Source of the DNA: an uncultured Aureispira sp.
GTDB lineage: Bacteria; Bacteroidota; Bacteroidia; Chitinophagales; Saprospiraceae
Direction: 5' to 3'
Assembly: GCA_905480485.1 (NCBI GenBank)
Contig: CAJQQM010000139.1
Span: 1 to 39,563 of the forward strand
DNA: 39,563 nucleotides
A model generated the notes under the pieces. It was not told the origin of the DNA. It saw nothing but the letters and a program-made list of their open reading frames with translations, and did no database searches. This document shows positions 1 to 39,563 of the stretch, piece after piece. The translations under genes were made by a program, and so were the position numbers. Every line of letters begins with the position of its first letter. Positions within the stretch are counted from its first letter, which is position 1.

Positions 1-40
1 CCAACAAAAAAAGCTTGCTGAAAAATATTCAACAAGCTTT
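1..40 (-). terminator. Intrinsic terminator of argS
   Basis: Read on the minus strand, an inverted repeat (10-22 with 28-40) forms a 13-pair stem with one G-U wobble and a 5-nt loop. A run of T follows, about eight in all counting those in the stem. It lies 25 bp past the argS stop codon. The plus strand has no T run after the hairpin, so it acts for the minus strand only. Confidence 0.85.
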
Positions 41-65
41 CTTAGTTCCATTAAATGTTATAGTA

Positions 66-1985
66 CTACATTCTTTCAGGCATAGAAATACCAAGCATCT
101 TAGCAGCATTTTGTAGGGCTACAGCAACGGCCTTTGATAAAGCAATTCTAAACGACGTTGCAGCAGTATTCTCTATATCAATAATGGTTGTGGAACCCCA
201 AAACTTATGATATTCTTTGGCTAAATCGTATAGGTAATGAGCGACATCACTTGGGTTATACGCTTTAGCTGCCTTCAGCACAACAGCCGGCAACTCGTGA
301 ATTAATACCAAAATATCTTTTTCTACTTCTGTTAATGCATAGCTGCTGAATGTACTCAACTTTAACGCTTTTTCTAGTACCATCCGCTGAACAGATTGCG
401 TTCGAACAAAAGCATTTTGAATGTAAGGACCTGTTTGACCTTGCAACTCAATTGATTGCTGAGGATCAAAAATCATGGTCTTTTTAGGTTCCACTTTAAG
501 TATATAAAACTTAAGTGCCCCCAGCGCTATTTGTTTCCAAACTGATTTTTTTTGGTCAACTGTCAAGTCATTTAGCTTTTGTCGCTGTTCAGACTCCTGT
601 TGAACGTCGGCAATAATATCTGCTAATAAATGGTCCGCATCAACAACTGTACCTTCTCTCGATTTCATCTTACCGGTTGTCAAATTAACCATACCATAGG
701 ATAAATGATGGCATTTTTTGGCGAATTCATAGCCAAGTCTATCCAAAGTTTCAAACAACACCTTAAAGTGGTAGTCTTGTTCATTTGCAACCACATACAC
801 CATCCGATCCATTTTATAATCTTCATAACGTAAGGTAGCCGTTCCTATATCTTGGGTGATATACATTGAAGTACCATCTTTGCGCAATACTACTTTTTCA
901 TCTAATTTAGCATCTGATAAATCAATCCATACCGATCCATCTTCTTTGGTAAAAAAGACCCTTTCTTGTTGTTCCAGGTTGTCAACAACTAACTGCTTTC
1001 CACGCAAATAGGTCTTTGATTCATAATACAATTGATCGAAATCGACCCCTAAATCTTTATAGGATGTTTCGAAGCCATCGTAGACCCATTGATTCATAGT
1101 ATTCCACAGGTCCAAAACAGCGGTATCTCCTTCTTCCCATTGCTGAAGCATTTTTTTGGCTTCTCCCCCCAAAACACTATACTCATTGAAGTATTTATTT
1201 TTGTATACTTCCTTAAAAAAATAAACCACCAAAGCGTCCTCGCTCGAGGCCTTTCCTTTTTTCTCCAAATTCTTTTTGAGGCGATTGATAACAACTTCAT
1301 CGGATAACCATTGAATTGCCAGTGACTTGGCCGCTGGTTGTTGTTGCCAAGCTGCGTATTCTTCCTGAAAGTGTTTTTCAAAAGCTACATAATACTTTCC
1401 GACCAAGTGGTCTCCTTTTAGTCCAGAAGATTCGGGGGTTTCTCCATCTCCCCATCGTTGCCAAGCCAACATCGATTTGCAAATATGCACGCCTCTATCG
1501 TTAATGATTTGTACTTTTTTGACCGTAAATCCAGCAGCTTTTAAAATTTCTGCAGTTGCATATCCCAACAAATTATTACGAATATGCCCCAAATGCAAGG
1601 GTTTGTTGGTGTTTGGAGAAGAATATTCTACCAATACTGTTTCATTATTCGGAGTATGAAAACCATATGCTTCGGACTGAATTACTTCTTTTACAAATGA
1701 AGTCCAATATGCATCCCCAATGCTTAGATTGCAAAATCCCGGCCCAACAGCAGTAGCATTAGCCAAGAAAGTTGTTTGTTCCAAAAGCTGTGGTGCTAAA
1801 GCAGCGGCTATCTCATTGGGCTTTTGGCTCAATAATTTGGCAAAAGGAAAGGTAATAACCGAATAGTCTCCTTCTAGGTGTTTGGGAATTTGCTTAATTT
1901 GAATTTGTTGTGGTTGAATTTTTTTGTCGTACAATTTTTCGATTGCAGTACAGACATTTTCCTTGATTAAAGACTCGATATTCAT
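66..1985 (-). CDS. argS: Arginyl-tRNA synthetase
   Basis: Class I aminoacyl-tRNA synthetase that charges tRNA-Arg with arginine in the cytoplasm. The 639-residue length is a little above the usual 550-600. The N-terminal Add-1-like domain occupies about residues 1-110. The ATP-binding HIGH signature appears as HLGH at 131-134, inside SPNTNKPLHLGHIRNN. The second catalytic loop is KMKSREG at 439-445, the KMSKS counterpart. The C-terminal part holds an anticodon-binding DALR-type helical domain beginning near the stretch QNAFVRTQSVQR. The ATG at 1985 gives a complete N-terminal domain, and a well-formed Bacteroidota promoter lies about 75 bp upstream. It appears to be a single-gene transcript with its own terminator. 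The identification is secure. Confidence 0.97.
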   Translation of the reverse strand: MNIESLIKENVCTAIEKLYDKKIQPQQIQIKQIPKHLEGDYSVITFPFAKLLSQKPNEIAAALAPQLLEQTTFLANATAVGPGFCNLSIGDAYWTSFVKEVIQSEAYGFHTPNNETVLVEYSSPNTNKPLHLGHIRNNLLGYATAEILKAAGFTVKKVQIINDRGVHICKSMLAWQRWGDGETPESSGLKGDHLVGKYYVAFEKHFQEEYAAWQQQPAAKSLAIQWLSDEVVINRLKKNLEKKGKASSEDALVVYFFKEVYKNKYFNEYSVLGGEAKKMLQQWEEGDTAVLDLWNTMNQWVYDGFETSYKDLGVDFDQLYYESKTYLRGKQLVVDNLEQQERVFFTKEDGSVWIDLSDAKLDEKVVLRKDGTSMYITQDIGTATLRYEDYKMDRMVYVVANEQDYHFKVLFETLDRLGYEFAKKCHHLSYGMVNLTTGKMKSREGTVVDADHLLADIIADVQQESEQRQKLNDLTVDQKKSVWKQIALGALKFYILKVEPKKTMIFDPQQSIELQGQTGPYIQNAFVRTQSVQRMVLEKALKLSTFSSYALTEVEKDILVLIHELPAVVLKAAKAYNPSDVAHYLYDLAKEYHKFWGSTTIIDIENTAATSFRIALSKAVAVALQNAAKMLGISMPERM

Positions 1986-2060
1986 GCTAGATTATTACCC
2001 TCGGTATAATTATGATTGAAAAACTGAAAAGCTTAGTACTAATACTTTCAGACTACTCGA

Positions 2061-2090
2061 CAAATATACGCATATATACCATTTAAGCAA
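2061..2090 (-). promoter_or_regulatory. Bacteroidota-type promoter of argS
   Basis: On the minus strand a TTG (2090-2088) is followed after exactly 19 nt by TATATTTG (2068-2061). This fits the TTG-N19-TAnnTTTG pattern of the primary sigma factor of Bacteroidota. The predicted start of transcription near 2055 gives a leader of about 70 nt before the argS ATG. Confidence 0.7.
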
Positions 2091-2235
2091 TAAATAATGT
2101 CCCTATACTGTATTTACCTTACAAAGTGATTTAATTAAAACAACAAGCATCCAAAAGGACATAGGCTAGGGAACAAGAACTCAGCCCTCCTTTTTAGTAG
2201 GTCATTTTATTGAATACCAAAGCCTGACTAAGGCA

Positions 2236-5200
2236 TTATTTAGGGCCGAAAGGGTTTTTGAATTCCCCGAAGGGGTTTTTTATGTCTTTATCCTTATTTT
2301 TAAAAAGATTTCCAATTTTGTCGGGATCAACAATTTTGGAAGGGTCTACTACTTTTGTTGGATCAATCAAGTTGGAACTATCAATAAGACCAGCTAAATT
2401 TTTGGCTGCAGCTTCCGCCAATTTACGGGCTTTTTCTGCCGCCTCTTTTTTTAGGCGTTCTTGTTCAGCCCTCAACTTAGCTGCAGCTGCAGCCCTAATT
2501 CTTTCAAGTTCAGCCTTCGCTTTGGCTTCAGCTGCTGCTTTTAATCGTTCAGCTTCTTCTTTTAATAAATTGGCAGCTTCATCTCCGATACTTGTCCCTG
2601 ACTTGGTTTCCCCTCCCAAGAGTTTAAGTTTAAATTTGGGCTCATTTACAGTACCCTTTATTTCTACTGCAAGATTCAAAAACTCGGATACTTCTAAATC
2701 TAGTCCTATCTTTTCTGCTTGACCAGCCAACGCCTTTAAACCAAGCCCCAAAGCATTTCCAACGATTTTTCCTGCCGGATTTTTAGAGAAAAGACTTCTA
2801 GGTATGCGCATTTTAAGATCGTAATCCATCGATTTATCGAGCCCGTGCGACCCTCCTGCAATTACATCCATTCCAAGCAACTGATAACTAGCAGGTTCTA
2901 TTTTTAAGCGACCTTCTTCAAATTTGATAAAATTAGTAGTATTTCCAAGGTCAATCTCTTTTAGCGTTTCTATTTGTAGGAGCCTTGCCAGGCGAAGCAA
3001 ACTTTTATTATTTTTAACGGAAGTCTGAAAAGTTTTGAGCATTCCTTTTGCAAAAAGTGTCCTATAGTCAAGCTTGGAATCTTCCTTTAAACGTCCTTGA
3101 ATTTCCATATCAGCATTAAATTTACCATAAACAGAATTGAGTATTGGCAGTAATTTTTTTGTAAGCCCCAATTTTTGTGCAACCAATTGTATGTCTAAAT
3201 TCATTACATCGTAGGCTAAATCAAAGCTCGCTTGGTCTTGCTGCTGACTATTATAAGAACCATTCATCGAGATAGTCCCGCCAAAGGCTTCCGCCCTTAA
3301 TGCATTTAGATCAAGTTGACGATGATGCAGGTGCAACTCGGCTTGAACATTTTCAAATTGGTAACGATCATAAATACATTTTTTGACCGTCGTTAATACG
3401 GCAAAATCGATATTATCTGGCAATTGTAAAGGGGCTAAATCTGCCGACACTTGTTGAGCATCAGGCAGCTTAGAAGTGGCAGATGAACTGATAGAATCTT
3501 GAGCTTGCATTAGCTGATTAAAGTTAAGGTAATCAGCATGCAAGGTCAATGTTCCATGTAGTGTAGCCTCCTCCCAAAAATATTGTGACATATGTTCTAG
3601 CTGCCCTTTTGCTTGAATTGACATGTCTCCAGAACGTATTTTTAATATTTCTAATACAGCATAATTCGGCGAAAAAGATCCGACCGTATAGATGTCTTGC
3701 AAATGATAATCTTGATAGCGAACTGCTTTGAAATCTCCTTTCAGATCTATGTTAAATCGATCAAAAAGCGCATAATTTTCTTCTTGAGTAGTATCCCGAA
3801 CAGAAGTGGCAAGTTCGAGATCTAAATCAGTTTGAAGCTGCTTATCCGATGACAAATCATTTGTATACAGTTCGTTTAAATCCAATTGTTTAGATTCTAT
3901 TGATAATTGCCCACGCATGATTTTACTTTTGGAAAAATAACCTAGAACATTGTCTAGAATTCCGCGTACCTTGATATCAGATTGCCCTATTCTTAGATCC
4001 AAAAGATTAAGTTTAGCTGCATTAGGACTAAAATCTATGTTCAAGGTTGACAAATTGATCATAGCTAGCTTTTGGGCTTTTAGTTGCATATTCTTTATCA
4101 ATAAAGCTCCTTGCATCTCTATTTTATCGTATTCTTTATTGTTGACAAAGGACATCTTTGTTTTGGTCCTTAGGCTTGCTTCTAGCCGTCCCGACAAATC
4201 TTGAACGGACGCCATAGGAAAAGCTTGCGACAATGCCCCAAGGTCAAGATGAGTCTGTACCTTAGCCTCAATCGAGGGGTCGGATAATAATTGTTGTAAT
4301 TTTAGTTGTCCATCAAAAGGATGACTTCCAATCTTAAAGTGTAGTTTCTTTACGTCTATTAACAGTTTATCTAAATCGCTGCTAGGCGAATTGATGAGAA
4401 GCTTTGCTTGAATATCTTGTACCGGCAAATCTAAATCAGGGTATTTAAAATAAGCATCGTCTACCGTTAAATCAACCTTAAATGCAGGAAATGTTGAATC
4501 GTTGAATAGGCCCTTAACTGCAGCCTTAATGCTAAAACTACCTTTGGTGTTGACCGATTTAAAATTGCTAGTATACGCCGAAGGTATCATAGACAAAAAG
4601 GATGCAAAGTCAGTCTTTGGTGTTGAAAACTGAAGATCTAAAATATTGTTCTTTTTATAATCAACAGTACCACTTGCTTGTAGTTCAAGTTCATTCAACC
4701 TGAAAATATTATCTTTGATGGTACAGCGCTGTTGTTGATGGTCAACCAAAGCATTAAACTGTATATTTACCCGAGTCTTGCTAAAATAATCTACTCCATG
4801 GTATCTCAATGTAAGGGCTTCTACTTGGGTATTCGTAAATACATCAAAGACAGATAAAGAGAAATCGCCCCTACCTTGATGGCATAGATTTGTTATTTCT
4901 AAGGCTGTAGCAGCCGATAAATCATCGTAAACCACATTTATATTATCTAATGTCCAGTTGTCAACTTTTAAACTAAAATTGTCATTTAGTACTTTTGGAA
5001 AATCTTTATCAGTTTTATCAACATCCAATTCTGAATTATTCTCTTCTTTTAAAATAGCATAATTTGTCTGACCATTTCGCAATACTTTAAGCCAAAAGTC
5101 AGCATCAGAGATAGAAATACTATTTATTTTGTACACTTTTTGATACACATCTATCATATTAATTGTACACTCAAAACGTCCAATATCTGCTAATTTTTTG

Positions 5201-5463
5201 CCTTCAAATCCCCCTTTACCCCTAAGTGTAATCGACTGCATACTAAATCTAAAATCAGGGAATGTCCAAATCAGGGACAATTCTACTTTAGAGTTTTCAA
5301 AATCTAGTTCAGATTCTAATTGTTCATTAGCATATCCTTTAATTTGTTGGAGGATATCATCCTTAAAAAAATAAGGAACTGTAAGCAATAATATAACTAC
5401 TGCCATCAAAAGCCCAATTAATAGTTGTACCGTTTTTTTAATTCCAATTCCAAACCTTGACAT
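2236..5463 (-). CDS. AsmA-family envelope protein with Ala/Lys/Glu-rich C-terminal helix
   Basis: A 1075-residue protein with one N-terminal membrane anchor (about residues 13-32) followed by a long beta-rich region. The anchor-proximal part (SELDFENSKVELSLIWTFPD) and the later conserved block around the MNGSYNSQQQD and MDIQLVAQKLGL segments resemble AsmA/TamB-type proteins. That superfamily forms long grooved beta-structures in the periplasm and is linked to outer-membrane lipid homeostasis. From about residue 960 to 1045 the sequence becomes an almost pure Ala/Lys/Glu/Arg helix. Next come short DPTK/DPSK/DPDK repeats and a duplicated KNPFG motif at the very end. Bacteroidota usually encode several AsmA paralogs of about this size. 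The substrate is unknown. It is divergent from the AlkB-like gene across 169 bp. Confidence 0.85.
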   Translation of the reverse strand: MSRFGIGIKKTVQLLIGLLMAVVILLLTVPYFFKDDILQQIKGYANEQLESELDFENSKVELSLIWTFPDFRFSMQSITLRGKGGFEGKKLADIGRFECTINMIDVYQKVYKINSISISDADFWLKVLRNGQTNYAILKEENNSELDVDKTDKDFPKVLNDNFSLKVDNWTLDNINVVYDDLSAATALEITNLCHQGRGDFSLSVFDVFTNTQVEALTLRYHGVDYFSKTRVNIQFNALVDHQQQRCTIKDNIFRLNELELQASGTVDYKKNNILDLQFSTPKTDFASFLSMIPSAYTSNFKSVNTKGSFSIKAAVKGLFNDSTFPAFKVDLTVDDAYFKYPDLDLPVQDIQAKLLINSPSSDLDKLLIDVKKLHFKIGSHPFDGQLKLQQLLSDPSIEAKVQTHLDLGALSQAFPMASVQDLSGRLEASLRTKTKMSFVNNKEYDKIEMQGALLIKNMQLKAQKLAMINLSTLNIDFSPNAAKLNLLDLRIGQSDIKVRGILDNVLGYFSKSKIMRGQLSIESKQLDLNELYTNDLSSDKQLQTDLDLELATSVRDTTQEENYALFDRFNIDLKGDFKAVRYQDYHLQDIYTVGSFSPNYAVLEILKIRSGDMSIQAKGQLEHMSQYFWEEATLHGTLTLHADYLNFNQLMQAQDSISSSATSKLPDAQQVSADLAPLQLPDNIDFAVLTTVKKCIYDRYQFENVQAELHLHHRQLDLNALRAEAFGGTISMNGSYNSQQQDQASFDLAYDVMNLDIQLVAQKLGLTKKLLPILNSVYGKFNADMEIQGRLKEDSKLDYRTLFAKGMLKTFQTSVKNNKSLLRLARLLQIETLKEIDLGNTTNFIKFEEGRLKIEPASYQLLGMDVIAGGSHGLDKSMDYDLKMRIPRSLFSKNPAGKIVGNALGLGLKALAGQAEKIGLDLEVSEFLNLAVEIKGTVNEPKFKLKLLGGETKSGTSIGDEAANLLKEEAERLKAAAEAKAKAELERIRAAAAAKLRAEQERLKKEAAEKARKLAEAAAKNLAGLIDSSNLIDPTKVVDPSKIVDPDKIGNLFKNKDKDIKNPFGEFKNPFGPK

Positions 5464-5632
5464 GAAAATTCTTGTTTATTATTAATGAATGAGTAATATT
5501 AGGATTAAAAACTGGAAAAAAGTAACTCTTGCCGCTTAGTTTTTCCCTATAAACTACTCCAATTTACAGACCAACTTTAAGCATTTAACACATAAAACCC
5601 TAGCTTAACAAACAAATAAATATTTCAAAAGC

Positions 5633-6235
5633 ATGGATAAGAAATTAATGTACCCCAAAAAGGTGATTTCTCAATTAGGTGCGGTAGACTATTACGATAA
5701 GTTCATCAAAGATGCTGCAGCAAATAAACTTTTCAATACTCTTAAAGATACAATTGATTGGTTACAGTTCCCTATCACAATTTTTGGTAAAACCTACCTA
5801 CAACCTCGTCTTATAGCTTTTGAGGGAGACCCAAATATTCACTACACTTACTCCAAAACTCGATTGAAGGCGAATAAATGGTCGCCGGAGATTCTTCAAA
5901 TAAAGCAAGCCTGCGAACAACAAACCAAGAATCTTTACAATTGTGTATTAATTAATTATTACAGAGATGGGAATGATAGCATGGGTTGGCACAGCGATGA
6001 TGAAAAAGAACTTGGCAAATATCCCTCTATAGCTTCTGTAAGTATTGGTGCAGAACGTTTGATTCACTTCAGACTTCGGAACAAACACCAAGATAAGACT
6101 AAAATTTTACTTAAAAATGGTAGCTTGTTACATATGTTGGGGCCTACCCAAGAAAACTGGCAACATCAGATAGCTAAATCCAAGCGAGTCCGTACAGGTC
6201 GAATCAACCTTACTTTCCGATTTATACAGGCCTAA
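5633..6235 (+). CDS. AlkB-like Fe(II)/2-oxoglutarate-dependent dioxygenase
   Basis: A 200-residue cytoplasmic enzyme expected to repair alkylated bases such as 1-methyladenine and 3-methylcytosine by oxidative demethylation, consuming 2-oxoglutarate and O2. The iron ligands are visible as H120 and D122 (WHSDDE) and H178 (WQHQI). The 2-oxoglutarate-binding arginine is in the RINLTFR motif (190-196), a typical AlkB signature. The segment CVLINYYRDGNDSMGWHSDD is characteristic of the compact bacterial members that resemble ALKBH2/3. There is no adjacent Ada-type regulator, so control by the adaptive response cannot be read from this context. The gene ends at a strong bidirectional terminator. 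It is probably monocistronic. Confidence 0.93.
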   Translation: MDKKLMYPKKVISQLGAVDYYDKFIKDAAANKLFNTLKDTIDWLQFPITIFGKTYLQPRLIAFEGDPNIHYTYSKTRLKANKWSPEILQIKQACEQQTKNLYNCVLINYYRDGNDSMGWHSDDEKELGKYPSIASVSIGAERLIHFRLRNKHQDKTKILLKNGSLLHMLGPTQENWQHQIAKSKRVRTGRINLTFRFIQA

Positions 6236-6237
6236 AC

Positions 6238-6277
6238 AAAAAAAAGAAGATCTTTTTGTGAAGACCTTCTTTTTTTT
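6238..6277. terminator. Bidirectional terminator between convergent genes
   Basis: Eight A residues, then a GAAG-rich arm (6246-6254), a 6-nt loop and the complementary arm (6261-6269), followed by eight T. The total stem is about 17 pairs with one A-C mismatch on the plus strand, which becomes a G-U wobble on the minus strand. A T run is present in both directions. It serves the AlkB-like gene on the plus strand and the SprB-repeat gene on the minus strand. Confidence 0.9.
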
Positions 6278-6293
6278 ATTACGATAACAACGT

Positions 6294-9200
6294 TTAACGT
6301 ATTAAGGTAAACTCGCCTCTGATTTCGACAGGGGCTCCATTATCGGGAGTATATTCGAAGACATAAATATATACATCTACGGGTTGTGCTACTCCATTAA
6401 ACGTACCGTCCCATGAAAAAGCAACATTATCGTTGTATAACAGCTGCCCCCAACGATTGTAGATTTCAAACTTGGTTACCTTGTTTGAACCACCTGTAAG
6501 ACCGGCAGGCTGGAAAAAATCGTTGATTCCATCGCCGTTTGGACTAAAGGCCGTAGGCATACCCAAGTAAGCTTCTACCGTAACAATTACTGAATCGATA
6601 ACAGAACAAGGACCTGCAGTTGCGGTAAAATACAACCATGCATCGCCGCTTGCTAATCCTGTTACCATTGTAGCAGCCATCGTTGAATCTGTAATAGAAA
6701 CAACATCTACGCTATCCAGGCTCCAGCCATATACTGGGTTGGAATGATTGGTGTTAAGAACTGCATCAATATCCGCCATGTCATTCAACTGCAAAGTAGC
6801 ATTCGTTTGACCTGCTGTAACAATCCAAGGATTAATTGTAAGTATAATATCAACAACTGTAATTGACTGTGTCACCGAACAAGAACCTGAAGTTGCTGTA
6901 ACTGTATAGGTTCCAGCAGGCATATTATTTATGTTCTGAGTAGTTGCTCCGTTTGACCATGCAAAACTAGTGGTAGCAGAATCTCCTGAAAGAATACTAA
7001 CATTAGCATAAGAAGATAAATCTCCATTACAAATAATATCATCTTTGTCGGTTATTGCAATCTGTAATACATCGTTGTTTAGCGTAACAGAGGGTACCGA
7101 TACCGTACAACCTTGATAGCTAACCGTACAGCCATATGCAACATTCGGAGCAAGCCCCATAGCAGTTGCCGTCGTTTGGCCATCAGACCATAAGTAAGTA
7201 AATGGCCCAGGAGTTCCTGATACAGTGATACTTCCGTTTGAAAGATTACAGGTTGGATTGTTGACCGATGTAAACGAAACTAGAGGAACATCAGGAACTG
7301 TTAGAACAGTAGTACCCGAAGTTTTGCAATTGGTTAACGAATCGGTCACTGTTACGTTGTAAGTTCCTGCACCAACTCCTAATACAGGATTAGTCGTAGA
7401 AGCACCTGCTATCGTACCACCTGTCCAACTGTATAAGATAGGCCCAGTAGCCCCTGTTGTAACAACATTTAAAGATCCGTCATTAATACCACAAGATGGA
7501 TCAGTATTATTGAACCCTAAAATAGAAATCAAGGTATCATTCGACAGGGAAACAAAGGCGGTATCCACACAACCATTAGACAAACCGGTGACTACTACAA
7601 AGTAATTACCTACAGGCAACCCGGTAGCTAAGGCTGTAGTTTGAGCATTAGCAAAAGCATCCCATTGATATGAATAGCCTAAGGAATCACCTGTTGCAAC
7701 TGCTGTAACTTGACCATCACTCGAACCACAGCCCGGGCTGATTGTAGAAGTAGTAACAGATAATGAGGCAGAACCAGTGATTGTTGCAGAAGAAGAAGCC
7801 TGACAGCCATTTTCGTCCGTAACAGTTACCGTATAGCTTCCAGGTACTAAGTTGTCAGCATTTGCTGTGTTAACTCCATTTGACCATAAGAAAGTAAAGT
7901 TATTTCCATCGCCAACCATGTTGACGGTTGTAAACACCGTAGCCGAACCATTGCCCGTACAAGAGGTACTATTAAGCGAAGATAGTGTCAAAGACGGTGG
8001 ACCAGAAAATGGTGCCGTCACATCAAAATCAGCAGTATCAATACATCCTCTTGAATCGGATACTGTTACAGAGTAAGTTCCAACAGCTAAGCCTTGGGCA
8101 ACTGATGAAGTCTGACTACCTGTATTTACATCCCAATTCCAGCTGTAGGCAGGAGACCCACCAACAGCACTTACAAACAACGCACCATCACTATCTGAAT
8201 AACAAGTAGTTAGCTGCATAGAATCTAAAGAAACAATCAGTGAATCTGGTTCAGTGATATAAACTGTGTCAGAGTAACTAAAACAACCAAATGTATCAAT
8301 CAGATAGGAGTAATAAGCCCCAGCAGATAGCCCTGTGAAAAGAACAGAATCTGCTCCAGAAGCAGTAGAACCTACTATAGTCCCTGAGGTGTCGTATAAT
8401 GTACCAATATAATTAGGATGATAGCCTAATACACCAGGAGAGATATCAATACTAAGTGTACCGTCGTTGCTTCCATTACAAGTTAAATCAGTTGTTGTAC
8501 TCGTATTCGGCATCGGACAAGGCGTTGTACAACACTCTAGGTAAGTAGCTGCATTTGTAGGACATGGTCCTGCACCTCCTGTGGCGCGCACAAGTATGTT
8601 GGCGCAATCGCCATTGGTTAAACCCGTTACCAATAAAGAACTATCGGCATAAGGACGCGGTATCCAAGTAATACCTGAATCAAGACTGTATTCCCAGCCT
8701 CCAGCACCGGGAGACATTCCCCACTCGAATAAGACAGATGTTGCCTGATTAAAAGGTGTTCCACAAGAAAGTGTAGGAGGAGAAATAAGGCTATTTACAA
8801 CCACCTCTATTGAATCGGTTTGAATACAACCATCTTCATTAATTTGGACTATAAAATTAGTTGTTCCTTGAGGAAATACATCTGTAGAACTTGTGTTAGG
8901 ACTTGAAACTGCAAAACCTGGAGACCAGTTGTAGGTTAATGGTCCAAAAAGGAACGATATACCCGGAGCAAAACGGAAAGCATCATTTGTAGCTGACCAG
9001 TTACCCGAACCGTTTCTTCCCGGCACTACAACCGCAGAAGTACCATTGCTATTTTCGATACCTTGAGTTGTTAAAGAACCTGAAGCAGTAATCGAATTAC
9101 TGATAACATCTATATAGTTCGTTCCTTCGTATAGTAGAATCTGACCAGTTACATTATTAATACCACCAAATCGAGGTACATTGATAAAATTAACGACCAA

Positions 9201-11498
9201 AATCCTATTAGGAGCGACACCAGTCGTAAAATAATTAATATTACCACCTGAACCGGGATTTAAGTCTGCCCAAGCTAAGGCTACTAAATTATTGGGAGCG
9301 GTACCATTTGGCAAGGTTTGCCCAGAACAACAACCATTGGCATTGGACGTTAAATCGAAGAAAATGAATCCATTCGAACTGATCTTAAATTGTGTGTAAG
9401 TATCGCAGAAAAACTCGAAATCAAATCCAATCGGAAGGTTTCCTGTTACTGCATCATCCGACAAAGAAACATTCGTTCCTGAACCAGCGATAGGTGCATG
9501 AGGGATAGGTGCAACTGTGTAAGTACTACAAGCCGTTGGATCTGAGAAAGAAATCGTGTCAGATAAGTTACAGAACAGCGTAGTAGTATCTCCTGGACAA
9601 ATCGTATCATTGAGCACAGACAATTGCGGTATTCCTGGAGTCCATTTTAATTTTATAGAATCCGTTCCGACACATAATCCATAAGTGTAGGTAACAGTGT
9701 ATACTACTGAATCGTTGTGTGATCCAGCAATAACTGCATCAGGATTATTAATCGCGGCAGAAGTAAGCCCTGACAAATAACTACTAGGATTTGCTCCCCA
9801 ATTGTAGTTACCATTAATCAAATCAATGCCAGGTCCGGATATTGCCGTTGATAAACCAATGGTATCGTTAATTGAATTAGGACACAAAGTGATATCCGTT
9901 GCAAAAACGTTTAAATCGAGCGGTAAAGCTGATAAATATATTACGACATCATCAGTGGTAACACATTGCGAGCCTGATATTGGGTCTGGTTGCGTTGTAA
10001 AGGTGACCGTCAATACAATAGAGTCGCCATCTACGGTGCTTGAAGGAACACTTACTAATGGGTTTGGTATTGTATCATCGGAAAAAGTTATGGGTACTCC
10101 CGATGTTTGGATCCACCCGAAGGTACCGGCAGTGAGCCCCCCTATCGAAGAGAAACTATTGGCGGTAAGCTGTATCTGCTGAGCAATACCTGGACATATT
10201 GTTGTATCTGAGGCTGTTACTTCAACCCCTGGAATGATTAGATTAAAACCTAGAATTTGATCCCCCGGAACAGGGCATGCATTGTCGGTTACACCTATAG
10301 TAAAGTTGTTAACACCTATGTTAGCAGGATTAGCAATAACCTGCACAAACATTTGTAAACTATCATGACTAAATGGAGGAGCGTCGTTGATAATTATGGT
10401 CCAAAACCCTGAACCAAATACTGCATCAAGGTTGGTATTAGAAGGATCAACCTGAATGGTATCCCCGTCAGGATCACTTAAAACTAGATCAAAAATGAGT
10501 GTTTCACCAGCACAAACAATAAAAGTATTTGATGTTGTATCAAAAGACCCACCCTGAAAAACGGTCGGATTGTTAGACCCCACAGGAGAAGTACAGTTCA
10601 CACTATTTAACACAATCATTTGTATATCACGCTGAACATAGCCTATCGTATCGCCGTTGGCAATTTGAAATACTGTAACAGCTGCAACTGCAAATTGTGC
10701 AAGTCCGGGCTGCGTACAGAAACTCATCTGACCCGTTTGCTGATTAAAGTTGAAACCGTTAGGAGGATTGGTAAATAAAGGCTGAGCAGGACCTAAGCCT
10801 GCTACGTTGAGTATACAGTTACCAGCCCCTTGTAAAGGACAAGACAATGCATATAGCAAAGAGTCGTTATCTGGGTCAAATGCACCGTGATTGTAATCAT
10901 AGCATTGCCCCGCACAAAAATAAGGTGTGGGGTTGGTTGTGAAGGAGGGTGAACTGTTACAGATAGTACTATTGATACCTGCTTCTACATACATAGAACC
11001 TGTGGAGGTTAGCGTAGTAATAGCACTGTTTCGGCAACAACTTGACCAACTAATTACCCAATCGGTACATGCCTGCGGAAACGTAACTAATCCCGTATAT
11101 ACATATACTTCAATACCCGGAAATACCACAGGACATTGTGCAGTGGGGCTTGTTATATTACAAGCACTACATTGTATTTGATCGTCACATAATTGAGATA
11201 CTTCATAGGTAGTGTCGAGCGCTAAGGTTTGACTAGCTGGATTTAAACCACAACTAGCAGAATTAAGGCCAATTGGAACTGAAGTAGGCATACCAACACC
11301 GACACAGTCTCTGTAAAGAGTAAGGGTAACAAGGTATTGATTGGGCCCTACACAAGTGTAAGTTATGTCAGCGCCTGCAAAGTGAGAGGCCTGTGCATCT
11401 TGTGCACCGAAGGTAAAAAAGGCCAATGATAAAAAAAGTAACCGGAGGTAACCCCAACATCGTTGAGATTTTCTTGGAGGAGATTTTTTACTGTTCAA
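6294..11498 (-). CDS. Giant secreted protein with SprB-like repeats and gliding-type (type B) T9SS C-terminal domain
   Basis: A 1734-residue exported protein. A signal peptide (hydrophobic LRLLFLSLAFFTFGA, likely cleaved near residue 37) precedes a cysteine-rich N-terminal region starting SHFAGADITYTC that recurs in Bacteroidota surface proteins. Around 700-850 lies a nidogen-like/beta-sandwich segment. From about 995 to 1550 there are seven SprB-like repeats, each with C-x-G/S-x-x-DG-like openings, a W-S/D-N-G turn and GxYxVTVTDxxGC endings. A short Big-like domain follows. Residues about 1645-1734 form the gliding-associated CHU_C domain, seen as AFSPNGDGINDFF and YNRWGQLLY. Proteins of this class are exported by the type IX system and attached to the surface. 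SprB is a gliding adhesin, but the motility role here is inference. A terminator follows the stop codon. Confidence 0.93.
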   Translation of the reverse strand: MNSKKSPPRKSQRCWGYLRLLFLSLAFFTFGAQDAQASHFAGADITYTCVGPNQYLVTLTLYRDCVGVGMPTSVPIGLNSASCGLNPASQTLALDTTYEVSQLCDDQIQCSACNITSPTAQCPVVFPGIEVYVYTGLVTFPQACTDWVISWSSCCRNSAITTLTSTGSMYVEAGINSTICNSSPSFTTNPTPYFCAGQCYDYNHGAFDPDNDSLLYALSCPLQGAGNCILNVAGLGPAQPLFTNPPNGFNFNQQTGQMSFCTQPGLAQFAVAAVTVFQIANGDTIGYVQRDIQMIVLNSVNCTSPVGSNNPTVFQGGSFDTTSNTFIVCAGETLIFDLVLSDPDGDTIQVDPSNTNLDAVFGSGFWTIIINDAPPFSHDSLQMFVQVIANPANIGVNNFTIGVTDNACPVPGDQILGFNLIIPGVEVTASDTTICPGIAQQIQLTANSFSSIGGLTAGTFGWIQTSGVPITFSDDTIPNPLVSVPSSTVDGDSIVLTVTFTTQPDPISGSQCVTTDDVVIYLSALPLDLNVFATDITLCPNSINDTIGLSTAISGPGIDLINGNYNWGANPSSYLSGLTSAAINNPDAVIAGSHNDSVVYTVTYTYGLCVGTDSIKLKWTPGIPQLSVLNDTICPGDTTTLFCNLSDTISFSDPTACSTYTVAPIPHAPIAGSGTNVSLSDDAVTGNLPIGFDFEFFCDTYTQFKISSNGFIFFDLTSNANGCCSGQTLPNGTAPNNLVALAWADLNPGSGGNINYFTTGVAPNRILVVNFINVPRFGGINNVTGQILLYEGTNYIDVISNSITASGSLTTQGIENSNGTSAVVVPGRNGSGNWSATNDAFRFAPGISFLFGPLTYNWSPGFAVSSPNTSSTDVFPQGTTNFIVQINEDGCIQTDSIEVVVNSLISPPTLSCGTPFNQATSVLFEWGMSPGAGGWEYSLDSGITWIPRPYADSSLLVTGLTNGDCANILVRATGGAGPCPTNAATYLECCTTPCPMPNTSTTTDLTCNGSNDGTLSIDISPGVLGYHPNYIGTLYDTSGTIVGSTASGADSVLFTGLSAGAYYSYLIDTFGCFSYSDTVYITEPDSLIVSLDSMQLTTCYSDSDGALFVSAVGGSPAYSWNWDVNTGSQTSSVAQGLAVGTYSVTVSDSRGCIDTADFDVTAPFSGPPSLTLSSLNSTSCTGNGSATVFTTVNMVGDGNNFTFLWSNGVNTANADNLVPGSYTVTVTDENGCQASSSATITGSASLSVTTSTISPGCGSSDGQVTAVATGDSLGYSYQWDAFANAQTTALATGLPVGNYFVVVTGLSNGCVDTAFVSLSNDTLISILGFNNTDPSCGINDGSLNVVTTGATGPILYSWTGGTIAGASTTNPVLGVGAGTYNVTVTDSLTNCKTSGTTVLTVPDVPLVSFTSVNNPTCNLSNGSITVSGTPGPFTYLWSDGQTTATAMGLAPNVAYGCTVSYQGCTVSVPSVTLNNDVLQIAITDKDDIICNGDLSSYANVSILSGDSATTSFAWSNGATTQNINNMPAGTYTVTATSGSCSVTQSITVVDIILTINPWIVTAGQTNATLQLNDMADIDAVLNTNHSNPVYGWSLDSVDVVSITDSTMAATMVTGLASGDAWLYFTATAGPCSVIDSVIVTVEAYLGMPTAFSPNGDGINDFFQPAGLTGGSNKVTKFEIYNRWGQLLYNDNVAFSWDGTFNGVAQPVDVYIYVFEYTPDNGAPVEIRGEFTLIR

Positions 11499-11807
11499 AA
11501 CTATACGATTTTTGATTCTTTAAAAAATAAATTGGGCAGAAAGCTCAAGATACCGCATCCGAGCGTTAATGTATACTTCCAATATACAAGTTAAAGGTTA
11601 AGAAATAAAATAATGTTGTAATTTTAACGAAACTAAACCTTAATATTCTAAAATAAGTATTCTAAAGCCACAATTAACACTTTTTGTTGGCTTGATTCTA
11701 TTGACCAATTGGAAACAAAATATTCCAATATTTAACTAAACGTTAAAAATCGTTAAAGCGTTGCCACTTTAACGATTTTCACTTGAAAATATATGTTAAA
11801 ATTTATT
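11499..11807. other. Intergenic region between gcvP and the SprB-repeat gene
   Basis: A 309-bp AT-rich spacer. It holds the gcvP terminator next to gcvP and presumably the promoter of the giant surface protein near 11500-11650. I could not find an exact TAnnTTTG box for that gene. There is no open frame of note. Confidence 0.6.
11740..11779 (-). terminator. Intrinsic terminator of gcvP
   Basis: A perfect 13-bp inverted repeat, AAAATCGTTAAAG (11746-11758) with its complement (11767-11779), around an 8-nt loop. On the minus strand it ends in five T and then AACG. It starts 28 bp past the gcvP stop codon. Confidence 0.85.
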
Positions 11808-14696
11808 TTACACCTCTAGTGTCTCATAAGATTCAATAGCCGGACAAGAACAAATTAGGTTTTTGTCACCATAGGCATTGTTGATACGACCTATCTGAGG
11901 CCAGAATTTATTTTTCTTAACAAAAGGCAGCGGATAGACTGCTTTTTCTCGACTGTATGGTCTATCCCAAGAATCACTAATGACAATATCTTGTGTATGC
12001 GGTGCATGTAACAAAACGTTATTTTCAGCATCAGCAACTCCAGTTGCAATTTCATCAATTTCTTTTCTAATTTGAATCAATGCATCACAAAAACGATCTA
12101 ATTCAGCCTTATCTTCTGACTCGGTTGGTTCAATCATGATCGTTCCACCCACCGGGAAAGATAAAGTTGGTGCATGGAAGCCATAATCCATCAAACGCTT
12201 TGCAATGTCTTCGGCACTCACGCCCAAGGATTTGAAGTTGCGCAACTCTAAAATTAATTCGTGCGCTGCTCGACCTTGTTCTCCTTTGTAGAGCACTTCA
12301 AAACTACCTTCCAAACGAGCTTTTATGTAGTTAGCATTGAGTATCGCAATTTTGGTGGCTAATGTACACCCCTTCTGCCCTAGCAAACGGATATATCCAT
12401 AAGATATTAGCAATATACTTGCCGAACCCCAAGGTGCTGCTGAAATTGCAGCGGTTCCTTCCGATCCGCCAACGGTTCTAAAGCTGTGCTTGGGCAAAAA
12501 TGGAGCTAAGCTACTATTGACACAAATTGGCCCCATTCCAGGCCCCCCGCCACCGTGCGGTATTGCAAAAGTTTTGTGTAAATTTAGATGGCAAACATCT
12601 GCACCAATAATACCAGGAGCGGTTAGACCAACCTGTGCATTCATATTGGCTCCATCCATATACACTTTACCTCCATATTGATGTACAACCGCACATACTT
12701 CCTGAATATTAGCTTCAAAAACACCGTGGGTAGATGGGTATGTAACCATCAGCGCCGATAAGTTATCTTGGTGCAAAGCCGCTTTTTCTGCCAAATCCTC
12801 ATAATCTAAATTACCTTCTTCATCACACTTGGTTACAACTACTTTCATCCCAGCTAAAACGGCAGAGGCTGGATTGGTACCATGCGCAGAAGATGGAATC
12901 AAAACTATATTTCGTTGATGATCTCCACGGGACTGATGATAAGCACGAATGGTAAGCAAGCCGGAATACTCCCCTTGGGCTCCCGAATTGGGCATCATCG
13001 AGCAGGCATCAAATCCTGTAATTTCACATAAATATTGTTCTAGCTCCGTTATCATCTGAACATAACCCTCCGTCTGATCGGCTGGAGCAAATGGATGTAT
13101 CGAAGAGAATTCTTCCCAAGAAACCGGCATCATTTCTACTGCAGCATTCAATTTCATGGTACAAGACCCAAGAGAAATCATCGAATGCACTAAAGACAAA
13201 TCTTTATTTTCTAATTGTTTCAAATAACGCATCATTTGCGATTCGGAGTGGTGCGTATTGAATACAGGGTGGCTTAAATAGGACGATGTTCGTTGTAAGG
13301 AAGTGGGGACATTTGTGCCAGCAGCTGCATACTGGTTTTTGAGCTGCAAAGAGCTTACTAAGGATTGCTGCTTCAAGTTGGCAAATACATTTATGATATC
13401 AGCAAGCGCCTCATAATCAACTGTTTCATCCATTGACAACTGTACTGTCGTAGCATTAGGATAGTGAAAATTCATCGATGCTGCATCCGTAAGTACCTTT
13501 AATTTGCTTACCTCTGCTGCCTCTATTTCAATTTGGATTGTATCGAAGTAATGTTTGTTGATAGAAACGAGCCCCATATCTTTGAGGGCACTTTCTAGAA
13601 CAACTGCATGATGATTTATGCGAGCGGCAATCTTTTTGATATTATCGGGCCCATGATACACAGCATACATAGAAGCCATAACAGCTAAAAGTGCTTGGGC
13701 AGTACAAATATTTGACGTGGCTTTGTCTCTGCGTATGTGTTGTTCTCTTGTTTGGAGTGCCATTCTCAATGCCTGATTTCCGTTGGCGTCGATAGAAACT
13801 CCAATTATCCGCCCTGGCATTTGACGCTTAAATTTATCGTGTGTGGCAAAAAAAGCAGCATGTGGCCCTCCAAAACCCAAGGGGACACCAAACTGTTGTG
13901 AATTACCAACAACTACATCTACTCCCCACTCTCCCGGAGGCTTTAACAAAGCTAAGCTCATTAAGCTTGCTGCTACCACGGTATAAACACCTTTACTTTT
14001 CGCATGACTTACTAAATCACTCTGATCTTTGACACATCCGTTGGCATCGGGGTATTGCAAAAATATTCCAAAGGTATCGTTGGTTATTTCAAAATTATCC
14101 GTCAATACAATTTCGATACCTAATGGCGCTGCACGTGCCTTAAGAACATCTAATGTTTGAGGAAAAACAGCCTTTGTCACTAAAAATTGCCGGGCAATCT
14201 GAGCACCTTTCGCACGTTTATTTTTGGCTGAAAAAAACATTGACATTGCTTCTGCTGCTGCTGTAGCTTCATCGAGCAAGGAAGCATTGGCTAGGGGCAT
14301 TGCCGTCATATCAGCGATCATCGTTTGAAAATTAAGTAGCGCCTCGAGCCTACCTTGTGCTATCTCTGCTTGGTAAGGTGTGTAAGGAGTATACCATCCT
14401 GGATTGTGGAATAAATTACGCAAAATAACAGGAGGAATAATTGGATTGTAGTATCCGAGACCTATGTAATTTTTGTAAACTTTGTTTTGGGCAGCTACCT
14501 GCTTCAACATTTTTAGGTAATCATACTCAGAAAGCGCCTTGGGAAGGTCCAAGTCTTCTTTCATACGTATTTTTTCCGGAATCGTCTCGTTTATCAATTG
14601 GTCTAAAGAATCTACACCAATTACAGAAAGCATTTGAGAAAGCTCTTTTTCGCTAGGCCCCATGTGACGAGCACTAAATCTATCAGGATGTTGCAT
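11808..14696 (-). CDS. gcvP: Glycine dehydrogenase (decarboxylating), P-protein of the glycine cleavage system
   Basis: A pyridoxal-phosphate enzyme that decarboxylates glycine and passes the aminomethyl group to the lipoyl arm of GcvH. The 962-residue length is that of the fused one-chain P-protein, not the split GcvPA/GcvPB form. The N-terminus RHMGPSEKELSQML and the block YTPYQAEIAQGRLEALLNFQ are hallmark P-protein sequences. The PLP lysine is K708 in HLNLHKTFAIPHGGGGPG, where the glycine-rich loop follows the lysine. The motifs SLGSCTMKLNA and MMPNSGAQGEYSG are also intact. No gcvT or gcvH lies beside it, so the other subunits are encoded elsewhere, as is common in this phylum. It is transcribed alone, with its own promoter candidate and terminator. 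Confidence 0.98.
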   Translation of the reverse strand: MQHPDRFSARHMGPSEKELSQMLSVIGVDSLDQLINETIPEKIRMKEDLDLPKALSEYDYLKMLKQVAAQNKVYKNYIGLGYYNPIIPPVILRNLFHNPGWYTPYTPYQAEIAQGRLEALLNFQTMIADMTAMPLANASLLDEATAAAEAMSMFFSAKNKRAKGAQIARQFLVTKAVFPQTLDVLKARAAPLGIEIVLTDNFEITNDTFGIFLQYPDANGCVKDQSDLVSHAKSKGVYTVVAASLMSLALLKPPGEWGVDVVVGNSQQFGVPLGFGGPHAAFFATHDKFKRQMPGRIIGVSIDANGNQALRMALQTREQHIRRDKATSNICTAQALLAVMASMYAVYHGPDNIKKIAARINHHAVVLESALKDMGLVSINKHYFDTIQIEIEAAEVSKLKVLTDAASMNFHYPNATTVQLSMDETVDYEALADIINVFANLKQQSLVSSLQLKNQYAAAGTNVPTSLQRTSSYLSHPVFNTHHSESQMMRYLKQLENKDLSLVHSMISLGSCTMKLNAAVEMMPVSWEEFSSIHPFAPADQTEGYVQMITELEQYLCEITGFDACSMMPNSGAQGEYSGLLTIRAYHQSRGDHQRNIVLIPSSAHGTNPASAVLAGMKVVVTKCDEEGNLDYEDLAEKAALHQDNLSALMVTYPSTHGVFEANIQEVCAVVHQYGGKVYMDGANMNAQVGLTAPGIIGADVCHLNLHKTFAIPHGGGGPGMGPICVNSSLAPFLPKHSFRTVGGSEGTAAISAAPWGSASILLISYGYIRLLGQKGCTLATKIAILNANYIKARLEGSFEVLYKGEQGRAAHELILELRNFKSLGVSAEDIAKRLMDYGFHAPTLSFPVGGTIMIEPTESEDKAELDRFCDALIQIRKEIDEIATGVADAENNVLLHAPHTQDIVISDSWDRPYSREKAVYPLPFVKKNKFWPQIGRINNAYGDKNLICSCPAIESYETLEV

Positions 14697-14772
14697 GTCT
14701 AAAAGTTGTTGTTAAACTGTATGAACGAATACGTGTAGAGCACCTAAATACACTACCAATAATTTATGAGCG

Positions 14773-14780
14773 CAAAGATA
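14773..14780 (-). promoter_or_regulatory. Candidate -7 box of gcvP
   Basis: Reads TATCTTTG on the minus strand, an exact TAnnTTTG match about 77 bp before the gcvP ATG. No TTG sits at the ideal 19-20 nt upstream (the nearest is 29 nt away), so this rests on the -7 box alone. Confidence 0.45.
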
Positions 14781-15153
14781 AAACATTTAAGTATAAAAAC
14801 ACGCCCTTGCAACCATAATTTAATCTGTAAATTGTCAAAAATAGACTTGCTTTTCGTCAAATAAGTCAAATTGACTAATTCTTGATTTTTTTACAATCCT
14901 GAGGGGGCATACATATTGGTATTTATCTTAAAAATATTATGGCTAGCTGCCTACCCTTTTTTATGGAACAACAAGATATTAGGATAGGGGCTGAAAAGCA
15001 ATCACCAAAACATAAAATATGGACAAAATTTTTAATTTTTGTATGATAAGCAATACAGACCCTACGAAATAATTAGTAATTTAACTAAACATAGCCCAAT
15101 TACGTACCACAGAACAAATATCGTTGATTACAAGTCTGAACTAAGCTTAAATT

Positions 15154-15175
15154 AATTATTTATATACAAATAATT
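15154..15175. repeat. AT-only inverted repeat upstream of beta-helix gene
   Basis: AATTATTT, a 6-nt spacer, then AAATAATT. The outer sequence allows a 12-bp stem if a 4-nt bulge is permitted. It lies about 70 bp before the start codon at 15243, where an operator or promoter element could sit. Base composition alone could also produce it. Confidence 0.35.
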
Positions 15176-15242
15176 TAAGTAAATTAGGGTTCTAAAATTT
15201 TTTGAAATCAACTAGCTTGATGCACCACAAAATATCTTTAGC

Positions 15243-16328
15243 ATGCATTCAAATTCGATTTTAAATCAACTTCTAACTTTATTGCTTTGCAGCCTGACTA
15301 CTTTTAGTTACGCACTTACTTATATTGGTCAATCGATCGAAAAAGACAGCAAGTGGTACAAACAACAAGGCCCTTACATCATTACAATCGACCTCAGCAT
15401 TTACAAAGGGGCCACCCTTGAAATTGAACCAGGAACACAGATTTTTTTTGCAAAAGAAACCTTCATGACGGTTGCAGGTAATTTAATCGCTAAGGGACGC
15501 CAATCACAAAAAATCAGATTTGCTGGATTAAATGGAACTGATTGGGGCGGATTTGTCTTTACAAGAGATTGCAATGACTACAATCCTACTACCAAAGAAG
15601 GTGTATGTTTTGAGTATTGCCGCTTTGAAGGCAGTGGCACTCAGCCTACGCATTTGATACAATCAAAGGGATGCAAAATACAAATCCATGCCTGTCAAAT
15701 CACCCATTGCTACACAGCCATTCTTTTAGAAAGGCAAGCAGAATGTTGGCTCAGTAACTCCGTAATAGAACATTGTAACAGAGCTATTGATGTAAAAAAC
15801 ACTAGTATAGCTACCATTGAAAAAAACAAAATGACGGGATGCAACTCTATTCGCCTTGGTGGCACTACAACATTCAAAAACAATATTCTTAAAAAATTTA
15901 CCGGCCAAGGCAGACACTCAGGATTAGTTGTATGGATGAAAGGCGGTGGTAAAATAAGAATTATTAATAATCAATTTATTCGTTTTGATGCCTATGCTTT
16001 TAAGCTAGAAAAAACATCTAATCGCTCTACTTTAATTCTACAAAATAATAATTTTAGGCATAACCATTCCAATTTGAAACTATCGCGTCAATACTTCAAC
16101 AAAGGAAACTTCTCTATAAAAGAAAATAATTTTTTTAATTACAGAAATCATCATGTTAGTATATTTGGCCCTAAGCCTAAAAACAACTCGGCACCCTTGC
16201 AGCTAGCTGCCAATTATTGGGGCAAATCAAGCTTGGAAAAACTCATCAAAAATACCGTCGACAATTCAGAAGCCCCTCTCCCTAAGCTCGATGTGGTATT
16301 CACCCCCTTATCCACAAAAGCAAACTAA
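15243..16328 (+). CDS. Secreted right-handed parallel beta-helix protein
   Basis: A 361-residue exported protein of unknown function. A signal peptide covers roughly residues 1-24 (LLTLLLCSLTTFSYA). The opening block TLEIEPGTQIFFAKETF, then VAGNLIAKGRQSQKIRFAG, and the WGGFVFT segment are the standard start of Bacteroidota right-handed beta-helix proteins. The body then carries repeated N/G-rich turns (IEHCNRAIDVKNTSIATIEKNKMTGCNSIRLGG; FKNNILKKF; IINNQFIRF; LQNNNFRHN), as expected of pectate-lyase-like coils. The stretch AANYWGKSS near the end is also typical of the family. No T9SS sorting domain or lipobox is present, so it is probably periplasmic. Catalytic residues cannot be assigned. The long upstream region suggests its own promoter. 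Confidence 0.82.
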   Translation: MHSNSILNQLLTLLLCSLTTFSYALTYIGQSIEKDSKWYKQQGPYIITIDLSIYKGATLEIEPGTQIFFAKETFMTVAGNLIAKGRQSQKIRFAGLNGTDWGGFVFTRDCNDYNPTTKEGVCFEYCRFEGSGTQPTHLIQSKGCKIQIHACQITHCYTAILLERQAECWLSNSVIEHCNRAIDVKNTSIATIEKNKMTGCNSIRLGGTTTFKNNILKKFTGQGRHSGLVVWMKGGGKIRIINNQFIRFDAYAFKLEKTSNRSTLILQNNNFRHNHSNLKLSRQYFNKGNFSIKENNFFNYRNHHVSIFGPKPKNNSAPLQLAANYWGKSSLEKLIKNTVDNSEAPLPKLDVVFTPLSTKAN

Positions 16329-16598
16329 CAGTAACCTAACTCGAATATCTGTTCTTTTTCGGCGCTCATTGTGATTTTAAAATCTTTTTTTTAGCTCAAA
16401 AGATATCCTTTACTATCTACAGATCAGCACAAAATTGCCCCTACAGCAAATTATTACTGTATAACCTTGATTTTTTGGCATTTATATTTTTTTTCAATTT
16501 GTTATTTTTTTTCAAATTTGCATTAAAATCTAAAAAAAAATATGTATATTAGTGTCAAATACCTTAAACCCATACCTTCATCCAAAACTCTTTGAAAT

Positions 16599-18305
16599 AT
16601 GAATTTAAAAATTTCTACACTATTTGTTTTTTGTATCGCGCTTATTACGCATCATCAGATGCTTGCTCAACATAACTTTGAGCTTTACAACGACGGTGCG
16701 CTAGTACATGTTCAAGCTGGTGCTGAAGTCCACGTTTGGGGCGATGTTCACAACTACCAAGCTACTGGTGACCTTCAAAATAATGGTCTAATCAAAGTAC
16801 AGGGCAACATGTACTCCGATGCCCTCTTTCAACAGAGCGGTACCGGTACTACTCTCCTCGAAAACTCAGACGTCAACACAACCGAAAATCAGTTTATTAG
16901 TGGTAGTTATGCCGTAAGAACCGGAAACCCTTCCGACATAGGTGTCAATGATGGATCTTTCTACAATTTAGAATTGGCCAATTCCCAAGGCATAGTTTAC
17001 CTTGACAATACCGCTGCAGGGGCTAACCCACAATTTGTTGCCGACGTACGCAATTCTGTCAATTTTAATGCAGGTAGCGTGGTTAATAATTTGGTAACAG
17101 CAAATGTAGGCCTTAATGTTCCTACCTATCCTGCTAACGGCGCCGCCTATGACGCAGAGTTTGGTATGATGAATAACGCAGCAGGTCTTGGTAATTTTAT
17201 TGGGAATAATGCCTCATTGAACGGTAATATGTCGGCTACAGACCAAGGTTATGTAGTCGGTAAATTACGCCGCGCTATCAACGATGCAGTCGGCGGTATT
17301 TACCAATACCCTGTTGGTCTTGAACCTGCCGCAATTAATGCACAAAGAGGGTTTCAGTACATTCACTTGAACCTTGATGCTGGCGGAAATTACAATGTAA
17401 TCCGTTCTTACTTCCAAACAGGTTCTCCCAACAACGCAGCTGTTGCTACTGAATGTAGCGGATATCAAATGGATGATTTTTGGGGCAATCGGCATGGAGA
17501 ATGGGTATTTGATGATTTCACGGGTAGTGGCACTGGCAACTACGAAGTAAAAGTGTGGCCACAAGACCCAAGTGTTCCTTTCAACGGCACGGTGTGGACG
17601 ATTTCTAAAGATGATGTTTTTGAATATCCTGCGCCAGACCCATTGCATAATGACTGTGGACCAACGTCTGTTGGATTAGACAGAGGACCCTTTAATGGAT
17701 TTTCCGAATTTGGTCTAGTGTCTTCTGTTATTTTACTCGAAAGCGAAATTATCAACTTAGAGGCAAATGCCATCAACAACAAATTTATCAAGGTTGACTG
17801 GTCAACATCCAAAGAAGTAGATGTTGATCATTTTGTAATCGAACGCAGTACAGATGATGCTAACTTCTCGCCGATTACGACTCATACAGCAGTTGGTAAT
17901 AGCCTAATACCTCAAAATTATTTTATTGACGATTATGCCGTACTAGCAAACATAAACTACTACTACCGTGTCAAAGTGGTACATGTAGATGGAAGCGTAA
18001 AATACACCCATTCTGTTGTTGCTGCATTGGTCAATGACGGAAGTGTTGAAACTGTTAATCTATTCCCGAATCCAATTGCAGAAGGAGAGGCTACTATTGA
18101 AATAACTTCAACCACTGAAAACAGTACCTCCATCTTGGTCTACGACGCAATAGGACAGTTGATTTGTTCCAAAATTGTTGCCGTTCAGAAAGGATTGAAT
18201 ACATTTACAATAGATACCGACGATTGGCCATCTGCCGTTTATTATGTTCGAATTAGCAACGACAAGTCTTCAACAATCAAAGAATTAATTAAATCTGACA
18301 AATAA
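16599..18305 (+). CDS. T9SS type A sorting-domain surface protein
   Basis: A 568-residue exported protein. The signal peptide ends near residue 24 (LFVFCIALITHHQMLAQ). The N-terminal half (AEVHVWGDVHNYQATGDLQN and later NxGxF-type turns) is a beta-rich repetitive region often found at the start of Bacteroidota cargo proteins. At about 380-480 lies a fibronectin-like beta-sandwich, visible as KVDWSTSKEVDVDHFVIERS and YYYRVKVVHVDGS. Residues about 490-568 are a type A C-terminal sorting domain: LFPNPIAEGEATIEI, then VYDAIGQLI and VYYVRISND. Such domains direct passage through the type IX pore and are removed at the surface. A strong terminator follows. The ligand or role is unknown. Confidence 0.9.
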   Translation: MNLKISTLFVFCIALITHHQMLAQHNFELYNDGALVHVQAGAEVHVWGDVHNYQATGDLQNNGLIKVQGNMYSDALFQQSGTGTTLLENSDVNTTENQFISGSYAVRTGNPSDIGVNDGSFYNLELANSQGIVYLDNTAAGANPQFVADVRNSVNFNAGSVVNNLVTANVGLNVPTYPANGAAYDAEFGMMNNAAGLGNFIGNNASLNGNMSATDQGYVVGKLRRAINDAVGGIYQYPVGLEPAAINAQRGFQYIHLNLDAGGNYNVIRSYFQTGSPNNAAVATECSGYQMDDFWGNRHGEWVFDDFTGSGTGNYEVKVWPQDPSVPFNGTVWTISKDDVFEYPAPDPLHNDCGPTSVGLDRGPFNGFSEFGLVSSVILLESEIINLEANAINNKFIKVDWSTSKEVDVDHFVIERSTDDANFSPITTHTAVGNSLIPQNYFIDDYAVLANINYYYRVKVVHVDGSVKYTHSVVAALVNDGSVETVNLFPNPIAEGEATIEITSTTENSTSILVYDAIGQLICSKIVAVQKGLNTFTIDTDDWPSAVYYVRISNDKSSTIKELIKSDK

Positions 18306-18333
18306 AACTTACTACTATATATATAGTATACCC

Positions 18334-18369
18334 AAAAAGCAGTGTTCCAACGGACACTGCTTTTTTTTT
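18334..18369 (+). terminator. Intrinsic terminator after the 16599-18305 gene
   Basis: AAAAAGCAGTGT (18334-18345) pairs with its complement at 18354-18365, extended by two further pairs including one wobble around a CAAC tetraloop. Nine T follow from 18361. It lies about 30 bp past the stop codon. Confidence 0.9.
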
Positions 18370-18556
18370 GGCTAACCAGGGCCTTTAGGCCTTTCTTCAA
18401 AATGTAATTTATTGTATTTTCATATAGTCCTTTAAACACAACACAGTCAAAAAAAACCTTGTTATTTAGAACAAATCCAATTCCGCAGGATTATTTTATC
18501 AATATTCTAAAATTTTTAACGACATTTGCGTTGTTACTAAGAAAAGCAATGGTTCA

Positions 18557-19072
18557 ATGAAAAAAGCAGGACTTATTTGGGGTTCAGACACAGGAATGAC
18601 CGAAGAAATTGTCACGGTACTTGTTGACCTTATTGGTACAAAAAACATAGATTCTTACAATGTTTTTGATGGGCAAGTCGCCCTTTTTGCTCAATATGAC
18701 CGACTTATATTGGGCTTGTCTACATGGTATGATGGCGAATTACAAAGTGACTGGGATGAATTTTTTGAGCAATTTAAGCTGATTGATTTCACTGGCAAAA
18801 AAATTGCCATTTTTGGCTTGGGCGACCAAGAAGGCTATGCTGAATATTTTGTTGATGGCATTGGAATCATAGGAGAAGTTGTGGTTGAGAATGGGGGGCA
18901 GCTTTTGGGAAAATGGAAAACGGACGGATATCAATACGAGGCAAGTAAGGGAGAATTCGATGCAGGTTTTTTTGCAGGCTTGGCTATTGATGAAGATAAT
19001 CAGCCCGAATTGACCGATGAACGCCTAGAACAATGGATACATCTTTTAGAAAAAGAAGGATTTTGGGATTAA
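18557..19072 (+). CDS. fldA: Flavodoxin (long-chain)
   Basis: A 171-residue FMN protein that shuttles single electrons in place of ferredoxin. The phosphate-binding loop is GSDTGMTEEI (residues 9-18), the flavodoxin form GSxTGxTE. LGLSTWYDGELQSDW corresponds to the first isoalloxazine loop with its tryptophan. GLGDQEGYAEYFVDGIG is the second flavin loop with the aromatic residue Y87/Y90 region and the extra insertion of long-chain flavodoxins. It is cytoplasmic, with no signal peptide. It starts a tight run with the reductase 12 bp downstream and hscB 12 bp after that. This points to NADPH-reduced flavodoxin acting in Fe-S or biosynthetic electron transfer. Flavodoxin is often induced by iron limitation, but I could not identify an operator. 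Confidence 0.95.
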   Translation: MKKAGLIWGSDTGMTEEIVTVLVDLIGTKNIDSYNVFDGQVALFAQYDRLILGLSTWYDGELQSDWDEFFEQFKLIDFTGKKIAIFGLGDQEGYAEYFVDGIGIIGEVVVENGGQLLGKWKTDGYQYEASKGEFDAGFFAGLAIDEDNQPELTDERLEQWIHLLEKEGFWD

Positions 19073-19084
19073 AAATAAAATAAA

Positions 19085-20089
19085 ATGATTGAAACAGATA
19101 TAATTATTATTGGGGCCGGCCCTTGCGGTTTGTTTACTGTCTTTGAAGCAGGCTTACTCAAACTTAAGTGCCACTTAGTAGATTCTTTGCCGCAAGCAGG
19201 AGGTCAATTGACAGAAATCTACCCCAAAAAACCTATCTACGATATTCCTGGATTTCCTGACATATTAGCAGGCGACCTGGTAAAAAATTTAATGGAGCAA
19301 ATTGCCCCCTTCAAACCTGGATTTACGCTCGGTGAACGTGCAGAAAGTATCGAGCAACTCGACGATCAACGGTTCCGACTAACAACCAACAAAGGTACGG
19401 TTCATGTAGCACCTGTAATCGCTATCGCTGGCGGACTAGGCTGTTTCGAACCCCGAAAACCGCCGATCGGTAATATTGCGGATTTTGAAGATGCAGGGGT
19501 AGAATATATCATCAAAGAACCTGAACTTTATCGCGACAAAAAGATTGTGATTGCCGGAGGTGGTGATTCAGCTTTAGATTGGGCTATTTTCCTTTCAGAT
19601 GTTGCTTCAGAGGTAACGATGGTGCATCGTAGAAAAGGTTTTCGTGGAGCCTTAGATTCTGTTGAAAAAGTAGAACAATTGGCCGAAGAAGGTAAAATTA
19701 ATCTTATTACCGAAGCACAAGTAACTGGACTAAACGGCAAGACAGCATTGGAAGAGGTAATCATAAAACACAAACATAAAGGAACGTTTACCCAAGTGAC
19801 TGATCATTTTATCCCCCTCTTTGGACTAAGCCCTAAATTGGGTCCAATATCAGACTGGGGACTCAATATCAGCCGATCCGCAATTGAAGTAAACACAGAA
19901 GACTATGGCACCAACATACCTGGCATCTATGCTATTGGTGATATCAATACCTATCCCGGCAAATTAAAATTAATTCTTTGTGGTTTTCACGAAGGAACGC
20001 TCATGGTACAATCGGCTTTCAAACATATTTTCCCCGACAAAAAAGTACAATTTAAGTATACCACTGTTAATGGTGTAAACGGCTTTTAA
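19085..20089 (+). CDS. Ferredoxin/flavodoxin-NADP+ reductase, thioredoxin-reductase-like type
   Basis: A 334-residue FAD enzyme of the type found in Bacillus YumC and green sulfur bacteria. It exchanges electrons between NADPH and ferredoxin or flavodoxin. The FAD dinucleotide fold starts at IIGAGPCGL (8-16). A second nucleotide-binding motif is AGGGDSALDW (157-166). The arginines of HRRKGFR (181-187) match the 2'-phosphate site that favours NADPH. YAIGDINTYPGKLK is the C-terminal flavin-contacting motif. The CxxC redox pair of true thioredoxin reductases is absent, which argues for the reductase assignment. It directly follows flavodoxin, its likely partner. HscB follows closely. Confidence 0.93.
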   Translation: MIETDIIIIGAGPCGLFTVFEAGLLKLKCHLVDSLPQAGGQLTEIYPKKPIYDIPGFPDILAGDLVKNLMEQIAPFKPGFTLGERAESIEQLDDQRFRLTTNKGTVHVAPVIAIAGGLGCFEPRKPPIGNIADFEDAGVEYIIKEPELYRDKKIVIAGGGDSALDWAIFLSDVASEVTMVHRRKGFRGALDSVEKVEQLAEEGKINLITEAQVTGLNGKTALEEVIIKHKHKGTFTQVTDHFIPLFGLSPKLGPISDWGLNISRSAIEVNTEDYGTNIPGIYAIGDINTYPGKLKLILCGFHEGTLMVQSAFKHIFPDKKVQFKYTTVNGVNGF

Positions 20090-20101
20090 AACAATCTATA
20101 G

Positions 20102-20626
20102 ATGAATTACTTCGAATTCTACAAACTTCCGGTTCATTACAAAATAGACCAAAAAAATTTACGCCGTCTATTCTTACAAAAAAGTAAAGAATTTCATCCC
20201 GATTACCATGGAATGGATTCTAAATTAGACCAAGCTGCCGTACTAGAAAAATCGAGTTTTAACAATGAGGCCTATAAGGTACTGAAAGAAGACTTAAGTA
20301 GACTCAAATATATATTAGAGTTAAACCATCTGATTGGTGAGAAAAGCAACAATAATTTACCACAGACATTTTTGATGGAAATGATGGATATCAATGAACA
20401 GGTGATGGATTTGCAGTTTGATTATAATGCCCAACAACATCAGCTGCTGCTTGATGCTATTAGCCTGAAAGAGGCGGATTTTAGAAAGAATGCGGGGAAG
20501 GCCCTCCAAAATTTCCATGAAGATACAAGCAGTTCGGAAGATTTGAAGATAATGTTGGAATTCTATCTAAAAAACCGATATATAAGACGCCTGCGAAAAA
20601 ACACGGAAAAATTGAATCAAGGTTAA
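20102..20626 (+). CDS. hscB: Fe-S cluster co-chaperone HscB
   Basis: A 174-residue J-domain protein that delivers the scaffold protein IscU to its Hsp70 partner and stimulates ATP hydrolysis during Fe-S cluster transfer. The J domain is at about residues 3-75, with the HPD motif at 32-34 (KEFHPDYHG). HscB hallmarks include FEFYKLPVHYKIDQKNLRR at the start and the segment after the J domain (DLSRLKYILEL, LPQTFLMEMMDINEQVMD), which in HscB leads into the three-helix IscU-binding domain. It is cytoplasmic. It is placed after flavodoxin and its reductase, 12 bp from the latter, so co-transcription is likely. No iscU, iscS or hscA is visible in the window. Confidence 0.93.
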   Translation: MNYFEFYKLPVHYKIDQKNLRRLFLQKSKEFHPDYHGMDSKLDQAAVLEKSSFNNEAYKVLKEDLSRLKYILELNHLIGEKSNNNLPQTFLMEMMDINEQVMDLQFDYNAQQHQLLLDAISLKEADFRKNAGKALQNFHEDTSSSEDLKIMLEFYLKNRYIRRLRKNTEKLNQG

Positions 20627-20674
20627 AAATGCTATTTTTTTTGTATATTGTCTTTGAATTAAAAACAAATTATA

Positions 20675-21076
20675 ATGAAAGGTACAGCGCTAATTTTGAT
20701 GTTTTTCACCCTAATGATGCTGGGGGCATGTGGAGATGATAGTATTGACTACAGAGAAAAGATATTAGGGACCTGGGAACTCAAAAATGTTGGAGACTTA
20801 CAAATACATTATCGTAACCGTCCTTTCGTCCTCAAAAATGCTCAATTAACATTTGAAAGCAACGGTAATTTGCAAACAAAACTAAACAGTAGTAAAAATG
20901 CTGATACCTGGATAACCGAACAAGCGAGTTGGTCTATGCCCCGTGAGGGACAAGCCCTTAGTATCAAATCGGAGAAAGGCCCTTTTAATGATGTGCTCGA
21001 AATCTTCTTTACCGACGAAAGAACCTTTAATATTATTTTGAATGATTTAGAATATATTTTTGTTAAAATTAAATAG
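20675..21076 (+). CDS. Small lipoprotein, lipocalin-like
   Basis: A 133-residue predicted lipoprotein. A short signal sequence ends in the lipobox LGAC, with the lipidated cysteine at residue 19. The mature part begins GDDSIDYREKILGTWELKN, where the GTWEL turn plus alternating beta-strands (AQLTFESNGNLQTKLN, FNIILNDLEYIFVKI) is the look of Bacteroidota lipocalin-like lipoproteins. It lies 48 bp after hscB and may be read through from that operon or from its own promoter. The T-rich gap contains a near-match to the -7 box (TGTCTTTG). A terminator follows. The function is unknown. Confidence 0.8.
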   Translation: MKGTALILMFFTLMMLGACGDDSIDYREKILGTWELKNVGDLQIHYRNRPFVLKNAQLTFESNGNLQTKLNSSKNADTWITEQASWSMPREGQALSIKSEKGPFNDVLEIFFTDERTFNIILNDLEYIFVKIK

Positions 21077-21115
21077 GGCATACCACTGAAGAGATAATTA
21101 ATACTTTAATCCAAT

Positions 21116-21159
21116 AAAAAGACTGAATCAACCGAATAATTGTTGATTGGGTCTTTTTT
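21116..21159 (+). terminator. Intrinsic terminator after the lipoprotein gene
   Basis: AAAAAGACTGAATCAAC (21116-21132) pairs with 21142-21158 apart from one wobble and one mismatch, around a 9-nt loop. Six T (21154-21159) close it. It separates the flavodoxin run from the Ddl/PASTA pair. Confidence 0.88.
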
Positions 21160-21181
21160 AGGTTAGTCCAAAAATAAAATG

Positions 21182-21189
21182 TAATTTTG
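21182..21189 (+). promoter_or_regulatory. Candidate -7 box of the ddl-PASTA transcript
   Basis: TAATTTTG is an exact TAnnTTTG match about 67 bp before the preferred ATG at 21256 and just after the preceding terminator. No TTG is found at the expected -33 distance. Confidence 0.5.
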
Positions 21190-21255
21190 GTCCACTATTA
21201 ATTAAGTAAATCGATCAATTTTCATCAATAAAATCTTGTTGCTTTGGGAACAAAA

Positions 21256-23955
21256 ATGCGCGTTGGAATTTTTTTTGGAGGTAAATCCAGGGAACGTGAA
21301 ATTTCTTTTGCGGGAGGACGTACAGTGTATGACAACTTAGACAAAGGGTTATTTGAAGCTATTCCTATTTTTATTGATAGTTTGGGCCAATTTATATTGT
21401 TAGACTGGCAATATCTTTACAAAGGAACTATCCGGGATTTTTACCCATCTAGCGATTTCGTTCCCAAAAGTAAACATCAGTTTCAGGTATACATAGAAAG
21501 TCTTGCTAAACTAAATGTGGCTCAAAAGACAGCTATTGCAAAATCTGTGGGGACAAAAATCGAGCTGCAACAACTCAATGAATACATCGACTTTGCGTTC
21601 TTGGCCCTTCACGGCAACCTTGGAGAAGATGGCCAAATTCAAGGCTTACTCGAATGTTTAAATATCCCCTATTCAGGGTCAGGAATCAGGGCAAGCAGCA
21701 TTGGTATGGATAAATTTTATCAAAAGAAACTAATGGAATCTGCTGGCTTTGATATGCCAAAAATGCTAAGTATTCGTCGTTCTGACTGGATGAAAGGCAT
21801 TGCAAAAAACAAAATAGACGATTTTGTCGAATTCCTAGGTCTTCCTTTGGTGATTCGACCAGCTAATCAAGGTTCGTCTATTGGAGTCAGTATAATTCAT
21901 CAAACCAAAAATATTGCTGCAGCTATCAATGCCGCTTTTTTTGTAGAGAATATACAAGCTGAGTGCTGGAATTCGAAATCGGAGCATGATAAAATTGAAT
22001 ATTTACGAAATCTAACCGATATCCGAACAGGCATAGGATTTCCGATGCAATCGCCGCAATTTAGCGAAGTTATTTACCATCCTGACCAACTTTTAGATCA
22101 AATTGAAAACTACTTCAACAACGGCAACAAACTTCTTAGCTTAGAAGGCCATCAATCTGAACATACTGTTGTACTAGAAGCTTTTATCGAAGGACGTGAA
22201 TTTTCATGTGTTGTTATTCGAGGCGACGAAAAGCAATCGATAGCGCTCCCCCCTACAGAAATCGTTAAAGGTAATGAAGTATTTGATTACCGTTCGAAGT
22301 ATCTGCCCGGCTTGTCTAGAAAATTAACTCCAATTGACATAGAGGTAGGTAAGATAGAAGCTATTCGTAAAGCTTGCGAAACACTTTACGATTTTTTAGG
22401 CTTTAATACCTATGCTAGAATTGATGGTTTTATCCATGCTGAGGGTCAGATTTTCCTGAATGACCCTAATACCACCTCGGGAATGCTTCCTTCTTCTTTT
22501 TTCTTTCATCAAGCTGCTGAAATCGGACTAAATCCCTCTCAATTTTTGAGTTACATTATTCGGACATCACTGGTTGAACGCATTGAATATTCGACAGAAA
22601 TTGGGCTATATGAAGGCCTATTAGCTCGACTTGATACAGCACTTGAAAAAAGAAACGCTGCCAATTCTGGTAAACAAAAAATTGCGGTTCTCTTAGGAGG
22701 GTACTCCTCCGAAAGGCATATATCTGTGGAGAGTGGGAGAAATATATATGAGAAACTAGCTAGTTCAGACAAATACGAACCCTTGCCGATTTTTGTTGAT
22801 GGCAATCATGCGGAACATCATCTTTATCAAATCCCTATCCACCTGCTCTTAAAAGACAATGCAGACGACATTAGGGATAAATTAATCAACTACCATCAGC
22901 ATGGGATTATCAAAAAAATCCAAAAAGAATGCCGTTCGATTGTTCAACGATTTACAGGAAAAAACCCTGTTTTCAAACCAGCTAAAATCAGCTACTCTAC
23001 ACTAAAAGAACAAATAGATAGCGTATTTATAGCATTACATGGACGTCCAGGAGAAGATGGTGAAGTACAATCAAAGCTAGAATCTTTGAAAATTCCATAT
23101 AATGGCTCAGATTCTAGCTCAGCTCAAATTACCATCAACAAATATCAGACTCTTCAAAAATTAAAAAAAGAAGGTATGCCCACCACTCAACAGCTGTTGG
23201 TGCACAAATCTGATTTTTTGGCTGACAAAGAAAAATCTATTCAAATCATAGAAAACAACATTCAATACCCACTTATTGCTAAGCCTGTGGATGACGGCTG
23301 TAGTTCGGCAGTTAAAAAAATAAAGAATGGAAGTGACTTGAGGGCTTATCTATTGGCGCTGTTTAGAGAAAACACAATAGTTGATGAAGTCAACCGCCTT
23401 CAGCTAGGCCTTCAATACAAAGAAGAATTCCCCATCAAAAAAGCAGCATTGATAGAAGCTTTAATTGACAAAAAAGATGCGGTTCACTTTCTTGAAATCA
23501 CGGGAGGTTTGCTCACAAAATATAATTCGGAAGGAAAGATAGAGTATGAAATCTTTGAACCCTCAGAAGCACTATCATCAGGAGAGGTTTTGTCGCTTGA
23601 AGAGAAATTTTTGGCTGGCGAAGGTCAAAATATTACTCCTGCACGTTATACCGTTGCAGAAATAGAAGCCGACTATACACATATTGCTCAGCAAGTTAAA
23701 GCAAGTCTTAAAAAAGCCGCAAAGACATTGAATGTTACAGGATATGCACGAATTGATGCCTTTGTAAGGGTCTTTAAGGACGGCCGTGCCGATACCATCA
23801 TAATAGAAGTTAACGCACTCCCAGGTATGACCCCTGCAACTTGTATTTTTCATCAATGTGCTCTAAACAATTACAAACCTTATGATTTTATAGATCACAT
23901 ATTAGAGTTTGGCCAAAAAAGAAATAATTTACTGCTTCAGTCAAGCAAGCAATAA
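21256..23955 (+). CDS. ddl: Tandem fusion of two D-alanine-D-alanine ligase (Ddl) domains
   Basis: One 899-residue chain made of two ATP-grasp Ddl domains, at about 1-450 and 474-890. Single Ddl enzymes have 300-360 residues and join two D-Ala for peptidoglycan. First half: GGKSREREISF, FLALHGNLGEDG, MDKFYQKK, LVIRPANQGSSIG, YRSKYL, YARIDGF and FLNDPNTTSGM. Second half: GGYSSERHIS, IALHGRPGEDG, INKYQ, IAKPVDDGCSSAV, EEKFL, YARIDAF and IEVNALPGM. Against E. coli DdlB numbering, half one shows K144R and E270D with altered PGM. Half two keeps both but has a changed glycine-rich loop and Y216F. I prefer ATG 21256 because MRVGIFFGG is the normal Ddl start; a TTG four codons earlier is less likely. 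The PASTA gene follows 26 bp on. Whether both halves are active is unknown. Confidence 0.93.
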   Translation: MRVGIFFGGKSREREISFAGGRTVYDNLDKGLFEAIPIFIDSLGQFILLDWQYLYKGTIRDFYPSSDFVPKSKHQFQVYIESLAKLNVAQKTAIAKSVGTKIELQQLNEYIDFAFLALHGNLGEDGQIQGLLECLNIPYSGSGIRASSIGMDKFYQKKLMESAGFDMPKMLSIRRSDWMKGIAKNKIDDFVEFLGLPLVIRPANQGSSIGVSIIHQTKNIAAAINAAFFVENIQAECWNSKSEHDKIEYLRNLTDIRTGIGFPMQSPQFSEVIYHPDQLLDQIENYFNNGNKLLSLEGHQSEHTVVLEAFIEGREFSCVVIRGDEKQSIALPPTEIVKGNEVFDYRSKYLPGLSRKLTPIDIEVGKIEAIRKACETLYDFLGFNTYARIDGFIHAEGQIFLNDPNTTSGMLPSSFFFHQAAEIGLNPSQFLSYIIRTSLVERIEYSTEIGLYEGLLARLDTALEKRNAANSGKQKIAVLLGGYSSERHISVESGRNIYEKLASSDKYEPLPIFVDGNHAEHHLYQIPIHLLLKDNADDIRDKLINYHQHGIIKKIQKECRSIVQRFTGKNPVFKPAKISYSTLKEQIDSVFIALHGRPGEDGEVQSKLESLKIPYNGSDSSSAQITINKYQTLQKLKKEGMPTTQQLLVHKSDFLADKEKSIQIIENNIQYPLIAKPVDDGCSSAVKKIKNGSDLRAYLLALFRENTIVDEVNRLQLGLQYKEEFPIKKAALIEALIDKKDAVHFLEITGGLLTKYNSEGKIEYEIFEPSEALSSGEVLSLEEKFLAGEGQNITPARYTVAEIEADYTHIAQQVKASLKKAAKTLNVTGYARIDAFVRVFKDGRADTIIIEVNALPGMTPATCIFHQCALNNYKPYDFIDHILEFGQKRNNLLLQSSKQ

Positions 23956-23981
23956 ACTAGCATTATTTAAAATAATTGATC

Positions 23982-24863
23982 ATGCAAAAAATAAAGGTGT
24001 TTTTTAAAGATTTATGGTTTATCAAAAAATCAATATTAATTAATCTCGGAGGTATTACCCTACTGAGTATCGTATTGGTTAAACTTTTGATGTGGTCACT
24101 AAACTACTACACCTTACACAATGAATCTATTGAGACCCCTGACCTAGTAAACTTAAAAGTAGAAGAGGCAATAAAACTCCTAGAAGCTCGAAAACTAAAC
24201 TATATCGTTGTTGATTCTATTTGTAGAGGTAAAGGATTAGGGGGAGTGATCAAACACCAAAACCCGAGACCTACAAAACAGGTTAAAGAAAGTCGAAAAA
24301 TATACTTAACTATTACAAGTTATGCAGAATGCACCGTCAACTTATACTATGACCGCCTTATCGGAAGAGACAGAAGTTATGTGGTGCGATACCTTGAAAG
24401 AAGTAACCTGAAGGTTGGTAAGCTTACCTATAAAAATGGCGGAAAGGCTAAAAATACGGTCGTAGAAGCTTTCTGCAACGGTGCCCCACTATTCATTGAG
24501 GCGAATGCCAGATCAGGAGAAAAACCGCCAACAGAACCTAAAAAAGTGAAACAAAATGCAGTAATTGACCTTGTCTTGCTGAAGGGAGAGGGTGCAAATC
24601 CTAAATTTATACCCGATTTGATGTGCGACAATTATGATGCTGCAGAATTCACCATAAAGACCAGTCAATTCAACCTCGGTACAATCAACACGAGTGGTCC
24701 TATCACCGACACCCTTTCGGCATGGATTTACAACCAAAATCCCGCACCAGGAGAAATTGCATCAATGGGAAGAGGCATCGATTTGTGGTTGGTTCAGGAA
24801 TTCCCTGAAGCCTGCAAAGAAACCGATGAAATAAAGAATATCCCAGAAAAGATTCAACAATAG
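23982..24863 (+). CDS. Membrane-anchored PASTA-domain protein
   Basis: A 293-residue inner-membrane protein with a short cytoplasmic N-terminus, one transmembrane segment (about residues 18-38, INLGGITLLSIVLVKLLM) and three extracytoplasmic PASTA domains. The first begins at ETPDLVNLKVEEAIKLLE. The second is more divergent and contains VVRYLERSNLKVGKLTY. The third begins KFIPDLMCDNYDAAEF and ends with the QNPAPGE motif. PASTA domains bind or sense peptidoglycan in other bacteria. There is no kinase domain. The neighbouring upstream Ddl fits a known Bacteroidota association of PASTA proteins with ddl. I chose ATG 23982; a TTG two codons earlier is an alternative. The gene stops 1 bp before the opposing stop codon of the next gene. 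Confidence 0.9.
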   Translation: MQKIKVFFKDLWFIKKSILINLGGITLLSIVLVKLLMWSLNYYTLHNESIETPDLVNLKVEEAIKLLEARKLNYIVVDSICRGKGLGGVIKHQNPRPTKQVKESRKIYLTITSYAECTVNLYYDRLIGRDRSYVVRYLERSNLKVGKLTYKNGGKAKNTVVEAFCNGAPLFIEANARSGEKPPTEPKKVKQNAVIDLVLLKGEGANPKFIPDLMCDNYDAAEFTIKTSQFNLGTINTSGPITDTLSAWIYNQNPAPGEIASMGRGIDLWLVQEFPEACKETDEIKNIPEKIQQ

Positions 24864-24864
24864 A

Positions 24865-25077
24865 CTACCCTTCTGACAATTCAGGATTTTGGCAAGCCTC
24901 ATCTGGTTTTTTGCCACAAACAGTGCAATCGCCAATTTGCGTTTTCAGCAGTGGGTTATTTTGTGCACAAGTTCCTCTAAAGTCTTTACCTATAAAGATT
25001 TGGCGAATATTGATTAACAAAAAAGAAATAAAAAATATAGCAAATACAAGTGCAAATACAGTCAAAAAATGCGTCAT
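24865..25077 (-). CDS. Small single-span membrane protein with conserved cysteines
   Basis: A 70-residue protein with an N-terminal hydrophobic helix (residues 4-25, FLTVFALVFAIFFISFLLIN). A short soluble tail follows: FRGTCAQNNPLL, then DCTVCGKKPDEACQNPE. Similar tiny proteins, often labelled membrane or secreted protein, occur widely in Bacteroidota, always with a TCA-x-NP motif and a CxxCGK motif. The four cysteines (including the CTVC pair) could bind metal or form disulfides, but no function is known to me. A well-placed promoter 26 bp upstream supports expression. Its stop codon is 1 bp from that of the convergent PASTA gene, so any terminator must lie inside that gene. Confidence 0.75.
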   Translation of the reverse strand: MTHFLTVFALVFAIFFISFLLINIRQIFIGKDFRGTCAQNNPLLKTQIGDCTVCGKKPDEACQNPELSEG

Positions 25078-25402
25078 AATAGTCCATGATTAATTTAGAC
25101 TACAAAGTTACTAAAATTTGTGCTAATTAGCAATATATCGCCACTCAGTCCTGCTTTTTACCTCTCGGACCTATCTACAAGTAAGAACATATCCAAAATT
25201 AATATATTTTCCATAATTTAGAATTTATTTTAAAAATGGAATGTATCCATTGTTAAAAAATACCTTAACACCTATTTAATAGCCACTTATGACTATGGTA
25301 CATAATTAGCATAGAATACAGCGAGGGCAAAACAACACTACAACAACAACTTTTAACCCTAAAACCACAATTTACATTCACACAACCCTTAAAAACTTTG
25401 TT
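25078..25402. other. Intergenic region between divergent genes
   Basis: A 325-bp AT-rich spacer holding the promoter of the small cysteine-rich membrane protein and presumably that of the T9SS cargo gene at 25403. A small hairpin (AATGGA, 5-nt loop, TCCATT) sits around 25237-25253. There is no open frame and no exact -7 box for the plus-strand gene. Confidence 0.5.
25103..25133 (-). promoter_or_regulatory. Bacteroidota-type promoter of the small cysteine-rich membrane protein
   Basis: On the minus strand TTG (25133-25131), 20 nt, then TAACTTTG (25110-25103). The TTG lies in ATTGCTAAT, close to ATTGCTTAA at the argS promoter. The predicted transcript start, near 25097, is about 20 nt before the ATG. 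Confidence 0.7.
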
Positions 25403-26758
25403 ATGTGTTCTAAAAATTTACAATTCTGGCTTCTATTTTTGTTGTCTTGTTTATCAATTCAGCATCTAAATGCACAATGTTCGGCCTGTACGATTATAGT
25501 TAGCGGACAGGACAACAACAACTATGTCATTGGGCCAACCGAAAAACTATGCATTCTTTCTACCGGCGTCTATAAAGGAACAACACTTGAACTCGATGGA
25601 GGAGAAATGTGTAATATGGGTATTGCCCGACCCAAGATTATGATTATAACCGAAGGTATCATCAACAATAGTGGTTCGATTACAACTGGTCAGCTACACA
25701 TGAAAAACACCAATTCCATCATCAATAATCAAGGAACAATTAACGTCCGTATGCTTTTCTTAATGACGGGTGGTGTTGTAAACAACAACAACACCATAAA
25801 TATTACAAACACATTTGATTTTGATGGGGATATGTTTTACAACCACGGCACACTAAAAGTACAGAACAGTATTCGTGTAAATGCATTGATGGATAACTCC
25901 CCTACAGGTTATATTGAAGTAGGCGCTTCCATGACCATAAATACACCTGGAATCTTGAAAAATAGTAGTTGTGTAAAAGTAACGAATGACTTTACCAACA
26001 ACTCTGTTGTTGAGGGGGCTGTTAGCGGATGCGGAAGTTTTGAGACAAATGGTATTAGCAGAAATTTAGGCATTTTTGGACAAGTGGGCAATATTGATTT
26101 TTGCGACAACGGAGCTCCTTTGGGTGGCTTTGATCAAATTTCGGGCTTGGTAGGTCCAGCGGTCACACATTGCACCTGTGGAACTGGACCCTGTTTCAAA
26201 ACAGGTTCTTTTTTCCCTGTCGAACTTACGCATTTTAATATAATGACCACCAAACAACGCACAAATATCCTTAATTGGCAAACTTCTTCAGAGACGAATA
26301 ACGATTACTTTACGGTTGAACGCAGTTCTGATGCTATTCATTTTGACCCTGTAAGTCAACTTCAAGGCGCAGGCACCACAACAGAAGTACAAAATTATAC
26401 TTGGACGGACAACAACTGTTTGTCTGGCACTAGCTACTACAGACTAAAACAAACAGACTTTGATGGAAGCTTTACGTATTCAGAAATCAAGTCGGTTTAT
26501 CTTGAACCAATTGCAGAACCAATCGTATTTCCTAACCCTACTGACGGAATCTTACACATTGCTTTGGCGAATAAAAACCAGGAAAAGGCTATGGTACGGG
26601 TATACGACGAACTTGGCAACTGTATCAAAAGTATCAGGAGCAATGAAAATAATTTGAAAATTGATTTGAGCGACTATCCGGCTGGTATTTATTTTACCCA
26701 AATCGTATCGGAGGAAGATGGACACAATTTAATTTATAAAAAAATAATAAAACGCTAA
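25403..26758 (+). CDS. T9SS type A cargo with Asn/Gly-rich beta-solenoid
   Basis: A 451-residue exported protein. The signal peptide (FWLLFLLSCLSIQHLNA) ends near residue 24. Residues about 75-220 consist of short repeats with N-N-x-G/T turns (GIINNSGSITTG, SIINNQGTINV, GVVNNNNTINI, FYNHGTLKV, SVVEGAVSGCG), a pattern expected of a parallel beta-solenoid. At about 265-360 is a fibronectin-like domain (NILNWQTSSETNNDYFTVER, SYYRLKQTDFDGS). Residues about 372-451 are the type A sorting domain, with FPNPTDGILHI, VRVYDELGN and YPAGIYFTQI. The domain order resembles the cargo at 16599-18305, with which it shares the region before the sorting domain. It has its own terminator. The role is unknown; surface adhesion or structure is a guess. 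Confidence 0.9.
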   Translation: MCSKNLQFWLLFLLSCLSIQHLNAQCSACTIIVSGQDNNNYVIGPTEKLCILSTGVYKGTTLELDGGEMCNMGIARPKIMIITEGIINNSGSITTGQLHMKNTNSIINNQGTINVRMLFLMTGGVVNNNNTINITNTFDFDGDMFYNHGTLKVQNSIRVNALMDNSPTGYIEVGASMTINTPGILKNSSCVKVTNDFTNNSVVEGAVSGCGSFETNGISRNLGIFGQVGNIDFCDNGAPLGGFDQISGLVGPAVTHCTCGTGPCFKTGSFFPVELTHFNIMTTKQRTNILNWQTSSETNNDYFTVERSSDAIHFDPVSQLQGAGTTTEVQNYTWTDNNCLSGTSYYRLKQTDFDGSFTYSEIKSVYLEPIAEPIVFPNPTDGILHIALANKNQEKAMVRVYDELGNCIKSIRSNENNLKIDLSDYPAGIYFTQIVSEEDGHNLIYKKIIKR

Positions 26759-26792
26759 ACTCCTTTACCCATTATTACCCAAACTCGATTTT

Positions 26793-26829
26793 AAAGCTCT
26801 AAAGGTATGGAATACCCTTAGGGCTTTTT
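26793..26829 (+). terminator. Intrinsic terminator after the 25403-26758 gene
   Basis: A 16-pair stem, 26793-26808 with 26812-26827, one wobble and one mismatch, GGA loop, followed by five T (26825-26829). It lies 35 bp past the stop codon. Confidence 0.88.
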
Positions 26830-26950
26830 GGGTTTTGGTCGACCTCCAAATATTCAAGATTATGTCTTTCTTGCGTTCATTTATCTTAAAGCACTAAAAG
26901 ACTTTATGGTATTTTTAATAAAATTGAAAAGGTTATTAGTTTTCTTTTTG

Positions 26951-26958
26951 TAAATTTG
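26951..26958 (+). promoter_or_regulatory. Candidate -7 box upstream of the 27016-28542 gene
   Basis: TAAATTTG is an exact TAnnTTTG match 57 bp before the ATG. The nearest upstream TTG (26924) is 24 nt away, longer than the ideal 19-20. Confidence 0.5.
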
Positions 26959-27015
26959 TTTCCTCTAATTGAGTGAGCAAAACAAAATTATGGATTCCCC
27001 CTTACAAAGTGCTAC

Positions 27016-28542
27016 ATGAAAACACCATCGAATGCATTGTTCAAATTAATCCGCAAAATGACTCCTAGTGAAAAGCGGTATTTCAAACGTTTTGGACTTT
27101 TGCAACAAAAAAAGGATGAAAACAAATATACGCTTCTTTTTGATGCGATTAACGAACAAACAGCCTACGACGAACCTGCCCTTCATGTTCAGTTTGAAGG
27201 TTATGATTTTGTAAATAATTTTTCAGAAATCAAGAAATATTTATTTAATCAAATCAAAAAAGCGCTTCGAAATTATCATTCCCAAAGTTCTATAGATATT
27301 ATTCTCTATAATTACCTAAGCGATATTAGTATTCTTTATTCTAAAGAATTATATGTTGAAAGTCAGCGAATCATTAAAAAAGCCGAAAAACTCGCCTTGA
27401 AACATGAAAAGTTTAGCATCTTGGTTGTGCTGACCGAATGGAAACGCAACGTACTAAAAATCGGGCATCACGTAGATGGCATTCAAAAATACTTAGACAA
27501 CGAAATAGAAAAGGACAAAACCTACATTTCTAAAATTGAAAATGAAAGTATGTACTTTAACAGAAGCTTGGAACTTACCCTGCATCTGCGAAAAAGAGGT
27601 CCATCTCAGCAATTTATTTCGCAACTACCACTGCCAGAAAACGGCCCCACTACTTTTAGGGCCAAACGTTATCTTTATCTTCAAAATAGCATGAAAGGCT
27701 ATTTAGAATTTGACGACAAAAAAATATACGAAACATCCCTAGCCGATGTTGAATTATTCGAGTCGAATCAACATTTTATTGATACACTACCCAAGCAATA
27801 CATTATATCCTTAACCAATCATTTGGATTCTTGCTCAAAAACTAAGTATAATGAGCATTTTGATAAATACATGCTTCAAACTATCGATGTTTTAGATTCC
27901 TACTCTTTTGACCCAGAGTTTACAGCCAAAGAAAAACTGCTAGTCTATATTCTAAAATCGACAATGTACATCCTAAGAGGAGATAAGAAAGTTATTCACG
28001 AAGCACGGCAAGAACTATTAGATCAATTTGAACTAACGCAAAGAAAAGGCTACGAGACGCCTGGTTTAACCATCTATGTACATGACATTTTACTTCGTAC
28101 AGCTATTGTCTTAGATGATTTTCCTGCGGCCCTAGAAAGCTACAACAATATTTCACAGCTCAATTTGGGGAGTTATCGCGAAGACCTTCAAATGGAAACA
28201 CGGCTTTTGGGTCTAATTCCTCATTACGAAATGGGTAACTGGATTTTGTTGGAGAGTATGATACGGTCTGGACAAAGACTTTTACAACGAAAACACAGCC
28301 ACTTCATACTTGGGAAATTATTTTTGGAAGCCATCAAAAAATGTGTGGCTTTGCGTCAAAGTCGCCAAGATAACGAAGAAGAAGTCATACAGATTCTTCG
28401 TCAACTTAAAAAAGATAGTCTATCGGTTGTTCGTAAAAAACGGTTGGGAGATTATATGGTTTTTGTAGGTTGGATTGACAGTAAAATAACCGGCGAAAGT
28501 ATCTGTAATTGCATCAAAAACTCAATTGAAAGATCTAGTTGA
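27016..28542 (+). CDS. Unrecognised helical protein of a Bacteroidota family
   Basis: A 508-residue soluble protein with no signal peptide or membrane segment. The opening LFKLIRKMTPSEKRYFKRFG matches a motif I associate with a recurrent, unnamed Bacteroidota family, which usually reads like K-S-L-T-K-S-E-K-R-Y-F-K. The rest is charged and almost entirely helical, with regularly spaced Tyr, Leu and Ala that hint at TPR-like helical repeats (for example around YVESQRIIKKAEKLALKHEK and ALESYNNISQLNLG). No catalytic motif is evident. The serine-peptidase gene begins 84 bp later with no terminator in between, so the two may share a transcript. I do not assign a function. Confidence 0.8.
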   Translation: MKTPSNALFKLIRKMTPSEKRYFKRFGLLQQKKDENKYTLLFDAINEQTAYDEPALHVQFEGYDFVNNFSEIKKYLFNQIKKALRNYHSQSSIDIILYNYLSDISILYSKELYVESQRIIKKAEKLALKHEKFSILVVLTEWKRNVLKIGHHVDGIQKYLDNEIEKDKTYISKIENESMYFNRSLELTLHLRKRGPSQQFISQLPLPENGPTTFRAKRYLYLQNSMKGYLEFDDKKIYETSLADVELFESNQHFIDTLPKQYIISLTNHLDSCSKTKYNEHFDKYMLQTIDVLDSYSFDPEFTAKEKLLVYILKSTMYILRGDKKVIHEARQELLDQFELTQRKGYETPGLTIYVHDILLRTAIVLDDFPAALESYNNISQLNLGSYREDLQMETRLLGLIPHYEMGNWILLESMIRSGQRLLQRKHSHFILGKLFLEAIKKCVALRQSRQDNEEEVIQILRQLKKDSLSVVRKKRLGDYMVFVGWIDSKITGESICNCIKNSIERSS

Positions 28543-28626
28543 ACAATTTAAAGTCATAAATAGCGCTCTGACTGACTAATTATACAACGGTTGATAGACA
28601 GGCACTGATTTTGCAGCAAACTTAGC

Positions 28627-30243
28627 ATGAAATTAGTTATACCAAACTCGAACTACTGCTTGGTAGGTCTTCTACTTAGTTTAGGCCTTACTTTGTATGC
28701 ACAAGGGCCTATTGAGCCACAAAAGCAGCTCGGTTGGATTGTCATGCTCGACAGCAAATCCAATAATTGGTTAGAGAACAAGCGTATCAAGCCCTTGATT
28801 AAATCGATAAAAAGTATTTCTATTTCGCTTAATGTCTATTTAATTGAAAGCGAAGCCACTAACGAACTTTACGAAACACTAAGGAAGGACTCAAGCGTGT
28901 TATTCATTCAAAAAGATGCTGAAATTAGTTGGCGGAGTCAGCCAAATGATCCGCTATTTGAATCTCAATGGGCCTTAGATAGTATCGATGCAGCACTAGC
29001 TTGGGAATATACTACTGGAGGACTTAGTAACGATGGTGATACCATTGTTTGTGGCGTTATTGATGGTTCTTTCGACGTACAGCATGAAGATTTGAAGGAT
29101 AACATTTGGCACAATCACGCAGAAATACCCAACAATGCTATTGATGATGATATGAATGGTTTTGTAGACGATTATACAGGCTGGCAACTGGTCTTTGATA
29201 ATGATCAACACAACTATGGAAACCTAAGCAACCACGGCACCTCTATTTTGGGAATCATTGGCGCTAAGGGCAACAATGGTGTGGGTATAAGTGGATTAAA
29301 CCAACAAATCAAACTACTTTTGTTAAGTGCGCATACTGGCAATGAGATTACAAAGCTTTCTAATATTATTGAAGGTTTTTCGTACTTGTATGACATGCGA
29401 AAAAACTATAATGAAAGTAATGGTCAATCAGGGGCCTTTGTCGTATCGGTAAATGGTTCTTGGGGCATCAATCAAGCCAAAGCATCCGACCACCCTATTT
29501 GGTGTGCCTTATACGACAGCTTGGGTTCTGTGGGTATTTTGAGTATTGCTGCTACCACCAATAACGATGAAAATATCGATATTTTTGGTGATATGCCTTG
29601 TACCTGCCCCTCTCCTTTTTTGATAAGTACAGGAGAAAGTACTCGTTCAGATGGAATTGACGGAGGCTATGGTTCGGTCCACCTCGATTTGTTTGCCCCT
29701 TCGGCTAGCAAAACAACCCGATGGCTTAATAATTATGGAGACTTCGGAGGAACTTCAGGTGCAGCCCCTCACTTGAGTGCTGCAGTTGCACTGCTTTATA
29801 GTTATCCGCACAAAGCCTGGATGTCTATGTGCAAACAAAATCCATCCAAAGCTGCAAGCTTAATCAAACAAATCTTATTAGGAAGTGTAGACAAAAAAAT
29901 CAGTTTTGAAAAATCTGTATCGAAAGGACGTCTAAACGTGGGTAAGGCTATGCAACAGCTTGCTGAATATTTTATGGTCCCTGACCAAGCGCAAATATTA
30001 GGCTTTTATCCCAATCCGGTTGAGGATATCCTTACGCTTAAAATAGCGCTTGAAGAGGCCGGAACACACGAATTGCTACTTTTCGATCAAAGTGGCCGCC
30101 TTGTCAAAACGATAGATATCATTACCGAAGCTCCATCTATACGCTACAGCAATCTTGATTTATCCGAACTTGCAAAAGGGTTTTATATACTTCAATTCAA
30201 AAGCAATCAAGGACTTCAAAGTGTCAAATTAATAAAAAGATAG
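28627..30243 (+). CDS. Secreted subtilisin-like serine peptidase with T9SS type A domain
   Basis: A 538-residue S8-family peptidase. The signal peptide ends near residue 26 (LLLSLGLTLYAQ). A prodomain-like segment runs to about 105. The catalytic domain shows Asp146 (VIDGSFDVQHEDL), His203 (NHGTSILGIIGA) and Ser377 (GGTSGAAPHLSAA). The oxyanion Asn is probably N312 in AATTNND. The Asp motif is DGSFD where most subtilases have DTGID or DSGID, and the Asn motif lacks the usual AGN glycine; otherwise the triad is intact. Residues about 460-538 form the sorting domain (GFYPNPVEDILTL, LLLFDQSGRLV, AKGFYILQF), so the enzyme is expected at the cell surface or outside. It is convergent with the ABC-F gene, 10 bp apart, with no visible terminator between. 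Confidence 0.92.
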   Translation: MKLVIPNSNYCLVGLLLSLGLTLYAQGPIEPQKQLGWIVMLDSKSNNWLENKRIKPLIKSIKSISISLNVYLIESEATNELYETLRKDSSVLFIQKDAEISWRSQPNDPLFESQWALDSIDAALAWEYTTGGLSNDGDTIVCGVIDGSFDVQHEDLKDNIWHNHAEIPNNAIDDDMNGFVDDYTGWQLVFDNDQHNYGNLSNHGTSILGIIGAKGNNGVGISGLNQQIKLLLLSAHTGNEITKLSNIIEGFSYLYDMRKNYNESNGQSGAFVVSVNGSWGINQAKASDHPIWCALYDSLGSVGILSIAATTNNDENIDIFGDMPCTCPSPFLISTGESTRSDGIDGGYGSVHLDLFAPSASKTTRWLNNYGDFGGTSGAAPHLSAAVALLYSYPHKAWMSMCKQNPSKAASLIKQILLGSVDKKISFEKSVSKGRLNVGKAMQQLAEYFMVPDQAQILGFYPNPVEDILTLKIALEEAGTHELLLFDQSGRLVKTIDIITEAPSIRYSNLDLSELAKGFYILQFKSNQGLQSVKLIKR

Positions 30244-30253
30244 TGCTTGAGGT

Positions 30254-32113
30254 TTATCCGTAGGCATCGACTAGTTCCATCCATCGATTTTCTTTTTCTT
30301 CCAATAAGGCAGCCACCTCATTGAGTTCTTTCGATAGTTCTTGTATTGATTCTGGGCTCAGTCCTGCTTGATTGAACTGTTGAGTTATGCTGGTTTTTTG
30401 GTCTTCTAATTTGGCAATTTGACGCTCTAACCGCTTGAATTCTTTTTGCTCTTCATGCGAAATTTTACTTTTAGACTTGGCAGGTTCGGTTTGTTTTTGC
30501 TGTATTTGAATCTCTTTTTTTTGCGATTGTGCTTGTTCTTTAGCAAACGTTCTGTAGGCAGAATAATTGCCCGGAAAATCACGTAATTGTCCGTTGCCTT
30601 CGAGTACAAAGGTATGTTCTACTATTTTGTCCATGAAGTGTCTATCATGAGATACGATTACAATTACCCCCGGAAAATCTAACAAAAACTCTTCTAGTAC
30701 TTGAAGCGTTACGATATCCAAATCATTCGTTGGCTCATCTAAAATCAAAAAATTAGGATTTTTCATTAAAATCGTTAGTAGATACAAGCGCCTTCTTTCT
30801 CCTCCCGATAATTTTGATAGGTAATTTTGTTGTTTTTTAGCGTCAAATAAAAAACGTTCGCACAGCTGTACCGCCGACAACTTCTGACCTCCGTGCATAG
30901 GTATGAACTCGGCAATATCGCGTACAACATCAATCACCCGTTGATCGTCCTTGAGGTTGATGCCTTTTTGGGTATAATAGCCCACCACCACCGTATCTCC
31001 ACGAATCACTTTACCCGCATCTACGGATTCGGTGCCTACCAAGATATTGAGCAAAGTGGTTTTGCCAGTTCCATTATTCCCCACAATTCCGACCCGATCT
31101 TTACGACTAAATTTATAATCAAACCCATCTAATATCTGTAAAGGTCCGTATGCCTTATGCACTTTATGAAACTCAATTATTTTGGAACCAAGTCGTGTCA
31201 TTTTGATATCTAAATGGACACGGTCGGAATCTACTTTACGCTTGGCTTTTTTTTCAACTTCAAAAAACTTATCGATGCGCGCTTTTGCCTTGGTACCCCT
31301 AGCTTTTGGTTGGCGACGCATCCAATCTAGTTCTTTGATGTATAAATTTTTTGCTTTTTCGGTAGTGGCATTAAAGCTTGCCTCTCTTTCAGCTTTTTTT
31401 TCGATATAATAAGCATAGCTTCCGTTATACTTATGAATTTTTTGTTGATCCAATTCTAAAATTTGAGTACATACAGAATCTAAAAAATATCGATCGTGTG
31501 TGACCATAAATATCGTTTGCCCTCCTTGCTTTAGGTAAGCCTCTAGCCATTCAATCATGTCTAAATCGAGGTGATTGGTGGGCTCGTCAAGAATCAAAAA
31601 ATCAGGCGCGTCAATTAATACTTTTGCTAACGCCACTCGTTTTTTTTGCCCCCCCGAAAGCTGTGCAATCGGACGGTCTAGATAATCTACTTTAAGTTGA
31701 CTTAAAATCTGTTTAATTTTCACTTCGTAATCCCAGGCTTGTAAACGATCCATCCCTGAAATTGCAGTCTGCATAGCTTCTGCGTCATCGGGTTGTGCCA
31801 TACAGGTCTCGTAGGCCACAATCGCTTGCATAATTGGATTCGGAGAATTATAAACCGACTCGAAAACAGTGGCCTTGGGATCAAACTGAGGGTTTTGATC
31901 CAAATATCCGACATTAATTTTGTGATGTAGCCACACTTTGCCGGCATCCCCCTCCTCTCTATTCATTATGATATTCATCAGAGAGGTCTTTCCTGTTCCA
32001 TTTTTGGCAATAAATGCCACACGGTCTCCTTGATTAATATAAAAGGTGAGGTCTTCAAACAAGGTACGCTCACCGTAGGATTTAGAAACAGCTTCAACAG
32101 TCAAATAATTCAT
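30254..32113 (-). CDS. uup: ABC-F family ATPase, Uup-like
   Basis: A 619-residue cytoplasmic protein with two ABC ATPase domains and no membrane segments. ABC-F proteins act on ribosomes; Uup is linked to DNA or ribosome-related quality control. Domain one has Walker A AKNGTGKT (36-43, the first Gly replaced by Ala), signature LSGGQKKR and Walker B FLILDEPTNHLD. The linker with WMRRQPKARGTKAKARI resembles the Uup interdomain linker. Domain two has GNNGTGKT, LSGGERRR and FLILDEPTNDLD. The C-terminal 80 residues (SHEEQKEFKRLERQIAKLED onward) form the coiled-coil domain typical of Uup. The paralog choice (Uup rather than another ABC-F type) rests on linker and tail. Confidence 0.93.
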   Translation of the reverse strand: MNYLTVEAVSKSYGERTLFEDLTFYINQGDRVAFIAKNGTGKTSLMNIIMNREEGDAGKVWLHHKINVGYLDQNPQFDPKATVFESVYNSPNPIMQAIVAYETCMAQPDDAEAMQTAISGMDRLQAWDYEVKIKQILSQLKVDYLDRPIAQLSGGQKKRVALAKVLIDAPDFLILDEPTNHLDLDMIEWLEAYLKQGGQTIFMVTHDRYFLDSVCTQILELDQQKIHKYNGSYAYYIEKKAEREASFNATTEKAKNLYIKELDWMRRQPKARGTKAKARIDKFFEVEKKAKRKVDSDRVHLDIKMTRLGSKIIEFHKVHKAYGPLQILDGFDYKFSRKDRVGIVGNNGTGKTTLLNILVGTESVDAGKVIRGDTVVVGYYTQKGINLKDDQRVIDVVRDIAEFIPMHGGQKLSAVQLCERFLFDAKKQQNYLSKLSGGERRRLYLLTILMKNPNFLILDEPTNDLDIVTLQVLEEFLLDFPGVIVIVSHDRHFMDKIVEHTFVLEGNGQLRDFPGNYSAYRTFAKEQAQSQKKEIQIQQKQTEPAKSKSKISHEEQKEFKRLERQIAKLEDQKTSITQQFNQAGLSPESIQELSKELNEVAALLEEKENRWMELVDAYG

Positions 32114-32251
32114 AAAAAAAACGTGTATGCAAGTCGATAAGTAAATTAAATTTTATCCACTAAAGTTAACTTAAAAAAACAGAAGCATCCATAGAATTAA
32201 AAACTGTTTTGTAAATTTAGGAGAATGTTTAACCATACAATCCTAAATTCT

Positions 32252-33838
32252 ATGCCCAAGCGAATGATTAGTTTAATTTTTACCCTTATGTTTTGGATTG
32301 CTGCAGAAGGGCAAGAATTGCAAAAAAGCCCTGCGGAAACCATCTACTCCTTTTCCAATCAGTATGAATTACTCCCTACAACAAGCGGTATTTTAGTTCG
32401 TAGTAGGTTCAAAGATGCCGCCTATTACTGGCAGGAAAAAATCAAGCATTTCACTCCCTCTCTTGACAGTTTTCGACAGCAAGATTTAGCTTGGTCCTAT
32501 CAAGGCAACAAGGGACAATGCCTCGGCATCAAAAATATGCAGGATAATAGTTACGTTATTTTTAGAATCAACGACCCTAAGAAAGCACAGTTATCCATAT
32601 ATGCCCTTTTAATAAATCCCCAAACATTGCGCTTCGATGATTCTCCAATATTGTTGTTGCAAAAAAACAGCAGTGACTTGAGCAATCAAGGCATCAGATT
32701 AGAACAATTAGATAATGGACTCATAGTTTTTTTACATCAACAAAAACGAACAAAAAATCAGCTTAACACCCTGATGGCATATTGCTACAATACACAACTC
32801 AAACTTTGTTATCAAAATAAATTTCCTGTAGTTGATAAAGCAAAAGCCTTTGACTTAACAGATGTAAAAGACATCATTTACCATCAGGACTATTTATACC
32901 TACTGATCAAAAATTATCGAACTAAACTAAAAAAAGAAGAAAAGAAAAAGGGAGAACGTTACTTTTTTAATGTCTTAAGCGCGCCGAATCAAGGTAGGGT
33001 CAATCAGTCCCAAGCATTAAAAATACTGACCAAAGAAGATAGCGCCCTAATTGTTAGTGCGTCAATTATACTGGATAAAGACCATTCAATTAAATGCTAT
33101 GGTAGCTTTAGACAAAGCAACGGTCATTGCGGTTTGTTCAGTGCAGTAGTTGACTCAACCGCCAAACTACGCCATCTTGTTTATTTTGATTATCCTATTT
33201 CGATTATAGACAAACTCAATGCGACGTATAAACAACAATCAAAACGCCAAAACCTAGGCCTACAACAGTTGAAAATAAAAGCTGTCTTAGCACAAGAACC
33301 TAATAAAGCGATCTTGGTGATTGAGCAACAGTACAGCAAAATTTATGACGACAAATCGGCAGGCAGACAACAGTTGGAGTGGATACAGAATTCGGTTGTT
33401 GTTTGTCTTAAGGATTCGGCCATAATTTGGCAACAATGTATCTCGAATAAACAACGCGCGGGAGGCCCCGCTTTCGGAAAAGAAAGTTTGCGATTTTATT
33501 CGCATGCCCTCATCCAAAAAAATAATTATCTGTATTTAATTATGAATGCCCCGCCTTCTTCCGTGGCTAATGAGGCTTTGGACACCCGCTCTTGGCTAGA
33601 GGTTAATTCGCCGAAATCGACTCAAATATTGATGTACAGGATTCGAAAATCAAGTGGATATCTAGACAAATACAGTATCCCAATTGGGCTAACAACAGGA
33701 GCAATCGTACCGAGTACAGTTTGCATAAACGCCAACAATAAAGCCTTTTTGTGCCTAGTGGAACAACATCCAAAACCAACAGAAAAATTAATGAGTCGTG
33801 TCGTCTCTTTGAGGCTACCAATTGCTAATAATCAATAA
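32252..33838 (+). CDS. Exported protein of unknown function
   Basis: I do not recognise this protein. The open frame begins at 32225, but I prefer the ATG at 32252 (528 residues). It places the signal peptide MPKRMISLIFTLMFWIAAEG at the very N-terminus. A -7-like box (TAAATTTA, 32212-32219) is also too close to the first ATG. The mature part is rich in Gln, Lys, Ser and beta-forming segments: AYYWQEKIKHFTPSLDSF, YVIFRINDPKKAQLSIYALL, GLIVFLHQQKR, AILVIEQQYSKIYDDKSAG. It has alternating hydrophobic strands that could form a beta-propeller. No lipobox, T9SS domain or catalytic motif is visible. It is divergent from the Uup-like gene and convergent with the MarC gene, 37 bp apart. Confidence 0.72.
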   Translation: MPKRMISLIFTLMFWIAAEGQELQKSPAETIYSFSNQYELLPTTSGILVRSRFKDAAYYWQEKIKHFTPSLDSFRQQDLAWSYQGNKGQCLGIKNMQDNSYVIFRINDPKKAQLSIYALLINPQTLRFDDSPILLLQKNSSDLSNQGIRLEQLDNGLIVFLHQQKRTKNQLNTLMAYCYNTQLKLCYQNKFPVVDKAKAFDLTDVKDIIYHQDYLYLLIKNYRTKLKKEEKKKGERYFFNVLSAPNQGRVNQSQALKILTKEDSALIVSASIILDKDHSIKCYGSFRQSNGHCGLFSAVVDSTAKLRHLVYFDYPISIIDKLNATYKQQSKRQNLGLQQLKIKAVLAQEPNKAILVIEQQYSKIYDDKSAGRQQLEWIQNSVVVCLKDSAIIWQQCISNKQRAGGPAFGKESLRFYSHALIQKNNYLYLIMNAPPSSVANEALDTRSWLEVNSPKSTQILMYRIRKSSGYLDKYSIPIGLTTGAIVPSTVCINANNKAFLCLVEQHPKPTEKLMSRVVSLRLPIANNQ

Positions 33839-33875
33839 ATTCTTGCAAAAAAAATTACAAAAGCACTCATTACCT

Positions 33876-34451
33876 TTACATACTTAAAAGATTGGTTTTG
33901 AATAATTTGATAGATATTGCCAACAAAACAATCCCAAACACTTTGCGCAAAATGGCCTCTCCACCTCTTCCTATCTTTTTTTCGATCCAACCAGAAAGTT
34001 TCAAAACCAGGTACACTAGTATGAGGTTTATGATAATACCCAATAAAATATTTTGACTAGCATATTCTGCTTTTAGGGTAAGAATCGTAGTCATAGTACC
34101 GGCACCGGCAATAAGCGGAAAAGCAATTGGAACGACAGAAGCTGTTCTGGCTAAACTTTCATCTTCTTTAAAAATTGAAACCCCCAAAACCATTTCTAAT
34201 CCTAATAAAAATATAACAATAGCACCTGCTACAGCAAAAGAGGCTACATCGAGGTGAAACAAATCAAGTAAAGACTCTCCCACAAACAGGAACAACACCA
34301 TTAGGAGTCCAGCTACAAGAGTGGCTTTACCGGATTGGATATGACCACCTGCCTTTTTTTTGAGATCAATAATCACAGGAATTGACCCCACAATATCGAT
34401 AACAGAAAATAGAATCAGCGAAACAGATATTATTTGTTTTAAATCATTCAT
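33876..34451 (-). CDS. MarC family integral membrane protein
   Basis: A 191-residue inner-membrane protein of the MarC/NAAT family with six predicted membrane segments. Recognisable family features are LILFSVIDIVGSIPVIIDL near the start (the NPIG/DPVG-type region), the second segment ATLVAGLLMVLFLFVGESLL, IVIFLLGLEMVLG and the motif PIAFPLIAGAGTMTTILTL. The family was named for a gene beside the mar locus, but its transport role is unsettled; small-molecule export has been proposed. It is divergent from the histidine-kinase pair across 326 bp. No terminator is visible in the short gap to the next convergent gene. Confidence 0.92.
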   Translation of the reverse strand: MNDLKQIISVSLILFSVIDIVGSIPVIIDLKKKAGGHIQSGKATLVAGLLMVLFLFVGESLLDLFHLDVASFAVAGAIVIFLLGLEMVLGVSIFKEDESLARTASVVPIAFPLIAGAGTMTTILTLKAEYASQNILLGIIINLILVYLVLKLSGWIEKKIGRGGEAILRKVFGIVLLAISIKLFKTNLLSM

Positions 34452-34777
34452 ATCAAATTAATTTAGAAATTCTTTGGTGCTTATAAAAATAACTGAAGTG
34501 CATTCATAAAAAAGAAGCGCAAAAATAAACTAGTTTTACAAAGGAACGAATATAAACCATAAAAATAATTAATTTTTATAGGCTTAAAATCTTAAAATGA
34601 AATTTATTTAATTCAGAAAAATATAGTAATTTTAGTTTATTGCCCTACTGCTTCTTACGATAAACCCCATACTGTTTGATGAATCCGTTTTGGCGCACTA
34701 TTCTTTTAATCGAATAGACCCTTCAAACTTAGACATTTCAAGCAATGTAATCCATAATAAATTGTAGTAAAACATTC
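34452..34777. other. Intergenic region between marC-like gene and kinase pair
   Basis: A 326-bp AT-rich spacer between divergent genes. It contains a -7 candidate for the MarC gene at 34520-34527 and no exact box for the kinase gene. There is no open frame longer than about a dozen codons with any character, and no hairpin of note. Confidence 0.5.
34520..34527 (-). promoter_or_regulatory. Candidate -7 box of the MarC gene
   Basis: Reads TATTTTTG on the minus strand, an exact TAnnTTTG match about 69 bp before the ATG. No TTG stands at the expected distance, and the AT-rich setting makes a chance match possible. Confidence 0.35.
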
Positions 34778-37093
34778 ATGAACAAAAAAAATATAGAACT
34801 GGTTTCTAAATTGGGGGTAATTGCCTCGAGGCTATCGTCTATTAGTGACATCCCTACCTTGGCAAGTTCTATGAATGATATAGTAGACTCTATTATTATA
34901 TCTAAATACAATGGCCTTTATTTGTTTGATGAAGAATTGAATAAATTAGTCTTGCATCTTGCCAAAAATTTTACGGAAGAAGAAAGAATACAGGCTGAAA
35001 AAACAGCTATGAAACGTCACATAGGTTGGGTTTTCAACAACGATGAAGTGCTTTTGGTCAATGATACACAAAAAGAAAATTCGGTTTCAAAAGACTCCAA
35101 AAGAAGCTTTAAAGTTAGGTCCCGTTTGTGGATTCCGATCAAATGCTTAGACAAAATTGTGGGCGTTTTTGGCATGGCAAGTACCAAACCAAACATGTAT
35201 ACCAAAGAGCATGTTGCACTCATTAATTTTGTTTGTGATTTGGCAGGTGTTGTTTACAACAATATCACACTTGAAAACAAACAAAAGAAAATAAACGAAA
35301 GCCTGATAAAATCGAAAGAAGAGTTTGAAACACTTTTTGAATCATTTCCCGACGCCATCCTAATTCATGATTTTAACAAAATCACCAATGTTAACAGTTC
35401 CTTCCTTGAACTATTTAGTATTGACAGCAAAGATACCATCTTGGGTAAATTATTCATCGATGATTTTTTGTTAGAGTCTAATCAGGAAATACGGAATATC
35501 CTAACCAATCGTATTCAGCAGAAAACTACGTTTATACCACAAATACGATTACTCAAAAATAACGGCTCTGTTTTTTTGGCCGAAATGCACGTACTCTTAA
35601 TCAATCTAGCCAATAAAGCACACATTCAACTTACAATTCGAGATATTACCGAACGTAAGTTAATTGAAGAAAAACTTAGAAAAGAAGAGCAAAAATCAAT
35701 GCTTCTCAAACAGGCTGAACAAGTACCTGGTATCATTTACCAAGCAAGGATGCAGCAAGATGGTAAGGTTAGTTATCCCTTTGTCAGTGGTAAAATGCTT
35801 AATTTATTTAACAAAGGATCAAATGAAACAATAGATGGAAAACTCAATTTATTCGACAACGTATTCGAAGAGGATCAAATTATTTTTGAAAAAACAATCA
35901 CCAAAGCTAGGCTTGAATTAAAAAACTGGTCCCTCGATTATCGAGTCATTAATCCCCAAAAAGAAATTCGGTGGATGCGAGGCAACTCAAAACCAGTCAT
36001 CATGAAGGACCAATCGGTCGTCTGGCATGGATACATTACTGATATTACCGAACACAAACAAGCCGAGGAAGCTTTATTGGATAGCGAAAAGCAAATCAGC
36101 ACCATGTTTGAACATGCCCCCGATGCCATTCTTGTCATCGATTCAGACGGCTACATCAACAAATGGAATCCTAAAGCACAAGAAATTTTTGGTTGGTCGG
36201 AACAAGAGGTTATTCAAACTAAAATAACGGAAATAATTGTTCCAAATCAATTTAAAAAACGTTTATTAAAGGTGATGCGTCGCTTTATACGTCAAGCGCT
36301 CAGCAAAAACAAAAAACAAACCCTTGAATGGACTGCTTTACATAAAAATGGTCATGATTTCCCTATAGCTTTGTCTATTTCAGATATGATTTTGAAAGAC
36401 AAACAGTATTTTATTTGTTTTATTAGTGATATCACCAAGCGAAAACACAACGAAAACAAAATTAAACAATCGCTGGTAGAAAAAGAGGTGCTACTCAAAG
36501 AGATTCATCACAGAATCAAAAATAACATGCAAGTGATTACTGGATTATTAAGCCTTCAGTCAAGCTTCATTGAACAAGAAAAAATTAAGTCTTTGTTTAT
36601 GAGTAGTCAATATAGAATTCATTCCATGGGAATTGTGCATGAGATGTTGTATCAATCTGACGATGTTTCTAAAATTTTATTCGAAGACTACCTTAATCAG
36701 TTGGCAGGAGGCCTTATTCACGCTATGAAAGGTACAGAACAAGAAATCAACTTAGAAATTATATGCCCCAAATTAACCCTCAATTTGGACACAGCTATCC
36801 CCCTCGGGCTCATCACTAACGAATTAGTTACCAACTCTTTAAAGTACGGGTTTAATGGTCGTAAAAAAGGAACAATAAGTATACGACTTAGCATTGACAA
36901 GCAGGATAAAGAATATAAGCTTTATATTGGTGATGATGGCGTAGGATACCCCAAGCAATTTAACTTTTATAGCTCAAAATCATTGGGCTTAATGTTGGTG
37001 CACAAATTAAGTCGACAACTATCTGGAAAAATAGTCCGCGATTTTAGTAAAATTGGCAGTAATTATGTACTTTATTTCAAGGAAATAATTTAA
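34778..37093 (+). CDS. Soluble sensor histidine kinase, GAF-PAS-PAS-PAS-HisKA_2-HATPase
   Basis: A 771-residue sensor kinase with no membrane segment, so it senses a cytoplasmic signal. The GAF-like domain is at about 1-165 (RHIGWVFNNDEVLLVNDTQK, VRSRLWIPI). Three PAS domains follow at about 180-300 (FESFPDAILIHD, IRDITERKL), 305-428 (QVPGIIYQ, WHGYITDITEHKQ) and 435-558 (FEHAPDAILVIDSDGYI, FISDITKRK). The dimerisation/phosphoacceptor domain is of the HisKA_2 type, LLKEIHHRIKNNMQ, with H578 the likely phosphorylated histidine. The ATPase N box is TNELVTNSLKYG (N681), the D-box IGDDGVG, and the GLML segment follows. Output partners of this kinase class are often single-domain or DNA-binding response regulators, not seen here. 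A close paralog follows 64 bp downstream. Confidence 0.93.
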   Translation: MNKKNIELVSKLGVIASRLSSISDIPTLASSMNDIVDSIIISKYNGLYLFDEELNKLVLHLAKNFTEEERIQAEKTAMKRHIGWVFNNDEVLLVNDTQKENSVSKDSKRSFKVRSRLWIPIKCLDKIVGVFGMASTKPNMYTKEHVALINFVCDLAGVVYNNITLENKQKKINESLIKSKEEFETLFESFPDAILIHDFNKITNVNSSFLELFSIDSKDTILGKLFIDDFLLESNQEIRNILTNRIQQKTTFIPQIRLLKNNGSVFLAEMHVLLINLANKAHIQLTIRDITERKLIEEKLRKEEQKSMLLKQAEQVPGIIYQARMQQDGKVSYPFVSGKMLNLFNKGSNETIDGKLNLFDNVFEEDQIIFEKTITKARLELKNWSLDYRVINPQKEIRWMRGNSKPVIMKDQSVVWHGYITDITEHKQAEEALLDSEKQISTMFEHAPDAILVIDSDGYINKWNPKAQEIFGWSEQEVIQTKITEIIVPNQFKKRLLKVMRRFIRQALSKNKKQTLEWTALHKNGHDFPIALSISDMILKDKQYFICFISDITKRKHNENKIKQSLVEKEVLLKEIHHRIKNNMQVITGLLSLQSSFIEQEKIKSLFMSSQYRIHSMGIVHEMLYQSDDVSKILFEDYLNQLAGGLIHAMKGTEQEINLEIICPKLTLNLDTAIPLGLITNELVTNSLKYGFNGRKKGTISIRLSIDKQDKEYKLYIGDDGVGYPKQFNFYSSKSLGLMLVHKLSRQLSGKIVRDFSKIGSNYVLYFKEII

Positions 37094-37157
37094 ATAGCCA
37101 ACCAAATTCAACTTGCCACACTTTCAAGTTTTAAGTATAGAATAACAGCCGTTTTTA

Positions 37158-39455
37158 ATGCAAGAAGATAATATTGAATTAGTTAATAAGCTTGGTGTCA
37201 TCGCTTCCACCTTATCGTCGATAACGGATATGGAAACCCTTGCCAATTCAATTCATCAAATTGTGGACACCATTGTAGAAGTAGAGTTCACAGGGCTTTA
37301 TTTTGTTAGCAAAAACAAAGATTCTTTAGAGTTAATTGAAGCCAAAGGTTTCAATACTAATGAAAAGAAGCTGGCTGAAAAAACAGCCATGTCGAGGCAC
37401 CCAGGCTGGGTCTTTAAACACCAAGAATTATTATTGATATCGGACACACAAAAAGACCAAAAAGGACAGTCTAAGGACAGTCAACGATCGTTTGTAGTTC
37501 GGTCTAGAATTTGGTTGCCTATTTTAATCGGCAAGCAATCTGTTGGAGCGTTTGGACTTGCAAGCATTCGTCCGAATCAATTTTTGGAAGAACACATAGC
37601 ACTACTTTCATTTATTTGTGATTTAGCTGCCGTTGTTTATACCAATATTCAATTAAAAATAACACAAGTTACTAAAACACTGTATCTAAAAGAGGCAGGA
37701 GAAGCGTTTGTAAAGTTATTTGAATCAAACCCTGAAGCAATTGTTTTGCACAACCGGCAGTACATAACACATGCCAATCAAGCTTTTGTACAATTATTTG
37801 GTTACACATCGAATGATGCAATCATTGGCAAAAAAAGCCTTTTAGATTTTTTGGCACAATCAGTTCATTCAAGACTATCTTCTTTAATCCAAACCCCTGT
37901 CTTAAAAAAACAACAAATTCCAGCGGTATCCATGAAGACAAAAGATGCTGTTCTGTTTATGGCTGAAATACATAGTTCATCGCTGTTTATTAATAATATC
38001 GAATATAGTATATTCAGTATTAGAGATATAACGCTAAAACTAGCTGCCGAAAAAAAACTAAAACAGGAAGAACAAAAATCGTTGCTACTCAAACAAGCTG
38101 AACAAGTTCCGGGAATAATTTACCAGCTAAAATATAGCAATAGCCACCTTAGCTATCCATTTATAGGGGGCAAATTACTAGATCGACTACGTTCTACTAA
38201 TCAAAAAAAAGAGGTTTTTTTGATAGAAAATATACATCCTGATGACAAATCACGCTTTTTTGAATCGTTAAAAGAGTCTGAAAGCAGTCTGAAAAATTGT
38301 TCTATTGATTATAGATTGTATGATAAAAATAAAAAAATATTGTGGATTCGCGCCAACTCTAAACCGGTGAAATTAGCAAATGAAACAATAATATGGCACG
38401 GGTATGCTACTGATATTACGGACGAAAAATCTGCCAAAGCAGCATTAAAAGATACGGAGACTCAAATTAGCACCATTTTCAATCATGCTCCTGACGCAAT
38501 TATTTTGATGGACAATAAAGGCTGTATTAAACGGTGGAATCAAAAAGCTGTTGAAATATTTGGTCACTCAAAAGAGGAGGTGATTGGACAATATATGTAT
38601 GACATTCTCCCTCCTGCTGAGTACAGGTCGATGTTTAAGGAAGCAATACAACGCATTCAAAAATCAAAAAAAAGCAATATTCTTAATACTGCTCACGAAC
38701 TGTATGGAGAAGCTAAATCTGGACAACGTTTTCCTATTGTTTTAGCTATTTCTAGAATGCAAATCAAGTCGACCTTATATTTTATCTGTTTTATTAATAA
38801 TATTAGTGAACGAAAGAAAACTGATCGGAAAATTCGGCAATCGCTGAAAGAAAAAAATATTTTACTCAAAGAAATCCACCACCGTGTCAAAAACAACATG
38901 CAAGTAATTGCTTCTCTTTTGAGCTTGCAAGCTTCTTTTGTTGAAGACGAAACCATTCGGAAATATTTTATGAGCAGTCAATATCGTATTCGTTCTATGG
39001 GTATGATTCACGAAATGTTGTATCAATCTGAAAACATCTCTCTGATTCGATTTAAAGATTACCTACATCGACTTGTATCTGAATTGGTAGAAGCTTATAA
39101 AGGGCAGCAGCAACAAACGGTAGAATACACGATTGATTGCCCAGAAAATTCCTTCAACATTGATACCGCAATCCCCTTGGGGCTAATACTAAACGAACTC
39201 ATCAGTAATTCTCTAAAACACGGGATTCGGCAACAGCAGTCAGGGCGTCTGTCCATAAAACTGAAAGCCTTAGATTTTTCGAATTTCCAACTGGACATCA
39301 CGGATAATGGCATCGGAATGCACGCACCAACCAAGAAGAAAAATGCCTTAGGTTTGCTGTTGGTTCAAAAATTAATTATTCAATTGTCGGGCACCGTCAA
39401 ACAGCTACCTACATCCACAGGGTGTCATCATCGAATTATTTTTCAAGAAGTTTAA
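37158..39455 (+). CDS. Second soluble sensor histidine kinase, tandem paralog of the preceding gene
   Basis: A 765-residue protein with the same architecture and length as its upstream neighbour, recognisably homologous from end to end. The shared N-terminal motif is NIELVNKLGVIASTLSSI. The GAF-like domain is at about 1-165 (RHPGWVFKHQELLLISDTQK). PAS domains lie at about 183-297, 305-420 (QVPGIIYQ, WHGYATDITDEK) and 435-552 (FNHAPDAIILMDNKGCI, CFINNISERKK). HisKA_2 is LLKEIHHRVKNNMQ with H575 as the likely phosphoacceptor. The ATPase N box is LNELISNSLKHG (N679) and the D-box DITDNGIGM. Differences concentrate in the first PAS domain and parts of the second, the probable signal-specific regions. 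It is likely co-transcribed with its neighbour, as no terminator is visible in the 64-bp gap. Confidence 0.93.
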   Translation: MQEDNIELVNKLGVIASTLSSITDMETLANSIHQIVDTIVEVEFTGLYFVSKNKDSLELIEAKGFNTNEKKLAEKTAMSRHPGWVFKHQELLLISDTQKDQKGQSKDSQRSFVVRSRIWLPILIGKQSVGAFGLASIRPNQFLEEHIALLSFICDLAAVVYTNIQLKITQVTKTLYLKEAGEAFVKLFESNPEAIVLHNRQYITHANQAFVQLFGYTSNDAIIGKKSLLDFLAQSVHSRLSSLIQTPVLKKQQIPAVSMKTKDAVLFMAEIHSSSLFINNIEYSIFSIRDITLKLAAEKKLKQEEQKSLLLKQAEQVPGIIYQLKYSNSHLSYPFIGGKLLDRLRSTNQKKEVFLIENIHPDDKSRFFESLKESESSLKNCSIDYRLYDKNKKILWIRANSKPVKLANETIIWHGYATDITDEKSAKAALKDTETQISTIFNHAPDAIILMDNKGCIKRWNQKAVEIFGHSKEEVIGQYMYDILPPAEYRSMFKEAIQRIQKSKKSNILNTAHELYGEAKSGQRFPIVLAISRMQIKSTLYFICFINNISERKKTDRKIRQSLKEKNILLKEIHHRVKNNMQVIASLLSLQASFVEDETIRKYFMSSQYRIRSMGMIHEMLYQSENISLIRFKDYLHRLVSELVEAYKGQQQQTVEYTIDCPENSFNIDTAIPLGLILNELISNSLKHGIRQQQSGRLSIKLKALDFSNFQLDITDNGIGMHAPTKKKNALGLLLVQKLIIQLSGTVKQLPTSTGCHHRIIFQEV

Positions 39456-39467
39456 AAACAATAGGAG

Positions 39468-39563
39468 ATGTTTGAATGTTCTTTTCATCAACTTAGGGAA
39501 AATACAAGCTCGCAGCAGCGTGCAGCAAGTCGTGACATCTATCAAAACCATCATACAAGGGCC
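39468..39563 (+). CDS. Possible start of a further gene, cut by the window end
   Basis: An open frame beginning at ATG 39468, immediately after an AGGAG sequence, runs 32 codons to the end of the window without a stop. It starts MFECSFHQLRENTSSQQRAA. It begins 13 bp past the second kinase gene, on the same strand. The fragment is too short to assign, and it does not look like a receiver domain. Confidence 0.35.
   Translation, partial: MFECSFHQLRENTSSQQRAASRDIYQNHHTRA

Follow-up and report, generated by a model that had tools for sequence, protein, structure and literature searches.

Ddl, an essential enzyme targeted by D-cycloserine, is regarded as a homodimer. What is to be made, then, of a chain that carries two Ddl units which are not alike? 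Such a chain is encoded in the window that we have analysed, i.e., the whole stretch of 39,563 nucleotides of a contig from an uncultured Aureispira sp., and a sequence-only reading of it had proposed a fusion with a divided labour, a regulatory half or an altered choice of substrate. The explanation that we prefer, with a probability of roughly 0.6, is an asymmetric, heterodimer-like Ddl in which half 1 joins D-Ala to D-Ala and half 2 is a conserved partner site. The Ddl family is a known one and it is the arrangement that is new.

Two non-identical Ddl units in one chain

The features of the locus are collected in Table 1. Within the ORF, which has an in-frame TTG at 21244, Pfam recognizes Dala_Dala_lig_N twice and Dala_Dala_lig_C in four stretches (PF01820, 175.6 bits over a cut-off of 34.6; PF07478, 187 bits over a cut-off of 24), so that the two complete Ddl domains described before are indeed found in one frame. 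There are thus two Ddl units per chain, where a Ddl is expected to have one. The whole protein reached 369.7 bits with TIGR01205, above the curated cut-off of 245.65, and in the search of the genome no single stretch of it scored above 150.7 bits, which is under that cut-off. The likeness to DdlA/DdlB (EC 6.3.2.4) comprises both Pfam domains, the fold, most of the catalytic residues checked, with departures in each half, and the fact that no other Ddl was found. However, DdlA/DdlB are homodimeric and here two non-identical copies lie in one chain; half 2 has the changes S150C and Y216F, half 1 has a D at E270, and a PASTA protein is linked to the gene. The models for D-Ala:D-Lac ligases, NF012217 (VanA type) and NF000206, gave 146.8 and 197.9 bits, well under their cut-offs of 775 and 550, and the MurC-Ddl fusion model (NF011171) gave 167.2 bits with a cut-off of 1015. 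The MurC-Ddl fusions are similar in having a Ddl joined to another large domain, but in our protein this other domain is a second Ddl. No NCBIfam model for a double Ddl was present among the 25 listed of 39 matching families.

Table 1. Features of the double-Ddl locus, with positions counted from the first nucleotide of the window.
Feature	Positions	Strand	Remarks
Double-Ddl ORF, 899 aa	21256-23955	+	ATG 21256; stop codon ends 23955
Half 1, complete Ddl fold	21256..22590	+	residues 1-445
Half 1 unmatched stretch, ca. 74 residues (228-301)	21937..22158	+	PDB Ddl alignments
D403 at metal ligand E270	22462..22464	+	half 1
Linker, residues 446-472	22591..22671	+	mostly helix at 449-468 (predicted)
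Half 2, complete Ddl fold, altered substrate-site residues	22672..23928	+	residues 473-891
DGCSSAV loop, residues 680-686; C682 at the place of S150	23293..23313	+	half 2
F785 (EKFL) at Y216	23608..23610	+	half 2
PASTA protein, downstream	23976..24863	+	PF03793 at residues 53-113

The genome from which the window comes is 96.1% complete, and the window ORF is the only Ddl that we found in it. Both TIGR01205 matches listed for this genome (G000) fall inside the ORF, and a profile search gave no second Ddl, the other PF07478 matches being different enzymes. From their ORFs, three of these are biotin-dependent carboxylases and the remaining one resembles a cyanophycin synthetase by our reading, on which grounds a hidden second Ddl was rejected. 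The genome also has a MurF above its cut-off. As the only Ddl of the cell, the chain would provide this MurF with the D-Ala-D-Ala to be attached to the peptidoglycan precursor.

An AlphaFold2 model of the protein, for which the input was an alignment of 39 doubles, had a pLDDT of 86.3 (below 50 at residues 341-351 and 773-792) and a pTM of 0.87, which means that the relative placement of the halves is confidently predicted and nothing beyond that. In a structure search, model residues 1-450 matched DdlA 3q1k (Z 39.4), while model residues 473-897 matched LmDdl2 (1ehi, Z 38.2, 21% identity), the best for half 2 among the matches listed, in a tie with 3tqt (Z 37.4). The halves probably pack as a putative pseudo-dimer, like the known Ddl dimer. 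Long insertions before the ALHG motif had also been pointed out; they do exist when the comparison is made with E. coli DdlB. DdlA-type enzymes likewise have a longer stretch before ALHG, with which the structural match to DdlA 3q1k and 3i12 over the full length agrees. Two printed PDB alignments of half 1 stop at residue 227 and restart at 302.

Active-site residues of the two halves

Residue positions are given here in DdlB numbering, and both this numbering and the catalytic roles, including those of E15, S150 and Y216, are general knowledge of the enzyme. Half 1 retains E15, K97, S150 (S207), Y216 (Y349), R255, D257, N272 and S281, and departs at K144 (R201), E270 (D403) and P275 (S408). 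The alignment confirms what had been seen in the sequence, namely R for Lys144, D for Glu270 and conserved GSSIG and SKYL motifs. The PGM turn, described as broken, has in fact a changed proline (P275S) but G276, N272 and S281 are intact. The D at 270 is present in 84 of 87 double loci (this and the other counts out of 87 come from the alignment before locus L119 joined it), in all 66 intact doubles and in 49 out of 49 half-1-only loci that were read. Of the 87 double loci, 39 have R at residue 144 and the other 48 have K. The idea that half 1 is catalytically compromised was overstated, because residue 144 alternates between R and K and because D270 is kept in genomes of the family f29 (presumably Spirosomataceae), in which we found no Ddl other than half 1.

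Half 2 retains K144, E270, N272 and the PGM, and its departures include S150 to C682, G153 to A685, Y216 to F785 and S281 to T862. The conserved Lys and EVNALPGM, and the altered DGCSSAV and EKFL, are all as previously described; S281 to T862 was absent from the earlier residue list. A C at the place of S150 is found in 84/87 double loci and 66/66 intact doubles, and an F at the place of Y216 in 66/66 intact doubles and in the 12 stand-alone half 2 genes that were read. Over the 66 intact doubles the signatures of each half (S150C, Y216F and S281T in half 2; E270D and P275S in half 1) are identical, which bears out the proposal that the halves depart from the canon at different places. For half 1 the mean pairwise identity among these proteins is 57%, with 93 invariant columns out of 466, and for half 2 it is 58%, with 88 out of 419. 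Half 2 is as conserved as half 1 and is thus not a decaying copy, and a dead pseudoenzyme is unlikely given the invariance. Judging from the residues, it is half 2 rather than half 1 that appears as the altered half.

It could be argued that both halves simply make D-Ala-D-Ala, in an ordinary duplication without any division of labour, as most catalytic residues are present in both. However, half-specific signatures that are identical in 66 out of 66 intact doubles make this very unlikely.

The changed substrate site of half 2 might otherwise be that of a second ligase with altered specificity, producing D-Ala-D-lactate or a dipeptide with a different second residue, and hence two kinds of precursor end from one chain. 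DdlB mutants at S150 and Y216 acquire the use of D-lactate, and we take the deciding F/Y position of the Ddl from lactic acid bacteria to be the place of Y216, i.e., F785 of half 2. Among lactic acid bacteria, depsipeptide and dipeptide ligases are told apart by a single active-site residue, F in the former and Y in the latter (PMC5996685). With this equivalence of positions, F785 is the F replacing Y that is typical of the LmDdl2 type (F261), and half 2 matches 1ehi over the whole length as its best listed match, in the tie already mentioned. In addition, F785 is invariant in the intact doubles and kept in the stand-alone half 2 genes, and the metal and ATP ligands that were checked are retained. 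Half 2 differs from LmDdl2 in that it is 21% identical in this match, also carries S150C and sits beside a Y-type half. On the other hand, we know of no precedent for S150C together with S281T. S150 and Y216 also help to keep the closed loop in place, so that their change could merely slow the site, and half 2 can be lost, as happens in f29. We consider a second ligase unlikely.

Distribution of the doubles and their split, truncated and decayed relatives

Full-length relatives are usually 44-67% identical to the window protein, and decayed copies go down to 33%. Our surveys of distribution covered the Bacteroidota. A protein search detected doubles in 35 of 60 genomes (the own genome included and fragments counted), and another search provided 59 loci, some clipped at contig ends, with Saprospiraceae, Aureispira, Hymenobacter, Pontibacter, Adhaeribacter, Sporocytophaga and others in their titles. 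Within the own family, 57 of 120 genomes had a conventional Ddl over the cut-off and five had neither kind. Doubles were common among 146 genomes of the order to which G129 belongs, and 296 genomes drawn evenly from across the phylum contained at least four doubles (G000, G014, G129, G223) and at least two shortened forms (G246, G305). Among the best 10 of 560 matching plasmid records, the top match, a Bernardetia plasmid (30.7% within 1.6 kb), was too short for a double.

The recurrence of full doubles in many genomes excludes a sequencing error. The same architecture is found in many independent assemblies, including those of named Hymenobacter and Pontibacter isolates, and the chance that an assembly or sequencing artefact joins two genes, a refutation that the sequence-only reading had itself contemplated, is negligible. 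It had also contemplated that the fusion might be a widespread and already characterized form. Widespread it is, in parts of the phylum, but we found no published description of a double Ddl among the matches listed from the open-access literature, and in passages of PMC4814524 the word "tandem" concerns alanines or methods rather than Ddl domains.

A quick tree of the halves, with long branches, placed half 1 and the truncated forms in one clade (SH-aLRT 99) and half 2 in another (100) with a long branch, the conventional Ddl making up one side of a weakly supported branch (49). Both halves group the named genera mostly alike (Hymenobacteraceae, Aureispira), which fits a single fusion followed by joint inheritance. 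On this tree, the halves themselves could come either from a duplication or from the joining of two distinct Ddl.

In f29 there is exactly one match per genome in all 61 genomes, with an open frame of 555-677 aa that contains half 1 plus a stub. As half 1 and the stub are the only match there, a dead regulatory half 1 was rejected as a general case. All 13 key positions of half 1, D270 included, are kept in the 32 loci read (from 31 genomes). In 10 aligned loci of this family half 2 ends after an N-terminal-like stretch with a degraded GGxSxER motif, a remnant which suggests that a full double was there before and has been shortened. No single TIGR01205 match was over the cut-off in any f29 genome, the shortened protein included, in a search of shortened forms that covered this family. 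At least 7 of the 61 genomes have a further ORF (314-337 aa) that resembles a Ddl; the two that were read (L195, L196) are without the GGxSxE and GSSxG motifs and for this reason were not counted as Ddl. Families f70 and f72, outside that search, contributed 17 loci of the same shortened form. D270, S150, Y216, R255, D257 and N272 are present in all of the 49 shortened loci (48 genomes). In these lineages the loss of the catalytic domain of half 2 has been tolerated. Residue 275 of half 1 is P in 49/49 shortened loci, S in 66/66 intact doubles, and A, V or S in 12 half 1 genes that are split from half 2. The shortened forms could go back to a single event. It may be that P275 in the stub forms is an adaptation of half 1, or that half 1 of the doubles has grown dependent on half 2.

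The split genes belong to f86, which we assume to be Amoebophilaceae. Among its 21 genomes (0.7-2.7 Mb) the double is fused in 6 and present as two separate genes in 12, one has half 2 only, and neither half was found in the other two, one of them 66% complete. The split pairs are on one contig in five genomes, at least 86 kb apart (G531, G595, G603, G626, G629), and on different contigs in seven; one of the 12, G630, has a fragmented half 2. Of the half 1 genes that stand alone in these genomes, 10 keep 13/13 positions and two keep 12/13. The 12 stand-alone half 2 genes that were read (11 from split genomes plus that of G575) keep 12 of the 13, the change being G to A at 857, also seen in four of the six fused members of f86, and C682 is conserved in 10 of them and replaced by S in two. 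That such reduced genomes keep both genes argues that both are used, in trans. The 0.7 Mb genome of G575, with half 2 alone, does not fit with half 1 as the main ligase, unless the assembly is incomplete or Ddl is not needed.

A third situation is that of doubles coexisting with a conventional Ddl. We read the 13 key positions of each half in 74 readable doubles, leaving out those that were fragmented or frameshifted (G034, G042, G046, G471, G473, G476, G484, G497); the positions and accepted letters were taken from the DdlB sites and the family signature, and the window row fits by construction. Where no conventional Ddl was found, both halves were complete (13/13 each) in 66 out of 66 doubles, vs. 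genomes with a conventional Ddl, in which residues had been lost from both halves in 8 out of 8, half 1 retaining 1-9 and half 2 0-11 of the 13 (Fisher's test, p 7e-11, with rows that are related). Of these 66 genomes, 50 were checked for a conventional Ddl by TIGR01205 and 16 by protein search alone. Among the 50, there is a third, weaker TIGR01205 match under the cut-off in G448, G450 and G500 (in the last, within an ORF of 644 aa), and G437 has another, partial double (L200). In a tree of the PASTA part, which gives no direction, well-supported branches force at least three changes, and a single clade of decayed proteins was rejected (p-AU 3e-5). By this pattern of residues, both sites of the double appear to be under selection.

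The asymmetric Ddl that we favour would consist of two paralogous subunits, diverged and carried in one chain, where the ordinary enzyme has two identical protomers. Half 1 would bear the dipeptide-forming site, as suggested by the truncated lineages. Half 2, which keeps the residues for ATP, metal and the first D-Ala next to S150C and Y216F, would act as a partner whose nucleotide site is live and probably turns over, and which influences or adds to what half 1 produces. The decay beside a conventional Ddl, the fission and the constraint on residues all argue for half 2 as a live partner. A division of labour between the halves, whether chemical, regulatory or of substrate, is what we infer, and of the original proposal the unequal halves, the invariant departures, the single Ddl found in the genome and the halves that are separate genes in some relatives have stood, but the impaired half 1 has not. 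In parts of the Bacteroidota, cultured members of Hymenobacter and Pontibacter among them, cells appear to depend on two unequal Ddl units. The relatives in which the protein is split, truncated, fused to PASTA or decayed where a conventional Ddl is present are ready-made domain experiments, and they make directly testable the reason for the dimeric state of Ddl and the possibility that one protomer specializes.

The PASTA partner

The frame of the window PASTA protein begins 20 bases past the Ddl stop codon and, by reading of its sequence, has one N-terminal membrane helix. Of 88 double loci, 81 have a PASTA protein in the locus or joined to the C-terminal end of half 2, or 79 of 85 distinct ones when near-identical pairs (L015/L039, L020/L042, L037/L121) are considered, counting either strand within the locus (in L232 the strands differ). 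At least two of the double loci without PASTA have short flanks. The same profile, which favours doubles by having been built from their neighbours plus one conventional locus (L137), detected PASTA at 4 of 30 conventional Ddl loci and at none of 22 with half 1 only. Seven of these 30 conventional loci (L131, L132, L133, L237, L240, L242, L244) are from genomes that have a PASTA-bearing decayed double. PASTA is present somewhere in the genome in 61/61 f29 genomes. The downstream protein of the window is the PASTA partner that some relatives carry as a fusion after half 2. This membrane protein, adjacent or fused, probably ties the chain to the cell wall, a suggestion that comes from gene linkage.

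PASTA is fused in 8 out of 8 decayed doubles vs. 15 out of 66 intact ones, so the fusion may be what survives replacement, and unfused doubles might simply vanish once replaced. The decayed proteins retain the PASTA part, one of them without half 2, and its persistence beside a conventional Ddl indicates that catalysis is not the only role of the chain. Half 2 might then be regulatory, binding ATP and D-Ala or D-Ala-D-Ala unproductively and relaying to half 1 the state of the wall as sensed by PASTA. This would agree with the fusions behind half 2 in the intact doubles, with a PASTA near most doubles and near none of the half-1-only genes, and with the decayed Ddl-PASTA proteins themselves. 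However, half 2 shows the same invariance as half 1 at its metal and ATP residues, which would be stricter than binding alone usually needs, and we see a regulatory half 2 as possible, although on the unlikely side. That half 1 makes D-Ala-D-Ala and half 2 D-Ala-D-X, tuned by the attached PASTA as a wall sensor, is in our opinion distinctly unlikely; if true, a large set of Gram-negative Bacteroidota would have two kinds of precursor end from one chain.

With its single membrane helix and PASTA domain, the downstream protein is reminiscent of the PASTA Ser/Thr kinases (NF033483, PknB/Stk1). It differs from them in being without a kinase (50.1 bits vs. a cut-off of 450), and the cytoplasmic moiety of some relatives consists of the double Ddl itself.

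Partial and degenerate relatives of the double ligase

Besides complete doubles (two Ddl units in one chain), genome G437 contained a partial one, the second in that genome (35% identical), with the motifs DGCSAGI and EKFQGGTGVNITP. It lies on a 6.7 kb contig, adjoining a recombinase-like ORF, and is perhaps a contaminant, which would hint that doubles are found elsewhere too. The C-terminal unit (half 2) was found alone in the 0.7 Mb genome G575, where it bears DGSSYG together with EKFL.

Very degenerate Ddl-PASTA membrane proteins, with open frames of 803, 1041, and 1157 aa, were detected in G434, G449, and G470 (L197, L198, and L199), one of them without half 2. In these three genomes they coexist with a conventional, single-unit Ddl, and each is a PASTA protein carrying a cytoplasmic pseudo-Ddl.

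Genomes with other Ddl-like proteins or none

Of 120 genomes from the window's own family, all with a completeness of 90% or more, five (G017, G425, G461, G481, and G488) yielded neither a double nor a conventional Ddl. A Ddl-like ATP-grasp protein of ca. 330 aa, devoid of the GSSxG loop, occurs in G397 (L195) and G380 (L196), which are two of at least 7 of the 61 genomes of family f29 with such a protein among the matches listed. Two ORFs of ca. 645 aa (G500 and G219) matched the D-alanine--D-alanine ligase profile TIGR01205 more weakly, below the cut-off.

MurF-like genes and window neighbours

The window's own genome has two MurF-like genes (L269 and L270), of which one (on C40) scored above the cut-off and the other, interrupted by a contig end, may be of the MurF-Alr type known from Bacteroidota. 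Among the neighbours of the Ddl gene, one of the three proteins with sorting domains is a subtilase.

Coordinates of the features described
Feature	Location
Partial double (L200)	G437:C311:3500-6744
Half 2 alone (L290)	G575:C1:85760-87019
Weak TIGR01205 match	G500:C41:12394-13197
Weak TIGR01205 match	G219:C3:146072-146968
MurF-like gene (L269)	G000:C242:4260-5252
MurF-like gene (L270)	
Three proteins with type IX secretion system C-terminal sorting domains	window 16599-18305, 25403-26758, 28627-30243
Flavodoxin, thioredoxin-reductase-like flavoprotein, and HscB-like co-chaperone, in a row preceding the Ddl gene	window 18557-20626
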